Source: Cytophagaceae bacterium (GTDB lineage Bacteria > Bacteroidota > Bacteroidia > Cytophagales > Flexibacteraceae). Taken from it: a DNA stretch of 64,000 bases. This document shows, in pieces, positions 1 through 64,000 of this stretch. The notes under the pieces were generated by a model, which was not told the origin of the DNA, searched no databases, and saw only the letters and a program-made list of their open reading frames with translations. The position numbers and the translations under genes were made by a program. Every line of letters starts with the position of its first letter. The stretch's first letter is position 1. The stretch is from assembly GCA_947458545.1 (NCBI GenBank), contig CANGYH010000005.1, forward strand, positions 1 to 64,000. Reading direction: 5' to 3'.

Positions 1-140
1 ACCCAAGATGGATCATCGAACGCACCCTGGCCTGGCTTGGAAACTTCCGCAGACTCTCCAAAGAATACGAGAAAACAGCCTCATCATCAGCCACTTTCAT
101 AACCCTGGCAGGCATCTGCCTCTCCCTCAATAAAATCTAA
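1..140 (+). CDS. IS5-family transposase, C-terminal end (partial)
   Basis: An open frame running in from the window edge and stopping with TAA at 138-140 encodes about 45 residues: P-RWIIERTLAWLGNFRRLSK-EYEKT, then ATFITLAGICLSLNKI. The RW-(I/V)-(I/V)-ER-T-x-AWL-x-x-FRRL-x-K-x-YEK block is the hallmark of the C-terminal end of IS5-family DDE transposases; its Glu (in IIER) would be the last catalytic acidic residue. The N-terminal part lies outside the window, so I cannot say whether the element is intact. It ends only 47 bases before the stop codon of htpG on the other strand. Confidence 0.85.
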   Translation, partial: PRWIIERTLAWLGNFRRLSKEYEKTASSSATFITLAGICLSLNKI

Positions 141-151
141 ACAGCTTCTGG
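1..151 (+). mobile_element. Right end of an IS5-like insertion sequence
   Basis: This covers the transposase tail and the sequence just after its stop. The bases TAAACAGCTTC at about 139-149 look like the inner-to-outer right inverted repeat of IS5-group elements, whose ends often read (G)AAGCTGTTTA. The left end is outside the window, so the exact boundary and any target duplication cannot be fixed; 151 is an estimate. Confidence 0.55.
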
Positions 152-186
152 AGACCTGGACCAGCATCCCAACTGTCTTGTCTGGC

Positions 187-1986
187 CTAGACCAGGCTAT
201 TGGCTGTGTGGGCGATGAAGTCGGCCAGGGGTTGGCCTTCTAGCTTGCCTTGGGCCAGGAGGGCCAGGTGGTAGAGCTGGCGCACGGCGGGCCCTGCCTC
301 GGCCTGGGTGAGGAGCTTGGCCATGACGGGGTGGTTGGCATTGACGACCAACGTGCCGGGCATGTCGCCGAAGGGGCTCTTCTGGCCTTGGATGCGCATC
401 ATCTCGGCCATGCGGAGCATGAACTCGTCTTGCACCAGGGCGGTGGGCAGGTCGGTGCTCTGGAGGTCGGCTGTCTGGACGGTGATCTTGTCGCCTAGCT
501 CCTTTTTGAACAGCTCGGCCAGGCGGGTCTTCTCGTCGTCGGAGAGGGCGGCGATGGCGGCCTGGTCTTTGGGGATGATGTCTTCGGCCGATGCAGAGTC
601 TATCCGCTTGATTTTGAGCTTCTCCTGGCTTTGCTCGAGGTGGCTGACGTAGTGGCTGTCGATGGGGTGGCTCATGTCGAGCACGTCGTAGCCGCGGGCG
701 GTGAGGGGCGTCATGAAGGCCGCCTGCCGCGCCGCATCTGCCGTGTAGAGCCATACCAGGTTGCCGTCTTTGTCGGTCTGGGCGGGGGCGGTTTTCTCGC
801 GGTATTCCTCTAGGGTAAAGAGCTTCTCCTCAGTGTTTTTGAGGAGAGCGAAGTTCTTGGCGCGCTCGGCAAACTTGGGCTCGGCCACCATGCCGTACTT
901 GACAAAGAAGCCGACGGCCTCCCACTTGGCCTCGTAGGCGGTGCGGTCTTGGTTGTAGAGCTCCTGGAGCTTGTCGGCTACTTTGCGGGTGATGTAGCCG
1001 CCGATCTTCTTGACGGCTTGGTCGCTCTGTAGGGCCGAGCGGGAGACGTTGAGGGGGATGTCGGGCGAGTCTATGACGCCGTGCAGCAGCGAGAGGAAGT
1101 CGGGTACAACGTCCTTGAGGTTCTCGGTGATGAAGACCTGGCGGCTGTAGAGCTGGATCTTCTCGCGCTCGACCTCGAACTTGCCCGTCATCTTGGGGAA
1201 GTAGAGGATGCCCGTGAGCGTGAAGGGGTGGTCAACGTTGAGGTGGATCCAGAAAAGCGGATCCTCGGCCATGGGGTAGAGCGTGCGGTGGAACTCGAGG
1301 TAGTCTTCGTCTGTCAGCTCGGCGGGGTTGCGCGTCCAAACGGCTTTTTGGTTGATGGCCTCGCCCCCGAATTTGACCGTGACGGGCAAGAACCGGCAGT
1401 AGCGCGTCAGCACGGTGCGGACGCGGTACTCGTCGAGAAACTCTTCGCCCTCAGTGCCGATGTGGAGGATGACGTCGGTGCCCTGCGTCTCGCGCTCGGC
1501 CTCGGTGATGGTGTAGTCGGTCTGGCCCTCGCAGACCCAGCGCACGGCCTGGCTGCCGGGGCGCAGGCTGCGCGTGACGATCTCGACCTTGTCTGCCACC
1601 ATGAAGGCCGAGTAGAAGCCCAGGCCGAAGGCGCCGATGATGTCCTCGCGCTTGGCCCCTTGGGCGGCGAATTTCTCCAGAAACTCAGACGCGCCCGAGA
1701 AGGCGATCTGGGTGATGTACTTCTCGACCTCGTCGGCCGTCATGCCGATGCCGGTGTCGGAGAAGGTGATGGTGCGGGCGTCTTTGTCCACCGTCACGTT
1801 CACCTCCAGCTTGTCATCGTCTTGGGCCACGCCCTCGAGCGGGCCGACTTGCTTGGCCTTGCGGCAGGCATCTACGCCGTTGGAGGCCAGCTCGCGGATG
1901 AACACCTCGGTATCGGCATACAGGGCCCGCTTGATGATGGGGAAGATGTTTTCGGTATGGATGGAAATGGTGCCTTTCTGCTCCAT
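187..1986 (-). CDS. htpG: Molecular chaperone HtpG (Hsp90)
   Basis: Cytosolic ATP-dependent chaperone of the Hsp90 family, about 599 residues, normal for bacterial HtpG. The N-terminal GHKL ATPase domain is complete: RELASNGVDA carries the catalytic Glu and the Asn that binds magnesium, DTGIGMT is the nucleotide-binding loop, and GAFGLGFYSAFMVAD is the lid/G-rich segment. Middle and C-terminal dimerisation domains follow. I prefer the ATG at 1984-1986 (protein MEQKGTISIHTENIF) to a TTG two codons earlier. There is no clear Shine-Dalgarno sequence, as is usual in this phylum. It is divergent from the aldo/keto reductase gene. Confidence 0.97.
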   Translation of the reverse strand: MEQKGTISIHTENIFPIIKRALYADTEVFIRELASNGVDACRKAKQVGPLEGVAQDDDKLEVNVTVDKDARTITFSDTGIGMTADEVEKYITQIAFSGASEFLEKFAAQGAKREDIIGAFGLGFYSAFMVADKVEIVTRSLRPGSQAVRWVCEGQTDYTITEAERETQGTDVILHIGTEGEEFLDEYRVRTVLTRYCRFLPVTVKFGGEAINQKAVWTRNPAELTDEDYLEFHRTLYPMAEDPLFWIHLNVDHPFTLTGILYFPKMTGKFEVEREKIQLYSRQVFITENLKDVVPDFLSLLHGVIDSPDIPLNVSRSALQSDQAVKKIGGYITRKVADKLQELYNQDRTAYEAKWEAVGFFVKYGMVAEPKFAERAKNFALLKNTEEKLFTLEEYREKTAPAQTDKDGNLVWLYTADAARQAAFMTPLTARGYDVLDMSHPIDSHYVSHLEQSQEKLKIKRIDSASAEDIIPKDQAAIAALSDDEKTRLAELFKKELGDKITVQTADLQSTDLPTALVQDEFMLRMAEMMRIQGQKSPFGDMPGTLVVNANHPVMAKLLTQAEAGPAVRQLYHLALLAQGKLEGQPLADFIAHTANSLV

Positions 1987-2115
1987 GGTCAAGTAGTAAC
2001 TACGGTGGGGTTTGTGCCTAGCGCCCTTACAAACCCGGGGCCAGGCGTGCGGGGGCTGACAAGATGGCGGCGGGGAAACGCCTTCGAGTGCTCTTTATCT
2101 CCCCACCTTTGCCTC

Positions 2116-3156
2116 ATGATGCAATACAAACTGTTTGGCCGCACGGGCCTGCGCGTGTCTGAGCTGTGCCTGGGGACTATGACCTTCGGGACGGAGTGGG
2201 GGTATGGGTCGGATTATGCGGGCTCTAAGGCGCTGTTTGAGGCCTTTGCCGAGGCGGGGGGCAACTTCTACGATACGGCCAACCGCTACACGGAGGGCAC
2301 CTCGGAGCGGTACCTGGGCGAGTTTATCGCCGCCGACCGCCACCGGTGGGTGATCGCCTCCAAGTATAGCCTGCGCGACAGGGGCGGAGACCCGAACTTT
2401 TCGGGCAACCACCGCAAGAACCTGATGCGCTCGGTAGAGGAGAGCCTGCGGCGGATGAAGACCGAGTTTATGGACATCCTCTGGGTGCATGCCTGGGATG
2501 GACTGACGCCGGTGGACGAGGTGCTGCGCGGGCTTGACGACCTGGTGCGGCAGGGCAAGGTGCACTATATCGGCATCTCGGACACGCCGGCCTGGGTTTG
2601 CTCGATGGCAAACGTGCTGGCCGAGCTGCGCGGCTGGGAGCGCTTTGCAGGCCTGCAGGTGGAGTACAGCCTGATTAACCGCACCGTAGAGCGCGATCTG
2701 CTGCCTATGGCGCAGCACTTCGGCATGACGATTACGCCCTGGGGGGCGCTGGGCGGGGGCGCGCTTACCGGCAAATACCTGCGCGGCGAGGCTGGCCGCG
2801 TGCCCGAGCAAAGCCTGCGCCGCGACGCACGCGCCACAGCCATTGCCCAAACCGTGGTGGACATTGCCGCCGAGCTGGGCGCGCTACCCGGCCAAGTGGC
2901 CCTGGCCTGGGTACGGAGTTACTCGCCGCTGGTGATACCGATTGTGGGGGCCAAGAACGCAGCGCAGATTCAGGAGTCTATCGGCTGCCTCGATGTGCAG
3001 CTGGAGGCGGCCCACCTGGAGCGGCTCAACGCGGTGAGCGCCATCGAGCTGGGCTTTCCGCACGATTTCTTGGCCGGGCCTGCTGTGGCCGACGTGCTGT
3101 ACGGCGGCACGCGGGGGCAGGTTATGGATACGCACCGGTTTGGGCCGGTGCGGTAG
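2116..3156 (+). CDS. Aldo/keto reductase
   Basis: NAD(P)H-dependent oxidoreductase of the aldo/keto reductase superfamily, 346 residues, related to the YajO/IolS-type 'general stress' group. The catalytic tetrad is visible: Asp in NFYDTANRYTEG, Tyr in the same segment, Lys in VIASKYSL and His in LWVHAWDG. The C-terminal IVGAKNAAQIQESIG is the cofactor-phosphate binding stretch. The true start is one of the paired ATG codons at 2116/2119 (MMQYKLFGRTGLRVSELC); a long in-frame extension upstream is only the shadow of htpG. A CACCTTTG sequence 6-13 bases before the start resembles the phylum's -7 promoter element. The substrate cannot be predicted. Confidence 0.93.
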   Translation: MMQYKLFGRTGLRVSELCLGTMTFGTEWGYGSDYAGSKALFEAFAEAGGNFYDTANRYTEGTSERYLGEFIAADRHRWVIASKYSLRDRGGDPNFSGNHRKNLMRSVEESLRRMKTEFMDILWVHAWDGLTPVDEVLRGLDDLVRQGKVHYIGISDTPAWVCSMANVLAELRGWERFAGLQVEYSLINRTVERDLLPMAQHFGMTITPWGALGGGALTGKYLRGEAGRVPEQSLRRDARATAIAQTVVDIAAELGALPGQVALAWVRSYSPLVIPIVGAKNAAQIQESIGCLDVQLEAAHLERLNAVSAIELGFPHDFLAGPAVADVLYGGTRGQVMDTHRFGPVR

Positions 3157-3159
3157 GGC

Positions 3160-3426
3160 CTAGGTCTGCGGCGTCTGAGGCCCGGGGCCCAGTGGAGCCT
3201 TGGGCTTTGGCTGCTTGTAGTGGCCGTCCACCATCAGGAAGATGAAGATGGCGTAGCCGGCGATAGCGGTATTGCGCAGGGCTTCGGCCATGGCCGCGTC
3301 TTGGCCGAACTGATAGGCGTAAATGGCGCAGCCCGCCAGCAGCGACAGCAGAAAGTAGTGCCCAAACAGGCGGCGCTTGTTGAGCTTAAAACTGCGGGCC
3401 AGCACCCACAACAGCAGAAGATCCAT
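3160..3426 (-). CDS. Small membrane protein, unknown
   Basis: An 88-residue protein with two hydrophobic segments (about residues 1-12 plus 22-40, and 52-66), a basic loop between them and a Pro-rich hydrophilic tail ending PLGPGPQTPQT. I do not recognise the family. It converges on the aldo/keto reductase gene, with three bases between the stop codons. It starts at an ATG only 45 bases downstream of the DCC-family gene on the same strand, so it could be the last gene of that run. Confidence 0.6.
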   Translation of the reverse strand: MDLLLLWVLARSFKLNKRRLFGHYFLLSLLAGCAIYAYQFGQDAAMAEALRNTAIAGYAIFIFLMVDGHYKQPKPKAPLGPGPQTPQT

Positions 3427-3471
3427 ATTGATAGAATGCCCACAGGGCTTGCGCTTGGGGGCTTAGAAGCA

Positions 3472-3894
3472 CTAGCGCAAAAATCGGGCGCTAAGTTCGG
3501 GGGTGGGTAGCCAGCAGGAGGGTTTTCGGCCAAACCAGCGGTAGCGCCGACGCGCCACGAAGCGGTAGGCGGCGTCTCGGGCGGGCTTGTAAAGGGCTCG
3601 CAGACCTGCCAGCCAGCGCCAGGGCAGGCGCAGGTAGGCGGCGGTGCGCAGGGCGGCGTCGGAATCTGTGTAGGCAGCGGGGCCTTCGATTAGCACCAGG
3701 CTGGCCTGGTAGCCAGGGGGCAGGCCGTGGGCGGCCAGCAGGGCCTGGCCTGCCTCTGACTGCAGGGCTGCAAAGCGCAGGGTGGGTGCAGACTCGTGGC
3801 GCAGGATGAACTGGACTGCGCTGCTGCAGAGGTTGCAGACGCCGTCGAAGAGGAGGATGGGGGCAACCTTAGGCAGAGACCGGTTGGGGAGCAT
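3472..3894 (-). CDS. DCC-family thiol-disulfide oxidoreductase-like protein (DUF393)
   Basis: A 140-residue protein with the diagnostic LLFDGVCNLCSSAVQFIL block: a D-G-x-C-x-x-C motif that gives the DCC family (DUF393) its name, within a predicted thioredoxin-like fold. YRLPWRW-like and WFGRK segments downstream also fit the family. The start ATG at 3892-3894 (MLPNRSLPKVAPILLFDG) gives the normal family length; a longer upstream frame is rejected because it overlaps the DUF2442 gene. Even so, the two genes overlap by 26 bases, suggesting co-translation. Redox activity is inferred from the motif; the partner is unknown. Confidence 0.85.
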   Translation of the reverse strand: MLPNRSLPKVAPILLFDGVCNLCSSAVQFILRHESAPTLRFAALQSEAGQALLAAHGLPPGYQASLVLIEGPAAYTDSDAALRTAAYLRLPWRWLAGLRALYKPARDAAYRFVARRRYRWFGRKPSCWLPTPELSARFLR

Positions 3895-4117
3895 AGGTAA
3901 AAAAACCTTCTGCAGACAGGTCCTCATCCAGGGCAGGCCAATGGGCAGAAGCCCCCTGGCGCCTAAGTTGGTATTGAAGGCGCTCCTTGGGCGATGCTTT
4001 CTCAAGAATAGGAAACCAATGCAGGGGACAAGCCACCGACCGTCCATCGGCAAAATGGCCCACAACCTCCCTATCTGTAAAGGAGATGGCGGTTAGCCGC
4101 GGTTTTGCGGTACTCAT
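3869..4117 (-). CDS. DUF2442 domain protein
   Basis: An 82-residue protein (MSTAKPRLTAISFTDREVVG...). The VGHFADGRSVACPLHWFPIL segment, followed by a basic helix and W-P-x-LDEDLSAEGF, is the DUF2442 pattern. Its ATG overlaps the stop of the upstream DUF4160 gene as ATGA (4114-4117), a translational-coupling arrangement. DUF2442 and DUF4160 genes are commonly found side by side, and toxin-antitoxin-like behaviour has been suspected from such context but not shown here. Its 3' end overlaps the DCC-family gene. Confidence 0.85.
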   Translation of the reverse strand: MSTAKPRLTAISFTDREVVGHFADGRSVACPLHWFPILEKASPKERLQYQLRRQGASAHWPALDEDLSAEGFFTYAPQPVSA

Positions 4118-4347
4118 CGGTTGAAGTAGATTTCCCATCTTGAATCAATTAAATCTTCATTTTCCAAAATAAGCGCTTCTGCCAATCTTAAATCTTTCGG
4201 TTTAAGGCCATCATTGTCTATGAGCACTAACGGTTTGATGGAAAATTTAGCTTCGCCATCCGCATTTGAAACATGAATGTGCTTCGGAAGGTGCTCGTTA
4301 CTGTAGAAAAAGAAACGTAGGCCAAATGCTCTGAATATTTCTGGCAT
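4114..4347 (-). CDS. DUF4160 domain protein
   Basis: A 77-residue protein. IFRAFGLRFFFYSNEHLPKH, followed by IHV and KFSIKPLVLI, is a textbook DUF4160 sequence (the family reads roughly G-h-x-h-x-h-(Y/F)-x-x-(E/D)-H-x-P-x-H-h-H-h). The DNA of this gene is clearly richer in A and T than its neighbours, which points to recent acquisition. It lies 27 bases after the DUF721 gene and is coupled by ATGA to the DUF2442 gene. Function is unknown; a role as one half of a two-gene module is an inference from context. Confidence 0.88.
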   Translation of the reverse strand: MPEIFRAFGLRFFFYSNEHLPKHIHVSNADGEAKFSIKPLVLIDNDGLKPKDLRLAEALILENEDLIDSRWEIYFNR

Positions 4348-4374
4348 ATTGAAGCGGTTAATAAATTAATGTAA

Positions 4375-4686
4375 TTACCTAAACACCACCTCCGTAATGG
4401 CGTCTGCCCCGGCGTGGGCTTGCAGAATCTCTAGCACGCGGGTGCGGCTTTGGACGAGCTGGGTGCGCAGGGGTGCGCTGCTGAGCTCTATGTGCAGCAC
4501 GGTGCCGTCTAGCCAGAGGCGGTGGGTGCGGCTGGCCACGGTGCTGCCCATCAATTGCTCCCAACTGTCTAGCAGGCTTTGCTGGCGCAGCTTGCCTTGC
4601 AGGGCAAAGTGCTTCAGATACGCCTCGATGGCTTCGCCAAGAGGGCGGGGGCGGCCGTAGCGGGTGTCTTGGGGGCGGAAAGCCAT
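4375..4686 (-). CDS. DUF721 (DciA-like) protein
   Basis: A 103-residue basic protein: PLGEAIEAYLKHFALQGKLR, then SLLDSWEQLMGSTVASRTHR, then LWLDGTVLHIELSSAPLRTQL. This is the DUF721 fold. In other bacteria the DciA branch of DUF721 helps load the replicative helicase DnaB, and in Bacteroidota the gene is a small stand-alone one like this. The DciA role is an inference from family membership. It starts at an ATG 56 bases after a strong terminator, so it probably heads its own transcript, continuing into the DUF4160/DUF2442 genes. Confidence 0.88.
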   Translation of the reverse strand: MAFRPQDTRYGRPRPLGEAIEAYLKHFALQGKLRQQSLLDSWEQLMGSTVASRTHRLWLDGTVLHIELSSAPLRTQLVQSRTRVLEILQAHAGADAITEVVFR

Positions 4687-4741
4687 GCCTCTAAGGTACG
4701 CAGGCCAGCCAGCTTGGCCCTAGGCCCTGGCCCTAAAAAGG

Positions 4742-4767
4742 AAAGCCCGGCACCAAGGCCGGGCTTT
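4742..4767 (-). terminator. Intrinsic terminator after the T9SS cargo gene
   Basis: Perfect 10-bp stem (AAAGCCCGGC / GCCGGGCTTT) with a 6-base loop. Read on the minus strand it is followed by TCCTTTTTAG. It lies between the stop of the secreted-protein gene (4793) and the start of the DUF721 gene. Confidence 0.88.
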
Positions 4768-4792
4768 ATTGTAAGCGATTTTGCTGGCAGCA

Positions 4793-5923
4793 TTAGCGCA
4801 CCACTACGCGTTGGGCGCGGCCAGTGCGCTCATCTACCACCATGTACAGGCCTTTGGCCCAGCCTTCTGTAGAGAGGCTTGCGGTACGCTGCACGGTGGC
4901 GCGGGCCATTACCTGGCCTGTGAGGCTGCAGATACGCAAGGTGGCAGACTGGGGCACGAAGATGCTCAGCTCGGCGCGGCTGGCATCGTGGTGGAGGCGG
5001 ATGCCCTCTTGGCTCCGAGGTTGCAGGGCTGTGATGGCATTGAGCGGGGCAAAGGCCGAACCTATCACGATGGGTGTGGTGCGCCCGCCACGGGGGTTCA
5101 CCGACGATACGGTGCCCCAGGTGCCGGTGGCGCTGGCCTGATTGCCGACGATCTGGCCCATCATGTCGAACTGCGCTATGAAGCGGATGCCATTGGGCAG
5201 GTTGTTGGGCACATAGGTGGTGTAGCCGCCGTTGGAGGAGTCTCTCCAGCTGGGGCCGCCGGCTACGCGCGCGCCGATGGCTTCTACCACGGCCGTGGTC
5301 AGGGGCCGGCCGGTGCCGTCTGGGTTATCGTAGAGGGCTACGATGTTCTTGGGCGTAGCCAGAGACGAGCCACGCACGCCGGTGGCCACAGAGTCTGCCC
5401 CGGTGTCTCCGAAGCCGAGTACGCTAAGCGTTTGGTCTAGCCCGAGGCGCTTGGCGATGGTAGTGCCCCCTTGCCCGTCGTTGAGGATGAGGGTTGGGAT
5501 AATTTGATTTTGTACCGAAAAGCGCGCATTGGCCGTGGGCACAAAGGCAAACCAGCCCGTGTACTCGCCCAGGGCGTTGGTGGTAAAGGTGCCGCTGTTG
5601 GTATTGGCCAGGCTGGGCTGCGTGGTGTAGAGCGCCGTGCCGCCTGGGTTCAAAAAAAGTGGGTTGCCCGCGCCACCGCCGGTATCAGTTGCGATGGCCC
5701 CTTGGGAGATAAACTTGTAGGTTGCGTTAGGGCGCAGGTTGGTTACGCGGGCGTAATAGGCCATCGGGATGCGCTGCCCACCCGTTGTGGTGCCCCCCTT
5801 GGCTATAAAGCGTGGCACGATAACGCCAAAAAAGTCTGCCCGGGTTAGGCGCTGGGCTTGGGTAGGGGCAAGGCCAAGCAACAACGCGGCTGCCAACAGT
5901 AACGAGGTGTACAGATTCTTCAT
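4793..5923 (-). CDS. Secreted protein with type IX secretion sorting domain
   Basis: A 376-residue exported protein. It has a clean Sec signal peptide (MKNLYTSLLLAAALLLGLA, cut near AQA) and a Gly/Thr/Asn-rich, beta-type body with no recognised catalytic motif. The last about 75 residues look like a type A T9SS sorting domain: LSIFVPQSATLRICSLTGQV, then an L-S-T-EGWAKGLYMVV-D element and a final RAQRVVVR strand. It is therefore probably exported through the gld/por machinery encoded at 39418-45619. Its own role (adhesin, structural or enzymatic) is not evident. Confidence 0.82.
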   Translation of the reverse strand: MKNLYTSLLLAAALLLGLAPTQAQRLTRADFFGVIVPRFIAKGGTTTGGQRIPMAYYARVTNLRPNATYKFISQGAIATDTGGGAGNPLFLNPGGTALYTTQPSLANTNSGTFTTNALGEYTGWFAFVPTANARFSVQNQIIPTLILNDGQGGTTIAKRLGLDQTLSVLGFGDTGADSVATGVRGSSLATPKNIVALYDNPDGTGRPLTTAVVEAIGARVAGGPSWRDSSNGGYTTYVPNNLPNGIRFIAQFDMMGQIVGNQASATGTWGTVSSVNPRGGRTTPIVIGSAFAPLNAITALQPRSQEGIRLHHDASRAELSIFVPQSATLRICSLTGQVMARATVQRTASLSTEGWAKGLYMVVDERTGRAQRVVVR

Positions 5924-6213
5924 TTAAGAATGGGGGTTGGCCTACGCACCTGGCTGTAATGATTTGCCGCCGGGATTACGGGCTTCCGACTGTAAAGTTG
6001 CGCAATGCCTTAACTTCTCTCCTAATAGGGTTTGCCTGAGTCTAGTAAAGAGCCTTGGTTGGTACATAACCGTTTAACCCTGCTTTATAACCACTTGCCA
6101 CAAGCCAGACGGGTTAGTCGGTAATTTATGCCGACCTTTGCCGCATGCCTGCGGCTAGCTGCGGTGGGCAACCTAAAACTGTGCCCGGCGTCCCTATGGG
6201 CGAGGGCTATATT
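5924..6213. promoter_or_regulatory. Divergent intergenic region
   Basis: A 290-base gap between the minus-strand T9SS cargo gene and the plus-strand TonB receptor gene, AT-richer than the coding DNA, so it must hold both promoters. GACCTTTG at 6131-6138 matches the phylum's TAnnTTTG -7 element at 7 of 8 positions for the receptor gene, which would leave a leader of about 70 bases. I see no convincing -33 element or operator. Confidence 0.4.
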
Positions 6214-8592
6214 ATGAAGTTATTCTATGCTTGGGGCCTGGCCGTGTGGCTTTGCCTCGCCGTGTGTGGTGTTGCCGTGGCCCAGCGCACGGCCGATGCC
6301 AGGTACACCCTGTCTGGCTATATACGAGACTCGGCCAGTGCCGAGGCGCTGCTAGGGGCTACGGTTTATGTGCAAGAGCTCAAATCTGGCACTACGGCCA
6401 ACAACTACGGGTTTTACTCGCTTACGCTGCCGGCCGGGCGCTATACGGTAGTTTTTAGCTACATAGGCTTTAGCAGCCGTACGCTGACGGTGGATTTGCA
6501 ACGCAATACGGTGCTGAACCCCGAACTGGGCCAAGAGGGCCTGCAGGTGCAAGAGGTGGTGGTATCGGCTGCGCGCCAAGAGCGGGAGGAGAGCGTGAAG
6601 AGCGTCCAGATGTCGCTGCAAAAAATGTCGGCACGGGAGATTAAGGCCATACCCCCCTTGCTGGGCGAGGTGGATCTGGTACGGGCCGTGCAGCTGCTAC
6701 CCGGCGTAAGCACCGTAGGCGAGGGCGCCTCGGGCTTTAACGTACGGGGCGGCTTGGTAGATCATAACCTGATTTTGCTAGACGAGGCCCCGGTGTACAA
6801 CAGCTCGCATCTGCTGGGCATTTTCTCGATTTTTAATCCTGATGCGGTGCGAGATGTGAAGCTCTTTAAAGGAGGCATACCTGCCGCCTACGGGGGCAGG
6901 CTGGCCAGCTTGCTGGATGTGCGCATGAAGGAGGGCAATGCCCGCCGCTTTACGGGCAGCGGAGGTGTAGGCACCATCATGAGCCGCTTTGCCTTGGAGG
7001 GGCCCATAGCCAAAGACAAAGCCAGCTTTGTGGTGGCAGGCCGCCGTAGCTATATAGACGTGCTGGCAAGGCCTTTTCTGACGGGTGGGTTTAAAGGCAG
7101 CACTTTCTACTTCTACGACCTGTCGGGCAAGGTGAATTGGAAGATTGACGACCGCAACACCGTCTTTTTGAGCGGGTATTTCGGGCAAGACAATTATGGC
7201 ATCGGCAACCTCTTTGGCTTTGGGTATGGCAATGCCACGGGCACCCTACGGTGGAACCACGTCTTTAGCCAGCGGCTCTTTGCCAATGCCACGCTTATCC
7301 GATCTAACTACAACTATCTGCTGCGCAGCAACGTGCCCGCCCAGGAGTTTGAGTGGACCTCCAACATCAAAACCTGGCAGGCCAAGTACGACCTGACCCA
7401 TTACCTGAACCCTGACCTTACGTTGAGCTACGGGGCCAGCAGCATCCTCTACACGTTTGTGCCGGGCACGGCCAAGACGTTTGGCAGCTCGCTCTTCAAC
7501 AATTTCTTTTTGCCTGACCAGCGCGCCTTTGAACATGCAGCCTATGTGGCTGCAGAACAAAAGATCGGCGGATTGACGATCCAGGCCGGGCTGCGGGCAT
7601 CGCTGTTCGACTATCTGGGCAACCGCGATACACTCTACACCTACACACGCGAGCCTGGCCAGCGGGGCACCGTAGCCGTGGCCGACCCCGGCTATCTGGA
7701 CGGCTACCGAAGCCAGGCCCGCTATTGGAACCCAGAGCCACGCCTTGCCCTTGCCTATACCCTAAACGAGCGCAGCTCTGTAAAGGCAAGCTACATGCGC
7801 ACGGCCCAGTACATTCACCTAATAAGCAACACGACGGCCGTGACGCCCTTTGACGTGTGGGCCCCCACCACGCGCAATGTGAAGCCCCAACTGCAAGACC
7901 AGGTATCGGCCGGGTACTTCCGCAACCTGGGGCCCGAGGCCGACTACGAGCTATCGGCAGAGGTGTATTATAAGTGGCTGCACAATCAGATTGACTATGT
8001 GGACGGTGCCCAGCTACTGCTGAACCGCCGGCTGGAGGGCGAGCTGCTCTCGGGCCGTGGAAAGGCTTACGGCCTAGAGCTCTACCTGAAAAAGAATACC
8101 GGCCGCCTGACGGGCTGGGTGAGCTACACGCTAAGCCGCTCGCTGCGGCAGGTGGAGGGCATCAACTTCGGGCGGTGGTACAGCGCCAAGTTTGACAGGC
8201 CGCACAACCTGGTTATCGTTGGCAGCTACCAGCTCAACGACAAGTGGACGTTTGGTACCACGTTTACCTACATCACTGGCACGCCGACCACGCTGCCGGT
8301 GGCCAAAGGATCGGTGGGAGGTTACATCTACCCCATCGTGGAGGGGCGCAACAATGTGCGCATCCCCGACTACCACAGGCTAGACTTCTCTGCCACGCAC
8401 AAGCGGCCCAAGCGCGGGCGCTTCCAGGGCGAGTGGGTGTTTACCATTTACAATGCTTACGCGCGGCGGAATGCCTTCGGGGTTTATGCAGAGCCTGGCC
8501 GTACGTTCGACACCCAGGGCACGACGGAGATGCGCCGCATAGCCATCTTCGGGTCTGTGGTGCCTGGGGTTACCTATAACTTCAACTTCTAG
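6214..8592 (+). CDS. TonB-dependent outer-membrane receptor with carboxypeptidase-like N-domain
   Basis: A 792-residue outer-membrane protein. A signal peptide (MKLFYAWGLAVWLCLAVCGV) is followed by a CarboxypepD_reg-like domain (about residues 28-115: YTLSGYIRDSASAEALLGAT, FSYIGFSSRT), a TonB plug (about 120-240: VRAVQLLPGVSTVGEGASGF, NVRGG) and a 22-strand-type barrel ending in aromatic GVTYNFNF. I use the ATG at 6214 because it begins the signal peptide; the frame extends 23 codons further up. It is followed after 10 bases by a DUF4249 lipoprotein gene, a common Bacteroidota pairing. The ligand is not predictable; no SusD partner is present. Confidence 0.94.
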   Translation: MKLFYAWGLAVWLCLAVCGVAVAQRTADARYTLSGYIRDSASAEALLGATVYVQELKSGTTANNYGFYSLTLPAGRYTVVFSYIGFSSRTLTVDLQRNTVLNPELGQEGLQVQEVVVSAARQEREESVKSVQMSLQKMSAREIKAIPPLLGEVDLVRAVQLLPGVSTVGEGASGFNVRGGLVDHNLILLDEAPVYNSSHLLGIFSIFNPDAVRDVKLFKGGIPAAYGGRLASLLDVRMKEGNARRFTGSGGVGTIMSRFALEGPIAKDKASFVVAGRRSYIDVLARPFLTGGFKGSTFYFYDLSGKVNWKIDDRNTVFLSGYFGQDNYGIGNLFGFGYGNATGTLRWNHVFSQRLFANATLIRSNYNYLLRSNVPAQEFEWTSNIKTWQAKYDLTHYLNPDLTLSYGASSILYTFVPGTAKTFGSSLFNNFFLPDQRAFEHAAYVAAEQKIGGLTIQAGLRASLFDYLGNRDTLYTYTREPGQRGTVAVADPGYLDGYRSQARYWNPEPRLALAYTLNERSSVKASYMRTAQYIHLISNTTAVTPFDVWAPTTRNVKPQLQDQVSAGYFRNLGPEADYELSAEVYYKWLHNQIDYVDGAQLLLNRRLEGELLSGRGKAYGLELYLKKNTGRLTGWVSYTLSRSLRQVEGINFGRWYSAKFDRPHNLVIVGSYQLNDKWTFGTTFTYITGTPTTLPVAKGSVGGYIYPIVEGRNNVRIPDYHRLDFSATHKRPKRGRFQGEWVFTIYNAYARRNAFGVYAEPGRTFDTQGTTEMRRIAIFGSVVPGVTYNFNF

Positions 8593-8602
8593 CCCAACCG
8601 CC

Positions 8603-9448
8603 ATGACCACTGCCCTAAAACGCCTTGCCCTGCTGTGCTGCCTGCCTGCCTGGCTGACCCTTGCCAGCTGCGACGATAAGATAGACCTGAAGCTCAACAC
8701 CGTAGAGCCGTACCTGAACCTGGATGGAACGCTAGACGACTTGCCTGAGACGGCAGACACCATCAAGCTCAGCAGCACGATTGGTTACCTAGACCAAAGC
8801 GCGCTGCCGCCGGTGCGTGGCGCGCAGGTGGTGCTTTCGGGCTCAGACGGCTACCGCGATACGCTGGCCGAGGTGCGGCCAGGCCGCTACCTGGTAGAGC
8901 CGGGTTTTGCCGGGCGGGTAGGCATTACCTACCGGCTAGACATTGCCACGTCAGATAATGAACGCTACGAGGCCAGCGCAACCATGCCCCGCAAGCAGGT
9001 GCTAGACTCGCTGACGGTGCGGCGGCGAGAAAATGAGGGGCCCTTCCAAGACGGGTACTACGTCCGCGTATGGTTCCGCGAGCTGCCCGGCAAAGGAGAT
9101 AACCTGATGTTTGAGGAAGTAAGAAACGACACGCTTCAAAACCTGCCTCAAAACCTTTTTGCCGTAAACGACGACCTGAGCGACGGGCAGCTTATCCAGG
9201 GCCCGGATGTGAACAACCAGCCCTACAAGCTCGGCGACACGGTGCGCGTATCGGTGGTGTCTATTACTGAAGATGCAAGGCTGTTTTTCCAAGAGATGCA
9301 GGTGCAGATCAACAATGGCGGGTTGTTTGCACAGCCGCCGGCCAACGTGCGGTCTAACGCGCGGAACCTGAATCCCAACAGCAACAAACGCGTGACGGGC
9401 TACTTTTTGGTGCGCGGCAAAAGCACGCTGGGCATCAGAATCCGCTAG
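8603..9448 (+). CDS. DUF4249 family lipoprotein
   Basis: A 281-residue lipoprotein with the signal and lipobox LPAWLTLASC-D, Cys at about residue 23. The body fits DUF4249: a beta-sandwich N-terminal part with GAQVVLSGSDGYRDTLAEVR and PGRYLVEP, then YRLDIATSDNERYEASATMP, and a C-terminal RNLNPNSNKRVTGYFLV segment. DUF4249 proteins are regularly encoded immediately after TonB-dependent receptors of this type and are thought to be their surface partners. The 10-base spacing from the receptor gene supports one transcript. Confidence 0.87.
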   Translation: MTTALKRLALLCCLPAWLTLASCDDKIDLKLNTVEPYLNLDGTLDDLPETADTIKLSSTIGYLDQSALPPVRGAQVVLSGSDGYRDTLAEVRPGRYLVEPGFAGRVGITYRLDIATSDNERYEASATMPRKQVLDSLTVRRRENEGPFQDGYYVRVWFRELPGKGDNLMFEEVRNDTLQNLPQNLFAVNDDLSDGQLIQGPDVNNQPYKLGDTVRVSVVSITEDARLFFQEMQVQINNGGLFAQPPANVRSNARNLNPNSNKRVTGYFLVRGKSTLGIRIR

Positions 9449-9474
9449 CGAGGCGGGAGTCGCAACCTTGCATA

Positions 9475-9500
9475 CTGCCATGGCAGCACTTGCATGCAAG
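9475..9500. repeat. Two adjacent perfect 12-base palindromes
   Basis: CTGCCATGGCAG at 9475-9486 and CTTGCATGCAAG at 9489-9500, two bases apart. Both are fully self-complementary without a loop, which fits protein-binding half-sites better than an RNA hairpin. Confidence 0.6.
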
Positions 9501-9536
9501 AAAAGTACAAGCATTGGGCGGCCGCAAAGGCATAAG

Positions 9537-9574
9537 ATGCTGATTTTCAGCATTAGATTCCTGAATATGGAATC
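9537..9574 (+). terminator. Tandem small hairpins after the DUF4249 gene
   Basis: ATGCTGA-ttt-TCAGCAT (9537-9553) followed by GATTCC-7-GGAATC (9556-9574). Stems are 7 and 6 bp with no clear T run, so termination is only possible, not certain. Confidence 0.35.
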
Positions 9575-10124
9575 AGAAGTGTTACAGAAAAGCAGCGGAG
9601 ATTGGGCTAAATCGGCGCTGGCCTTCAATACGGCTGCATAACGCACGCGGTGTGCCGGCAGAGGCTAGAGCCATTTTTTGGAGCCAGTTGTGGGTGGGGG
9701 CCACTTTCGTGGTTACCTGGCGGGCAGCAACCGGCATCAAGGGGTGGACATGGAAACTGTACACCTGTTGATAGACCGGCCGCCGGGGCAAAAGGCGAGG
9801 CAGTATCTGCTGCTGGCGCCGCGCTCTACACAAATCAAGCCAAGTACGAACATGCGCCGACTCTTTTCTCAAAATCCGCTCTCTCTGGAGATTGCCACTT
9901 ACGTGGTGGCTGTGCTGGTAGCTACCGGCTTTACGGTGGCACAATGGTCTGCTCCGCTGGTGGCAGGTGCCGCCCAGGCCAACCTTGTACCCTAATACCA
10001 GAAACCCTCGTACAAATATCTGGCACAGAATATGTTGTGTTAGCTGGCCAGATGATTGCCATCCTATTTCATCAACCCCTTCTGTGGTGACGCCACCACG
10101 GCAGGCCAACTTTCAAGCAGCTGC

Positions 10125-10439
10125 ATGAATTCTTTTCGCAAACCACAAACCAAGGCCGAATGGCCCCTGCCCGACGTAATGCCCGGCGTGTGCAGGCTCT
10201 TTTTGAGCCTGCCTGGCCCAGACGAGGCCTTGACAACGGCAGCGTTCGAGTGGCAAGAGGTATTACTAGACGAGACCGCCCTGAGCCTCTTCTGTACCCG
10301 GCAATTGTTGGCCAACGGCACTTTGCTGGAAGGTGTTTTCGTGAACGAGCCTACGCTAGACCAGCTAGATGCGCTGCAAGACTTTGCCTGCCGCCTAGAG
10401 CAACGCGGTATGCCGACGTTGATTGAAGGCTGGTACTAG
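10125..10439 (+). CDS. Hypothetical protein, 104 residues
   Basis: A small soluble, acidic protein starting MNSFRKPQTKAEWPLPDVMP, with several short helical segments (DEALTTAAFEWQEVLLDETA; TLDQLDALQDFACRLEQRG) and ending LIEGWY. I do not recognise the family. Codon usage matches the neighbours, and a bidirectional terminator follows it, which supports a real gene. I prefer the ATG at 10125 over one 23 codons upstream because the extra stretch (with GDATTAGQLSSSC) looks like untranslated sequence. Confidence 0.6.
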   Translation: MNSFRKPQTKAEWPLPDVMPGVCRLFLSLPGPDEALTTAAFEWQEVLLDETALSLFCTRQLLANGTLLEGVFVNEPTLDQLDALQDFACRLEQRGMPTLIEGWY

Positions 10440-10481
10440 GCTAGCCCTCGGCATCTCTGCAAGCAACTTTATCCTTACCCT

Positions 10482-10518
10482 AAAAAGCCTCGTCCGGTTT
10501 ATGCCGGTGGGGCTTTTT
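10482..10518. terminator. Bidirectional terminator between convergent genes
   Basis: AAAAAGCC at 10482-10489 pairs with GGCTTTTT at 10511-10518, with an internal CCGG/CCGG pairing. The A run on one side and T run on the other allow it to work for both the 104-residue gene (+) and the metallo-beta-lactamase-fold gene (-), whose stop it overlaps. Confidence 0.8.
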
Positions 10519-11491
10519 GCTTTTGGGGCCTTTGCGCGCCAAGGTTGTTGCCCAGCCACAAGAGGGTAGCCAGCCCACCGGCCAGCACAAGGGCCAGCTT
10601 TACGTAGGGCCTCAGGGGCAACGGGGGCACGTACACTACCCCTGCCTGGCTCTGAACAACGGGCGAGGCGGCATAGCGCCCGCCGTGGGGCACTTGCTCT
10701 GCCTCGAAACGCGCCGTGAGCTGCCTAAAAGCCTGCCCGAGGCGCGGGCCCTGCAAGGTGCCACCATGGCCAGATACAAGGGTGGCGGGCTGCAGGCTTG
10801 CCAAGGTGCGAACGCTGCGGGCGGCGGCTTGCCAGTCTGTCGTCCAATACTTGGGTGGTCCGTTAAGCTCGGGGCGTTGGGTGGCTACCCAGTAGGCGGA
10901 CTCTTGGCGGGTACAGACGACGGCGTCGCCTGCAACCAGGCAACGGTCTTGCGCGCGCCAGAGCGACACGTGGCCAGGCGCATGGCCGGGCGTATGTACC
11001 CAGCGCCAGCCGTGGGCAAAGGGCACCGTGCCATCGGCGGGCAGCGGACGGAGGTTGGCCGAAAAATCGAAGGGCCCGCGCGGAAAGCCCAATGCTACCC
11101 AAGGCATGATGCCCCCGCCCACGGTGGGGTCTGGCGCCGGATAGGCGGCGGTACCGTCGAGGTACGGCTGCTCTAGCGGATGGGCAAAGACGGGCAGGCC
11201 AGGCCAGATGCGCTCTAGCACGTTGGCCAGAGAGCCGATGTGGTCGTAGTGGCCATGCGTCAGCACGCAGGCCTGGGGCCGGGCGCCTGGCCCGTAGATG
11301 GCCTGGGCAGCGGCTAGGATGGCATCGGCGTAGCCTGGCATGCCCGCATCTATCAATATCCAGGGCCCGCCGGGCTCGCCCAAGAAAACGATGTTGACGA
11401 AAAGAAGCCGCTTTATATAAACACCCGGTGCCACGCGTCGTGCAGGGCTTTGTAGCGGCGTGTTGGTTGTGGGCTGGGCTTGGGTCTGCAT
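10499..11491 (-). CDS. Metallo-beta-lactamase fold hydrolase with C-terminal membrane anchor
   Basis: A 330-residue protein. The metal-binding motif is intact: LTHGHYDHIGS (H-x-H-x-D-H), then HTPGHAPGHVSLW, AGDAVV and a late LVSGHGG His. An N-terminal variable stretch precedes the lactamase-type strands (ILIDAGMPGY). Near the C-terminus, after about residue 285, a hydrophobic helix (LALVLAGGLATLLWLGNNLG) could anchor it in a membrane. There is no obvious signal peptide, so the catalytic domain is probably cytosolic. A hydrolase with one or two zinc ions is inferred; the substrate is unknown (glyoxalase II-like or lactonase-like). Confidence 0.88.
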   Translation of the reverse strand: MQTQAQPTTNTPLQSPARRVAPGVYIKRLLFVNIVFLGEPGGPWILIDAGMPGYADAILAAAQAIYGPGARPQACVLTHGHYDHIGSLANVLERIWPGLPVFAHPLEQPYLDGTAAYPAPDPTVGGGIMPWVALGFPRGPFDFSANLRPLPADGTVPFAHGWRWVHTPGHAPGHVSLWRAQDRCLVAGDAVVCTRQESAYWVATQRPELNGPPKYWTTDWQAAARSVRTLASLQPATLVSGHGGTLQGPRLGQAFRQLTARFEAEQVPHGGRYAASPVVQSQAGVVYVPPLPLRPYVKLALVLAGGLATLLWLGNNLGAQRPQKQKAPPA

Positions 11492-11566
11492 GGCGGCGTG
11501 AGGGGGGGTGGAGCAGACAGCGCAAGGCTGTTTGCCAACCCCTTACGGGCCGCGGGCCTGGCGGGT

Positions 11567-13123
11567 TTAGGGTTGCCCCGGCACCCAGACCTCTACGCCT
11601 GCCTGGGCATAGATGCGGCGGGCGTATGCCTCCAGGCCCAGGTTTGGCCAGAAGCCTGCCAGGCCAGGCACATCTGCCGGACTGAGCGGATCTACGACGA
11701 TGAAGCGTGGCTTGGCTCGGGCAATCAGGGCGCGGAGTTTGGCAGGGCTGTCTAGCCTTGCCGACTCGTAAAACCAGGGCCGGGTATAGGGTGGGTGGTC
11801 GGGGTTGGCATAGTCGTACTGGCCAAAGCAGAGCGATAGCACCTGCTGGGCACCGCCGTAGCCGTGGGCCTGCATGGCCTGCCGAGCCCCGATGCGGGCC
11901 TGGTCTGTAGCAGAAAGAGGCTGGGCCAATTGCGGGCCTATGTTTTTAATGAATCGCTCGGCCGTGGCGGCCAGGCAGGCAATAACCACAACGGCATAAG
12001 CCGCGGGCAAAAACCGCCGCGCACTATCCGGCACGTAGCGCAGGGTTAGCCCTTCTACCCAAACAAAGGCCAGGCCTGATACCAGCACCATGCCCGGCAG
12101 GGCGGGCAACCCCAGCCGCCAGTAAACAAAGGCCAGCGATACGGCTGCGCCTATGGCAAGCGTACAAAGCAGTTGCCCCCCCAGGCGCTGCCGCCAACGG
12201 GGCACGGCAGGTACCAGCACCAGCCCTAGCCACCACAAGAAGAGGAGGGGGTAGTCTAGCATTTGCATGAAGAATACCTTGGTCAGGTTGAGCCAGGTAT
12301 TCTCTGCAAAGCGGGCAGGGGCCTGGGCTATAACCTGCCAGAGGCTCTGCACCTGCATGGCCTGCATCCAATGGGTGGCAAAGTCGCCGTTGCCATGCAG
12401 CCCGAACCATACATTGACGTACTGCTCGTTGTAAAACGGGTTGCCCTTTACTGCCAAGGCCAAGATTAACTGGGGCGATGCCGCCAGCACAAAGCCCGCC
12501 ACAAAGGCAACCGCCTGCCTTAGCCGGGGCCTTGCGCCTGCCTGCAGCAAAAACAGCAACGTAAGCAATACGGCAGGCACCATCGCCAGGGCAGCGTATC
12601 GGATCAGGTAAGAAACGCCCAGGCACAGGCCTGCATATAAAAGCGGCTGCCACCGCAAGCCGGGCAAATGCGCCAGAAAATAGAGGGCGGCCATCATGGG
12701 CAGCAGGGCGGGCATGTCTGTGCCGTCTAACACGGCTACTTGCCAGAAGGCCGTGTTAAAGGCAAAAAACGTTGTAAGCAACAACGCCAGGCCCTGCCGA
12801 CCATAAACGCGCACGGCCGTGGCAAAAAACAGCATTAGCACCCCCAAAGCAGCGCCGAATGAGATGGCTTTGGCCGCCCAGGCATAGTCGCCTACCAGGG
12901 TAGCCACGCCACGCAAGAGCAGCGGATAACCTAGTGGGTAGAGTGGATGAAACCAGCTACCCGCCGGCGGGCCAAGGTGGCGGGCACGATAGATGAAGTC
13001 GAAGCTGTCAGTAAGGTCTAGCAGGGGGCGTGCTGCCAGGTAATGGGCACCCAAAGCGGCCCAGCAGAGCAATAGGATAAACAGGCCCAAGAGGTAAGGC
13101 CTAGCAAGCGGATGGTTGTGCAT
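11567..13123 (-). CDS. Integral membrane glycosyltransferase, ArnT/PMT-like (GT39/GT83-like)
   Basis: A 518-residue polytopic protein with about ten membrane segments. The first loop after helix 1 carries an Asp-rich region (LTDSFDFIYRARHLGPPAGS) and HPLYPLGYPLLLRGV, as in lipid-phosphate-sugar-dependent glycosyltransferases with the ArnT/PMT (C-type) fold. FNTAFWQVAVLDGTDMPALL is the second typical loop. The C-terminal third (about residues 420-518) is a soluble domain (RFIVVDPLSPADVPGLAGFW). I use the ATG at 13121-13123; a longer frame would run into the divergent mltG promoter. Acceptor and donor are not predictable. Confidence 0.82.
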   Translation of the reverse strand: MHNHPLARPYLLGLFILLLCWAALGAHYLAARPLLDLTDSFDFIYRARHLGPPAGSWFHPLYPLGYPLLLRGVATLVGDYAWAAKAISFGAALGVLMLFFATAVRVYGRQGLALLLTTFFAFNTAFWQVAVLDGTDMPALLPMMAALYFLAHLPGLRWQPLLYAGLCLGVSYLIRYAALAMVPAVLLTLLFLLQAGARPRLRQAVAFVAGFVLAASPQLILALAVKGNPFYNEQYVNVWFGLHGNGDFATHWMQAMQVQSLWQVIAQAPARFAENTWLNLTKVFFMQMLDYPLLFLWWLGLVLVPAVPRWRQRLGGQLLCTLAIGAAVSLAFVYWRLGLPALPGMVLVSGLAFVWVEGLTLRYVPDSARRFLPAAYAVVVIACLAATAERFIKNIGPQLAQPLSATDQARIGARQAMQAHGYGGAQQVLSLCFGQYDYANPDHPPYTRPWFYESARLDSPAKLRALIARAKPRFIVVDPLSPADVPGLAGFWPNLGLEAYARRIYAQAGVEVWVPGQP

Positions 13124-13168
13124 GGGTAGGCGTAAAGTTGGCCCCTGGGCGGGCTTGCTGGCTATCCG

Positions 13169-13176
13169 TACCTTTG
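13169..13176 (+). promoter_or_regulatory. mltG promoter -7 element
   Basis: TACCTTTG, a perfect match to the Bacteroidota TAnnTTTG element, 8 bases before the mltG ATG. TTG triplets upstream (13155, 13138) are at poor spacing (11 and 28 bases), so only the -7 half is supported; a start this close implies a near-leaderless transcript. Confidence 0.55.
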
Positions 13177-13184
13177 CACTTACC

Positions 13185-14216
13185 ATGGCCTTAGCTCGGC
13201 AAACCAAGATTGGGTTGTACATCTTCATCGTCACGCTGTTTGTGGCGATGTCAGTTTACCTCTACCAGGCGCTGTTTAGCCCCAATGTGCAAGTGGGCGG
13301 CAAGGCCAAGATGCTCTACATCCGCACCGGGGCCACCTACGAGGAGGTGATGGACTCCCTGCGCATGGGGCAGTACCTGTCGGACGTGGTGAGCTTTGCG
13401 GCCCTGGCCCGCGCCACCGGCCTGCGCGACAAGATTAAGCCCGGAGCCTATCTGATTGAGCCCAATGCGCCCAATCTGGCCGTGATCCGGATGCTGCGCA
13501 ACGGGGCACAGACGCCCATCAAGGTGACCTTCAACAGCCTGCGCCTGCCGCAAGACCTGGCCGGCAAGCTGGGCGATAAGCTGGAGCTTGACTCGGCCAC
13601 GCTGCTGGCCCGCCTGCAAGACCCTGACACGTGCGCCGCGTATGGCTTTACGCCCCAGACCATGACGGCCATGTTTGTGCCCGACACGTACGAAATGTAC
13701 TGGACGGTATCTGCCCCGGCCCTGTGGAAGAAGATGCGCAAGGCCTACGATAAGTTCTGGACGGAAAGCCGCAAGGCCAAGGCCGCGGGCCTGAAGCTCT
13801 CGCAGGCAGAGGTAATTACGCTGGCCTCTATCGTGGAGGCAGAGACCAAGAAGTTTGACGAGATGCCCATCGTGGCCGGCGTGTACCTGAACCGGCTGGC
13901 TCAGGGTATGCCCCTGCAGGCCGACCCGACGGTGGTGTATGCCGTGGGCGACTTTACCATCAAGCGCGTGCGCGAGGGCCATAAGGCCAACAACTCGCCC
14001 TACAATACCTACAAGGTGCTGGGCTTGCCACCGGGCCCCATCAACATGCCCAGCCAGACGGCCATCGATGCGGTGCTGATGCCTGCCAAGCACAACTATA
14101 TCTTCTTTGTGGCCCGGCGCGACTTTAGCGGCTACCATACCTTTGCCGAAGACTACGGCACCCACCTGAAAAACGCCCGGCTCTACCAACGGGCGCTCGA
14201 TTCGCTGAACCTCTAA
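13185..14216 (+). CDS. mltG: Endolytic transglycosylase MltG (YceG-like)
   Basis: Inner-membrane lytic transglycosylase that cleaves nascent glycan strands and helps set their length. 343 residues, normal for the family. One N-terminal membrane helix (IGLYIFIVTLFVAMSVYLYQ) is followed by a LysM-like segment and the YceG domain. The catalytic Glu is visible in ASIVEAETKKFDEMP (about residue 218), followed by VAGVYLNRLAQGMPLQADPT and the NSPYNTYKVLGLPPGPI signature. The ATG at 13185 fits the membrane helix and the promoter element. The polysaccharide deacetylase gene follows after 31 bases, so the two cell-envelope genes are probably co-transcribed. Confidence 0.96.
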   Translation: MALARQTKIGLYIFIVTLFVAMSVYLYQALFSPNVQVGGKAKMLYIRTGATYEEVMDSLRMGQYLSDVVSFAALARATGLRDKIKPGAYLIEPNAPNLAVIRMLRNGAQTPIKVTFNSLRLPQDLAGKLGDKLELDSATLLARLQDPDTCAAYGFTPQTMTAMFVPDTYEMYWTVSAPALWKKMRKAYDKFWTESRKAKAAGLKLSQAEVITLASIVEAETKKFDEMPIVAGVYLNRLAQGMPLQADPTVVYAVGDFTIKRVREGHKANNSPYNTYKVLGLPPGPINMPSQTAIDAVLMPAKHNYIFFVARRDFSGYHTFAEDYGTHLKNARLYQRALDSLNL

Positions 14217-14247
14217 GGCCGGCAAGGCGACTTGTAGCTGTTGGCAG

Positions 14248-14910
14248 ATGGCCTTTCACTCGGTGCCAAAATGGGTACAAAAGCTGGCCCCCGGCTATTG
14301 GTGGGAGCTACCCACCCCCAAGGCCGATAAGTCCATCTATCTGACCTTTGACGACGGCCCCGTGCCCGGCCCCACGGAGTTTGTGCTGGATGCGCTGGCC
14401 GCCTACCGGGCCGAGGCCACCTTTTTTGCCGTAGGAGACAATGTGCGCCGCTACCCTACCCTGGCCCAGCGCGTGGTGGCAGAGGGCCATGTGTTGGCCA
14501 ATCATACCCAGCACCATGTGAAGGGATGGGGCTTATCTCAAGTGGCCTATCTACAAGAAGTAGCAGCCTGCCAACAGGCCTTGGCGGAGGTAACTGGCCA
14601 GGCACCAGCGCTTTTTCGGCCGCCGTATGGACGCATCAAGCCTGGGCAAGGCCGTGCCTTGCGGGCGGCCGGGTATCAGGTGGTGATGTGGTCAGTACTA
14701 TCTGCCGATTACGACAAGAGGCTTAGCCCCGGCCGCTGCCTGATAGAGACCTACCAGCGCTGCCAGCCGGGGTCCATCGTCGTCTTTCATGACAGCGTCA
14801 AAGCGGCTCCGAGGCTGGAGCGCGTGCTGCCTGCCCTGCTAGAGGTGCTGGCAGGCGAGGGCTACACCTTTGCCGCCCTGCCTGCCGGTAAGGCTGCCCC
14901 TACTCTTTGA
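14248..14910 (+). CDS. Polysaccharide deacetylase family protein (NodB domain)
   Basis: A 220-residue carbohydrate esterase family 4 protein. All NodB motifs are present: TFDDGP (motif 1, catalytic base and metal Asp), NHTQHH (motif 2, metal His pair), FRPPYGR (motif 3), a W-S-x-L-S-x-D-Y-D segment (motif 4) and IVVFHDS (motif 5). It removes N- or O-acetyl groups from a glycan, perhaps peptidoglycan given its place behind mltG. No signal peptide is obvious. Its last 11 bases overlap the 3' end of the converging serine hydrolase gene. Confidence 0.93.
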   Translation: MAFHSVPKWVQKLAPGYWWELPTPKADKSIYLTFDDGPVPGPTEFVLDALAAYRAEATFFAVGDNVRRYPTLAQRVVAEGHVLANHTQHHVKGWGLSQVAYLQEVAACQQALAEVTGQAPALFRPPYGRIKPGQGRALRAAGYQVVMWSVLSADYDKRLSPGRCLIETYQRCQPGSIVVFHDSVKAAPRLERVLPALLEVLAGEGYTFAALPAGKAAPTL

Positions 14911-16528
14911 CAAAAGTGTACGGGTCTTGCTCGATGAAGTCGTTTACAACGAGCGTGAGCGTGGGCGTACCGTCGGACGTGCTGGCCACTTTGGCGGGGA
15001 AGATGCCGTACTCTATGATGTTGTACTCTGTGAGCCAGTTGGTGCCGCCCATCCAACGGAGGCGCGCCGTTAGTTGGGGGTGGTGGGCAAAGCGCACCGT
15101 CATGGTGTTGGCCTTGGCGTCTTTGCTGATGGTGACGGTGCCGTACTGGGCATTGCGGTAGGTGCCTTCGGGCAAGAAGGGGACGGCCATGCGCAGCTTG
15201 GCCTGGCGGTCGGCCCGGGCGCGCCAGCTGGCGATGGAGTCTTGCTGGGCCTTCATCTCCTCCCTAAAGCCCGGCAGGGCCGCCGCCGAGCGGTCGGGCG
15301 CGTTGGGCACACGCAAAAACTGGTCTAGCAAATGGAAGCGCAGCAGATCGAAGAACGACTGGTTGTCGTTGTTGGTGAGCACGACGATGCCCAGGCGCTC
15401 TTCGGGTACAAAGCAGGTGGTGCTGACCATCCCTACGGCACCGCCGCCGTGGCTGTACACCTGGCGGCCGTTGTAGTCTCCGACAAACACCCCGAGCCCA
15501 TAGCCGCGGAAGTGGCTCGGATAGACCCGGCTCTTGCGGCTACCGGCCATGATCTGCACGTCGCGCGTGGCTTGCAACACGGGCCATGGCATCACCTGCT
15601 GCCCATTAAACCGGCCACTGTCTAGCTGAAAGCGCAGCCAGCGGGCCATGTCTGCCGCCGTGCTGATGATGGATGCCGCCGGGGCCAGGTTGTCCCAGGT
15701 GTCGTAGGGTTGCTCGGTGAGCTTGCCGGTGTAGAGGTTGGTGTAGGGCCGGGCGATGTTGGTGCGGGTGGGGGCGTCGTTGCCGAGGGCGGTGGTGCGG
15801 CGCATGCCCAATGGGCGCAGGATGGAATCGGTGATGAAAGCCTCCCAGGGGCGGCCGGTTACCTTCTCTACAACCTGGCCTGCCACCAGGTAGCAGCTGT
15901 TGCAGTAGCCAAAGTCTTGCCGGAACTGTTGGCTGGGCTTCATCATCCGCATGCGCTCCATGATCTGGGCGCGGGTCAGGTTGCCGTCCAGGTAGGTGAA
16001 GTCGCCTTGGAACGTCTTGGTGCCGATGCGGTGGGTGAGCATGTCGCGCACGGTGACCAGGCGCGTGGTGGTGTCGTTGTAGAGCTTGAAGTCGGGGAAG
16101 TAGCGCACGATGCGGTCGTCGAGCGAGAGGCGCTTTTGCCGGGCCAGATGGGCCAGCGCCAGGCCCGTGAAGAGCTTGGTGTTGCTGGCAATCATAAACT
16201 GGGTGGCCGTATCTACCGGCTCGGCCTTGCCCACGGTGCGGGTGCCAAAGCCCTTGCAGTAAATGGTGCGCCCGTCTTTGACGATGGCTATGGCCAGGCC
16301 GGGCACTTGCCAGTCTGCCATGCCCTTCTGGATGTAGGCATCCAGGGCCAGCGGGTCGAAGTTGGCCGGATAGGGCGTAAGGGCACCAAGCGGCTCGGGC
16401 AGGTCGGGCTTGGAGGTAGCGTCGGGCTGGGCCAGCGTGGATGAGGTACGCACAGGGGGTGGCACCTGGGCCTGGCCAGATACTTGTATGGCCAAGGCCA
16501 GCGACACGATTACCAGTAGGCGGAACAT
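14900..16528 (-). CDS. Serine hydrolase, class C beta-lactamase/PBP-like, with DUF3471-type tail
   Basis: A 542-residue exported protein: signal peptide (MFRLLVIVSLALAIQVSGQA), then a beta-lactamase/transpeptidase-like domain. The active-site Ser is in ASNTK (S-x-x-K, Ser about residue 115), the Y-x-N motif is GYCN in DFGYCNSCYLVAGQ, and the third motif is the HGGG in YSHGGGAVGMVST. A C-terminal beta domain (about 440-542) resembles DUF3471. Such proteins act as D-alanyl peptidases or esterases rather than true beta-lactamases; the substrate is unknown. The ATG at 16526-16528 begins the signal peptide; a frame extending 10 codons upstream is rejected. Confidence 0.9.
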   Translation of the reverse strand: MFRLLVIVSLALAIQVSGQAQVPPPVRTSSTLAQPDATSKPDLPEPLGALTPYPANFDPLALDAYIQKGMADWQVPGLAIAIVKDGRTIYCKGFGTRTVGKAEPVDTATQFMIASNTKLFTGLALAHLARQKRLSLDDRIVRYFPDFKLYNDTTTRLVTVRDMLTHRIGTKTFQGDFTYLDGNLTRAQIMERMRMMKPSQQFRQDFGYCNSCYLVAGQVVEKVTGRPWEAFITDSILRPLGMRRTTALGNDAPTRTNIARPYTNLYTGKLTEQPYDTWDNLAPAASIISTAADMARWLRFQLDSGRFNGQQVMPWPVLQATRDVQIMAGSRKSRVYPSHFRGYGLGVFVGDYNGRQVYSHGGGAVGMVSTTCFVPEERLGIVVLTNNDNQSFFDLLRFHLLDQFLRVPNAPDRSAAALPGFREEMKAQQDSIASWRARADRQAKLRMAVPFLPEGTYRNAQYGTVTISKDAKANTMTVRFAHHPQLTARLRWMGGTNWLTEYNIIEYGIFPAKVASTSDGTPTLTLVVNDFIEQDPYTFVKE

Positions 16529-16561
16529 AGATGTGAAGTTAGCAATCGGCGGGCCCATCCC

Positions 16562-18277
16562 CTACCCGCGCAGGGCAGCTAGGGCCGCCTCTGCCCCGGC
16601 CGGATCGCAGAAGACCTCCACCAAGGCCGGGCCGTCTATGCCCCAGAGGTGGGTTTGCAGCACCTCGGACGTCAGCGCGCGGCAGGCGTGGTAGGCCAGG
16701 CCAAAGTCTCGGGCCGTGCCCTCGGCCGTCAGGCTGTGGCGATTCTCGAAGAAGCGGTCGCGCTCTGGCAGGTGGGCCGGGCCGTCAATGAGGCGGAAGA
16801 TGACCCCGCCCCCGTTGTTGAGCACGATGATCTTGAGGTTGGGCGGCAGGGGCTCGCCCGTCCAGAGGCCGTTGCGGTCGTAGTGGAAGGCGGTCTCCCC
16901 CGTCAGCAGCAGCACGGGCAGATCGGTTTGGTTGGCGTAGCCGACGGCGGTGGCCGTTGAGCCGTCTATGCCGCTGGCACCGCGGTTGGCCCACACGCGC
17001 TGGTGCGGACCGGGCTGCCAAAGCCACTGGGCCCAGCGTACGGGCATAGAGTTGCCCAGATGGACGATAGCCTCGGCAGGCACGCTCTGCAAGGCAGCTA
17101 GGGCGGCGGCGGCCTCGTTAGGGGTGCCGTCTGGGTCTGGCGCGGCCAGGGCTGCGGGTATGCGTGCGGCGATGGGCGCGGCCAGCGTGGCCCATGCCTC
17201 TGCCAGGGAGGGCCGGGGCGTGTCGTCCTTGGCCGACTCAAAGAAGCTATGCTCCCCCAGCTTGGTGATGAAGGCGGCTGGCTCGGCCACCACCACCCGG
17301 CTCAGGCCATAGAAGGGGTCGGGCGTGGGGTGGGCATAGGGCTGGATGCGCCATACCTCCGCCGCCGGGCAGGCGCGCAAGTAGCGCCGCAACTGCCGAC
17401 TGGTGAGCGGGCCACCCAGGTGTAGAATAAGATCCGGTGCCAGCTGGGGGTTTGTGTCGGGCGTTGGGCGGGCCATGTCGGCTGCCAGGGCCAGGTTGGT
17501 TGTAGACAGGCTGGCCAGGTTGCTGGTGGGGTCTGCGGCCAGGGCTACGTCGGGCGCGTAGTAGAGCAGGGCGCGGACTGCGTTGTGCAGGTCCAGGTCG
17601 TAGGGCTGGGTGCCGGCTACGATCATGCGGCGTGGGGCGCGCTGCCAGGCTTGCAGCAGCTCTACCAGCTGTGGGCGATCCGGCAGGGCGGGGGCGGCGA
17701 CGGTCTTCCAAACCGGCACGGGGCGCGCCAGGTCCAGCACTTCGCCCGCCTGGGGGTAAAAGGGCTCGCGGAAGGGTAGGTTGAGCTGCACCGGCCCGCG
17801 CGGGTGGGTGGTGGCCAGCCGCGCGGCTTCGTTGGCCAGGTGGTGGGCATGGCGCAGCTCGTCGGGATGGGTGGGTTGGGTGGGTAGGTGGAACGCCGCC
17901 TTGCAGTTGGCCCCAAAGGCCCCGGGCTGCGCTACGGCCTGCCCGTCTTGCTGGCCGATGGCCTCGGGTGGGCGGTCGGCCGTCAGCAGAAGCAGGGGGA
18001 TTTCGGCCAGGTGGGCCTCGGCCACGGCGGGGGCCAGATTGAGCACGGCCGTCCCGCTGGTGACCACCACACCCACGGGTCTGCCCGTTGCGGCAGCTAT
18101 GCCCAGGGCGCGGTAGCCTGCTGCGCGCTCGTCTCCGCATAGGTAGGTGCGCATGCCCTCCATGCGGGCCAGGGCCAGCACGAGCGGGGCCGACCGGCTA
18201 CCTGGAGCTAGCACCCAGTCTTGGCAGCCATGGGCAGCCAGGATGCGAAGAACGTCAGCGGCGTGGGGAGGGAGCAT
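16562..18277 (-). CDS. menD: 2-succinyl-5-enolpyruvyl-6-hydroxy-3-cyclohexene-1-carboxylate synthase (MenD)
   Basis: Thiamine-diphosphate enzyme joining 2-oxoglutarate to isochorismate in menaquinone synthesis, 571 residues. The family hallmarks are clear: LAPGSRSAPLVLAL, YLCGDERAAGYRALGIA, VVVTSGTAVLNLAPAV, LTADRPPE, and in the C-terminal ThDP domain VWANRGASGIDGSTATAVG and IIVLNNGGGVIF. The ATG at 18275-18277 has an exceptionally strong Shine-Dalgarno sequence 10 bases upstream, which decides the start over a GTG five codons earlier. No other men genes are present. Menaquinol from this pathway would feed alternative complex III encoded downstream in the window. Confidence 0.97.
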   Translation of the reverse strand: MLPPHAADVLRILAAHGCQDWVLAPGSRSAPLVLALARMEGMRTYLCGDERAAGYRALGIAAATGRPVGVVVTSGTAVLNLAPAVAEAHLAEIPLLLLTADRPPEAIGQQDGQAVAQPGAFGANCKAAFHLPTQPTHPDELRHAHHLANEAARLATTHPRGPVQLNLPFREPFYPQAGEVLDLARPVPVWKTVAAPALPDRPQLVELLQAWQRAPRRMIVAGTQPYDLDLHNAVRALLYYAPDVALAADPTSNLASLSTTNLALAADMARPTPDTNPQLAPDLILHLGGPLTSRQLRRYLRACPAAEVWRIQPYAHPTPDPFYGLSRVVVAEPAAFITKLGEHSFFESAKDDTPRPSLAEAWATLAAPIAARIPAALAAPDPDGTPNEAAAALAALQSVPAEAIVHLGNSMPVRWAQWLWQPGPHQRVWANRGASGIDGSTATAVGYANQTDLPVLLLTGETAFHYDRNGLWTGEPLPPNLKIIVLNNGGGVIFRLIDGPAHLPERDRFFENRHSLTAEGTARDFGLAYHACRALTSEVLQTHLWGIDGPALVEVFCDPAGAEAALAALRG

Positions 18278-18287
18278 GGGGGCGAAT

Positions 18288-18296
18288 ATCACCTCC
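18288..18296 (-). promoter_or_regulatory. Strong ribosome binding site of menD
   Basis: On the minus strand the sequence is GGAGGTGAT, a 9-base match to the 3' end of 16S rRNA, with a 10-base spacer to the menD ATG. Bacteroidota genes rarely carry such sites and I saw no comparable one at the other starts I checked here. Confidence 0.75.
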
Positions 18297-18318
18297 TCGG
18301 GTATTGGTATGCTACCTG

Positions 18319-18495
18319 TTACTTGGTGGGCGGCAGCACTACGCCATGGGCAAAAAACGCCTTTGCCTCCGCTACCTTCCTGGGAAAGAGTTCTTTATCC
18401 CGCGTCTGCTCAATGGCCAGGCGGAGTTTTTGTTGAAGGGCTTCGTCTGTCTCTTTGCCTTCAGCCCTTGCCCATGATTTCTTATCCAAGGCCAT
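18319..18495 (-). CDS. Small helical protein, 58 residues, partner of the DUF6934-like gene
   Basis: A short, charged, all-helical protein: MALDKKSWARAEGKETDEAL, then QQKLRLAIEQTRDKELFPRK, then AEAKAFFAHGVVLPPTK. It starts 31 bases after the stop of the DUF6934-like gene and ends 41 bases before menD on the same strand. The layout of a small helical protein beside a larger AT-rich accessory gene resembles two-gene modules such as toxin-antitoxin pairs, but I recognise no characterised family and propose no function. The ATG at 18493-18495 is preferred to a start nine codons upstream. Confidence 0.6.
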   Translation of the reverse strand: MALDKKSWARAEGKETDEALQQKLRLAIEQTRDKELFPRKVAEAKAFFAHGVVLPPTK

Positions 18496-18526
18496 AGTGT
18501 AAAGATAGGGCTTAAAAATCAACTTG

Positions 18527-19090
18527 TCAACGCTTTGCGTCTTGCAACACCATCAGCGCCTGGTAATCTCCTTGAGGACTGAACGGCTCGAAGGCATACG
18601 GGTTGATTTCGTCTAACACTTTGCCTTTGGGCCATCCCAGAAACAGATACTTCGTTGCAAGTGCTGTGTAATTACGACGTACAAATCCCGAATAGGCATT
18701 TATGCGTTGGTGCAGCAGGCGGCATGCAGATTTGCATCGCTTATCTCGGCAAGTATTGCGGCACGGAAGCTCACTAACCTCTTGGCTATCTGAGCCCGAA
18801 ACAAATACCAACGCGTCCGGTACGTGGTCAAAAAAGAGCGTAGTGGTAAATAAAATAGTATTGAAGATTTTATAGATGTCTCCATTATTAGACCTGCTTC
18901 TATCATTCACAAATCCGCCTTCTTCGATGTCTCCGAATGCCAGATTATAAACGGGTCTACCCTCTACAGAGCTAATAAGGCTATAATCCACAACCTTGAT
19001 GATGGACCTCTCGCCTTGGCTAATAAAATACCATCTTAAACTATCCCCCTCGGCATCTTTGACAAGCGGATATTGATCAATATTCTGCAT
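18527..19090 (-). CDS. DUF6934-like protein with four-cysteine insertion
   Basis: A 187-residue protein. The segments YFISQGERSIIKVVDYSLI, YNLAFGDIEEG, SNNGDIYKIFNTILFTTTLF, PDALVFVSGSDS and RLLHQRINAY follow the Bacteroidota DUF6934 pattern (Y-x-F-x-S-x-G ... YNL-x-FGD ... NNGD ... GS ... RL-x-x-x-x-I). Between GSDS and RLLHQRI sits an extra stretch PCRNTCRDKRCKSACR with spacing C-x3-C-x4-C-x3-C, which could bind a metal. The DNA is AT-rich against its neighbours, suggesting transfer. I use the ATG at 19088-19090; a TTG one codon earlier is rejected. Function unknown. Confidence 0.7.
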   Translation of the reverse strand: MQNIDQYPLVKDAEGDSLRWYFISQGERSIIKVVDYSLISSVEGRPVYNLAFGDIEEGGFVNDRSRSNNGDIYKIFNTILFTTTLFFDHVPDALVFVSGSDSQEVSELPCRNTCRDKRCKSACRLLHQRINAYSGFVRRNYTALATKYLFLGWPKGKVLDEINPYAFEPFSPQGDYQALMVLQDAKR

Positions 19091-19101
19091 CAAATAAAAT
19101 A

Positions 19102-19142
19102 GCCGGGCGCTAGGCAGAAATTTCTTCTGCGTAGCACCCGGC
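19102..19142 (-). terminator. Intrinsic terminator after the S9 peptidase gene
   Basis: Long hairpin: GCCGGG/CCCGGC, then GCTA/TAGC, then GCAGAA/TTCTGC around a 5-base loop, with small mismatches. On the minus strand TATTTTATTT follows. It ends the 19214-21367 transcript and separates it from the AT-rich DUF6934-like gene. Confidence 0.82.
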
Positions 19143-19213
19143 CTAAAACTACCGCTAATTAAGATTCTTCTTCAAAAACACAAGCTGTGCGTTCCTAAAG
19201 ACTTGGGTTAGGC

Positions 19214-21367
19214 CTACCCCTTATCCACCGCCACCTCCAAGCACAGCAGGAGGAAGGCGTACTCTCTGGCGACTTCGCGGAGGGCTTTGAAGCGGCCGGA
19301 GGCACCGCCGTGGCCGGCGTCCATGTCGGTGTGGAGGAGTAGCAGGTTTTTGTCCGTCTTTTTGGCGCGGAGGCGGGCTACCCATTTGGCGGGCTCCCAG
19401 TATTGCACCTGGCTGTCGTGCAGGCCGGTCGTTACCAGCATGTGCGGGTAGGCCTTGGCCTCCACGTTGTCGTAGGGGCTGTAGCTGAGCATGTAGTCGT
19501 AGTACTCCTTGTTGGCCGGGTTGCCCCACTCCTCGTACTCGTTGGTGGTGAGGGGAATGGTGCTGTCTTGCATGGTAGTAACCACATCTACGAAGGGCAC
19601 CTGGGCCACGATGCCGCGGTATTGCATACCGGCCTGGTTGGCGATGGCACCCATCAGCAGCCCGCCTGCCGAGCCGCCCATGGCAAAGAGCTTGTCTGAG
19701 GCGGCGTACTTCTGGTTTATCAGAAACTTGCCGCAGTCTTCAAAGTCGTTGAAGGTGTTCTGCTTTTTGAGCAGCTTGCCGTCGTCGTACCAGTGGCGGC
19801 CCATCTCTTGCCCGCCGCGGATGTGGCAGATGGCGTAGGCAAAGCCCCGGTTGAGCAGCGATAGCCGCGACGAGGAGAAGTACACGTCCATGTTGGCCCC
19901 GTAGCTGCCGTAGGCATACTGCAGCAGCGGCGCGCTGCCGTTTTTCTTAAAGTCCTTCTTATAGACGATGGAGATGGGTACCTTGACGCCGTCTCGCACG
20001 GTGGCATAGACGCGCTCGGTGGCATAGTCGTCTTTGTTGAAGGTGCCCAGCACGGGCTGCTGCTTCAGCAGCGTGGCCTGGTGGGAGGCCATGTCGTAGT
20101 CGTACACGCTGCTGGGCGTGGTGAGGCTGGTATAGCCGTAGCGCAGTACTTGGCTGTCGAACTCGGGGTTGTTGCCGGGGTAGGCCGTGTAGGCAGGCTC
20201 GCCGAAAGGCAGGTAGTGCTCCTGGCCCGATTGCCTGTCGCGGATGCGGAGTTGCAGCAGGCCCTCTTTGCGCTCTTGCACCACCAGGTAGCGGGCAAAA
20301 GGGTCTATGCCTTCCAGAAAGACGTCGTCTCGATGGGCGATGACCTCTTTCCAGGTGCTGGTGGGGGCGGGCAGTTGGTCTGGGGCCTCCATCAGCTTGT
20401 AGTTTTTGGCACCGCCCAGGTTGGTGGTGATGTAGAACCGGTCTCCGGCATGGTCTACCTCAAACTCGTGGCCGCGGGTGCGCCCCGCAAACGAGACGAA
20501 GGTGCCCGTGGGCTTGGCTGCATCCAAAAAGAAATGCTCGGTAGCAACGCCGTTTTGCCGGGTTGATATCTCCAGGTACTTCTTGCTTTTGGAGCGGCCT
20601 ACGCTGATGTAGTGGCTGTTGTTCTCCTCCTCATACACCACCACGTCTTGGCTGGGGTTGGTGCCCATGCGGTGCCGGCGCACCTGGTAACCCAGAAGGG
20701 TGGTGGTGTCTTTGTGGATGTAGAAGAAATATTGCCCGTCGGCGCTCCAGACGGCGTAGCCGTCGGTGTTGGGGATTTCCAGGGGCAGGTCTTGGCCAGT
20801 CTCCAGGTCTCGTACTTTGAGCGTGTAGAGACGGCGGCTGACGTAATCTACCGCATAGGCCGCATAGCGGCCATCGTCCGAGACCTCGTAGCCGGCCATA
20901 TCGAAGTAGTCGTGGCCGTCGGCCATCTTGTTCTCATCGAAGATGATCTGCTCGGCATCCTTCAGCGTGCGCTGCCGGACGTGGATGGGGTACTCAGCCC
21001 CGGTAGCATACTTGTAGTTGTAGTACCAGGCCCCGTCTTTGGTGGGTACGCCGTTGTCATCCTCTTTGATGCGCTTCTTAATCTCCTGGAAAAGCTCTTC
21101 TTGCAGGCCTTTCACGGGCGACATCATGGTGTCTTTGTAGGCGTTCTCAGCCGTCAGGTAGGCAATTACGGCCTTGTCCTCGCGGTTGCGTAGCCAGTAG
21201 TACTCGTCCTGGCGCTCTGCCCCGAAGGGGGCCTTTAAGGTAAAAGGCTTCTTGTCGGCAACGGGCGGCTTTACGTCTGGCAGGGTCATAGTTGTCTTGT
21301 CGGCAGCGGGTTTGCAGGCTGCCAGGGCAGCCAAAGCTGCCAGGGTAGTTATGGCTAAGGTGCGCAT
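19214..21367 (-). CDS. Oligopeptidase B-like S9 family peptidase, lipoprotein form
   Basis: A 717-residue prolyl-oligopeptidase-family serine peptidase. The closest group is oligopeptidase B (cleaves small peptides after Arg/Lys): ERQDEYYWLRNREDKAVIAY at the N-terminus and EEWGNP late in the protein are typical. The catalytic triad is visible: Ser in FAMGGSAGGLLM (about 564), Asp in GLHDSQVQYWEPAKW (about 650) and His in DAGHGGASGR (about 685). The middle is a seven-bladed propeller. The N-terminus MRTLAITTLAALAALAAC is a lipoprotein signal with lipobox, so the enzyme is probably periplasmic and membrane-anchored, unlike cytosolic E. coli PtrB. Confidence 0.93.
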   Translation of the reverse strand: MRTLAITTLAALAALAACKPAADKTTMTLPDVKPPVADKKPFTLKAPFGAERQDEYYWLRNREDKAVIAYLTAENAYKDTMMSPVKGLQEELFQEIKKRIKEDDNGVPTKDGAWYYNYKYATGAEYPIHVRQRTLKDAEQIIFDENKMADGHDYFDMAGYEVSDDGRYAAYAVDYVSRRLYTLKVRDLETGQDLPLEIPNTDGYAVWSADGQYFFYIHKDTTTLLGYQVRRHRMGTNPSQDVVVYEEENNSHYISVGRSKSKKYLEISTRQNGVATEHFFLDAAKPTGTFVSFAGRTRGHEFEVDHAGDRFYITTNLGGAKNYKLMEAPDQLPAPTSTWKEVIAHRDDVFLEGIDPFARYLVVQERKEGLLQLRIRDRQSGQEHYLPFGEPAYTAYPGNNPEFDSQVLRYGYTSLTTPSSVYDYDMASHQATLLKQQPVLGTFNKDDYATERVYATVRDGVKVPISIVYKKDFKKNGSAPLLQYAYGSYGANMDVYFSSSRLSLLNRGFAYAICHIRGGQEMGRHWYDDGKLLKKQNTFNDFEDCGKFLINQKYAASDKLFAMGGSAGGLLMGAIANQAGMQYRGIVAQVPFVDVVTTMQDSTIPLTTNEYEEWGNPANKEYYDYMLSYSPYDNVEAKAYPHMLVTTGLHDSQVQYWEPAKWVARLRAKKTDKNLLLLHTDMDAGHGGASGRFKALREVAREYAFLLLCLEVAVDKG

Positions 21368-21419
21368 CTTGGGGCCCTAAGGTAGCGCCGAGATGCCACA
21401 ATTGGTGGGCCTAGAATGC

Positions 21420-21477
21420 AACAGCCAGGCCTTGGGTTAGGTCTGGCTGTTGGGGTTCAAGGAAGTTCGAAGAACTT
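21420..21477 (-). other. Two hairpins between the TPR gene and the peptidase gene
   Basis: AACAGCCAG (21420-21428) pairs with CTGGCTGTT (21443-21451), and AAGTTC (21463-21468) with GAACTT (21472-21477). They lie in the 125-base gap just after the TPR gene on the minus strand. No T run follows, so they may be transcript 3' ends or leader structure. Confidence 0.4.
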
Positions 21478-21492
21478 GCAGGGCTGCAAGGC

Positions 21493-23190
21493 TTACTTCT
21501 TGCCAGGCTTGGCGGCGGGAGCGGCCTTGGGGGCCGGGGCCTTAGGTTGGTTGGCTACCTGTGTGAGCGTTTGCTGGATCTGCAGGGCCTGTTTGTTGGT
21601 GGCATCCTCTGCCATAGAGAAACCTACAAGGCGTTCGGCCTCCTTGTAGTCCTTTTTGACGGCTGCTTCGCGGGCCAGGAAGGCGTAGGCGGTGGCGCGC
21701 TGCTTGGCAAACTTGGGCTTGTCTTTGGCCGGGATAAGGCTTGTGTCAGAGGTAACCTTCAAGAATTCGCCGAAGAACTGGGCGGCCTTGCCTGTCTTGC
21801 CCTCGGGGTCCATACCCTGGGCTACGTAGCCGCGGTAGAAGATGCCCGTAGGCGCACGGCCCTTGCTGACCTCGGTTACCTTGGCGAAGGCCTCGTCGGC
21901 CGTCTTGTAGTCTTTACCGAAGTAGGCCGCCTGGCCCAGGCCAAAGTAGTCGTTAGACTCAGGCTTGGTGAGCGACTCCACATAGGCCTGGCGGAAGGCC
22001 GTGGCCGCGCGGTACTGCTTGCGCATGAAGGCAGAGTCTCCGAGGGTCTTAAGGTCGTCTCGCAGGTTGCTGTCTTTGGCAATGCCCTGCTTCATGAAGG
22101 CGATGGACCGGGCCGTATCCTCGTGCAGGGCCAGGCCTGCTTTGCCGAGGTAGAAGTAGTCTCGCCCGATGATGCGGACTTTAGAGGTATCTACCGTAGA
22201 GAGGAAGTCTTTGAGGGCCAGGGCAGCACCTGAGGGGTCTCCAGTCTCAAACAAGGTATAGGCCTTCAGACGCTGGAAGAGGGGGCTCTTCGTTTTGCCT
22301 TCGGCTTCGGCCACATACTGGGCGGCCTCCTGGTAGTTGCCAGCCTCGATGAGGAAGCCAGCAAAGCGCAGCAGCGCCTCGGGGTTGCGGTCAGAGCGTT
22401 GGATGTACTTGCGGTAGTTCGCAATGGCCTGGCCTTGCAGGCGGGCCTTGCGCTGCAGCTCGGCCAGGTAGCGGTAGCCGGGGGTGTAGCTGCTGTCGCG
22501 CTGCATGCCTTCCATGTAGCGCTTGTAGGCGGCCTCATAGCTGCGGGCGCGCTCGTACACCTGGCCCTGTCGGATGTAGGCCTTGGTGTAGTTGGGGTTC
22601 AGCGTCAGGGCACGCTCGTAGTTGGTGGCGGCACCAGAGCCATCGTTGGGTATGAGGTAGGCATCGCCAAGCGTTACCAGAATCTCGGGCCTGGTTTTGT
22701 CTAGCTCGGCGGCTTTGGTCAGGTTAGAGATGGCCTCGCCGGCGTCTTTGGTGGGGTAGATGGTGTAGGCCTCCCCTACCCGGTAAAACACCTCGGCACT
22801 GCGGTTCTTGCTGAGCTTCTTGGCCTCGTCGAACTGGGCCTTGGCACCGGCCAGGTTTTTGCGTAGCACCTCGATGGAGCCCGCAGCCACGTGGCCAAGC
22901 GGGTTTTTAGGGTCTTTGGTGGCGGCTTCGGTCCACATCAGCACGGCAGAGTCGGGCTTTTCGGCCTTGGCCAGGGCATAGCCGTAGTAGAAGTAGTTGT
23001 CGGGCGAAGGGGCCTGGGCCACCAATTGGCGGAAGTTGCGGCCTGCATCTCCGAAGCGCTCTACCTCTACCAAACGGAGGCCTTCTCGGACGGAGGGAGC
23101 TCCGGCATTGGGTGCCTGGGCCAGGGCAGGTGCCGCCTGACCCATGCAGGCTACGGCCACGGCCGCTATCTGAAACAGTTTGTTTTTCAC
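21493..23190 (-). CDS. Exported tetratricopeptide-repeat protein
   Basis: A 565-residue periplasmic TPR protein. It has a signal peptide (MKNKLFQIAAVAVACMGQAA, cut after ALA) and then about a dozen TPR-like helical pairs; for example VTLGDAYLIPNDGSGAATNY and KAYIRQGQVYERARSYEAAY. The tail is Ala/Pro/Lys-rich (APAPKAAPAAKPGKK). The start codon is GTG at 23188-23190; it places the signal peptide correctly. It follows a PstS-like lipoprotein gene by 39 bases. In other Bacteroidota this PstS-like/TPR pair sits behind exbB-exbD-tonB genes and is linked to TonB energy coupling; those genes are absent here. Confidence 0.88.
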   Translation of the reverse strand: MKNKLFQIAAVAVACMGQAAPALAQAPNAGAPSVREGLRLVEVERFGDAGRNFRQLVAQAPSPDNYFYYGYALAKAEKPDSAVLMWTEAATKDPKNPLGHVAAGSIEVLRKNLAGAKAQFDEAKKLSKNRSAEVFYRVGEAYTIYPTKDAGEAISNLTKAAELDKTRPEILVTLGDAYLIPNDGSGAATNYERALTLNPNYTKAYIRQGQVYERARSYEAAYKRYMEGMQRDSSYTPGYRYLAELQRKARLQGQAIANYRKYIQRSDRNPEALLRFAGFLIEAGNYQEAAQYVAEAEGKTKSPLFQRLKAYTLFETGDPSGAALALKDFLSTVDTSKVRIIGRDYFYLGKAGLALHEDTARSIAFMKQGIAKDSNLRDDLKTLGDSAFMRKQYRAATAFRQAYVESLTKPESNDYFGLGQAAYFGKDYKTADEAFAKVTEVSKGRAPTGIFYRGYVAQGMDPEGKTGKAAQFFGEFLKVTSDTSLIPAKDKPKFAKQRATAYAFLAREAAVKKDYKEAERLVGFSMAEDATNKQALQIQQTLTQVANQPKAPAPKAAPAAKPGKK

Positions 23191-23229
23191 GTTGTGTATA
23201 ACGAAATAGAAACGAAGGTTGGTTCGGGC

Positions 23230-24195
23230 TTATTGAACCAGGTTATTGGTTTTGTTCAGTTGCACCAAGCGCACGGGCATGGTGGCAGGTAGCAGGCCAG
23301 CCTTTAGTACAATACGCTGCCCCTTCTCTGATAAGGCCCAACTGGCAAAACCGGTACCCAGGCCCGAGCGCGCCTCGCCGCTAACGATGTAGAGCATGCG
23401 GGCCAGCGGGTATTTCTTGAGCGAGAGGTAGGCCTGGTATGGCGGGTAGCTGTTTGAGTCTGCCGCCACCTGTGCCGCAGAGATGCTGGCCACCCGCACA
23501 TTGCTGCGAAAGGCCCGCTGCTGGGGCGAGTCTAGGTCTGACACGTAGCCTACGCCGATGAAACCGATGGCTCCGGGGTTGGCGGCCACGTAGTCTAGTA
23601 CCTTCTCTGTGCTGCCGGTTGCATATACAGAGGTGGTTAATTTGCCGATGAGGCCAAGCTTCTCTTCTAAGAAAATGGCATTGGCACTCGAGCCGTGGTC
23701 TAGCACTGGCACGATTTTAAGGCTAGGCCTGCCGGGCCAGGTAAGGGTTTCTCCACCTAAAATACCCATGAGCCTGTCTAGGGTCAGCAGCGTGTCTGGG
23801 TTAGAGGGGTGGACGATGACGGCCACGGCATCGAGGGCGTACTCGTATTCTTTGGGCGTGATGTTGCGCTCTGCAAAGACGGCGCGCTCCTTGTCGTTCA
23901 ACTTCCGGCTGCCGACGACCATGCGGACCGAGTCTTGAAAGAGTAACTGGAAGCCAACCTCTTGCGGGATCGTTTTGGCTTCGATCTTGGCAGAGGTGTA
24001 AACGCCCTCGAAGGTGGATACGGTAGAGCGGATGATAGGTACAGCTACCTCGTCTACGGCGATGGTTATTTGGCCCGTGGTGGGCGTGTCTATCGCCTTG
24101 CCGTTTTTGGTGGTGGTAGGGCCGCAGGCACCCATGGCCAACCACAACCCTGCACCAAGCCACTGGTTAACCGTTGTCTTCAACATCGTGCCCAT
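23230..24195 (-). CDS. PstS-like substrate-binding lipoprotein
   Basis: About 321 residues of the PBP-like (phosphate-binding type) fold. A lipoprotein signal ends in LWLAMGAC-G. The body has QITIAVDEVAVPIIRSTVST, VVGSRKLNDKE, ALDAVAVIVHPSNPDTLLTL, and VLDYVAANPGAIGFIGVGYV, which is the typical PstS GxIGY region. Two ATG codons, 24195 and 24186, could start it. The family would bind an anion such as phosphate, but no permease genes are nearby and the partner is the TPR protein downstream; a role in TonB or envelope function is plausible by analogy. Confidence 0.83.
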   Translation of the reverse strand: MGTMLKTTVNQWLGAGLWLAMGACGPTTTKNGKAIDTPTTGQITIAVDEVAVPIIRSTVSTFEGVYTSAKIEAKTIPQEVGFQLLFQDSVRMVVGSRKLNDKERAVFAERNITPKEYEYALDAVAVIVHPSNPDTLLTLDRLMGILGGETLTWPGRPSLKIVPVLDHGSSANAIFLEEKLGLIGKLTTSVYATGSTEKVLDYVAANPGAIGFIGVGYVSDLDSPQQRAFRSNVRVASISAAQVAADSNSYPPYQAYLSLKKYPLARMLYIVSGEARSGLGTGFASWALSEKGQRIVLKAGLLPATMPVRLVQLNKTNNLVQ

Positions 24196-24288
24196 AGGTT
24201 TTCTTGTATCTTGCTTTATGGAGGCAGCGTACCAATGCCGCTGCAAAACAACGGTATAGCTGGCTGTTGGGCCAAACAAGGTGCAGCC

Positions 24289-24507
24289 TTAAGCCTTGGG
24301 GATACCGCGCCTGTGGGCTTTGTAGTCTATAAAAACCCTGTATAGGCGGAAGGTGCCGTAAGCAATGCAGGCCCCGGCCATGATATTGGCAGCGGCCCCA
24401 AGCTCGGTGAAGCGATCTTCGAAGACGAAGATCATGATGCCCATTACGATGTAGAGCAGCCCCATAAACAGGTAATAAATGAGGAAGGCAGAGCGACCGG
24501 GTGTCAT
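24289..24507 (-). CDS. Small membrane protein at the end of the respiratory cluster
   Basis: A 72-residue protein with two hydrophobic helices (SAFLIYYLFMGLLYIVMGIM; LGAAANIMAGACIAYGTFRL) and a basic C-terminus (YKAHRRGIPKA). It starts 62 bases after the cytochrome oxidase subunit III gene on the same strand, so it is probably the last gene of the act/cta operon. I do not recognise a named family; a small accessory or assembly protein for the oxidase is possible by position only. Confidence 0.65.
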   Translation of the reverse strand: MTPGRSAFLIYYLFMGLLYIVMGIMIFVFEDRFTELGAAANIMAGACIAYGTFRLYRVFIDYKAHRRGIPKA

Positions 24508-24569
24508 GGCTAGATGGTTTTGCTTTAAGTGGCGTGTAGGCAGAAATTAGGTGACTCAACGGCTCCCCG

Positions 24570-25205
24570 TTAGCTCATATGGCTCCAGAGCAAGAAGCCG
24601 AACAGTAAAATCCACAATACATCTAAAAAGTGCCAGTAAATGGCAGGCACCTCAATCTCAATCAGGTTTTGGCTGTGGATCTTGTAGCGGTATGCCTTTA
24701 CTGTGGTGATGGCCAGGTATACCAACCCCGTGATGAGGTGGAAGGCGTGCAGGCCTGTGAGCACATACAGGAATGAGCCTGACGGGTTGCCTACCAGGTA
24801 CACATTGATTTGTACCAGGCGCACCCAGCTCTCCCACTGCAAATAGAGAAATACCAGGCCCAGGGCGAAGGTGACGAACATCCAGGCTTTTACTTGGCCC
24901 AGTTCGTCCTTTTTTGCGGCGTTCCAGGCCATTTGCACGGTAAAGGAGCTTACCACAAGCACAGCCGTAGAGAGCCATAAGACGCCAGGCAGCTCAAAAT
25001 CTTGCCAGTTGCCCTCAGCCTTGCGGACGATGTAGGCCGAGGTCATGGAGGCAAAAATCATGATGATGCTCACGATAAAGAGCCAAAGGGCAAACCGCTT
25101 GGGCGGCATGCTTAAGGTTGGCTCGGGCTCGTCTTCTACGGCCTGGCCTAGGTTGGCCGTAGGGTCGTAGGGGTAGTTTTTGAGCAAATCCGTTTGATCA
25201 GCCAT
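24570..25205 (-). CDS. ctaE: Cytochrome c oxidase subunit III
   Basis: A 211-residue membrane subunit of the heme-copper oxidase, five-helix type without the first two helices of long forms. Typical features are RFALWLFIVSIIMIFASMTS-AY, AWMFVTFALGLVFLYLQWES, the LTGLHAFHLITGLVYLAI helix and a C-terminal YWHFLDVLWILLFGFLLW helix with the conserved W-H-F-x-D-x-x-W. It carries no cofactor; in this family the subunit stabilises the catalytic core. It follows ctaB by about 98 bases. Confidence 0.95.
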   Translation of the reverse strand: MADQTDLLKNYPYDPTANLGQAVEDEPEPTLSMPPKRFALWLFIVSIIMIFASMTSAYIVRKAEGNWQDFELPGVLWLSTAVLVVSSFTVQMAWNAAKKDELGQVKAWMFVTFALGLVFLYLQWESWVRLVQINVYLVGNPSGSFLYVLTGLHAFHLITGLVYLAITTVKAYRYKIHSQNLIEIEVPAIYWHFLDVLWILLFGFLLWSHMS

Positions 25206-25303
25206 GGGAGATTGAAGGGTACGCCAGCGTGGCGAGAGAGGTTGAAAGTGTTGCGATATATCAAAAAAACCTGGGCCTTGGTGTGGTCTGTTCGGCTCTG
25301 GGG

Positions 25304-26239
25304 TTAGAGGAGCCTGTCCAGTAAAACGGCCAGTTGAACAGCCGGCAAGTACAGAAACGAGCCGAACATGACACCCCGGGCCGCGGCCCGGGTCTGCAGC
25401 CGGACGAGCTTATAGTTGGTGTACAAAAAGCCCAGGCTTGCCACTGTGCAAACGATGCCTGCCTGCAGGCTTACGTACCCCAGCAAAAAGGGCAACCACA
25501 CTGCCGGAAACAGCAGCAGGGTGTAAAAAAACATGAGCCAGGCCGTGAGCGCATCGGGCTTGCCGCCGCGGCCGGGCAAAAGTCGAAACCCGCCGCGCTC
25601 GTAGTCGTCGGCCAAGACCCAGGCCACAGACCAGAAGTGGGGGAACTGCCACAGGAACTGCACCACGAACATCAACAAAGCCTCTGGGCTTACAGTGCCC
25701 GTGGCGGCGGCAAACCCTATGAGCAAGGGCATGGCCCCAGGCACGGCCCCAACGGCCACTGCCAGTGGCGTAATACGCTTAAGGGGCGTGTACACAAAGC
25801 CGTAGAGGAGCCAGCTGGCCAAGGCCAAGGCAAAACTGAGCGGCGTAAAGTAAAGGGCATAGGTGCCCATACCTAGAACGCCGAAAACAGCCACCAAGGC
25901 CCAGGCAGGCGCAGGGTCTAGCCGGCCGGTGGGCAAGGGGCGGTTGCGCGTACGGTCCATGAGGGCATCTGGCCCGCGCTCAAGTATTTGATTGACAATG
26001 TTGGCAGAGACGGTGGTAAACAGCCCTGCCACAGAGAAGGCCATCCACTCCCATTGCGTGGCCTGGCCCTCGCGGCCGAGGGCAAAGGCAATCACCCCAG
26101 AGAAAACCACAAGCAGCGACAAACGAAGCTTGGCCAACTGCACCACAACCCCCACCGATATGCCCTTAGGCCCGGCTGGTACGGCAGGAGCCGCCTGGGG
26201 CAGGGTTGGCTCTGAGGTAAGGGGTAGATCGGTCTGCAT
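25304..26239 (-). CDS. ctaB: Protoheme IX farnesyltransferase (heme O synthase)
   Basis: Polytopic prenyltransferase adding a farnesyl group to heme b to make heme O, the first step to heme A. 311 residues with about eight or nine helices. The prenyl-diphosphate/Mg site is seen in ANIVNQILERGPDALMDRTR-NRPLPTGR, the UbiA-superfamily N-x-x-x-(D/E)-x-x-x-D-x-x-M-x-R-T-x-x-R-P motif, and again in AWVLADDYERGGFRLLP. The N-terminal extension is Pro/Ala-rich. It sits between ctaA and ctaE, so heme A biosynthesis is co-encoded with the oxidase that uses it. Confidence 0.96.
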   Translation of the reverse strand: MQTDLPLTSEPTLPQAAPAVPAGPKGISVGVVVQLAKLRLSLLVVFSGVIAFALGREGQATQWEWMAFSVAGLFTTVSANIVNQILERGPDALMDRTRNRPLPTGRLDPAPAWALVAVFGVLGMGTYALYFTPLSFALALASWLLYGFVYTPLKRITPLAVAVGAVPGAMPLLIGFAAATGTVSPEALLMFVVQFLWQFPHFWSVAWVLADDYERGGFRLLPGRGGKPDALTAWLMFFYTLLLFPAVWLPFLLGYVSLQAGIVCTVASLGFLYTNYKLVRLQTRAAARGVMFGSFLYLPAVQLAVLLDRLL

Positions 26240-26309
26240 GAACTAAGGGGCCAAATTGCCGGCTTTAGTTGCCGGCCGTAACGTGTTTACTGCTCAAAAC
26301 GGGGTGGAG

Positions 26310-27293
26310 TCAGGCTTTGTTTGTCTGTAGTAAGCCGAGCATCCACAGGCTAAAAAAGACGCCTAGCAACAGGGAGCCCAGCAACAAATGCAAAGGCTGC
26401 GCATAGGCAGGTAGGTCAAATGATTGAAGCGCTATGCCTACGACGATGTTGCCAACGACGCAGCCCAAAGCGGCTTGCTGCAAGGCCATGCCCTCGTCGA
26501 ACTGGCCTGCACGGGGCTTGAGGTAGCGCCATGCCTGCCAGCCCACCAAGGCTGCCAACACCCAGCTAAAGCTGCGATGCAGCAAAAGCAATGCCGTACG
26601 ATCTCCCCGCAGCAGCTCGGCGATGATGGCATCTTTGGCAGCACCGGCCTGGCCTAGCGTATCTACCCATTGGCGCACACCCAAACCCAGATAGAACTGG
26701 CCTACCGTAAAGAGTAGAGCCAATAGGGCCAGATTACGCTCTTGTGGCGATAGTACAGCCTCTTGCCTGGCCTTGCGGCTCAAAAAGTAGGCCGCCAGCA
26801 ATACATAGACGATAAGCTGTGCCAGCAGATTGTGCAGCGTTATCATCATAGGCATCAGGGCCGTGCTTACGACCTTGGCCCCCAGCCAACCCTGCACCAG
26901 CGTCAGTAGCAGACCTGCCAGGCTCAGACCGAAAACGGCACCGCCATGCGCACGCCAGGCCAGCACCACCGTTGCCAGAATGAACACCCCCGTCAGGGCA
27001 CCCAGCAGGCGATTGAGGTACTCGATCCAGGTCAGTACAGGGTCGAAGACGACCTTCTCTGGGGGTAGGCCGTCTTCGGCGTAGCGGGTCTTGTAGTCGG
27101 GGGGCAGTTGGCTGACGTGCGTCGGGGGGATTAGCCTACCAAAGCAACGGGGCCAGTCTGGGCAACCCAGACCTGACCCCGTGCTACGTACTATGCCACC
27201 CACCAGGATGAGCAAGTACACCGTTGCTATGGTAACCTTTGCGAAGAACCGAAACCGAGCTTCCGTCCGTGGACTAGCCGCGGTGCTGGGCAT
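26310..27293 (-). CDS. ctaA: Heme A synthase (COX15/CtaA family)
   Basis: Membrane enzyme that oxidises heme O to heme A. 327 residues and eight helices. Diagnostic features are the first helix with LVGGIVRSTGSGLGCPDWPR and a paired Cys nearby (GCPDWPRC), then EYLNRLLGALTGVF with the conserved E and downstream His residues (LHNLLAQ; LLHRSFSW) that ligate the two hemes. Its ATG lies inside the 3' end of ctaD: the genes overlap by 20 bases (27274-27293), which implies tight co-expression. Confidence 0.95.
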   Translation of the reverse strand: MPSTAASPRTEARFRFFAKVTIATVYLLILVGGIVRSTGSGLGCPDWPRCFGRLIPPTHVSQLPPDYKTRYAEDGLPPEKVVFDPVLTWIEYLNRLLGALTGVFILATVVLAWRAHGGAVFGLSLAGLLLTLVQGWLGAKVVSTALMPMMITLHNLLAQLIVYVLLAAYFLSRKARQEAVLSPQERNLALLALLFTVGQFYLGLGVRQWVDTLGQAGAAKDAIIAELLRGDRTALLLLHRSFSWVLAALVGWQAWRYLKPRAGQFDEGMALQQAALGCVVGNIVVGIALQSFDLPAYAQPLHLLLGSLLLGVFFSLWMLGLLQTNKA

Positions 27294-29160
27294 GGGTATC
27301 TACGGTAAGGTCTGCGTCGTAAGCCTCTACAGGATCTACCTCGTGGGCAAGGTTAGACTCGGGCGTCTGGCTGTACGGGATGTGCTGGGCAATAAAATCT
27401 TCAGCAGCGCCGGGCTTGCTGTAGTCATAAGGCCAGCGATAAACGGTAGGTATCTCGCCCGGCCAGTTGCCGTGCCCTGGCTCGATGGGTGTCGTCCACT
27501 CAAGGGTGTTGGAGCGCCATGGGTTCATCGGGGCGCGGCGGCCGCGATACATTGACCAGAAGAAGTTGACGATGAAGATGGCCTGGGCCGCAAACGTTAC
27601 GAAGGCAGCAATCGAGATGAACACGTTCAGGTCTTGAAACTTGCTGAACGTCTCGAAAGAGGTGAAGCTGTAGTAACGGCGGGGGAAGCCAGCGATACCC
27701 GTGTAGTGCATGGGGAAGAAAACCGCATACACACCGATGAAGGTCATCCAGAAGTGAACGTAGCCGAGTTTGTCGTTCATCATACGCCCGAACATCTTGG
27801 GGAACCAGTGATAGATACCGGCCATCATCCCAAAGAAGGCGGCAGAACCCATCACAAGGTGGAAGTGGGCCACGACGAAGTAAGTGTCGTGGAGCTGGAT
27901 GTCTAGCGCGGAGTTGCCGAGGATGATACCCGTTAGACCACCGGAGATGAAGAGCGATACCAGTGCTATAGAGAAGAGCATGGCCGGCGTAAACACCAGG
28001 TTACCCTTCCAAAGTGTGGTGATGTAATTAAAGGCCTTCACCGCAGAAGGTACCGCGATGATGAGCGTCAAGAACATGAAGATGGAGCCCAGGAAGGGGT
28101 TCATGCCCGTAACGAACATGTGGTGCGCCCAAACGATGAACGACAGCGTACCGATACCCAGGATAGAGCCCACCATGGCGCGGTAGCCGAAGATGGGCTT
28201 ACGCGAGTTAGTGGCGATAATCTCTGAGGTTATGCCCAGGGCAGGCAGGATTACGATGTACACCTCGGGGTGGCCCAAGAACCAGAACAGGTGCTGGAAC
28301 AAGACCGGAGAACCGCCCAGGTTGGGGAGCGCCTCGCCGTTGATGTAAATCTCTGAGAGGAAGAAGCTGGTACCGAAGCTACGGTCAAAGATGAGCAGCA
28401 ATGCGGCAGAGAACAGCACGGGGAAGGACAGCAGACCCAGGATGGCCGTCACAAAGAAGGCCCAGATGGTGAGCGGCAGACGAGAGAAGCTCATGCCACG
28501 TGTCCGTAGGTTGATAACGGTGGTGATGTAGTTGATACCACCAAGAAGCTGAGACACGATAAAGAGCGCCATAGCTACCAGCCACATCGTCATACCCAAA
28601 CCCGAGCCAGGGTTGGCTTGCGGCAGGGCGTTCAGAGGTGGGTAGATGGTCCATCCACCGCCGGCGGGGCCGGTTTCGATAAAGATGGAGATAAACATTA
28701 CCACGCTGCTCAGGAAGAAGAACCAGTAGCTGAGCATGTTCATGAACCCGGAGGCCATGTCGCGCGCACCGATCTGCAACGGGATGAGGAAGTTGGAGAA
28801 GGTACCAGAAAGGCCTGCCGTGAGCACGAAGAACACCATGATGGTGCCGTGCATGGTAACCAGGGCCAGGTAGAAGTTTTGGTCTAGCTTACCGTCTTGT
28901 ATCCAACCACCCAGGATGGGCTTGAGCCAATCGAGGTTGGCATCTGGGAAGCCAAGCTGTATGCGGAACAGCATCGACATAGCCCCACCGATGAAGGCCC
29001 AGAACAGACCTGTTACCAGGAACTGCTTGGCGATCATCTTATGGTCGGTGGTGAATACGTACTTGGTCCAGAACGAGTCGTGGTGCTCGTGGTCGTGGTC
29101 GTGATCGTGGGCGTGGCCGGCGTGTACGTCTAGCGCGGCGCTATGGGCGATCTCTGCCAT
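27274..29160 (-). CDS. ctaD: Cytochrome c oxidase subunit I, aa3-type
   Basis: Catalytic subunit of the terminal oxidase, 628 residues, about twelve helices. Metal ligands are visible: low-spin heme His in LVTMHGTIMVFF, the CuB/Tyr crosslink site WFLGHPEVYIVILPALG (the Glu of GHPEVY marks the A1 proton-channel subtype), CuB His pair in WAHHMFVTGM, and heme a/a3 ligands in VAHFHLVMGS. The cytosolic N-terminus is unusually His/Asp-rich (HAGHAHDHDHDHEHHDS), which could bind metal. It follows ctaC by 47 bases. Confidence 0.98.
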   Translation of the reverse strand: MAEIAHSAALDVHAGHAHDHDHDHEHHDSFWTKYVFTTDHKMIAKQFLVTGLFWAFIGGAMSMLFRIQLGFPDANLDWLKPILGGWIQDGKLDQNFYLALVTMHGTIMVFFVLTAGLSGTFSNFLIPLQIGARDMASGFMNMLSYWFFFLSSVVMFISIFIETGPAGGGWTIYPPLNALPQANPGSGLGMTMWLVAMALFIVSQLLGGINYITTVINLRTRGMSFSRLPLTIWAFFVTAILGLLSFPVLFSAALLLIFDRSFGTSFFLSEIYINGEALPNLGGSPVLFQHLFWFLGHPEVYIVILPALGITSEIIATNSRKPIFGYRAMVGSILGIGTLSFIVWAHHMFVTGMNPFLGSIFMFLTLIIAVPSAVKAFNYITTLWKGNLVFTPAMLFSIALVSLFISGGLTGIILGNSALDIQLHDTYFVVAHFHLVMGSAAFFGMMAGIYHWFPKMFGRMMNDKLGYVHFWMTFIGVYAVFFPMHYTGIAGFPRRYYSFTSFETFSKFQDLNVFISIAAFVTFAAQAIFIVNFFWSMYRGRRAPMNPWRSNTLEWTTPIEPGHGNWPGEIPTVYRWPYDYSKPGAAEDFIAQHIPYSQTPESNLAHEVDPVEAYDADLTVDTHAQHRG

Positions 29161-29207
29161 GGTACGGTTAGGAAAAAAGTGAGCTGGGAGCTGTAAAGTG
29201 ATAAGGG

Positions 29208-30269
29208 TTAAAGAGCAGCCTGGGCAGGGACACCTTCAGCGGGTTTCTTGCTGATGATGCGCTCGGCGTCGGCACGGAGCTTTTCGGGCACGTTCTTGAT
29301 GTAGTCTGGATTTTTAGCCAGGAAAACTTCTTGAGACTTGAGCCACTCGAGATACTCCTCTTCGCTTTCGACTACTATAACCTTGCGCATACCGAAGTGG
29401 TTTCGGCCACATATCTCTGTGCAGGCCAGTTCGTAGTTAAAATTGGGATTGCGCAGCTCTGTGCGCATGTCTGCCGTGGTCTTGTCCGGAATAAACCAGA
29501 AGCGCGTAGGCATACCAGGGACGGCATCCATCTTAACCCGGAAGTGGGGCATGAAGACAGAGTGAAGCACGTCTCGGGCGCGAATCTTAAGCTCGACCGG
29601 CTTGCCGACGGGCAGGTGGATTTCATTGGCCATGAAATCATCCAGCGCGGCCTTGTCGTCGAAGTCTATGCCAACCTCGTTGAGTGCATCAATCTTGCGG
29701 AAGTTATGCTTGCCGATGATACCGTCCGTACCTGGGTAGCGCACCATCCAGTTGAACTGTTTGCCGACAATCTCTATGTTGTAGGCTGATTTGGGAGCCT
29801 CGCCGGTGATGTCTGTCCAGACACGCCAGCCTGTAAATACCAGTACAGCTAGTACGATGGCCGGGATGGTCGTCCAGATTACCTCCAGCTTGTTGTTGTC
29901 TGGGTAGTAGTATGCCTTGCGCCCCTCCTTGAATTGGTACATGTAGGGGAAGAAGAACAACAGGATGTGGGTAGCAACAAAGACAAAGACAATGATGCCC
30001 ATGTCTAGCCAGAAGATAAAGTCAACCTCTTTGCCGTGCACAGAGCTAGGCGCAGGCAAAAACTCTTTGCTGGCGCTGCTGTAAGACCAAACGATGGCTA
30101 TTGTGCCGAGGATGAACGTTATTGGGAACAGCAGAGCGTTCACCTTATTGGAGGTGCCAGCACGCTTGTAGAACGAGCCGCTGAACACTTCTAGCAGGTT
30201 GACCGTGCGCACGATCATCGCGAAGATGACCAGCACCAGGATTGCTACGGTAATTAGGATGTATGACAT
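29208..30269 (-). CDS. ctaC: Cytochrome c oxidase subunit II (CuA)
   Basis: A 353-residue subunit carrying the binuclear CuA centre that accepts electrons. An extra N-terminal helix (SYILITVAILVLVIFAMIVR) and two more precede the cupredoxin domain. CuA ligands: His in RDVLHSVFMPHFRVKMD, and CTEICGRNHFGMRKV (C-x3-C-x3-H-x2-M). There is no fused cytochrome c domain, so electrons must come from a separate c-type domain, most likely that of ActE or ActA in the same operon. The C-terminal tail after about residue 310 is charged. Confidence 0.97.
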   Translation of the reverse strand: MSYILITVAILVLVIFAMIVRTVNLLEVFSGSFYKRAGTSNKVNALLFPITFILGTIAIVWSYSSASKEFLPAPSSVHGKEVDFIFWLDMGIIVFVFVATHILLFFFPYMYQFKEGRKAYYYPDNNKLEVIWTTIPAIVLAVLVFTGWRVWTDITGEAPKSAYNIEIVGKQFNWMVRYPGTDGIIGKHNFRKIDALNEVGIDFDDKAALDDFMANEIHLPVGKPVELKIRARDVLHSVFMPHFRVKMDAVPGMPTRFWFIPDKTTADMRTELRNPNFNYELACTEICGRNHFGMRKVIVVESEEEYLEWLKSQEVFLAKNPDYIKNVPEKLRADAERIISKKPAEGVPAQAAL

Positions 30270-30299
30270 GGCGGTTAGGTTGCGCTATGCGAAAAAATG

Positions 30300-31790
30300 C
30301 TAGATGTCGTGGTGTGCGCTCTCTTGGAGCATCGGGTGGTTTTTGGCTACGAGCGGAGCTGAGGCCAGAGACTTGCTGACAACGTAGATGAAGGCTGCAG
30401 CAAACAACATAACCAGGCCAAACTCGATAAAGCCGAAACCTGCGTGAGCGCCAACCGTGCCCGGCATCACCATCAGATAGAAATCTAGCCAGTGGCCAAT
30501 GATGATGGCCGAGGCTGCAATCTTAAGGAAGAGCGGGGTACGCTTGGCGTCTCTTGTCATTAAGAACAAGAACGGGAAGACAAAGTTTATGAAGATGTTA
30601 ATGAAAAACACACCCGTAAACTTGCCGTCGAAGCCCTTGGTGCGCTCCAGGAAGTAGATGATCTCTTCTGGAATGTTGGCGTACCAGATAAGCAGGTACT
30701 GCGCAATCCAGAGGTAGGTCCAGAAGATAGAGAAGGCAAACATGAACTTGCCTACATCGTGCAGGTGGTTGCCGTTCACGTGGCTAAGCAGGCCTTTGTC
30801 TTTCAGATAGACCAGGGTAAGGCCCAGGGTAGCGATACCGGCAACGTGCCAACTGGCAAAGGTGTACCAGCCAAAGAGGGTGCTGTACCAGTGCGGCTCT
30901 ATGGACATGGTCCAGTCCCAAGCGAGCATGGAGCTAGACACGGCGAAGATGACCAGGAAGATGGCCGAGAGCTTGTGGTTCTTGTGCCAGAAGCTGTTGC
31001 CGCCTTGCAGGTCCTCGGTCAGCGAGTTTTTGCGGATCATACGGCCGAGCAATATCCAGGCACCCACGAACACCACCATGCGTATGATGAAGAACGGCGT
31101 GTTTAGGTAGCCACGCTTGCCATCCAGAATGGGGTCGTAATCGGGGCTGCCTTTTTGGTAGAGGCTCTCGTGCGTCCAGTGGAAGATGTCGTGCCCACCA
31201 ACCAAGAAGGTAACGATTAGGATACCGAGACCAATGGGCAGGAAGCTGGCAAAAGCCATTGGCACGCGAACCAGGCCGGCGCTCCAACCCGCTTGTGACA
31301 CATATTGAACCGCAACGAAGAAAAGACCTATAACAGCCAGGCCAGTAAAGAAGACACCATCTAGCCAAAGGTTGGCCCAGAGGCGCTTTGTCCAGTGATA
31401 CTCGTGCTCGCCGCCGCCGTGCTCGGAGGCAGCACCGCCACCTGTGCGGGTGTGGTCATTGGCATCCTTATGGGCAGAGGCGTTGGCAACGGTAGCCTCG
31501 TGGCCCTCACCGTGTGCTTCTGCTTTGGCTTCGCCGTGGCCAGCACCGTGGGTTGCGCCGTGGGCCGCGGCATCATGGCCGTGGCCGGGCATGGCAACAG
31601 GTGCTGCCGTTAGAGAGGAGTATGCACTAGCCTCGTGGTGGCCTTCGCCGATGTGGTTGGCAGCCAGGAAACAGCCCACCAGTGTGAGCACCAGGCCTAT
31701 GACCATGAAAAGAATCAGGCGTGACTGGGCCTTGGCCGAAAATTCGTACCGTTGGTCTTTATCTACGCTTACGTGATGATGCGATGCCAT
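30300..31790 (-). CDS. actF: Alternative complex III subunit F (quinol:cytochrome c oxidoreductase membrane subunit)
   Basis: A 496-residue polytopic subunit of alternative complex III, with about ten helices resembling half of an NrfD-type protein (WLDGVFFTGLAVIGLFFVAV, WTMSIEPHWYSTLFGWYTFA). The D-W-x-M-S-x-E-P-x-W-Y-S-T block is an ActF/ActC landmark. After the first helix (about residues 52-130) comes an insert extremely rich in His, Ala and Gly (GHGHDAAAHGATHGAGHGE and onward). It lies between actE and ctaC, linking the quinol oxidoreductase to the oxidase in one operon. Confidence 0.93.
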   Translation of the reverse strand: MASHHHVSVDKDQRYEFSAKAQSRLILFMVIGLVLTLVGCFLAANHIGEGHHEASAYSSLTAAPVAMPGHGHDAAAHGATHGAGHGEAKAEAHGEGHEATVANASAHKDANDHTRTGGGAASEHGGGEHEYHWTKRLWANLWLDGVFFTGLAVIGLFFVAVQYVSQAGWSAGLVRVPMAFASFLPIGLGILIVTFLVGGHDIFHWTHESLYQKGSPDYDPILDGKRGYLNTPFFIIRMVVFVGAWILLGRMIRKNSLTEDLQGGNSFWHKNHKLSAIFLVIFAVSSSMLAWDWTMSIEPHWYSTLFGWYTFASWHVAGIATLGLTLVYLKDKGLLSHVNGNHLHDVGKFMFAFSIFWTYLWIAQYLLIWYANIPEEIIYFLERTKGFDGKFTGVFFINIFINFVFPFLFLMTRDAKRTPLFLKIAASAIIIGHWLDFYLMVMPGTVGAHAGFGFIEFGLVMLFAAAFIYVVSKSLASAPLVAKNHPMLQESAHHDI

Positions 31791-31903
31791 GGGCTAGAGT
31801 AAAAGGTCAGAGGTAGGGGGCGGAGGCCGGGCCCACACACTGGGTGGTGTAGGCAGCGTTCTGCTCTAGAAGTGGGTGATGGATAGGAGGCTAAACGGCA
31901 GAC

Positions 31904-32542
31904 TTACTTCTGCTTTTGCAGGGTTTGTACGTAGTGAACGATCTTCCAACGGTCGTCGCCGAGCACCTGGGTGCCGTGGGGCCACATACGGCCTTTGCCG
32001 TACACGATGGTGTGGTAGATGTGACCTTCGTTGAGGGTAGCTACACGGCCGACGCTGTAAGAAGGCACGCCTTTATATTGGTCGGCCACTTTGCCGTTGC
32101 CTTTGCCCTCTGCCCCATGGCAAGGGGCGCAGTAACGGGTGTAAAGCACTTTACCGTCTTCTAGCACCTTAGGCGTAGCTGGCAGCGGGTTCTTCAGATT
32201 CCGCTCGCTCCACGCCATCGAGTCTGCATGGGGAATACCGTACTCCATGATGTCGGCTGCCAGCACCAAGCCGCTGTTTTGGCCGCTGTTGGTGCGGCGG
32301 GCCAGGGTACCTGGCGCGGGCTTGCGCAGGTTCTGGCGGTGCGGGTTAAAGCTGATGGAGTTGTAGTCTTCCGATGTGGTATCGGTGATCTGGGTGTAGT
32401 CTTCGTAGGCGATGGGGTGGTACATCTGCGGAGCGAACTCCGTGCCGGGGTGGTCGCCTTCGGCTTTACCGCCGCAGCTGGTCAGGAGCACACTCGATGA
32501 TAGGGCCAGAGCGGCCAGGACGTATTTCATGGTAAGAGCCAT
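31904..32542 (-). CDS. actE: Alternative complex III subunit E, mono-heme cytochrome c lipoprotein
   Basis: A 212-residue cytochrome c. The N-terminal lipoprotein signal MKYVLAALALSSSVLLTSC sits after four extra residues (M at 32542 or 32530). One heme motif, RYCAPCHGAEGKGNG (C-x-x-C-H), is followed by an axial-Met candidate in GKGRMWPHGTQV. It anchors in the periplasmic face of alternative complex III and hands electrons to the oxidase. The start overlaps the actD stop as TAATG. Confidence 0.92.
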   Translation of the reverse strand: MALTMKYVLAALALSSSVLLTSCGGKAEGDHPGTEFAPQMYHPIAYEDYTQITDTTSEDYNSISFNPHRQNLRKPAPGTLARRTNSGQNSGLVLAADIMEYGIPHADSMAWSERNLKNPLPATPKVLEDGKVLYTRYCAPCHGAEGKGNGKVADQYKGVPSYSVGRVATLNEGHIYHTIVYGKGRMWPHGTQVLGDDRWKIVHYVQTLQKQK

Positions 32543-33075
32543 TATTCAACCACCTCCTTTTCGTAAACTTCGGTAGCGCCTTGCTGCCGTAGGGTTTGCA
32601 TGATCTCTTCTGCCGAGAGCTGGGTGTTGGCATCCAGGCTGATGGCCATCACGAACTTGTCGTCTGAGGCACGTGGGTCAAAAATGGTCTTGTTAGAGCC
32701 AGGGCCCAGCTTAGAGGCCAGTAGGAAGGTACCCACCATGCCCAGTGCCGTGAACAGTACCGTACCTTCAAACGACACGGGTACCATCGTTACAGACACG
32801 TGCGGTTTGCCGCCGACGTTCATGGGCCAGTCTGAGCCCATGGTGAGGCTGATCAGGCTCACGGCACACGTCAGGCCCGTTGCCCCGAACATGAAGGCAG
32901 CCATAGGCAGGCGCGAGCGCTTGTAGCCCAAGGCAGGGTCTATGCCGTGGATGGGAAATGGCGAGTAAACCTCGTGGATGCGGATACCCTTGCCCCGTAC
33001 CTGCGGTACGGCGTTCAGGATAACCTCGTCGTCATTGAAGATGCCGACGATGTATTTGTTGGTATCAGCTGCCAT
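32542..33075 (-). CDS. actD: Alternative complex III subunit D (DUF3341)
   Basis: A 177-residue protein of the DUF3341 family, known as ActD in alternative complex III. After a ferredoxin-like cytosolic N-terminus (YIVGIFNDDEVILNAVPQVR, VYSPFPIHGIDPALGYKRSR) come two membrane helices (AAFMFGATGLTCAVSLISLT and VSFEGTVLFTALGMVGTFLL), then a charged C-terminal domain (SAEEIMQTLRQQGATEVYEK). It carries no cofactor and is structural. Gene order between actC and actE is the standard one. Confidence 0.93.
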   Translation of the reverse strand: MAADTNKYIVGIFNDDEVILNAVPQVRGKGIRIHEVYSPFPIHGIDPALGYKRSRLPMAAFMFGATGLTCAVSLISLTMGSDWPMNVGGKPHVSVTMVPVSFEGTVLFTALGMVGTFLLASKLGPGSNKTIFDPRASDDKFVMAISLDANTQLSAEEIMQTLRQQGATEVYEKEVVE

Positions 33076-33155
33076 CAGCGATCAGGTGGGTCTGGAAGAC
33101 TGGCGGCCCGTAGGCGGGCTTTCAGAGAGAAAAGGAGAAGGCGAAAGTGCAGGGT

Positions 33156-34613
33156 TTAGATATTGGGCGACTGCGTTGCGTCTGCAGAGGCCTCGGTGGC
33201 TACGGCACGGCCGGCAGCCTCGCGGTTGCCGAAAGAGGAGCTGTTGTACTCCTCTTTGGGGTCGGCAGAGGAGCCTTTGATGATGGACTTCACCTCGGCC
33301 ATGTTTACCACCGGTAAGAACTTGGCAAAGAGGAAGAACAGCGTGAAGAAGAGACCGAAGCTGAAGATGTAGTCGCCAATGTCATACATCGTGGGCGAGA
33401 ACATGGCCCAGCTACTGGGCAGAAAGTCGCGGTGCAGCGAGCTTACGATGATCACAAAGCGCTCGAACCACATGCCGATGTTCACCACGATGGAGATGAT
33501 GAAGCTGAAGGCAATGCTGCGACGCAGCTTGCGGAACCAGAACATCTGCGGCGAGATCACGTTGCAGCTCATCATGCTCCAGTATGCCCACCAGTAAGGG
33601 CCGAACATCCGGTTGGTGAAGGCGTACTGCTCATACATCACGCCAGAGTACCAGGCGATGAAGAACTCGGTGATGTAGGCAATACCTACCACAGAGCCTG
33701 TTACCATGATAATCTTGTTCATCGAGTCGATGTGCTCGATGGTGATGTAATCTTCTAGTTTGAAGACGGTACGCGTTACCAGCAGCAGGGTCTGCACCAT
33801 GGCAAAGCCCGAGAAGATGGCACCAGCCACAAAGTATGGCGGGAAGATGGTAGTGTGCCAACCAGGTACGAGCGAGGTGGCAAAGTCCATCGATACGATG
33901 GTGTGTACCGACAGTACAAGCGGCGTAGAAAGACCAGCCAGAACAAGCGAAACAGCTTCGTAACGGCTCCAGTCTTTGGCACCACCGTTCCAGCCGAAGG
34001 CCAGAATGCCATACACAAAGCGGCGGATAGGGGTGTTGGCACGGTCGCGGATGGTGGCAAGGTCAGGAATCAGACCGATGTACCAGAAGACCAGCGATAC
34101 GGTGAGGTAGGTCGAGATGGCAAACACGTCCCACACCAGAGGCGAGTTGAAGTTTACCCACAGCGAGCCGTAGGTATTGCCAAGGGGCAGTGCCCAGTGG
34201 GCCAGCCAGGGGCGGCCCATGTGTGCCAGGATGAAGGTTGCCGCGCAGAGTACGGCGAAGATCGTCATAGCCTCGGCAGAGCGGTTGATGGCCATCCGCC
34301 ACTTTTGGCGGAAAAGCAGCAACACCGCCGAGATGAGCGTACCGGCGTGGCCGATACCTACCCACCATACGAAGTTGGTAATGTCCCAGGCCCAGCCTAC
34401 GGTTTTGTTCAGACCCCAGACACCGATACCAACCCACCAAGTGGTGAGCAGGCAGTAGGTGCCCCAGGCAAGCAAGCCCAGCGATACCACGAAGGCCGCC
34501 CACCAGAGCTTGGTTGGGCCGGCTTCTACCTGGCGGCTGATGTCGTGGGTGACATCGGCCACCGTTTTGCCACCGTTCACCAACGGGGGCCTTACGGATG
34601 CGGTAACGTTCAT
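33156..34613 (-). CDS. actC: Alternative complex III subunit C (NrfD-like quinol-binding subunit)
   Basis: A 485-residue membrane subunit of the NrfD/PsrC family, about ten helices. Family features are [93 protein letters not shown] and [20 protein letters not shown]. These include the conserved His and Asp around the quinol site. It oxidises menaquinol in the membrane and passes electrons to the iron-sulfur subunit ActB. Confidence 0.96.
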
Positions 34614-34645
34614 AAGATTTAGACGGTGAAAATGGGGTTGACGAA

Positions 34646-37762
<3,117 letters not shown>

Positions 37763-37908
37763 TGTAACCGGGGTGGTAACGCTTAGGGCAGTGGCGCGGC
37801 TGCTGGGCTGCAGGGTGCCGGTGTTAGTTGCCTTGGCGGAGGGTATGGTTGGGGGAGGGAAAGATCAGAAATCCGGGGGATGTTAGCGGCTATGCCAAGC
37901 GGTGCACA

Positions 37909-39201
37909 CTAGTAGTGGCACTTAGAGCACTCTAGGCCGCCGATGTCGGCCACCTTCATCTCGCGCTTGGTTTGTTGCTTGTGCAGGTAGAGGAGCTTGT
38001 CGTAGTAAGCGTTGCCTTCTGCCTTCACAGACGTTTGGCGGTGGCAGTTGATACACCAACCCATGGTGAGGGTGCTGTGCTGCTTGATTACCTCCATGTT
38101 CTGTACGTCGCCGTGGCAAGCCTGGCACTCTACGCCGCCGACTTTGACGTGCTGCGCGTGGTTGAAGTAGGCCAGGTCTGGCAGGTTGTGAACCCGTACC
38201 CACTCGATGGGCTGGTTGGTACGAACGGCACGCCAGATCTTCTGGATTTCAGGAGACTTCGTCTTGATGGCGTTGTGGCAGTTCATGCAGATGTTGACGG
38301 AAGGGATTGTAGCACGCTTGCCCTTGTTAACACCGATGTGGCAATAGTTGCAGTCTATCTCGTACATGCCGGCGTGCAGCTTGTGGCTGAAGGCAATCGG
38401 CTGCTTGGGCGCATATCCCTGCTGAATGCCCACGGCATATACACGGTCGTAACCGGCTTTGGCCAGGAAGAAGACACCGACCACGATAACGAATGTCTTG
38501 AAGGCAGGCGAAAGGAAGAAGGCCCCGAAGTTGGTCTTTTGCTGAATGAAGGCTTTGTCTTCAGCGGGGATGCTGTCGTTGTTGTTAACGGCGCGCGTGA
38601 GGATGTTGACCATCAAGATCAACACGATAAGAACGATGACGAGCACCAGCAAGAGAATGCCCAAGACAATGTTGAAAGCACCGCCATCTACACCGCCACC
38701 TGCCGTTGCAGCAGCCTCGGCACCAGGTGCACCGGCAGTAGCTGCGGTAGCTGCAGGCTCGGTAGGGCCCTTCTTGATATAGGCAATGACGTTGCTTATG
38801 TCGGCATCCGACAAAAAGTCGTGGTTGGGCATGTACTGCTTGTACTTCTCGTACAGGCCTTTGGCGTAAGGGTCGCCACCATCAATCACCTTCTGCGGGT
38901 ATTTGATGAATTTAGCCAAGGCAGCCTCGCTAGGCCACCTGCCCACAGCACCGGCAAGCGCAGGCCCGACAACGACCTCGTTGAAAGCGTGACACTGTTT
39001 ACAGTTGGCATTAAAAACTGCCTCGCCCGCGGCGATGTCGCCTCCTGCCCCACCCGCGGCGGGAGCAGCAGCGGCAGCGGCAGGCTGAGCGCCCGCAGCA
39101 GAATCAGCGCCTGCCTGGGCAAAAGAGGTAGCAACGATGCTTACTGAAAATAGCAGCGATAAAATGCCGATACCGAAGCGCGAGCCAAGAGTAACCTTCA
39201 T
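37909..39201 (-). CDS. actA: Alternative complex III subunit A, multiheme cytochrome c
   Basis: A 430-residue multiheme cytochrome. Order: signal peptide (MKVTLGSRFGIGILSLLFSV, cut after SFA), an Ala/Pro-rich linker, a mono-heme cytochrome c domain (CKQCH, with a Met ligand candidate in YMPNHDF), one membrane helix (VLGILLLVLVIVLIVLILMV), then a C-terminal five-heme region with CNYCH, CMNCH, CQACH, CINCH and CSKCH. That gives six C-x-x-C-H motifs in all. The ATG at 39199-39201 begins the signal peptide. It is the first gene of the act/cta operon and has its own promoter at 39241-39272. Confidence 0.95.
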   Translation of the reverse strand: MKVTLGSRFGIGILSLLFSVSIVATSFAQAGADSAAGAQPAAAAAAPAAGGAGGDIAAGEAVFNANCKQCHAFNEVVVGPALAGAVGRWPSEAALAKFIKYPQKVIDGGDPYAKGLYEKYKQYMPNHDFLSDADISNVIAYIKKGPTEPAATAATAGAPGAEAAATAGGGVDGGAFNIVLGILLLVLVIVLIVLILMVNILTRAVNNNDSIPAEDKAFIQQKTNFGAFFLSPAFKTFVIVVGVFFLAKAGYDRVYAVGIQQGYAPKQPIAFSHKLHAGMYEIDCNYCHIGVNKGKRATIPSVNICMNCHNAIKTKSPEIQKIWRAVRTNQPIEWVRVHNLPDLAYFNHAQHVKVGGVECQACHGDVQNMEVIKQHSTLTMGWCINCHRQTSVKAEGNAYYDKLLYLHKQQTKREMKVADIGGLECSKCHY

Positions 39202-39240
39202 AGAACGAACGACAGGAACACACCTGTTCATTTGTGGGTG

Positions 39241-39272
39241 CAAAACTAGGTATTTCGGCGCATCTACAGCAA
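39241..39272 (-). promoter_or_regulatory. Promoter of the act/cta respiratory operon
   Basis: On the minus strand TTG (39272-39270), 21 bases, then TAGTTTTG (39248-39241), a perfect TAnnTTTG -7 element. This fits the Bacteroidota sigma factor consensus. Transcription would start about 33 bases before the actA ATG. Confidence 0.72.
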
Positions 39273-39371
39273 TTCAAATGCCACCAACGAAGCGGTAAAA
39301 TTAAGTTTAGAACCTTTCTAAATAACAGTTGGGGGCTGGTACCAGTGCCCGATGCTTACTGCTTAAACAAA

Positions 39372-39398
39372 ACAAGCCCGGCTTGCGGCCGGGCTTGT
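39372..39398 (-). terminator. Terminator at the end of the gld operon
   Basis: Perfect 11-bp stem ACAAGCCCGGC / GCCGGGCTTGT with a 5-base loop, followed on the minus strand by TTTGTTTAAGC. It lies 20 bases after the gldN stop and insulates the T9SS genes from the respiratory operon. Confidence 0.88.
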
Positions 39399-39417
39399 AG
39401 TTTGCTCATAATCAGGA

Positions 39418-40365
39418 CTAAAAGTCCCACAACTCGTTTTCTTTCTCTACAATATCCAGCTCTGCTTGCTGGCTTGCAATGAGGCTGGCTTTGATGTTGC
39501 CACCATACTCGGCCATACCTTCGATGGGCTCGTCTTTGGGGTTGCTCATCTTGACGATGCGCGAGCAGAACAAACGCAGATCAAATGCGTCTGATAGCTT
39601 TTTGTCCTCGGCGCGGTTGGCAAAGTTGTACCACTTGGCGTTGGGCATATCTTTAAAGAGCTTGTCCAAATCTTTATAGCGGAAGCTGGCCAGCGGCTGC
39701 TCGATACCCTTCAAAGACTTCTCTGATGGAATGATGAGAGATACTACCTGGATATCGTAAAACTGGCGGCTGCGTTGCTTATCGAAGATGAGGTCTTCTT
39801 TCAGCTCCACCAGGTAAAGCTCGCGGGGTGTCATCTCCGTGCCTTGGATGGGGCCTGTCTCTACGGGCTTGCCAGTAAAGGCGTCAATCACGGGCTCTCC
39901 GCCAGACTCGGGCTTCTCTGTAATGATATCGAAGAAGGCCTGGGCGGTCATCGGACGGTTTACAGAGTCTCCGTTAGACTGGTATGCCTGCAACTGCCCA
40001 CGGCGCACAGACTCCATGATAATACGGGTGAACTCGTTGTTCTGGGCAAAGAAGGGCTCGTTGCACTTCTCTTTGAAGTTTATCCGGCGCCATACAGACA
40101 TCTTGTACATGATGTCTGACACGTGGATGGGCCTGACCGACATGGTGTTGTAACCTGCCGAATCGTACTTTACCTCCAGGCGTGTAGGCAAAGCAGGAGC
40201 TGCCGGAGCTGCCACCGTAGCATCAACGGGCGCAGACTCCACTTCTGTGGTGGCTGCAGCGGCTTTTTTCTTTCCTTTGCGTTTTTGCGCAAAGGCATCG
40301 TCTGCTGAGCCTACCAGGCCCGCGAAAGCCAGAGCAAAAGCGAGAAGTGAGAAACGGATTTTCAT
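39418..40365 (-). CDS. gldN: Gliding motility/type IX secretion protein GldN
   Basis: A 315-residue periplasmic/outer-membrane-associated protein of the T9SS. Signal peptide MKIRFSLLAFALAFAGLVGS followed by a basic KRKGKKK stretch. Typical GldN/PorN segments: SDIMYKMSVWRRINFKEKCN-EPFFAQNNEF, FDIITEKP, YLVELKEDLIFDKQRSRQFY and KWYNFANRAEDKKLSDAFDL. In the known system GldN binds the lipoprotein GldK to form a large ring under the outer membrane. The ATG at 40363-40365 begins the signal peptide; 24 upstream codons in frame are rejected. Last gene of the porP-gldKLMN run. Confidence 0.95.
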   Translation of the reverse strand: MKIRFSLLAFALAFAGLVGSADDAFAQKRKGKKKAAAATTEVESAPVDATVAAPAAPALPTRLEVKYDSAGYNTMSVRPIHVSDIMYKMSVWRRINFKEKCNEPFFAQNNEFTRIIMESVRRGQLQAYQSNGDSVNRPMTAQAFFDIITEKPESGGEPVIDAFTGKPVETGPIQGTEMTPRELYLVELKEDLIFDKQRSRQFYDIQVVSLIIPSEKSLKGIEQPLASFRYKDLDKLFKDMPNAKWYNFANRAEDKKLSDAFDLRLFCSRIVKMSNPKDEPIEGMAEYGGNIKASLIASQQAELDIVEKENELWDF

Positions 40366-40457
40366 AAACCTGTAGAGCGGGGGATTGTCTTTATGGGCTT
40401 TGTGGCCATTTGCGGCAGAGGTGCGGTGGGCACCCATTGCTGCTGCTAGTTACCAAA

Positions 40458-40493
40458 ACGGGCGGGCACCTTTGTTTGGTATAACCCGCCCGT
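40458..40493 (-). terminator. Hairpin between gldM and gldN
   Basis: ACGGGCGGG (40458-40466) pairs with CCCGCCCGT (40485-40493), loop 18 bases; read on the minus strand TTTTGG follows. It looks like a weak or partial terminator inside the operon that could lower gldN relative to gldM. A direct effect is inference. Confidence 0.55.
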
Positions 40494-40526
40494 CTGGCGT
40501 ATGTAAGTTTTAAGGCTTACGTGGTG

Positions 40527-42128
40527 CTAGTTGATCGGCACTACGACGATCGAAGCGCTGGTCGGGATGGGAACATCCTCGATCTGGTCGCGGAAGTTCA
40601 TCCTTTTCACGCCTTTGATTTCAACGACGTAACGGTCGCCAGCCTGGGCTTGGCTACGGAGGTTACCAAGGCCTACCATGCTGCCAGAAATCTGCACTTG
40701 GCCAACAGGGCGTTTGCCACGGGCAAGGAGAATCTCGCCGGCAGATACTTTGTAACGAGCTTCTTTAGGCAGAGCCGCAGCAAAGTTGGGCTCAGGCTCG
40801 GCATCCACCTGCATAGAGGCTGGGCCAGGCGCCGTGAGGCCACGCTTCAAGTCCACGGGAGCACCGTTCACCTTGATGACGATGTTCGGACGAGGAATTT
40901 TCCGAACCGGGAACTCCACTTTGCCGATAGCAGAACCTTCTGAGGCTACGTTGATGGACACCTTCTCGGTAGAGCTAGGCACTACGATGATCTGCCCTTT
41001 TTCTGCACCGTTGATGACAGACGCACCGGCTGCAGAGAAGCTAGGCTTATAGTTGGCACCCAAGGCAGGCACCTGAATGTTGAGCGGGTTGCCGCAGTTC
41101 AGGTACAGGGCCGATACGGCAGCAGATTTTACGTCGATAACCGGCTTGGCTACCACGTACTCCACTTTCACGTTGAAGGTCGTGTCGCCGTCGCCCGTAG
41201 GCTTGGGGATGGTGATAGAAGCAGGGGCTTCCATCTTGGCATTGCCTTCTTTGTCGTAGTTGGTGGCAGAGGCTTTGAATTTGATCTTGCCTTTGCCGTT
41301 CTCGATCTTGAGGGCAGTGCCACGGAACTTCATCGTCGGCACGAGGGCAGACGACGTAGCCGTGATGAACAAGTCGGCCTCATACTCGGTGCCGGCAGCT
41401 ACTACGCTAGACTTGGCCGAGTAAGCAGCCTGAATCTGGTCGAACTTGATGTCCTTGGCACCTACCTGGCTGGCCAGGTGGTTCAGGATTTCAGCCTCCA
41501 TGTTGGCGATGCGGGTCTGCTTGTCTGACATTACGGCCAGGCCGGCAATCATCGGCGTATGGGCAAAGTTGAGCTCGGCAAAATCTTTGTTTTTCTGCTC
41601 GGCGTCGCCTTTGGTCAGCGGATCTTCTTTACCATCCATGGCAAGCATGGGGAACGACTTGTTGTGCTCCTTGTTCATGCGGGTGGTAAAGTCGTTCAGC
41701 TTTTGCTTCATCTCGTAAGCCTTGCCTTTTTTGCCGGTAGAAGGATCGCCCACCATGAAGTTGGCAATCTTGTCCTCGTCCTTCAGGCCTACGTAGCTGC
41801 CTTTTTCGTCGACACCGCCGGTGGCTTTAATCACCTCCTGCTTCATGTCTTCGATGTACTTGATCATAGCCTGGCACTCTGCCTTAACGGCTTTGGCCTG
41901 GTCTAGGATGTTAGAGTACTTTTTGTCTTTCTCAACGGCCTTCTCGATGGCACCGAGCTTGGTTTCGTTGAGAGACTCTGCGTTTTTAACGGCCTGCTCG
42001 AGCGAGCCGTTCAGGAACTGGAATTTCTGTAGAATTGCCGAGCTCACCTGGAGGGCAAGCAGGGCCAGAAGCACCAGGTACATAAGACCTATGAGCTTCT
42101 GCCTTGGGGTTTCTTTACCGCCAGCCAT
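40527..42128 (-). CDS. gldM: Gliding motility/type IX secretion motor protein GldM
   Basis: A 533-residue protein with one N-terminal membrane helix (RQKLIGLMYLVLLALLALQV) preceded by the family start MAGGKETPRQK, then a long periplasmic part of helical bundle and beta domains (SSTEKVSINVASEGSAIGKV, FPVRKIPRPNIVI). With GldL it forms the proton-powered inner-membrane motor, its helices reaching through the periplasm to the GldK/N ring. The membrane helix contains Met/Leu/Ala-rich residues typical of the family. It lies 143 bases after gldL. Confidence 0.97.
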   Translation of the reverse strand: MAGGKETPRQKLIGLMYLVLLALLALQVSSAILQKFQFLNGSLEQAVKNAESLNETKLGAIEKAVEKDKKYSNILDQAKAVKAECQAMIKYIEDMKQEVIKATGGVDEKGSYVGLKDEDKIANFMVGDPSTGKKGKAYEMKQKLNDFTTRMNKEHNKSFPMLAMDGKEDPLTKGDAEQKNKDFAELNFAHTPMIAGLAVMSDKQTRIANMEAEILNHLASQVGAKDIKFDQIQAAYSAKSSVVAAGTEYEADLFITATSSALVPTMKFRGTALKIENGKGKIKFKASATNYDKEGNAKMEAPASITIPKPTGDGDTTFNVKVEYVVAKPVIDVKSAAVSALYLNCGNPLNIQVPALGANYKPSFSAAGASVINGAEKGQIIVVPSSTEKVSINVASEGSAIGKVEFPVRKIPRPNIVIKVNGAPVDLKRGLTAPGPASMQVDAEPEPNFAAALPKEARYKVSAGEILLARGKRPVGQVQISGSMVGLGNLRSQAQAGDRYVVEIKGVKRMNFRDQIEDVPIPTSASIVVVPIN

Positions 42129-42211
42129 GGTTTATGGATGCGTAGATTGGGTAAGCGTGATGTCTTTGAGAAATTGAAAGAGGGTGCGGGTGGCGATTTG
42201 CTTTTGTAGGT

Positions 42212-42238
42212 CTGGCCATCGTTTGGGGCGATGGCCAG
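42212..42238 (-). other. RNA hairpin between gldL and gldM
   Basis: Perfect 10-bp stem CTGGCCATCG / CGATGGCCAG with loop of 7. On the minus strand no T run follows (ACCTACAAAAGC), so it is more likely an mRNA stabilising or processing structure than a terminator. Confidence 0.55.
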
Positions 42239-42271
42239 GTTCTACAGAGCAGATTCGATACCCTGGGCGGC

Positions 42272-43123
42272 TTACTTGCCAGCAGGTGCAGCAGCGGCGG
42301 CAGGCGTACCACGCATGGCGGCCAGCATGTTGCCGTAAACGTTGTTGAGGCTAGACAGATTGCCCGTCAGTTTGCCCATCTCGCCTTTGAACTGGTCGGT
42401 AGATTTGGCGGCCTCGTTCATGTTGGCAAGCGCCTGGGTCAGGCCAGCGTTAAACTGGTTCATGGCCTTCAGGTGGTTGTTGACATCTTTCAGCTCCATC
42501 TCATACACAGCGTTCAGGGCACCGAGGTTTTTGGTCATGTTCTGAACTTGTACGTGGAAGGCTTTAGCATCTGAGGTAGCAGCGCTCATCTCAGACATAG
42601 ACTTCACCGTCTCAGCGTAGCTCTTGTTCATGTCTTGGAGAGCAGTAGCAGCTTTGCTAACGTTCTCGGCGTAAGACTTGGTAGCTACGGAGGCGTTGGC
42701 GATTTCGCCCATTTTGCCAACAGAGTCTGACAGAGACTTGAAGCCCTGGCCGAGGCGATCTACCATTGTCTGGTCGATCTTGGCCTGGTTCATCATTTCG
42801 TCGATAGACTTAACTACGGATTTACCCTCGCCTGCGGGGGTAGCGGCAGGCAGAGCGGTTTTGCCGTTTTTGGCCCACCACTCATCGTCCAACTGGGGGT
42901 ACACGCGCTCCCAGGCGGGGTCGTGTGCTTGGGGCGCGAAGGCAAACATGGCAAATAGAATTGCCTCTGTACCCAGGCCGATGATCAGCATGGGGCCTGC
43001 ACCGTCCCAGTGCATGATTTTAAAAAGAGCTCCTAGGATTACCACCGATGCACCGAGGCCGGTGATGATGGGAGCAATTTTACCGTAGAACCAAGCCTGG
43101 AAACCACCTTTATTCTGTGCCAT
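42272..43123 (-). CDS. gldL: Gliding motility/type IX secretion motor protein GldL
   Basis: A 283-residue inner-membrane protein. Two helices: FYGKIAPIITGLGASVVILG-ALFKIMHWDGAG and MLIIGLGTEAILFAMFAFAP. The conserved Glu in the second helix (GTEAILF) is the proton-path residue known in GldL motors. The cytoplasmic C-terminal part is a long coiled coil (about residues 105-270) rich in Lys, Ala and Met. It starts behind a polypyrimidine mRNA leader (43139-43192) and is separated from gldK by 255 bases, so it may have a promoter of its own. Confidence 0.97.
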   Translation of the reverse strand: MAQNKGGFQAWFYGKIAPIITGLGASVVILGALFKIMHWDGAGPMLIIGLGTEAILFAMFAFAPQAHDPAWERVYPQLDDEWWAKNGKTALPAATPAGEGKSVVKSIDEMMNQAKIDQTMVDRLGQGFKSLSDSVGKMGEIANASVATKSYAENVSKAATALQDMNKSYAETVKSMSEMSAATSDAKAFHVQVQNMTKNLGALNAVYEMELKDVNNHLKAMNQFNAGLTQALANMNEAAKSTDQFKGEMGKLTGNLSSLNNVYGNMLAAMRGTPAAAAAPAGK

Positions 43124-43138
43124 GGGTCAGGTTTACTT

Positions 43139-43192
43139 GAGAAAGAGAGAGGTAGGGTGAGAAAGAGAAAAGAAAGAGAGAAAATAGAAGAG
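43139..43192 (-). promoter_or_regulatory. Polypyrimidine leader tract of gldL
   Basis: The plus strand is 54 bases with only three pyrimidines, so the mRNA leader is almost pure C/U and ends 15 bases before the gldL ATG. No other gene in the window has such a tract. It could be a single-stranded ribosomal-protein-S1 landing site or form a triplex-prone DNA segment; both are inference. Confidence 0.6.
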
Positions 43193-43354
43193 CGCTTTTT
43201 TGGCCTAGGCCAGAGGCGGCTGTCTTGTGCTGCAAAAATGCGCTGTTGCCGACAAAAATTCGGTCTCAGGCGCAGAAAAGCAGCAGAATCGCTAACCGTG
43301 GTGCGATGTTACGCCTTTTTTTGCAGTTATGAAAATGAAAATCCAGAAAGCGGA

Positions 43355-43372
43355 GCCCCGGATGGCCGGGGC
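43355..43372 (-). terminator. Hairpin after gldK
   Basis: GCCCCGG / CCGGGGC, 7-bp stem with 4-base loop, 6 bases downstream of the gldK stop. On the minus strand TCCGCTTTCTGG then ATTTTCATTTTC follows; a weak terminator or 3' stabiliser splitting gldK from gldLMN. Confidence 0.5.
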
Positions 43373-43378
43373 ATGCCC

Positions 43379-44434
43379 TTAAAACTCCGTACCAGCCGAG
43401 CGGCCCAGGTAGGTTACTACGCAACGGAAGCCTACAAAAGACTTGGCCGTATCCTGATACTCGTAGTTGCGGGTGCCGTTCTGCAAGAAGTAGCCAATGT
43501 CTTTCCAGCTACCGCCACGCACTACTTTGCGCGTCTCTGCATCGTTGATGTAGGTGGGGTTCAGGTCCCATACGACGGGTACCGAGGCCTCATAGAAGGC
43601 GTCGTTGCACCATTCTGCTACGTTGCCGCTCATGTCGTAGAGGCCGTAGTCGTTGGCAAAGTAGCTGCCTACGGGCGAGGTGTAGCTGAAGCCGTCGTCA
43701 TAGTAGTTGCCGCGGCCGGGCTTGAAGTTGGCCAGCATACAGCCTTTCATGTTGCGGATGTAGGGGCCTCCCCAGGGGAAGGGGGCCAGGTCGCGCCCGC
43801 CACGGGCAGCGTACTCCCACTCAGCCTCTGAGGGCAGGCGGAAGCTGGGCAGGCCAAACAGGCCTGCATCTGAGCGGGCTTTGTTCAGGAAGCCCGTACG
43901 CCATTTGCAAAACAGCTTGGCTGCCTTGTAGCTGACACCTACGACGGGGTACTGGTCGAAGGCAGGGTGCATGTAGTAGTACTCCATCATGGGGTCTCCC
44001 ATGTGGTGCGAGAAGTCGCGCATCCAGACGGTCGTGTCCGGAAAGTACTTCTTGGCCGTTACCATGGCGGTCTGCTCTGCATTCAGATAGCCGATGCCGG
44101 CAGTATCGTCTGTAGAGAGGGCCACCACAAACTGGCGGTACTCGTTGTTGGTAATTTCGGTGTCGTCCATGTAGAAGCCACCGATGGTTACCTGTTTGTT
44201 GTAGTTGATGTGGGAGGCGGCCACGTCTTCGTCGGACTGCCCCATGTGGAAGGTGCCGGAGGGCACGGTGGTCATACCATAAGGCACTTGCTGGGTCCAG
44301 CCTTCACGGCCTTGTACCCCAATCAATTCCCCCTGGATTTCCTGCTTGCCGAGCCCGCATCCCTGTAGTGCTGCTGCGGCCACCATGAAGCCTGCCAGCC
44401 CCAAGGTGCGGAAGTTCCTAAAGCTTTGTTTCAT
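43379..44434 (-). CDS. gldK: Gliding motility/type IX secretion lipoprotein GldK
   Basis: A 351-residue lipoprotein (signal with FMVAAAALQGC-G lipobox). The rest is a formylglycine-generating-enzyme-like (SUMF1) fold: VPSGTFHMGQSDEDVAA, GGFYMDDTEITNNEYRQFV, PVVGVSYKAAKLFCKWR, LPSEAEWEYAARGG, YDMSGNVAEWCNDAFYE, and KVVRGGSWKDIGY-F, ending RCV. It is GldK because of its place in the gld operon and the lipoprotein signal; the enzyme's active cysteines are not clearly conserved. With GldN it forms the ring of the T9SS. A perfect -7 element lies upstream. Confidence 0.96.
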   Translation of the reverse strand: MKQSFRNFRTLGLAGFMVAAAALQGCGLGKQEIQGELIGVQGREGWTQQVPYGMTTVPSGTFHMGQSDEDVAASHINYNKQVTIGGFYMDDTEITNNEYRQFVVALSTDDTAGIGYLNAEQTAMVTAKKYFPDTTVWMRDFSHHMGDPMMEYYYMHPAFDQYPVVGVSYKAAKLFCKWRTGFLNKARSDAGLFGLPSFRLPSEAEWEYAARGGRDLAPFPWGGPYIRNMKGCMLANFKPGRGNYYDDGFSYTSPVGSYFANDYGLYDMSGNVAEWCNDAFYEASVPVVWDLNPTYINDAETRKVVRGGSWKDIGYFLQNGTRNYEYQDTAKSFVGFRCVVTYLGRSAGTEF

Positions 44435-44477
44435 ACTGCCTGTGGTAGAGGGTCGATCCTGCGCCCCTCTTGATACA

Positions 44478-44485
44478 CAAAATTA
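44478..44485 (-). promoter_or_regulatory. gldK promoter -7 element
   Basis: TAATTTTG on the minus strand, a perfect TAnnTTTG, 43 bases before the gldK ATG. No good -33 TTG at the expected spacing, so only half the promoter is supported. Confidence 0.5.
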
Positions 44486-44597
44486 ACGTGGTAACTCTCT
44501 GGAAATTACGAATTTGAACCTGTTTTCGCCGCTGTAAGGTTTAGGGCACTTTCAGCAGTGTTATCTTGAGCGGTGGCTTTGCCGGCCGGGCATAGCA

Positions 44598-44623
44598 AAG
44601 GGCTGTCGGTAGCGGCAGCCCTT
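44598..44623 (-). terminator. Hairpin between porP and gldK
   Basis: AAGGGCTG (44598-44605) pairs with CAGCCCTT (44616-44623), loop of 10. Read on the minus strand there is no long T run. It lies 39 bases past the porP stop and may mark the end of a porP transcript. Confidence 0.45.
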
Positions 44624-44662
44624 CGGCATGGCGTTAAGTGATTAACGTACGTTTGGGTCGGT

Positions 44663-45619
44663 TTATTTTCTGTAACGAGGCGTACGGATTGCCGGACGCG
44701 GGCCTTTCAGCGTTACGGGCAATTGGTAGGCCAGCATCAGCTCTTGGCTGGTGCTTTGCTTGGCGTTGCGGCCGCTGGTAACCAGGTCTAGGGCGTAGCC
44801 CAGGCGCAGAGAATTGTCTTTCAGCAGCGAGAGACCTACCAATACGTTGACGGCCTCTTGCTGGGTGTAACCAGCACCGATGCTGAAACGGTTGTTGATG
44901 TTGGCCGTGATGTTGCCTTCGATTGACGTTGCCTTGCTGTTGAAGTTAGCCGACTTGTAGAGTATAGAAGGCGTCAACGTCAGCGTGGGGTTTACCTCGT
45001 AGTTGTAGCCTACAATACCGTAGTAGTGGCGCACCAGCGTCTCTTTGCTGGTGGTAGATCCTTGGCCGTTGTAGGTAAAGGTGGGGGCCGTCAGGTGCAT
45101 GGCGCTCAGGCCTACAAACAGCTTTTGCGTTTTGTAGTAGATACCAGCGCCCAGGTCAGGCTGCATAGAGTTTACAGACGCAGGGATGCTGGGATCGTTC
45201 TGGTCTATGAACTTATACTTGCTGCGGTCACGCCCTTGCGATACCATACCTACCGAGGCACCGATAGAGAGTTTACCGCTACCAACGTTGAGGTGGTAGG
45301 CATAGTTGCCACGAATGGCCAGGGCAGATACGGCAGCAAAGCGCTCGTAGTATGCCACGGCACCTACGCCAGAGCTGGCGCGCAGCAGCGGTGTGTTAAA
45401 GCTGAACAGGCCCGTGTTGGGCGCCGAGCCATCTTGGTTGTAACCGAGCCACTGCGCGCGGCCCAGCATCATGAAACGGGCACTTCCATCCATTCCGGCA
45501 GCAGCGGGGTTAAAGTACTGCTGATTGTAGAGGTAGTGTGTGAAGCGGGGATCTTGCTGGGCAAACGACTGGCCTGCCGCAATAACCGAAGCGAAAAGAA
45601 AAAGAGTAAATCTTTTCAT
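44663..45619 (-). CDS. porP: PorP/SprF family type IX secretion membrane protein
   Basis: A 318-residue outer-membrane beta-barrel of the PorP/SprF family. Signal peptide MKRFTLFLFASVIAAGQSFA, then the family's defining N-terminus QDPRFTHYLYNQQYFNPAAA-GMDGSARFMMLGRAQWLGY, followed by barrel strands (LSIGASVGMVSQGRDRSKYK; GYNYEVNPTLTLTPSILYK). PorP works with the T9SS, often anchoring the motor or a surface adhesin. The ATG at 45617-45619 begins the signal; 16 codons upstream are rejected. It precedes gldK in the classical porP-gldKLMN order. Confidence 0.95.
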   Translation of the reverse strand: MKRFTLFLFASVIAAGQSFAQQDPRFTHYLYNQQYFNPAAAGMDGSARFMMLGRAQWLGYNQDGSAPNTGLFSFNTPLLRASSGVGAVAYYERFAAVSALAIRGNYAYHLNVGSGKLSIGASVGMVSQGRDRSKYKFIDQNDPSIPASVNSMQPDLGAGIYYKTQKLFVGLSAMHLTAPTFTYNGQGSTTSKETLVRHYYGIVGYNYEVNPTLTLTPSILYKSANFNSKATSIEGNITANINNRFSIGAGYTQQEAVNVLVGLSLLKDNSLRLGYALDLVTSGRNAKQSTSQELMLAYQLPVTLKGPRPAIRTPRYRK

Positions 45620-45746
45620 TGAGCCGAATATGGTTTGGAAATGCCTGTAAATATAGAGCAACCGCACCCCAAAGCCCCAAAAGCGCCGAACTAAAATTTC
45701 TTACCTGTGCGTCGTGTTAAGGGGGTATGCACTTCTGCTAACAAAA

Positions 45747-45775
45747 CAGACCCACCTGTGGGGCAGGTGGGTCTG
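45747..45775 (-). terminator. Terminator after hemD
   Basis: Perfect 12-bp stem CAGACCCACCTG / CAGGTGGGTCTG with 5-base loop, followed on the minus strand by TTTTGTTAGC. It ends the wecA-like/DUF4271/hemD transcript before porP. Confidence 0.88.
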
Positions 45776-45809
45776 TGATTGGGGGCATGGGCAACGTGCT
45801 TACCTTTAG

Positions 45810-46586
45810 CTACTTGCCCGTCTGGCTTTTGAGGTAAAGCTCTATGGCGCCTGCCATGCTGGGGGCATTTGGCATGGGCGCTTCAATGTCGAGGCGATAG
45901 CCTGCGTCGCGCACGGCCTGGGCGGTGGTAGGGCCAAAAGCGGCCATGCGGATGTCGCCTTGTTCTATTTCTGGAAACTGCTTCTTGAGCGAATCTACCC
46001 CACTGGGCGAGAAGAAGGTGATGATGTCGAAGGCCTTAGGGTCCATGCCAGACAGGTCTGCCGACACGGTGTTGTATATGACGGCCTCTTTGAACTGAAT
46101 GCCGTGCTTGGTCAGAAAATCAGCTACGTGGGGTTGGCGGATGTCTGAGCTGGGGAAGAGGTACTTCTCGGTTTTATGCTTCAAAAAGTACTCGTTCAGG
46201 TCTGTGGCAGACTTGGCCCCGACGAAGATTTTGCGCTTGCGGATGACGATGTACTTCTGCAAGTAGTTGGCCGTCTGCTCAGAGACGCAGAAGTACTTCA
46301 TCTCAGGCGGCATCTCTATCTTGGCCTCTTTGCAGATGGCAAAGAAGCCATCCACCGCATTGCGGCTGGTAAAGATGATGGCCGTAAAATCGAGAATGTT
46401 GATCTTCTGCTTGCGGAACTCTTTGTAGCCTACGGGCTGGATCTCGATGAATGGCCTGAAATCAAGCTTCAGCTTGTACTTTTCAGCCAACGGCTGGTAG
46501 GGATTGTTCGCATCGGCCGGCTTGGCTTGGCTGATCAGCAGATTCTTGATTTTGGGCTTTTCTGTAGCGGCCGGCTTGGTACTCAT
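45810..46586 (-). CDS. hemD: Uroporphyrinogen-III synthase
   Basis: A 258-residue cytosolic enzyme (hydroxymethylbilane ring closure with D-ring inversion) in the heme pathway. Two-domain HemD fold: ILDFTAIIFTSRNAVDGFFA, KYFCVSEQTANYLQKYIVIR, FVGAKSATDLNEYF, KYLFPSSDIRQPHVADFL, FKEAVIYNTVSADLSG and ITFFSPSGVDSLKKQFPEI, with MAAFGPTTAQAVRDAGYRLD near the end. The ATG at 46584-46586 overlaps the DUF4271 stop as ATGA. In several Bacteroidota this gene sits beside the T9SS genes, as here. Confidence 0.92.
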   Translation of the reverse strand: MSTKPAATEKPKIKNLLISQAKPADANNPYQPLAEKYKLKLDFRPFIEIQPVGYKEFRKQKINILDFTAIIFTSRNAVDGFFAICKEAKIEMPPEMKYFCVSEQTANYLQKYIVIRKRKIFVGAKSATDLNEYFLKHKTEKYLFPSSDIRQPHVADFLTKHGIQFKEAVIYNTVSADLSGMDPKAFDIITFFSPSGVDSLKKQFPEIEQGDIRMAAFGPTTAQAVRDAGYRLDIEAPMPNAPSMAGAIELYLKSQTGK

Positions 46587-47815
46587 AGGTCGGTCAGCAA
46601 CCGAATAAGAAGGATCGATGGGAGCAATTCGGTGAGGCAAATATACGACAAGGCATAAAACTTCCGGAATCCTTGGTCTGAAACCAAAATTTTATACATT
46701 AAAAATGCCTTAACACCGAATATAATTATGCAAAAGTAAAAAGATACAATACGAAAGATATCGAACGAAACCAGCGCTGTAAAATTCCACAACAACGCCC
46801 ATACCGCCAGCAATGCTGCCCCTATCGAGAACAGCTCCAGGTTGCCACGCACGTGGCTACCCTCTATGCGGATGTTGAAAAGGGCCAGGCCGATGACGTA
46901 CACGTATGCGGCCAGCCCCAGCACAGATACGAGCGCACCGTAGGCCAGGTTAAAAAACACGGCCAGGTTTTCTGTGCCATTGCCTACACCAGGTTGCAAC
47001 AGCACAGGATCTACGCCATGGCGATAACAAAACAAGAAGATAGCCGAGCACAGTACCGTAAGCCCCAGGTGTATCAGCGTCTGCCCACCCAGCACTTCTG
47101 GGCCTTGGCCGGGCAATGCCTGCTCTGGCTGCAAAAGCAGGCTCCGGAGCGAGAAGATGCGGTAAAACGCCTTACCCTTGGTGCCGGCTAACAGGGCCAG
47201 CAGCAGGGTAAAGCTGCCGGCCAGCAGCTCGTCTCTATACCGGCGGAATGGAGGATGCCCCTGAAAACTTGCCGCCTCAACGGTGGGTGCTTTGCCGGCG
47301 CGGGCCGTAAGCTCTTGATAGCTGGGTTGCAGGTAAAAGGCCAGGTACTGGCTAAAATGCGGCGTGAGCTTGTTGAGGTCTATCGTCTGCCCTTCTACAA
47401 AAGCCAAAAAGCGGCCATCAAGGTATATACATGTAGGGCCGGGGAAATACACCAAGCCTTGCTCGTATGGGGCGCCGCCGGGCCGGTGGGTGAGCGCAAG
47501 CACGTGGCTGGCCATTAGATCTGCCGGGCGGAGCACATCTACATACTGTTTGTACCTGTCAGAAAAGACGTACCAGGGGTTTTGCCAGCTCTCGTAGTAT
47601 GGCACCGGCCTGGGGGCAGGCTTGGCCGTGCTAACGTCGAGCGTGTCGCGCTTAGGGGCCGCCTGCCGGGCTATCTGTACCTGGGCAAGGCTGTCGGCTC
47701 CGAGCGTATCGGTAGGTTGGGCCAGGCAAGGCAAGGGCAAGCAGCAAACAAAAAGCCCCACCAGTAAGGCTGGCAACAACCCTATGGGCCAAGCTATGCG
47801 CCAGAGACCTTTCAC
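46583..47815 (-). CDS. DUF4271 family membrane protein
   Basis: A 410-residue protein. An exported, Ala/Pro/Arg-rich N-terminal region (signal-like WPIGLLPALLVGLFVCCLPL, then ESWQNPWYVFSDRYKQYVDV) is followed by seven or so membrane helices in the C-terminal two thirds, the DUF4271 domain. The start is GTG at 47813-47815; there is no better ATG in frame. It starts 20 bases after the wecA-like gene and couples by ATGA to hemD. DUF4271 genes are recurrent neighbours of hemD in this phylum; some have been linked to T9SS (PorF-like), which I take as a hint only. Confidence 0.82.
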   Translation of the reverse strand: MKGLWRIAWPIGLLPALLVGLFVCCLPLPCLAQPTDTLGADSLAQVQIARQAAPKRDTLDVSTAKPAPRPVPYYESWQNPWYVFSDRYKQYVDVLRPADLMASHVLALTHRPGGAPYEQGLVYFPGPTCIYLDGRFLAFVEGQTIDLNKLTPHFSQYLAFYLQPSYQELTARAGKAPTVEAASFQGHPPFRRYRDELLAGSFTLLLALLAGTKGKAFYRIFSLRSLLLQPEQALPGQGPEVLGGQTLIHLGLTVLCSAIFLFCYRHGVDPVLLQPGVGNGTENLAVFFNLAYGALVSVLGLAAYVYVIGLALFNIRIEGSHVRGNLELFSIGAALLAVWALLWNFTALVSFDIFRIVSFYFCIIIFGVKAFLMYKILVSDQGFRKFYALSYICLTELLPSILLIRLLTDL

Positions 47816-47835
47816 AACCTACTATTACGCAATAA

Positions 47836-48942
47836 CTAAAGTGTAGTGGTGAGGGGCTCTTGCGGCAGTGCTGCCGGCGTGGCTAATCCCTCGGGCGCAG
47901 GGTTATCGCCGTTGGCAGCCGGTTTGATGAACTCGAAACCGATGCCCGCCAGCAGAAATACAGCCCCGATGGCCAGAATCAATACGGTGTCTCCTAGGTA
48001 GGCAAAGTAGCTGGCCAATCCGATAAAGGCCAGGTTGACACCCACCAACGTACCCACGATGGCCAACTGGCTAAAGCCAGCCCGCTTTAAGACGTGGTGC
48101 ACATGGTTGCTGTCTGGCGAAAAGGGCGAGCGGCCATTTAGAATTCGAATGGCAAAAATCCGCGCCGTGTCGAAGATGGGGATGGCCAGCGTGGCTATGG
48201 CAAGGCTTGGCGTGCTCTGCACCGTTTGGCCTGCCAGGTCTAAAAACTTGACAGACATAACCGCTACCAGAAACCCGCACACCAACGAGCCAGTATCGCC
48301 CATGAAAACGATGGCCCGGTGCATGTTGTAGCGCAAAAAGCCCGCCACACCGCCTAGCAGACAAAAGCAAAGCTTGGCGTAGGGGTCGAAGGTAGGCCCT
48401 CCGTATAGGCTGAAGAAGACGCCGAAGGTGCCTGCTATCACAAAAACAAGCGAGCCCGCAAGGCCGTCTAGCCCGTCTATCAGGTTGATGGCGTTGGTAA
48501 TACCGATAATGGCCAGGAAGGTGAAGCCATAGCTAACGCCCTCTTGCAGCTCGTAGATACCTAAGAAACCATGGAAGTTGGTGATGCGCACGTCGCCCAC
48601 AAACATGACGATACCCGTGGCCAGTATCTGCACAAAGAACTTTTTGAAGGCAGATATAGAAATGATATCGTCTTTAATACCAATGAAGAACAGCAGCATG
48701 GTGGCTGCCAACACCCGCTGGGTGGTAAGGTCTAACCGGCCGAAGATGGTGAGCGCCGAGGCGAAGCCCGCAAAGATGGCCATCCCGCCCAGGCGGGGGG
48801 TACGGTCTTGGTGGAGGCGGCGAGGGTCTGGCTCGTCGAGCAGGTTTTTAAGGTGCGCCACATAGACGATTGACGGCACCGCGAAAACAGCTACCACAAA
48901 AGCCCACAAGAAAGGTAAGATGGAGTCTATCAGAGAGGCCAT
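47836..48942 (-). CDS. wecA: Undecaprenyl-phosphate N-acetylglucosaminyl 1-phosphate transferase (WecA/MraY superfamily)
   Basis: A 368-residue polytopic glycosyl-1-phosphate transferase, about eleven helices. Family motifs: DEPDPRRLHQDRTPRLGGMA near the N-terminus, a D-D of the first loop (FIGIKDDIISI), NLIDGLDGLAGSLVFVIAGT with the catalytic Asp, YNMHRAIVFMGDTGSLVCGF, and the cytosolic HVHHVLKRAG loop (H-x-H-H). It starts polyprenyl-linked glycan synthesis. I give wecA as the closest name; the sugar specificity is inferred from the family, and the C-terminal tail (Asn/Pro/Thr-rich) is atypical. Confidence 0.9.
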   Translation of the reverse strand: MASLIDSILPFLWAFVVAVFAVPSIVYVAHLKNLLDEPDPRRLHQDRTPRLGGMAIFAGFASALTIFGRLDLTTQRVLAATMLLFFIGIKDDIISISAFKKFFVQILATGIVMFVGDVRITNFHGFLGIYELQEGVSYGFTFLAIIGITNAINLIDGLDGLAGSLVFVIAGTFGVFFSLYGGPTFDPYAKLCFCLLGGVAGFLRYNMHRAIVFMGDTGSLVCGFLVAVMSVKFLDLAGQTVQSTPSLAIATLAIPIFDTARIFAIRILNGRSPFSPDSNHVHHVLKRAGFSQLAIVGTLVGVNLAFIGLASYFAYLGDTVLILAIGAVFLLAGIGFEFIKPAANGDNPAPEGLATPAALPQEPLTTTL

Positions 48943-48970
48943 AGCGTGGGCACGCAGAGAGGAACTTGTA

Positions 48971-49004
48971 CAAAGGTAGCTATCTAACCAAAGCCATCTG
49001 CAAA
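48971..49004 (-). promoter_or_regulatory. Promoter of the wecA-like/DUF4271/hemD operon
   Basis: On the minus strand TTTG (49004-49001), 22 bases, then TACCTTTG (48978-48971), a perfect TAnnTTTG. It lies 28 bases before the ATG at 48942. Confidence 0.7.
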
Positions 49005-49123
49005 CCTGCCAACAAACAAGCCACAGGTTGCGATTGCCTAAGGTTATCGTTTTTATTTCAGCAGAGCGTTGGCCAATCGGGCCAGGCGTGGGGTTGCGAG
49101 TCGGTTTTGTCTATATTCGGGGC

Positions 49124-49555
49124 ATGAAAGTGTTTGCGGCAACTGTGGTGGCGCTTCTGCTAGCGGCTCAATCTTTGGCTTGGGGGACGCAAAATCCCAC
49201 CTTTGGCGTAGGGTTGGTAAACGCACCTGCCGGAGATAGCTACATCATCTTACTGCCCGAAGAGGTGGCTGCAACCACCGCCTCGCTTGCCGATTACTAC
49301 GCCCTCCCTACCCCAATGGGTGCAGAGGCCCCTGCGCGCCGGCCGTTGGCCACCACACAGCAGGCAACCAACATTTTTGCTGCACAGCCCTTGCTGTGGG
49401 GTGCCCTGCTGTCTATTCCGGGCGTAATTCTCGTGCGCGTTAACAGCACGGAGCGTAAAGTGACGCAAAAGGCTTTGCTAGGCGCCGGCATCAACGCCGC
49501 CATCTTGACGGTGCTCTACTTTACGGTAATCTCACCGGTTGGGCAGAGTAAGTAG
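49124..49555 (+). CDS. Exported membrane protein, 143 residues, unknown
   Basis: A signal peptide or N-terminal helix (MKVFAATVVALLLAAQSLAW) is followed by a hydrophilic region (GDSYIILLPEEVAATTASLA) and a C-terminal pair of hydrophobic segments: LLWGALLSIPGVILVRV and ALLGAGINAAILTVLYFTVI. I do not recognise the family. It may be a small envelope or outer-membrane protein. The ATG at 49124 is chosen because a longer frame upstream (with RWPIGPGVG) has no features; TATATTCG at 49110-49117 resembles a -7 element. Confidence 0.65.
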   Translation: MKVFAATVVALLLAAQSLAWGTQNPTFGVGLVNAPAGDSYIILLPEEVAATTASLADYYALPTPMGAEAPARRPLATTQQATNIFAAQPLLWGALLSIPGVILVRVNSTERKVTQKALLGAGINAAILTVLYFTVISPVGQSK

Positions 49556-49701
49556 GCGCTTGGCTACAGGGCCATCGGTACGGCCTGCGGCCTGATCGGA
49601 GACATTTCTGGGATATTCGTCGTTAAGGTGTTGGCTTGTGGCTCGCTATTTGCTTGCTTAGCCTTAACTTTAAGGACATTACCGCTATTTTTTTGCCAAA
49701 C

Positions 49702-50910
49702 ATGCCTCATTTCAGGCTGTGGCCCGGGCTGCCGATGCTGCTACTGGTATTCGTATTACCAGGCAGGCCTATGGCCCAGACCCTCAGCCTGGCCCGCGAC
49801 AGGCAGGCCACTGCTGCCATCGTTCAGACTTTTGACTACCTCTATGCCTACCGCACCGTGCAGGCAGACAGCACCTTGCGTACCCTGGCGCCCAAGTGGA
49901 GCAATTACCCCGGGTATTTGCTGGTAGATGCGCTGATCGACTACTGGCGCTATATGCCCATCAGCCTCTATGGGCAAGAGTACAACAGGTACAAAGCCAC
50001 GGTTGGCAAGGCCGCCCAGTTGGCAGAGAAGATGCTGGAGCGCAACCCGACAGATTATGAGGCCACCTTCTTCTGCATGATGGCATACACCATTCTGGCC
50101 CGGCAGGCCAGCGAAGATGGAGACAACCTAAAGGCCGTCGGGTATGCAAAAGATGCCTTTAAGCATCTTAAGAGTGGTTTCGACCTGCAGGCCCGGAACC
50201 CTGATTTTTACTTCTCTACCGGGCTCTACAAGTACTATCGGATACGCTACCCAGAAGATCACCAGATTTACAAGCCGTTCTTGAGCTTCTTTCCGGGCGG
50301 AGACAAGGCAGAAGGCCTGCACAACCTAGAGCTAGCCGCCGAGAAAGGCCTCTACACAAAGACGGAGGCCACCATGTTTCTGGCCTTTATCAATCTGCGG
50401 TACGAGCATAAACCAGAGCGGGGGCTGGCGTATGCCAACCAGTTGGTGCGGCGGTATCCCTCTAATCCGGCATTTAGGGTGCTGTTGTCTGAGGCGCTGT
50501 TGCTCAACAATAAGTTGGAAGACGTGCCGACGCATGCCGGATATGCGGTGCGGTTTCCGAGCCCGCTGGTAAAGGCCGGGGCCGAGGCCATGCTGGGTTG
50601 GTACCACGAGCGGCAGGGAGACCGCGCCAAAGCCGCCGCCCTATACCAAGATGCCCTAAAACGGGTAGAGCACGTCTCTAAACAGGCCGACAATGTAAAG
50701 TCTATCTGCCTAGCCGGCCAGGCGCGTTTGGCCGCCTACCAGGGCAAGCGCCACATAGCCAAACAGCTATACCGAGACGTGCTAGACTTTACCAACCATG
50801 CCGTGCTGCGCGATGAGGCCCGCCGCTACCTGCGGCGGCTAGATGATGAAGGCAACCGGGTAAAGCGCAAAGAGTATCTGAAAAACCAGGCCAACGCTAG
50901 TACACCTTGA
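49702..50910 (+). CDS. Exported TPR protein, unknown
   Basis: A 402-residue exported protein. The signal peptide (FRLWPGLPMLLLVFVLPGRP) is followed by Q-T-L-S-L, a helical domain (NYPGYLLVDALIDYWRYMPI) and TPR-like repeats (TEATMFLAFINLRYEHKPER-GLAYANQLVRRYPSNPAFR; AEAMLGWYHERQGDRAKAAA). A DYEATFFCMMAYTIL segment precedes them. The family occurs in Bacteroidota as uncharacterised envelope TPR proteins. The ATG at 49702 fits the signal peptide best. The last 14 bases overlap the converging Rieske gene. Confidence 0.8.
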   Translation: MPHFRLWPGLPMLLLVFVLPGRPMAQTLSLARDRQATAAIVQTFDYLYAYRTVQADSTLRTLAPKWSNYPGYLLVDALIDYWRYMPISLYGQEYNRYKATVGKAAQLAEKMLERNPTDYEATFFCMMAYTILARQASEDGDNLKAVGYAKDAFKHLKSGFDLQARNPDFYFSTGLYKYYRIRYPEDHQIYKPFLSFFPGGDKAEGLHNLELAAEKGLYTKTEATMFLAFINLRYEHKPERGLAYANQLVRRYPSNPAFRVLLSEALLLNNKLEDVPTHAGYAVRFPSPLVKAGAEAMLGWYHERQGDRAKAAALYQDALKRVEHVSKQADNVKSICLAGQARLAAYQGKRHIAKQLYRDVLDFTNHAVLRDEARRYLRRLDDEGNRVKRKEYLKNQANASTP

Positions 50911-51235
50911 GCCGTAACCCATCTGAACCCACCTCTACGGGCAGCATTGGCAGGTGCGGGCATGCCTGGCCCGTTGTCTCTTGCCCGGTATCTAGCTCGA
51001 AGGCATAGTGGTGCAGGGGGCAGACTACCTCGCCTACCCCGTTGAGGTAACCGCCTAGGCTGAAGGCCGCCTTTTTGTGGGGGCAGGCATCTTCAAAAGC
51101 GCGCCAGCTACCGTCGGCCCGGCGAAGCAGAATTACCCGAAAGGGTGGCCTGGGCAGCCGAACCTTAAAAAGCTGGCCCACGGCAACGCGGGCTTCGGCG
51201 TCGGCCAGGGTGGCAAAAAGTGTTATCCAGGCCAT
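50897..51235 (-). CDS. Rieske [2Fe-2S] domain protein
   Basis: A 112-residue stand-alone Rieske protein. The two iron-sulfur loops are CPHKKAAFSLGGYLNGVGEV and VVCPLHHYAFELDTG, giving C-x-H ... C-x2-H, so the [2Fe-2S] cluster should be intact. No signal peptide or membrane helix, so it is a cytosolic ferredoxin-like carrier or an assimilatory-reductase-type small subunit (NirD-like). Its partner enzyme is not in the window. It starts 11 bases after the BatC-like gene on the same strand. Confidence 0.92.
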   Translation of the reverse strand: MAWITLFATLADAEARVAVGQLFKVRLPRPPFRVILLRRADGSWRAFEDACPHKKAAFSLGGYLNGVGEVVCPLHHYAFELDTGQETTGQACPHLPMLPVEVGSDGLRLKVY

Positions 51236-51246
51236 GGCAGATGCGG

Positions 51247-52224
51247 TTACCAGTCGGGGCGGCCGTTGTTGTTGGGATTGCTGCGCCGGTTGCGGCGCTG
51301 CTGCAAGTATTGCACCTCTCCGCTGCGCATGGCCTCCAGCAGTTGGCGGGCGCGCTCTTCAGACAGTTGCATTTGCCGTAGTTGCTCCCGGTTGGCTATG
51401 CGGCCTTGGGAAGCCTCTTGCGGCTTTTTGCCTTCGTCGCCTTTGCCTTGCTCGGCATCATCTACGGGGCCTTTGCCCTGAGCGCCCTGCCGCCTTTGCG
51501 ACTGGCCGGCGTCTGTTTGGCCTTCGGGCCTTTGCTGGTTCTGGCCCTTCTGGTTCCCGGCTTCTTGGTCCTTCTGAGGTTGCTGCCCTTGCTTCTGCGG
51601 GTCTGGCTTAGGTTTCTGGCTGTCTTGCTGCTGCTGGTCTTGCTGCTGTTTGTTCTGCCGCTGTTGTTGCTGTTGATCCTGGTTCTGTTGTCGCTGGTTC
51701 TGCTGTTGGTTTTGCTGTTGGTTTTGCTGCTGCTTCTGGCTCTGGGGTGGCGGCTGCAGCTTAGGGTTCTGGCTTAGCAGACGGGCCAGGTTGAGGCGTG
51801 CCAGTTGATTATTAGGATCCTGCCGTAAGGCCTCTTTGAGCTGGTTGGCCGCCTCGCCGGGGTTTTTCTGCCGGCTGGCAATTACCCCCAACTGGGCATG
51901 GGCCAGCGAGCGCATCTGTGCGTCGCCGCTTATGGAGAGGCGGGTATAGGCCCGGGTGGCGTTGGCATGGTCGCCCATGCGTAGGTGGGCCAGGCCAAGG
52001 TTGGCCAGCACGGCATCATTTTTCACGCCGAGCCCGTCTGCCATTTGGCTATAGTCTCGGGCGGCGGCGGCATACTGGCCCTGGCGCATGGCATCAGAGG
52101 CACGGCGCGCCAGGCGGTTGGCCTCTGCAATAGAGGTTAACCCCGAGACCTGCAACAACAACGCAACTATGATACCAAACACAGCCTCAAAGATGGCCCT
52201 TAAGCCCGGCCAGGGCCAAAGCAT
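51247..52224 (-). CDS. BatC/BatE-like TPR protein with Gln-rich region
   Basis: A 325-residue protein. An N-terminal signal/anchor (PGLRAIFEAVFGIIVALLLQ) and TPR region (about 40-160; VLANLGLAHLRMGDHANATR; AVIARQKN-like EAANQLKEALRQDPNNQLAR) are followed by a disordered, extremely Gln/Asn-rich stretch (residues about 165-290) and a C-terminal SEERARQLLEAMRSGEVQYL-QQRRNRR. This matches the BatC proteins of the Bacteroides aerotolerance (bat) operon in layout, but batA, batB and batD are absent, so I call it BatC-like only. The ATG at 52222-52224 is used instead of a TTG three codons earlier. Confidence 0.75.
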   Translation of the reverse strand: MLWPWPGLRAIFEAVFGIIVALLLQVSGLTSIAEANRLARRASDAMRQGQYAAAARDYSQMADGLGVKNDAVLANLGLAHLRMGDHANATRAYTRLSISGDAQMRSLAHAQLGVIASRQKNPGEAANQLKEALRQDPNNQLARLNLARLLSQNPKLQPPPQSQKQQQNQQQNQQQNQRQQNQDQQQQQRQNKQQQDQQQQDSQKPKPDPQKQGQQPQKDQEAGNQKGQNQQRPEGQTDAGQSQRRQGAQGKGPVDDAEQGKGDEGKKPQEASQGRIANREQLRQMQLSEERARQLLEAMRSGEVQYLQQRRNRRSNPNNNGRPDW

Positions 52225-52314
52225 GGCTAGCAACGCCAGCCCAAAAACCAGAACGGTTGTTGCCTGCGGTTGTTATGCCGGGCAATGCCTAGGCGCATAC
52301 CCAGCAAAACAAAA

Positions 52315-52347
52315 AGCCCTGCCTGGCGCAGGGCAGCAGGCAGGGCT
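52315..52347 (-). terminator. Terminator after rpsT
   Basis: Perfect 11-bp stem AGCCCTGCCTG / CAGGCAGGGCT with an 11-base loop, followed on the minus strand by TTTTGTTTTGC. It separates rpsT from the BatC-like gene. Confidence 0.85.
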
Positions 52348-52435
52348 CTTTGCAAAAACGTAAACCCAAACAACAGGCCCAACCAGGGGCCTGAGATGCT
52401 CTGAAATGCACGCCCAAATCGGGCGGCAGGTGGCA

Positions 52436-52690
52436 CTAAGCCAGTTTGTTGACCATGCGGGCAAGGCGGCTCTTGTGGTTGGCAGCCTTGTTACGATGGA
52501 TGATGTTCTTCTTGGCCAGCTTGTCTAGCATGGCAGATACGGTTTTGAAGAACTCCTGGGCCTGGGCTTTGTCAGTCATCAGGCGGAGCTTTTTCTCGAA
52601 CGTACGGGTGGTCTTCAGCTGGTAGCGGTTGCGCAGCATCTTGGCGCGGTTGGCCCGGATACGCTTGATAGCCGATTTATGGTTAGCCAT
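52436..52690 (-). CDS. rpsT: 30S ribosomal protein S20
   Basis: An 84-residue basic ribosomal protein binding the 5' domain of 16S rRNA. MANHKSAIKRIRANRAKMLR is the classic S20 N-terminus; the C-terminal half (KNIIHRNKAANHKSRLARMV-NKLA) is also canonical. It has its own promoter (52782-52812) and terminator, so it is a single-gene unit with a leader of about 85 bases. In other bacteria S20 represses its own translation through the leader; whether that occurs here cannot be told. Confidence 0.98.
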   Translation of the reverse strand: MANHKSAIKRIRANRAKMLRNRYQLKTTRTFEKKLRLMTDKAQAQEFFKTVSAMLDKLAKKNIIHRNKAANHKSRLARMVNKLA

Positions 52691-52781
52691 GCTCTGGAAT
52701 TGTCTTCTCTGGGTTGGAGTTACCGGTCTTTGCCATCGGTGTAATTGCCACGGGGGCTTACACTTTCTGCAAAAAGGACTG

Positions 52782-52812
52782 CAAAGATACGGCAGCCGAG
52801 GCGAACTTCCAA
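52782..52812 (-). promoter_or_regulatory. rpsT promoter
   Basis: On the minus strand TTG (52812-52810), exactly 20 bases, then TATCTTTG (52789-52782), a perfect TAnnTTTG. This is the best-formed Bacteroidota promoter I see in the window. Confidence 0.78.
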
Positions 52813-52856
52813 GAGGAGGTTGCAGCCTTTTTATGGTGCCTTTGCTTTGGGTAAAG

Positions 52857-53459
52857 TTACGACTTTGCTTCTTGAATCAAAGCCCAAAGTTTACTTTTTA
52901 GGCCGCGGTCTGCCTCTAGCTCTGCCGGATGCGGCGCTGCAATGACCCGTGCCGAGGCAAAAGTCAGCAAGCGGAAGGGCTCTGCCACCCGATGCCGGGC
53001 CAGCAGCGCGGGTGGCCAACCCAACAGAAGCGTTAGCCTCGCAGCCCAAGGATGCCAGGCCTGGGGCCAGGTGTAGGTGGCCATGTCTCCCACCAAATGC
53101 AGATGCAGCTCTGCATTTGGCTCGGTAGCCAGGGCCAGCTTTTGGAGCATGGTGGCCAGCGGTTCCTCTAGCTTGCCGGCTGGGTGGTGTACCAGCAAGG
53201 CCAGCCCCCTGGCGGGCACAGCAGGCAATGCGCCTGCCGCCACGCCTGCCGCCTTGGCCATAGCAGGCAGCTTGGGCACAGAGGGCAAACCGCCCTGGGC
53301 AGGCACTGCCAAAGGCCCCTGCTCTGGAGCAGCGGCCACAGGAGGCGCAGCAGCCGATGCAGCCTCTGGCTGTGGAGCAGGCCGATCTTCTGGCAGCACA
53401 TAGATGGGCTCCTTGATGAGCAGGTGCAGCAGGCTGGGGTCAACGTCGGGCTGGGCCAT
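52857..53459 (-). CDS. Hypothetical protein, possible DNA polymerase III psi-like C-terminus
   Basis: A 200-residue protein. A Pro/Ala-rich low-complexity linker (about residues 27-70) follows an N-terminal short helix (LLHLLIKEPIYVLPED). The C-terminal half has LLVHHPAGKLEEPLATMLQK, LHLHLVGDMATYTW and FRLLTFASARVIAAPHPAEL-EADRGLKSKLWALI. The ending K-x-K-LW-x-x-h is reminiscent of HolD/psi-like proteins seen in Bacteroidota, but this is only pattern similarity. It follows the 97-residue gene by 42 bases. Confidence 0.62.
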   Translation of the reverse strand: MAQPDVDPSLLHLLIKEPIYVLPEDRPAPQPEAASAAAPPVAAAPEQGPLAVPAQGGLPSVPKLPAMAKAAGVAAGALPAVPARGLALLVHHPAGKLEEPLATMLQKLALATEPNAELHLHLVGDMATYTWPQAWHPWAARLTLLLGWPPALLARHRVAEPFRLLTFASARVIAAPHPAELEADRGLKSKLWALIQEAKS

Positions 53460-53501
53460 GTGTGTGCAAAGTTGGCACCTGGGCCTGGCCCGCCCGGCAT
53501 T

Positions 53502-53795
53502 TTATACAGACTCGGTGTGGCCCGTATCTCCCTGGCCCAGGTCTCCGCCTTGGTCGGCATGGCGCTGTGCCTCTCCGGCGGCCTCGCGGGCCTGGCGTAC
53601 ATCTTGCGGCGAGGCTTCGCCGTCTGCCTCTGCCTCCGTACCCGTAGCAGCCAGGTCGTGGCTCGACTTGTCGCATGTGTACGGCTCGCGCGCAGGCTTA
53701 TGCTCCCGCGTGGCGGGGGCGCTGCGGCTGGTCAGCAGGTCGTCGGGCGTGTCGGGGTGCTGGTTGGTGTTGGGGGAGTTCGTATCTATGGCCAT
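53502..53795 (-). CDS. Small disordered acidic protein, unknown
   Basis: A 97-residue protein of low sequence complexity: Asp, Glu, Ala, Thr, Gln and Gly dominate, with one Cys and no hydrophobic core (NTNQHPDTPDDLLTSRSAPA; AEADGEASPQDVRQAREAAG). It looks intrinsically disordered. The frame fills the gap between the fadJ-like gene and the 200-residue gene on the same strand, which favours a real gene, but no family supports it. Confidence 0.45.
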   Translation of the reverse strand: MAIDTNSPNTNQHPDTPDDLLTSRSAPATREHKPAREPYTCDKSSHDLAATGTEAEADGEASPQDVRQAREAAGEAQRHADQGGDLGQGDTGHTESV

Positions 53796-53840
53796 AGCCT
53801 TGGATACGTCTCCCCTGCCCCAGCGGTTGGGCGCTTTCGG

Positions 53841-56279
53841 TTAGTTCCGCACCGGCTTGCCTCCTTGCAGTACGCTCTGGATGCGCTCCAGCGTCTTGCG
53901 CTCGCCGCAGAGCGACAGGAAAGCCTCGCGCTCCAGGTCCAGCAAATACTGCTCGCTCACGCGCTGGGGGTAGCTCAGCTCGCCCCCGCAGATTACCTGG
54001 GCCAGCTTCTGCACCACCTTCTTGTCGTGGTCAGAGATGTAGCGCCCCACGCGCATCCCTTCGATACCTGCATAGAGTGTACCGAGGGCAGACTTGCCCA
54101 GCACGCGAATGTCTTTGCGCGGGGTGGGCTGCACGTAGCCCGCCTGGGCCAGCTCTAGCACCTTTAGTTTGGCATCGGCAATCTGGCGGGCCTTGTTCAT
54201 AGAGACGCCGTCGCCCCGGCGCATGATGTGCATAGCGTAGGCCTCGCGGGCGCTTGTAGCCACCTTGGCCGTGGCAATGTTCATAAAGACGTTGGTGAGG
54301 GCGTTGATCTCCGGGTCGCCCGTCTCGAGGCCGTCCGATACGCGCAGGGCCATTTCTTTGGTACCGCCGCCGCCCGGAATCACCCCGACGCCGACCTCTA
54401 CCAGACCGATGTACGTCTCTGCCGCCGCCTGGATGGCATCGGCATGCAGGGCCATCTCGCAGCCGCCGCCGAGCGTGAGGCCATGCGGCGCCACCACCAC
54501 GGGCACCCCACTGTAGCGCACGCGCATCATCGTCTGCTGAAACTGCCGGATCATCAGGTCCAGCTCGTCCCAGTCTTCTTCCACGGCATACATGAACACC
54601 ATGGCCAGGTTGGCCCCGGCCGAGAAGTTGGGCCCTTGGTTGCCGATCACCAGCCCGGCAAACTCCTTTTCGGCCCGGGCGATGGCCTTGTTCATGCCCT
54701 CGATTACCTCCGAGCCGAGGGTGTTCATCTTGGTGTGGAACTCCAGGCAGGCCACTCCATCGCCGATGTCGTACAGCGTGGCCCCAGCATTGCCCCAGAT
54801 CTGGGCCTCCGTCTTGCGCAGGTTGGCTAAGCGAATGGTGCCCTGCTGGCCCGGTATCTCCTTGTAAGCCTGGCTGGCGGGGTCGTAGTAATAGCGCAAG
54901 CCATTCTGCGCCTTATAAAACTGGGTGATGCCTGCATCTACCGCTGCCTGCACCCAGGGCGCCACGGCAAAGCCTGCCTGCTGGGCCAGCGCCACCCCCT
55001 GGGCCAGCCCGACGGCATCCCAGGTCTCAAAAGGCCCCTCTTCCCACCCGAAGCCGGCCCGCAGGCCGTCGTCTATGCGGTAGAGGTCCGGGGTAATCTC
55101 GCCCAGGCGGTGGCTCACGTAGGCAAACAGGCCGCCTGCCATGCGGCGGTAAAACGCACCGGCCTTGTCTGCCCCGGCCAGCAGCACGGGCCAGCGCTTG
55201 GGCAGTTGGTCTATCGTTTTGGTACTCTCTAGCGTGGCAAACTTGGGCTTCTGCTGTGGGCGATACTCCAGTGTCTTGGTGTCCAGGGCCAGAATCTCCT
55301 TGGTCGGCAGCTTCTTGTAGAAGCCCTGGCCGGTCTTGTCTCCAAGCCACTTGTTCTGCTCCATCTGGCGCAGATAAGCGGGCAGCACAAAAACTTCTTT
55401 ACGCTCATCATTGGGCAGACCTGCGGCCAGGCCGTCGGCCACCTTCATCAGCACATCCAGCCCCACCACATCGGCGGTGCGGAAGGTGGCCGACTTCGCG
55501 TGCCCAATCACGGGGCCCGTTAGCTTATCCACCTCTTCGATGCTGAGCCCCTGCTCGTCCATGATGCGCAGCACGTCCAGAATGGCAAACACCCCGATGC
55601 GGTTGGCAATAAAGGCGGGCGTGTCGTTGGCCAGCACCGTCGTCTTGCCCAGGATGCGGTCTCCAAACTCGAGGAAGAACTGCGTGACCGTAGGGTCCGT
55701 CTCCGCCGTCGGAATCACCTCCAGCAGGGGCAGATACCGCGGCGGGTTAAAGAAGTGTGTGCCCAAGAAGTGCCGCCGAAAGTCCTCCGACCGTCCCTGC
55801 GTCATCAGGTGGATCGGAATACCCGATGTATTGGAGCTGATGAGCGTGCCTGGCTTGCGCACCTGCTCGATGCGGTCGAACAAGGCCTGCTTGATCTTGA
55901 GGTTCTCGACGACGACCTCGATTGTCCAGTCGTATTTGGCGATGTCGGCCAGGTTGTCCTCTAGGTTGCCCACGCGGATGCGGCTGGCATAGTCGGCCAA
56001 AAAGAGCGGCGCGGGATTACTTTTAATGGCGGCCTCCAGCGCCTTTTGCGCCACCGAGTTGCGGTAGGCGGGTGTATCGCCCACGCCGGCCGGGGCCTCG
56101 CCGGGGGGGACAATGTCTAGCAGTAGTACCTCTAGCCCTGCATTGGCCAAGTGGCAGGCAATCCGAGAGCCCATCACGCCAGACCCCAGCACCGCCACGC
56201 GCCGCACCAGGCGCCGGCCCGCAGAGGTAGCATGAACAGAAGCGGAGCCCGCTACATCGGGCGCAGAAGCAGTAAGCAT
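53841..56279 (-). CDS. 3-hydroxyacyl-CoA dehydrogenase/enoyl-CoA hydratase fusion
   Basis: An 812-residue cytosolic fatty-acid beta-oxidation enzyme. N-terminal NAD-binding dehydrogenase: RRVAVLGSGVMGSRIACHLA (G-x-G-x-x-G), FLGTHFFNPPRYLPLLEVIP with the catalytic His, and ANRIGVFAILDVLR. The C-terminal part is a crotonase domain: GNQGPNFSAGANLAMVF and GLTLGGGCEMALHADAI (oxyanion holes) with EVGVGVIPGGGGTKEMALR. This order, dehydrogenase first, is opposite to E. coli FadB/FadJ and typical of the Bacteroidota form. The ATG at 56277-56279 is chosen; 26 upstream codons are rejected. Confidence 0.94.
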   Translation of the reverse strand: MLTASAPDVAGSASVHATSAGRRLVRRVAVLGSGVMGSRIACHLANAGLEVLLLDIVPPGEAPAGVGDTPAYRNSVAQKALEAAIKSNPAPLFLADYASRIRVGNLEDNLADIAKYDWTIEVVVENLKIKQALFDRIEQVRKPGTLISSNTSGIPIHLMTQGRSEDFRRHFLGTHFFNPPRYLPLLEVIPTAETDPTVTQFFLEFGDRILGKTTVLANDTPAFIANRIGVFAILDVLRIMDEQGLSIEEVDKLTGPVIGHAKSATFRTADVVGLDVLMKVADGLAAGLPNDERKEVFVLPAYLRQMEQNKWLGDKTGQGFYKKLPTKEILALDTKTLEYRPQQKPKFATLESTKTIDQLPKRWPVLLAGADKAGAFYRRMAGGLFAYVSHRLGEITPDLYRIDDGLRAGFGWEEGPFETWDAVGLAQGVALAQQAGFAVAPWVQAAVDAGITQFYKAQNGLRYYYDPASQAYKEIPGQQGTIRLANLRKTEAQIWGNAGATLYDIGDGVACLEFHTKMNTLGSEVIEGMNKAIARAEKEFAGLVIGNQGPNFSAGANLAMVFMYAVEEDWDELDLMIRQFQQTMMRVRYSGVPVVVAPHGLTLGGGCEMALHADAIQAAAETYIGLVEVGVGVIPGGGGTKEMALRVSDGLETGDPEINALTNVFMNIATAKVATSAREAYAMHIMRRGDGVSMNKARQIADAKLKVLELAQAGYVQPTPRKDIRVLGKSALGTLYAGIEGMRVGRYISDHDKKVVQKLAQVICGGELSYPQRVSEQYLLDLEREAFLSLCGERKTLERIQSVLQGGKPVRN

Positions 56280-56470
56280 GGCAATCAGAGGTTTTATGGT
56301 AAACAGCCCGGTTTTTGCCGAGACAGATGCGGTAAAGGTATAATAAAACAGATACACCCACCCACCGAATCTAACGGCAAAAAAGGTGCCATTGGGTTAT
56401 TCCGGGCTAGCGCCTGGAGCATTCAGGTATTGGGGGCACCCCTAGGTTTGGGTGGACTGCCCCTATATAC

Positions 56471-56500
56471 TGTGCAAGGGCTTTGCCCTTGTCACGTGCT
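56471..56500 (+). repeat. Palindrome unit A, copy 1
   Basis: A 30-base unit: TGTGCAAGGGCTTTGCCC followed by TTGTCACGTGCT. It holds the hairpin CAAGGGC-ttt-GCCCTTG (56475-56491) and a CACGTG palindrome. Confidence 0.8.
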
Positions 56501-56502
56501 AA

Positions 56503-56527
56503 GGCGACGGCTAAAGCCGAACGCTTT
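56503..56527 (+). repeat. Palindrome unit B, copy 1
   Basis: A 25-base unit containing the perfect palindrome CGGCTAAAGCCG-like core (CGGCT-aa-AGCCG at 56509-56520), two bases after unit A copy 1. Confidence 0.75.
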
Positions 56528-56566
56528 CAAGCCTTCGGCGTCCTATGGGATGTATGGGATGCTGTT

Positions 56567-56584
56567 CGAGGGCTCCAGCCCTCG
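56567..56584. repeat. 18-base hairpin C1 (CGAGGGCT-cc-AGCCCTCG)
   Basis: Perfect 8-bp stem with 2-base loop and the shared core GGGCT-NN-AGCCC. Confidence 0.8.
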
Positions 56585-56596
56585 CAACCCTCACTG

Positions 56597-56614
56597 GCAG
56601 GGCTCCAGCCCTGC
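56597..56614. repeat. 18-base hairpin C2 (GCAGGGCT-cc-AGCCCTGC)
   Basis: Perfect 8-bp stem; the outer pairs differ from C1 on both strands (C-G, G-C swapped) so pairing is maintained. Confidence 0.8.
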
Positions 56615-56841
56615 ATACACCCCTACCGCAAGCACGGCGCAACGGCACAAAGGCAGCCCCGGCCGTAGGCTACGCGATACTTTACCCGTGCGCAACCTGT
56701 CGCAAGTCTTTAGCGACCTGATCAGGGAAGCGATGACTTGTGACGCCTACTGCAGCACAGTCTTCAGACTGGAGCAACACACGACAAATCCCCCGACATT
56801 CCCCGACAAAATCCCCTCGTAAAGGATTGATAAACAGACGA

Positions 56842-56866
56842 AAAGCGTTCGGCTTTAGCCGTCGCC
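56842..56866 (-). repeat. Palindrome unit B, inverted copy 2
   Basis: The exact reverse complement of 56503-56527, all 25 bases, 315 bases away. Confidence 0.85.
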
Positions 56867-56936
56867 AAAAGGGCAGATACTTTCCAGTAGCCCCTGGCTT
56901 ATGGTCATTTCTTAAGTAGCCTAACGGCGTTTTGCT

Positions 56937-56982
56937 CCCCCTCTCCCCGAAAGGGGGAGAGGGGGTTGGGGGGTGAGGGGGC
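56937..56982. repeat. C/G-rich hairpin followed by a G-rich tail
   Basis: CCCCCTCTCCCC (56937-56948) pairs with GGGGAGAGGGGG (56954-56965) across a gaaag loop, then TTGGGGGGTGAGGGGG. A very similar CCCTCTCCC/GGGAGAGGG unit with a GTTGGGGGGTGAGG tail occurs in many unrelated bacterial genomes as an interspersed repeat. Confidence 0.75.
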
Positions 56983-57050
56983 CTCGTCCCCAAACATAAC
57001 GTTAGGCCATTTGTGAAACGACCATTAACCTCGGGTAACCACGCGGGCCT

Positions 57051-57068
57051 CGCGGGCTACAGCCCGCG
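57051..57068. repeat. 18-base hairpin C3 (CGCGGGCT-ac-AGCCCGCG)
   Basis: Same design, 8-bp stem, a different loop and a different third pair (C-G) from C1. Confidence 0.8.
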
Positions 57069-57126
57069 CTACAATCTTCACCCTGCGCCATCCGCATCCT
57101 GCCTGGTCTGCCACCCTGGCCTACAC

Positions 57127-57143
57127 GCGAGGCGGAGCCTCGC
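57127..57143. repeat. 17-base hairpin (GCGAGGC-gga-GCCTCGC)
   Basis: Perfect 7-bp stem with a 3-base loop, immediately before unit A copy 2. Confidence 0.8.
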
Positions 57144-57146
57144 CAG

Positions 57147-57176
57147 AGCACGTGACAATGGCAAAGCCATTGCACA
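57147..57176 (-). repeat. Palindrome unit A, inverted copy 2
   Basis: Read on the minus strand this is the 30-base unit A with 28 of 30 bases identical. The two differences are on opposite sides of the stem (CAATGGC / GCCATTG instead of CAAGGGC / GCCCTTG), so pairing is kept. Confidence 0.8.
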
Positions 57177-57186
57177 GTTGAAGGGG

Positions 57187-57204
57187 GGGCAAAGCCCTTG
57201 CACA
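57187..57204 (-). repeat. Palindrome unit A, partial copy 3
   Basis: Read on the minus strand: TGTGCAAGGGCTTTGCCC, identical to the first 18 bases of copy 1; the right half is replaced by a run of C. It is adjacent to copy 2 in the same orientation. Confidence 0.7.
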
Positions 57205-57221
57205 AAATTCAGCGACGGAAG

Positions 57222-57242
57222 TGTTCGGCTTTAACCGCCGGC
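57222..57242 (-). repeat. Palindrome unit B, diverged copy 3
   Basis: TGTTCGGCTTTAACCGCCGG-like sequence, matching 17 of 21 bases of copy 2 in the same orientation, close to unit A copies 2 and 3. Confidence 0.6.
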
Positions 57243-57328
57243 ATGCTAGTAATCCCAGCAGGCTAGGCCCACTTAATAACTCCTCTGCTCCTCCACTAGC
57301 TTTACAGGCTAAACCAACGGTTGCAAAC

Positions 57329-58111
57329 ATGCCCCAGAACAGCCACGAAATAGATTACCAAATCAGCGGCCACTCCATCCAAATGCTGGAGGTTGAGCTG
57401 GACCCGAACGAAACCGTAATTGCCGAGGCAGGTGCCATGCTATACATGGACCCAGGCATCACCTTCGAAACGAAGATGGGCGATGGCTCTAACCCAAAGG
57501 CCGGATTCTTGGACAAGCTCATGCAGGTCGGCAGCCGCCTCATCACCGGCGAGTCGCTGTTTATGACGCACTTTACCCACCGCGGCGCAGGCAAGGCTCG
57601 CATCGGGTTTTCTGCCCCCTACCCGGGCACCATCATCCCCATAGATTTGGCCCGGATGAACGGCAACGAGGTCATCGTACAGAAGGATGCCTTTCTATGC
57701 GCAGCCTTGGGCACCAAAGTGAGCATCACCTTTAACAAGCGGCTGGGCGCCGGCTTTTTTGGGGGAGAAGGCTTTATTCTGCAACGGCTGCAAGGCGACG
57801 GCCGGGCATTTGTCCACGCTGGGGGCCACCTGATAGAGCGCGAGCTAAACGGAGAGATGCTGCGCGTAGATACTGGCTGCATCGTCGGGTTCGAGAATAC
57901 CATCAGCTACGACATCCAGCGGGCAGGCAGCTTAAAGTCTATGGTTTTCGGCGGCGAAGGCATCTTTCTGGCCACGCTCCAGGGCCACGGCAAGGTTTGG
58001 TTGCAGTCTATGCCCATCAACAAGCTTATTGCGGCGCTGGCCCCGGCAGGTGGCAACAGTCAGAAAGAAAGCGGCTCGGTGCTGGGTGGCCTGGCCAACA
58101 TGTTCGAGTAG
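57329..58111 (+). CDS. TIGR00266/AIM24 family protein
   Basis: A 260-residue protein of the AIM24-like (TIGR00266, DUF124) family. Motifs: [80 protein letters not shown] and [20 protein letters not shown]. The fold is a double-stranded beta-helix-like trimer; the biochemical role is unknown. The ATG at 57329 is used because upstream codons run through the palindrome cluster. A strong bidirectional terminator follows. Confidence 0.92.
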
Positions 58112-58136
58112 CCGCACGGCGGCAGGCATCCCTTGC

Positions 58137-58173
58137 AAACGGCCGCCCCTCTGTCTGAGAGGGGCGGCCGTTT
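58137..58173. terminator. Strong bidirectional terminator
   Basis: 16-bp perfect stem (AAACGGCCGCCCCTCT / AGAGGGGCGGCCGTTT) with a 5-base loop, T5 run on the plus strand and A run on the other. It serves both the AIM24-like gene (+) and the DUF3078 gene (-). Confidence 0.92.
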
Positions 58174-58196
58174 TTGCTTTAAGAAGGCTTGCGAGG

Positions 58197-59144
58197 CTAG
58201 TTTTTGTTGATACCCCCAAATGTGGCCAAAAGCCCCAAGCCAAGCTGGTAACTGAACTGCACGTCTGGGTCGGCGTCTTGGTCGTAGATCAGGATAGAAG
58301 ATACCGAGGCCGAGATGTACTTGTTCACTTTGGCCAGCACGATGGCCTCGGCGCGATGGTCCCAGGTGCGGGGGTCGCCCAGGGTGCGGTAGTTGTAAAA
58401 GCCGATGTAGCGCGCCTTCAGGTTGAGGTTCTTGGCAACGTCACGGTCAAAGCTGCCCATCACCTGGAGGGCAAACTCGTTGCGCATCCGGCGGCCTATG
58501 GGTACGCCGTAGTTCTTTTGGTCGGGCGTGTTGCGGTAGAGCGTTGTGTCTATCACAAACGTCTGGCGCAAGGTGCCTGTACCAAAGCGCAAAAAGAAAT
58601 AGTCTGCAGGCTTGTACTCAAAGCCAAAAGACTCGGTTAGATAGGCCGGTGAGAAGAACTGCGACAACAGCCGGGCCCTCGTCTCGCCGGCAGAGTCTTT
58701 GTACGCAAAGCCCTGGGCAAACTGGGATAGCAGGTTGACGGAGCTGTACAGGCTCCAAGACTTGGCTATGGCGTAGCCATACTTGGTATCTACAAAGAGG
58801 CGGTCTAGGCTTTTGCGGAAGCCCTGCCCGGCGTTGTTGACGGCCCCGTACTGAAAGTCGATCTCTGAGCGGAACGTGTGGCGGTCTCGCAAGTAGTCGG
58901 CCTTGGCGTTTAGTAGGGCCGTAAAGCTCAGGTTGTTGGTGCCGCCGGCCTTCCAGTTGTCAGAGAAGGTGGCCTGGGTGAGGTTGGCGCCTACCTTCAG
59001 GCTTTTGGCCCAGTAGGTAGTATCCTTGGCAGGTTGCGCCAGGGGCACGGTGAGCTGATCTGACGGGCTGACCCCCTGGGCCAGCGCAACGCCCCCGGCA
59101 GCGAGCATAGCACAGGCCGCAGTCAGGGTAAATCGTAAAGTCAT
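58197..59144 (-). CDS. DUF3078 family protein, exported beta-barrel-like
   Basis: A 315-residue exported protein (signal MTLRFTLTAACAMLAAGGVA, cut after ALA). WAKSLKVGANLTQATFSDNW-KAGGTNNLSFTALLNAKADY is the DUF3078 signature. The rest alternates short hydrophobic strands with Asn/Tyr-rich turns (DFQYGAVNNAGQGFRKSLDR; YGYAIAKSWSLYSSVNLLSQ) and ends YQLGLGLLATF-GGINKN, as in an outer-membrane barrel. Function unknown. Confidence 0.88.
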   Translation of the reverse strand: MTLRFTLTAACAMLAAGGVALAQGVSPSDQLTVPLAQPAKDTTYWAKSLKVGANLTQATFSDNWKAGGTNNLSFTALLNAKADYLRDRHTFRSEIDFQYGAVNNAGQGFRKSLDRLFVDTKYGYAIAKSWSLYSSVNLLSQFAQGFAYKDSAGETRARLLSQFFSPAYLTESFGFEYKPADYFFLRFGTGTLRQTFVIDTTLYRNTPDQKNYGVPIGRRMRNEFALQVMGSFDRDVAKNLNLKARYIGFYNYRTLGDPRTWDHRAEAIVLAKVNKYISASVSSILIYDQDADPDVQFSYQLGLGLLATFGGINKN

Positions 59145-59394
59145 GTTAGGGAAGGTTGGTAAGGTGGAGGAAGCAGCAAGGCATTTTATGTTTCAACAAT
59201 AGTCTTGCTTGGTTGCAAAGTTGCATTATGCAGGCGCAGCCCGGCCTAGCTCATGGTCATTTCGTATTTAACTGAACAATACGCTTGGGGCGAGGCCCCC
59301 TTACCTATTGGATGCACTGGGGATATAAGGCCGCGGCGGGGCCAACTTTGCACAATCCGGGCCCTCCCTCCGCTGCTTGGCCCGATCAATTCTC

Positions 59395-60576
59395 ATGGAA
59401 CTGGCTACCCAGCCCCCTGCCCGGGCTGCGGCTGTTGGCCCTATAAAAGGCCAGGGCCGCAATAATAACTTTGATCTGGTACGTCTGGTGGCGGCATGGT
59501 CTGTTATCATCACCCATGGCCTGATTATGGCGGGGCACCCCGTGTCAGAAGATCCGCTACACAGGCTAAGCAATGGCTGGCTGGTGCTCTCCAACTGGGC
59601 CGTCTATACCTTTTTCATCATCTCTGGTTATCTCATTAGCCTTTCGGCAGAGCGGTCTCGCAGTCTGCGGCAGTTTAGCCTTAACCGTGCCTTGCGTATT
59701 TGGCCGGGCCTGGCCATTTGCACCCTGGTGGTGGCGCTGCTGCTGGGCCCTTTGGTAACCACGCTACCGCTAGGCACTTACCTGGCCGAGGCCCCAACCT
59801 GGCAGTACTTATGGTCGCTAACGGTGTTCCGGATATCAACGGGCTTGCCGGGCGTGTTCGAGCAGCAGCCCTTCCACGAGGTAAACGGCAGCATCTGGAC
59901 GCTGGCCTACGAGGTAGCCTGCTATATACTGGTGGGGGTGCTTGCCTGGTGGGGGCTGCTGCGGAAGCCTGCCACCCTCTGGGTGCTGGGTGGGCTGTGG
60001 CTGGCGGCCTATGTGCCTCTTCAGCTTTATGGATATCCAGACAAGCTGCGGTATGCATTCCTCTACACCACCCTTTATACAGACGACCTGGTTTTACTCT
60101 TCGGTTACTTTTTGGCGGGCATGGTTTGCTACCGCCTGGTGCAGCGTGGCTTTTGGTTTCGCCCCTGGATAGGCCTGGCAGCCTTGGCCTTGCTGATGCT
60201 GCGGTGGTGGGCCACGGCCCCGGCTTCGGCACATGGTTTTACAGGTTTGTGGGTGCTGGCCCATCCGCTTTTGCCGTGGATTTACCTGCTTCTGCCCATC
60301 TGTACGTTTGCCTTGTGCTTTATGGCCTTGCCTAACTGGTTGCGCCACCCCCTGGGCCAAGGCCGAGACTGGAGCTACGGCATCTATATCTACGGCATGC
60401 CCGCTCAGCAGACGGTGTACTGGCTCTGGGGCAGCAGCCTGCCGCTATGGGGCTACCAGGCCATCAGCCTGTTGGCGGTGCTGCCCCTGGCAGCGGCCAG
60501 TTGGGCCTGGGTAGAAAGCCCGATGCTACGCCTTAAGCCAGGCCAAAAGCAGGCTGCGGCCAAAGCCTTGGCCTAG
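59395..60576 (+). CDS. Acyltransferase 3 family membrane protein
   Basis: A 393-residue polytopic enzyme of the acyltransferase 3 (OafA/NodX-like) family, about ten helices. Family features: NNNFDLVRLVAAWSVIITHG with the catalytic-type His, SNWAVYTFFIISGYLISLSA, RALRIWPGLAICTLVVALLL (the R-x-x-R-I-x-P), NGSIWTLAYEVACYILVGVL and DWSYGIYIYGMPAQQ. It probably adds an acyl group to a surface glycan; the substrate is unknown. The ATG at 59395 is used; a TTG six codons upstream is rejected. CAACTTTG at 59343-59350 resembles a -7 element. Confidence 0.93.
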   Translation: MELATQPPARAAAVGPIKGQGRNNNFDLVRLVAAWSVIITHGLIMAGHPVSEDPLHRLSNGWLVLSNWAVYTFFIISGYLISLSAERSRSLRQFSLNRALRIWPGLAICTLVVALLLGPLVTTLPLGTYLAEAPTWQYLWSLTVFRISTGLPGVFEQQPFHEVNGSIWTLAYEVACYILVGVLAWWGLLRKPATLWVLGGLWLAAYVPLQLYGYPDKLRYAFLYTTLYTDDLVLLFGYFLAGMVCYRLVQRGFWFRPWIGLAALALLMLRWWATAPASAHGFTGLWVLAHPLLPWIYLLLPICTFALCFMALPNWLRHPLGQGRDWSYGIYIYGMPAQQTVYWLWGSSLPLWGYQAISLLAVLPLAAASWAWVESPMLRLKPGQKQAAAKALA

Positions 60577-60582
60577 CGAGCG

Positions 60583-60648
60583 GGCCCTGGGATAGGTGGT
60601 TTGATTCAGGGCTAAATCCTACATCCGTTTCCGTCCTATCCCAAGGCC
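60583..60648 (+). terminator. Large inverted repeat after the acyltransferase gene
   Basis: GGCCCTGGGATAGG (60583-60596) pairs with CCTATCCCAAGGCC (60635-60648) at 13 of 14 positions; loop 38 bases. Loosely T-rich sequence follows. A terminator or a protein-binding site is possible. Confidence 0.45.
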
Positions 60649-60660
60649 AGGAGGCAGATT

Positions 60661-60692
60661 TTGGGATTTGTATTTTTCTCATTTTCGACGAA
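60661..60692 (+). repeat. Two-part motif, copy 1
   Basis: TTGGGATTT at 60661-60669 and TTTCGACGAA at 60683-60692, 13 bases apart. Confidence 0.65.
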
Positions 60693-60728
60693 TGGAAAGA
60701 CCCCTGTAAATCAGGCCTGCAAACCACG

Positions 60729-60748
60729 TTATCCACAAGTTATCCACA
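60729..60748 (+). promoter_or_regulatory. Two perfect DnaA boxes upstream of nrdA
   Basis: TTATCCACA at 60729-60737 and again at 60740-60748; the starts are 11 bases apart, one helical turn, so DnaA would bind the same face. In E. coli DnaA boxes at the nrdAB promoter tie nucleotide synthesis to replication; the same role here is an inference. Confidence 0.7.
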
Positions 60749-60756
60749 TTTCTACA

Positions 60757-60792
60757 TTGGGATTTTTCTTGAAATGGCAACCTTTCGACGAA
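60757..60792 (+). repeat. Two-part motif, copy 2
   Basis: TTGGGATTT at 60757-60765 and TTTCGACGAA at 60783-60792, 17 bases apart. The TTTCGACGAA halves of the two copies are exactly 100 bases apart. Confidence 0.65.
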
Positions 60793-60833
60793 AATTGACG
60801 GAATTACACCCGAATATCTGGTGCTTTGTGCAC

Positions 60834-60841
60834 TACTTTTG
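60834..60841 (+). promoter_or_regulatory. Candidate nrdA -7 element
   Basis: TACTTTTG, a perfect TAnnTTTG, 86 bases downstream of the second DnaA box. No -33 TTG at correct spacing. It would give a leader of about 250 bases. Confidence 0.4.
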
Positions 60842-61100
60842 AGAACAGCTGCTCTATTACAGCCCGCTACCCACAGGCGCGCTGTATTGCAAAAACTAAG
60901 TGCCTAAGGGCGTGAGGCTTGCATTTTTCAAAGTGCATACTGGCCCGCACAAGTACCAGCTTCGTACCAGATATTCTTACATAAAAGCTCGCACCCAAAG
61001 GGCGGCGCAGACGTTAGCTGTGCAAGCCCCGCGGGTGAAAGCACGCCTGCTCCTCAAGCTGCTTGCAGCAAGTCATCTACTTTTTTCGTTACATACACCC

Positions 61101-63551
61101 ATGCAAGTCATCAAACGCGACGGCCGCCGCGAAACAGTTAAATTCGACAAAATCACGGCCCGGATCGACCGCCTCAGCTACGGCCTCGATCCACGCTTCG
61201 TCATCCCGGTTGACGTAGCCAAGAAAGTAATCGACGGCCTCTACGATGGCGTAACCACGGCCGAGCTGGACAATCTGGCCGCAGAAACCGCCGCCGCGCT
61301 CACCGTAAAGCACCCAGACTATGCCTTGCTGGCTGCCCGCATTGCTGTGAGCAACCTGCACAAGACGACGCAGAAGTCCTTCAGCTCGACCATGAAGCGG
61401 CTCTACCAATATGTAGATCCCAAAACAGGCGAGCCTGCCGCCCTGATCTCTAAAGAGACCTGGGATGTCGTCCGCAAGAACGCCATGATGCTAGACTCGG
61501 CCATCATCTATGACCGAGACTTTGGCTACGACTACTTCGGCTTCAAAACGCTGGAGCGCAGCTACCTGCTGCGTGTGGAGGGCAAGGTCATAGAGCGCCC
61601 GCAGCACATGCTCATGCGTGTGGCCGTCGGCATCCATGGCCACGACCTTGACTCTGTCATCGAGACGTACAATCTGCTCTCTGAGCGCTGGTTTACACAT
61701 GCCACGCCGACGCTCTTCAACGCCGGGACGCCCAAGCCGCAACTCTCTAGCTGCTTCTTGCTCGCCATGAAGGATGACTCCATCCCGGGCATTTACGACA
61801 CCTTGAAGCAGTGCGCGCAGATATCCCAGTCTGCCGGAGGGATCGGCCTTTCTGTGCATAACATCCGCGCCACGGGCAGCTACATTAAGGGCACCAATGG
61901 CACCAGCAATGGCCTTGTGCCCATGCTGCGTGTGTTTAACGACACAGCCCGGTATGTGGACCAAGGCGGCGGCAAGCGCAAAGGCGCCTTTGCCATCTAT
62001 CTGGAGCCCTGGCACGCCGACGTTTTCGACTTCTTACAACTGAAGAAGAACCACGGCAAGGAAGAGCTGCGCGCCCGCGACCTCTTCTACGCCATGTGGA
62101 TACCCGACCTGTTTATGGAGCGGGTAGAGCAAGACGGCGAGTGGAGCCTCTTCTGCCCACACGAGGCCCCAGGCCTGGCCGATTGCTGGGGCGAGACCTT
62201 CGAGCGCCTCTACACCAAGTACGAGAAAGAGGGCCGTGCCCGCAAGGTGGTAAAGGCCCAAGAGCTCTGGTTTGAGATCTTGGAAAGCCAGACCGAGACC
62301 GGCACGCCCTACATGCTCTACAAAGACGCCGCCAACGCCAAGAGCAACCAGCAAAACCTGGGCACCATCAAAAGCTCCAACCTCTGCACAGAGATTATGG
62401 AGTACACCTCAGAGAACGAGGTGGCCGTCTGCAACCTGGCATCCATTGCGCTGCCCAAGTTTGTGATCAACGGGCAGTTCAACCACCAGAAGCTCTATGA
62501 TGTAACCAAGGTTGCCACGCGCAACCTCAACAAGATCATAGACATCAACTACTATCCGGTAGAAGAGGCGCGTCGCTCTAACCTGCGCCACCGGCCCATA
62601 GGCCTCGGGGTGCAGGGATTGGCCGATACCTTCATCAAGCTGCGCTATGCGTTTGACAGCGAAGAGGCCAAACGCCTCAACGCAGAGATATTCGAGACGA
62701 TCTACTATGCCGCCATGGAGTCTTCAATGGAGCAGGCCAAGGAAAAGGGTGCCTATGAGACCTTCAAAGGCTCGCCCCTGAGCCAGGGCAAGTTCCAGTT
62801 CGACCTCTGGAACGTTACCCCAGACAGCGGCCGCTGGGACTGGGATAGCCTGCGTGCCCAGGTGGTAGAGCACGGGGTACGTAACTCGCTGCTGGTGGCC
62901 CCCATGCCAACGGCCAGCACCAGCCAGGTGCTAGGCAACAACGAGTGCTTCGAGCCTATCACCAGCAACCTCTACACCCGCCGGGTACTCTCTGGCGAGT
63001 TTGTGGTCGTCAACAAGTACCTGCTCAAAGACCTGGTAGAGCGCAACCTCTGGAACGACAGCATGAAAAACAAGCTGATGGCCGCCAACGGCTCCGTCCA
63101 GAACATTGCCGAGGTGCCCGATGACCTGAAGGCTCTCTACAAGACGGTGTGGGAGATAAGCCAGAAGACCATCATCGACATGGCGGCCGACCGGGGCGCC
63201 TACATCTGCCAGTCTCAGTCGCTCAACATCCACATCCAGGATCCCAACTTCGGCAAGCTGACCTCCATGCACTTCTATGCCTGGAAGAAAGGCCTGAAGA
63301 CGGGTATGTACTACCTGCGCACCAAGGCCGCTACCGATGCCATCAAGTTTACGGTAGAAAAGGAGGCGACAGCTCCGCAGCCCATGCCAGAGCCTGTGGC
63401 CGTGGCCCCAACGCCGCTAGAGCAAGCCGTGGCCGCAGCCAATGCCGCCAGCTTTAACGCCGACACCATGGTAGGAGACTACGCCCAAAAGATGACCGAC
63501 ATGGCCTGCAGCCTAGACAATCCTGAGGGTTGCGAGGCCTGCGGGAGCTAA
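61101..63551 (+). CDS. nrdA: Ribonucleoside-diphosphate reductase, large subunit (class Ia)
   Basis: An 816-residue enzyme making deoxyribonucleotides. N-terminal ATP-cone (residues about 1-95; [20 protein letters not shown]), catalytic domain with cysteines in LSSCFLLAM (redox pair 1), [14 protein letters not shown] (radical Cys with Asn and Glu) and [13 protein letters not shown] (redox pair 2). [20 protein letters not shown] is the P-loop-like substrate site, and the C-terminal CEACGS carries the shuttle Cys pair. The ATG at 61101 begins the ATP-cone; a GTG-started extension of 67 codons lacks features. No nrdB follows directly. Confidence 0.97.
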
Positions 63552-63598
63552 CAAGCATACAACTCAAACCTTTCAGAATTTTTAACGCTACGTGCCCG

Positions 63599-63629
63599 AG
63601 GCCGCCCCATTTAGGGGCGGCCTTTTTTT
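63599..63629 (+). terminator. Terminator after nrdA
   Basis: 10-bp stem AGGCCGCCCC / GGGGCGGCCT with loop attta, then a T7 run. It closes the nrdA transcript 48 bases after the stop and before any nrdB. Confidence 0.93.
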
Positions 63630-63680
63630 GTAGTTAGATAAGTATGGGCTTACGTGCTGTACTGCTGCATTTTTGCACTT

Positions 63681-64000
63681 ATGCGCAGTGCAGCCCTGGT
63701 ATGGCTTTGTTTGGGCTTGGCGGGCCAGGCCGTGGCACAGCAGGCCCAACCGCCGGCGGCAGGGCCTACCCAAGACACAGCGGTGCAAGCAACGCCGCAT
63801 GGGCCGTGGCCGGTGCTAGACTTTGCACATGGAGACCTAGACCAAGACGGCCAAGACGACACCATTCTGGTGTATGAGACCCCTGGCAGGCTATGCCTGT
63901 CTGTGCTGTTAGAAAAAGAAACGGCTAGCCTGGTAGATAGCAGCAGCACCACCCTCTGGCCACAGGCCATCCACCCTTACCAGCCCTACCAACCAGACCA
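63681..64000 (+). CDS. Exported protein with a Ca-binding-type DxDxDG segment (partial)
   Basis: The frame starts ATG at 63681 and runs off the window: a signal peptide (MRSAALVWLCLGLAGQAVAQ), a Pro/Gln-rich linker, then WPVLDFAHGDLDQDGQDDTI-LVYETPG. The D-L-D-x-D-G-x-D-D segment is typical of calcium-binding loops in FG-GAP/VCBS-type repeats. CATTTTTG 13 bases or so upstream of the start resembles a -7 element. Its length and role cannot be told. Confidence 0.7.
   Translation, partial: MRSAALVWLCLGLAGQAVAQQAQPPAAGPTQDTAVQATPHGPWPVLDFAHGDLDQDGQDDTILVYETPGRLCLSVLLEKETASLVDSSSTTLWPQAIHPYQPYQPD

Follow-up and report, generated by a model that had tools for sequence, protein, structure and literature searches.

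The window analysed here, a 64,000-nucleotide stretch of the genome of a Cytophagaceae bacterium, carries a 706-bp unit between two divergent genes, one for a 3-hydroxyacyl-CoA dehydrogenase/enoyl-CoA hydratase and the other of the AIM24 family. The unit is bounded by two facing copies of a 30-base hairpin that we designate A. The left copy (56471-56500) and the reverse complement of the right copy (57147-57176) are equal at 28 of 30 bases, and their sole mismatches, at positions 8 (G/T) and 18 (C/A), face each other in the stem; a half copy at 57187-57204 corresponds exactly to TGTGCAAGGGCTTTGCCC (18 of 18 bases). Direct alignment thus bore out what a first-pass annotation of this DNA had noticed, namely the degree of identity, the placement of both differences on one stem pair and the presence of a third, partial copy. 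The 30-base unit that it had delineated is a real inverted repeat but too small, as the inverted arms are 48 nt long in the window (83% alike), and two other units have arms of 218 and 283 nt.

The interior of the unit reads, in terms of hairpin modules, A-F-G-H-I-F'-E'-D'-C'-B'-A', with an element N lodged in E' (Table 1). Modules B to E have been lost on the left, so that no family but A and F is present here with both its arms. No transposase gene is carried inside the unit. Beyond A, both at 57184-57204 and upstream of many other copies, there are tandem half copies of A whose last bases are a run of C (GGGCTTTGCCCCCC); among the 54 copies considered below, a run of C at 7-11 nt beyond A is frequent.

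Table 1. Modules of the unit in the window (positions without prefix) and the Y1 transposase genes of the genome (L-numbers) with the hairpin families assigned to them.
Feature	Position	Strand	Remark
Hairpin A	56471-56500	+	Left outer end; G-C state of pair 8/18
Hairpin F	56503-56524	+	Left copy; modules B-E absent between A and F
Hairpin G	56565-56584	+	Family flanks the RAYT gene at C3:191433-191984
Hairpin H	56596-56614	+	Partner of G
Hairpin resembling family I	56697-56747	+	Extra loop sequence; by eye; family of the RAYT gene at C1:1533281-1533808
Hairpin F'	56845-56866	-	Exact inverted repeat of left F
Hairpin E'	56887-57035	-	Interrupted by N; pieces 56887-56901 and 57025-57035
Element N	56902-57024		123 bp; inverted ends TGGTCATTTC/GAAACGACCA; TTA on both sides
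Hairpin D'	57051-57074	-	GTAG-tagged type; no cognate gene assigned
Hairpin C'	57101-57125	-	GTAG-tagged; family adjoins the RAYT gene at C9:18365-18634
Hairpin B'	57127-57143	-	A-B doublet, inner member
Hairpin A'	57147-57176	-	Right outer end; T-A state of pair 8/18
Half copy a	57184-57204	-	Tandem, outside A'; holds the third copy noted earlier
Solitary F copy	57221-57239	-	Degenerate; outside the unit
L015	C6:80142-80723		Family A-B; assigned by eye
L016			Family G-H; assigned by eye
L009 (IS200-type)	C1:1638835-1639167		Family E-F; assigned by eye
L011			Family C; assigned by eye
L012			Family I; assigned by eye
L014			Family J-j; assigned by eye
L013			Family K-k; assigned by eye
L010			Family M-m; assigned by eye

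Further copies of A were sought and found throughout the 3.23-Mb genome. A pattern with positions 8 and 18 left free and up to 3 mismatches allowed occurs at 52 places (29 forward, 23 reverse), while the reversed pattern, used as a control, has no match in the whole genome, and the pattern itself has none among 58 relatives. For the detailed comparisons we used 54 copies (up to 6 mismatches, loop also free) from sampled stretches that were partly chosen around pattern matches. When a covariance model made from the 26 distinct rows among them was run against the whole genome, it reported 57 places at E up to 1 (weakest E 0.12), three more than these 54 copies. The 384 occurrences of the 9-mer GGCTTTGCC were rejected as a copy counter, as most of the 65 places inspected by eye in 464 kb are coding-like.

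All 54 copies have C immediately outside TGTG, and an unpaired T stands in mid-stem at position 22 in 50 of them. In 52 of the 54, judged by eye, roughly 3 nt separate the 30-mer from the start of hairpin B; the exceptions are the copy at C1:1288456 and the left arm in the window, where F follows directly. When two copies are neighbours less than 1.1 kb apart, they mostly converge (14 of 16 pairs, the others being one divergent and one tandem pair), and the 14 units bounded in this way measure 266-957 bp. The copies also lie mainly between genes: by a crude ORF caller, 41 of 54 are outside ORFs of at least 120 aa, although such ORFs take up 90% of the sequence in the long stretches sampled. 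The remaining 13 lie inside called ORFs, some of which span a composite (e.g., C3:120809-121640).

One of the convergent A pairs encloses a gene for a REP-associated tyrosine transposase (RAYT), a type of gene that the first-pass annotation had thought worth looking for elsewhere in this genome. The 194-aa open frame L015 lies between A-B and B'-A', scores 105.7 bits against the NCBIfam model REP_Tyr_transpos (cut-off 80), matches TnpArep (4er8) weakly across the HUH and Tyr regions (E 1.9e-4) and carries the motifs NHLH, WQ and YIHDNP. Two more copies of A have remnants of this RAYT next to them: that at C1:1642569 (88% over residues 170-194) and that at C6:79937 (69% over residues 162-193). 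In total, eight Y1 genes score above the Pfam cut-off, without stops in the matched frames; seven of the encoded proteins also exceed the REP_Tyr_transpos cut-off, and the eighth scores as an IS200 transposase. The latter (L009) has E-F doublets on both sides, like the RAYT genes, and its E hairpin carries GTAG. Hairpin families were assigned to the eight genes by eye; of the module patterns, those for H and m cross-match.

Flanking by inverted hairpin doublets of their own is the rule for these genes. Seven of the eight reach flanking-repeat scores of 42-64.5, whereas 227 control ORFs have a median of 10 and top five values of 15, 15, 15, 15.5 and 59; the value of 59 equals the score of L015 itself, which lies in a sampled stretch. 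The exception is the RAYT gene L011, which has no flanking inverted repeat (score 9.5) and C copies on its 5' side only. In the relatives, the flanking repeats of 23 of 26 loci exceed the best of 30 shuffles, some of them narrowly, and those of L076, L093 and L101 do not; the motif filter of this test left out L088, L095 and L097 from the 29 relative loci and, from the eight genes scored here against control ORFs, L009 and L011. None of the 58 relatives contains a RAYT more than 50% identical to L015 over a near-full-length match, and a scan of genome contigs for this RAYT returned four distant loci (30-46% identity), a list in which near records may be omitted.

Most of what is said about the spread of REPs and REPINs is still inference. 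For the elements described here, we consider it probable that A is the outer hairpin of the A-B recognition end of the HUH/Y1 RAYT L015, and that two facing ends bound a movable unit. The many copies of A, their convergent pairing, the RAYT gene between A-B doublets and the Y1 genes with flanking repeats of their own all point to this, as do the joint absence of A and of a close RAYT from the 58 relatives, the nesting of families, the shared element N, the end of homology near A and the lack of a constant duplication (see below). Against it count the RAYT gene L011 without a flanking repeat, the homology that in places runs up to 140 bp past A and the 13 copies inside ORFs. The RAYT would recognise A-B as a single-stranded hairpin and would move whatever two convergent A-B ends enclose; in the window, hairpins of REP type from other Y1 transposases, together with the palindromic element N, came to occupy the interior. 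Binding, cleavage and transposition are the presumed steps of this model. The E. coli enzyme TnpAREP cleaves at CT near its hairpin, according to PMC8266576, and the CT at the border of A is thus a candidate cleavage site.

Positions 8 and 18 of A form a stem pair. Among the 54 copies it is T-A in 33, G-C in 13, A-T in one and unpaired in seven; hence, it is of Watson-Crick type in 47, compared with 28 expected from random re-pairing of the same letters. Kinship among the copies inflates such counts. When only the 26 distinct 30-mers are counted, 19 pair at this position compared with 10.9 expected (permutation value 0.00085), and the covariation score of the structure is equalled by 8 of 500 shuffles. 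The covariation is therefore real, but it is confined to this one pair. Among the other nine stem pairs, two are invariant, three show a change on one side and four differ solely by unpaired cells; none covaries. For the distinct rows, all 500 shuffles have at least as many pairs changed on both sides (one), and 431 of the 500 have at least as many pair types. The covariation claimed at the outset thus holds for pair 8/18, which seven of the 54 copies nevertheless break, and for no other. Apart from the loop and this pair, the stem is nearly fixed, most likely as befits a site that is read by both sequence and structure.

The further claim of the first-pass annotation, that selection rather than mere copying keeps the pair, remained unproven, for two copied states together with palindrome correction could give the same pattern. 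According to this alternative, two lineages of A, one T-A and the other G-C, were copied and corrected against their own palindrome without selection on the hairpin. We consider it less likely than not. In its favour are the single covarying pair and the five of 14 units whose two arms differ in state, T-A against G-C. It sits less well with the occurrence of T-A with six loop sequences, of G-C with three and of A-T once, and with the excess of pairing among the distinct 30-mers. Recognition of single-stranded A by the RAYT would be a reason for the pair to be kept.

Parts of the window unit recur widely. The 706-bp sequence has 166 matches in the genome; the 88 that we grouped, with short and unlisted ones left out, fall into 40 loci, so that parts recur at no fewer than 40, of which 22 have at least 250 matched bases and some others little more than one module. 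In module scans, three of the 14 A-bounded units (the one with the RAYT gene and those at C1:18555 and C8:85513) fall outside the order A B C D E F [G H I d] F' E' D' C' B' A', which the remaining 11 follow, albeit with losses. Families A-B, C, D and E-F form concentric shells, and G-H, I and d stand unpaired in the core. Comparing families A-F with both arms resolved (B regardless of strand), we counted 91 nested arrangements over the 14 units and none that cross or lie side by side, a count that describes the units and is no test, since they are partly copies of one another. Homology between the window unit and ten other units stops no farther than 25 nt (left) and 28 nt (right) from A, while in some other composites it continues beyond A through neighbouring REP modules. 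No constant target duplication was found at the A ends of the 14 units, where the longest direct match is 1-5 nt.

Element N occupies the same site, in E', in the composite at C2:194797-195624, which is unlinked to that in the window, and the site is uninterrupted in the two aligned composites at C2:50104-50845 and C1:1537535-1538320. A third copy of N (C6:121840-121961) lies within hairpin D', without an exact duplication. One insertion of N common to two unlinked composites is most simply explained if the composite was copied after that insertion. We infer that the composites spread by transposition rather than by recombination, with the RAYT as the probable mover.

How the shells came about is a separate matter. 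Y1 transposases might insert preferentially in the loop or centre of the palindromes of other REP families and thereby build up concentric shells, which the outermost RAYT would carry along as cargo. A-B, C and E-F, representing at least three transposases, together with the orphan D would then be the shells, and G-H and the I-like hairpin the core. We offer this only tentatively. Equally doubtful in our estimation is the competing idea that the symmetry stems from one inverted duplication of an A-B-C-D-E-F array, or from repeated gene conversion between arms, instead of insertion of element into element. One event is simpler than several, and the similarity between the two arms of one unit (84-92% in five A-bounded units) is about the same as that between arms of different units (roughly 72-95% among the matches listed). 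Yet seven of the eight Y1 genes already carry their family as an inverted pair, N in E' looks like a plain insertion, and the interior at C1:18555-18896 is asymmetric. An E-F...F'-E' shell without A-D, recognised by eye at about C1:134905-135320, also speaks against the duplication, although the short composite-like stretch retained on the right side of this shell would suit it.

The remaining alternative, that the hairpin acts as RNA (a terminator, mRNA stabiliser or sRNA) and that selection on the RNA keeps pair 8/18, is very improbable: pairing is indeed kept in most copies and the window unit folds far more stably than 20 shuffles (z -11, DNA parameters), but palindromes of any kind would fold stably, no Rfam family scores above its gathering score (the single match lies far below), the unit sits between divergent genes, and the 38 copies with called genes on both sides (10 divergent, 10 convergent, 18 co-directional) show no 3'-end bias. 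The RNA role considered by the first-pass annotation thus found no support, and we do not favour a function of A as a terminator or 3' end.

We also inspected 400 kb from four relatives, with many stretches picked near RAYT genes. No inverted pairs with arms of at least 60 nt occur in three of them (G030, G056 and G038; 240 kb); the fourth, G045 (160 kb), has 31, which by eye are one-family arrays. The same filter returns six pairs from 400 kb of the genome studied here, five of them with A and none in the window; it misses the window unit because of its short left arm and is thus insensitive. With this filter and sample, composites as a general habit of RAYT-rich relatives found no support. 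Three stretches of G045 (L143, L145 and L149), a relative with 25 RAYT matches, contain dense inverted REP-like arrays, seemingly of one family. The composite DNA has no match among the 58 relatives apart from the central C-rich/G-rich hairpin of N, which is present in G012, G021, G038 and G052. Within the present assembly, three contig ends lie in composites or at most 150 bp from them (C3:225468-225712, C5:202495-202841, C9:92037-92484), which suggests that the repeats broke the assembly, as repeats like these may do elsewhere. Families nested in one another, in a genome with eight Y1 genes, give an order of age and point to hairpin loops as a candidate target rule; if loop targeting proves true, single-strand transposons would find landing sites in hairpins that are extruded as single strands.

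The first-pass annotation knew of no named element with such a layout. Hairpin A is, however, a REP/REPIN-type repeat as portrayed in PMC3116915 and PMC2817692: it is present in many, mainly extragenic copies, forms inverted pairs and flanks a RAYT gene in inverted orientation. With REPINs and BIMEs these units share inverted short palindromes, a flanked cognate RAYT gene, an extragenic location and compensatory changes, which PMC3116915 reports as common in REPIN hairpins and for which PMC2817692 puts forward selection for complementary mutations. They differ from the REPINs and BIMEs of these accounts in that each end combines two different hairpins into a doublet and in that 266-957 bp with other REP families are enclosed, where a REPIN has a short spacer. 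According to PMC8266576, IS608 has an unpaired base in its stem and the REPs of E. coli have a bulge; the unpaired T at position 22 resembles both. Modules C, D and E carry GTAG (by eye). A itself does not belong to the GTAG- or CGTC-tagged class of REPs: no GT[AG]G or CGTC stands at the hairpin foot, and CACGTGA on the tag side of A sets it apart from that type.

Bacterial MITEs resemble the A-bounded units as non-coding DNA with inverted ends and many copies, but the units have no constant target duplication at the A ends, and these ends are Y1-family hairpins; a MITE of DDE elements was rejected, as the direct matches have no constant length. TIRtrons and TIRYTs also have a transposase gene between inverted repeats, some with two stem-loops, and REP dimers inserted inside other single palindromes are described in PMC3733652; in that description one target palindrome surrounds the REP dimer, whereas units like that of the window have several shells. 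The system is a REP-RAYT system, and its gene resembles subclass 2.6 of TnpA-Y1 from Bacteroidetes as defined in the consulted extracts of PMC6006769: a RAYT-type gene, atypical flanking hairpins without GT[AG]G and genomic copies are common to both, and two of three motifs match exactly (NHLH and WQ, with YIHDNP in place of YIH[QN]NP). Nested multi-family composites are absent from those extracts, and concentric ones were not found in the open-licence literature as covered by titles, the beginnings of abstracts and parts of key papers. Neither there nor, with the insensitive filter described above, in the 400 kb of relatives was such an arrangement met; hence, while REP-RAYT systems and compensatory changes in their hairpins are already known, the concentric multi-family composite looks new.
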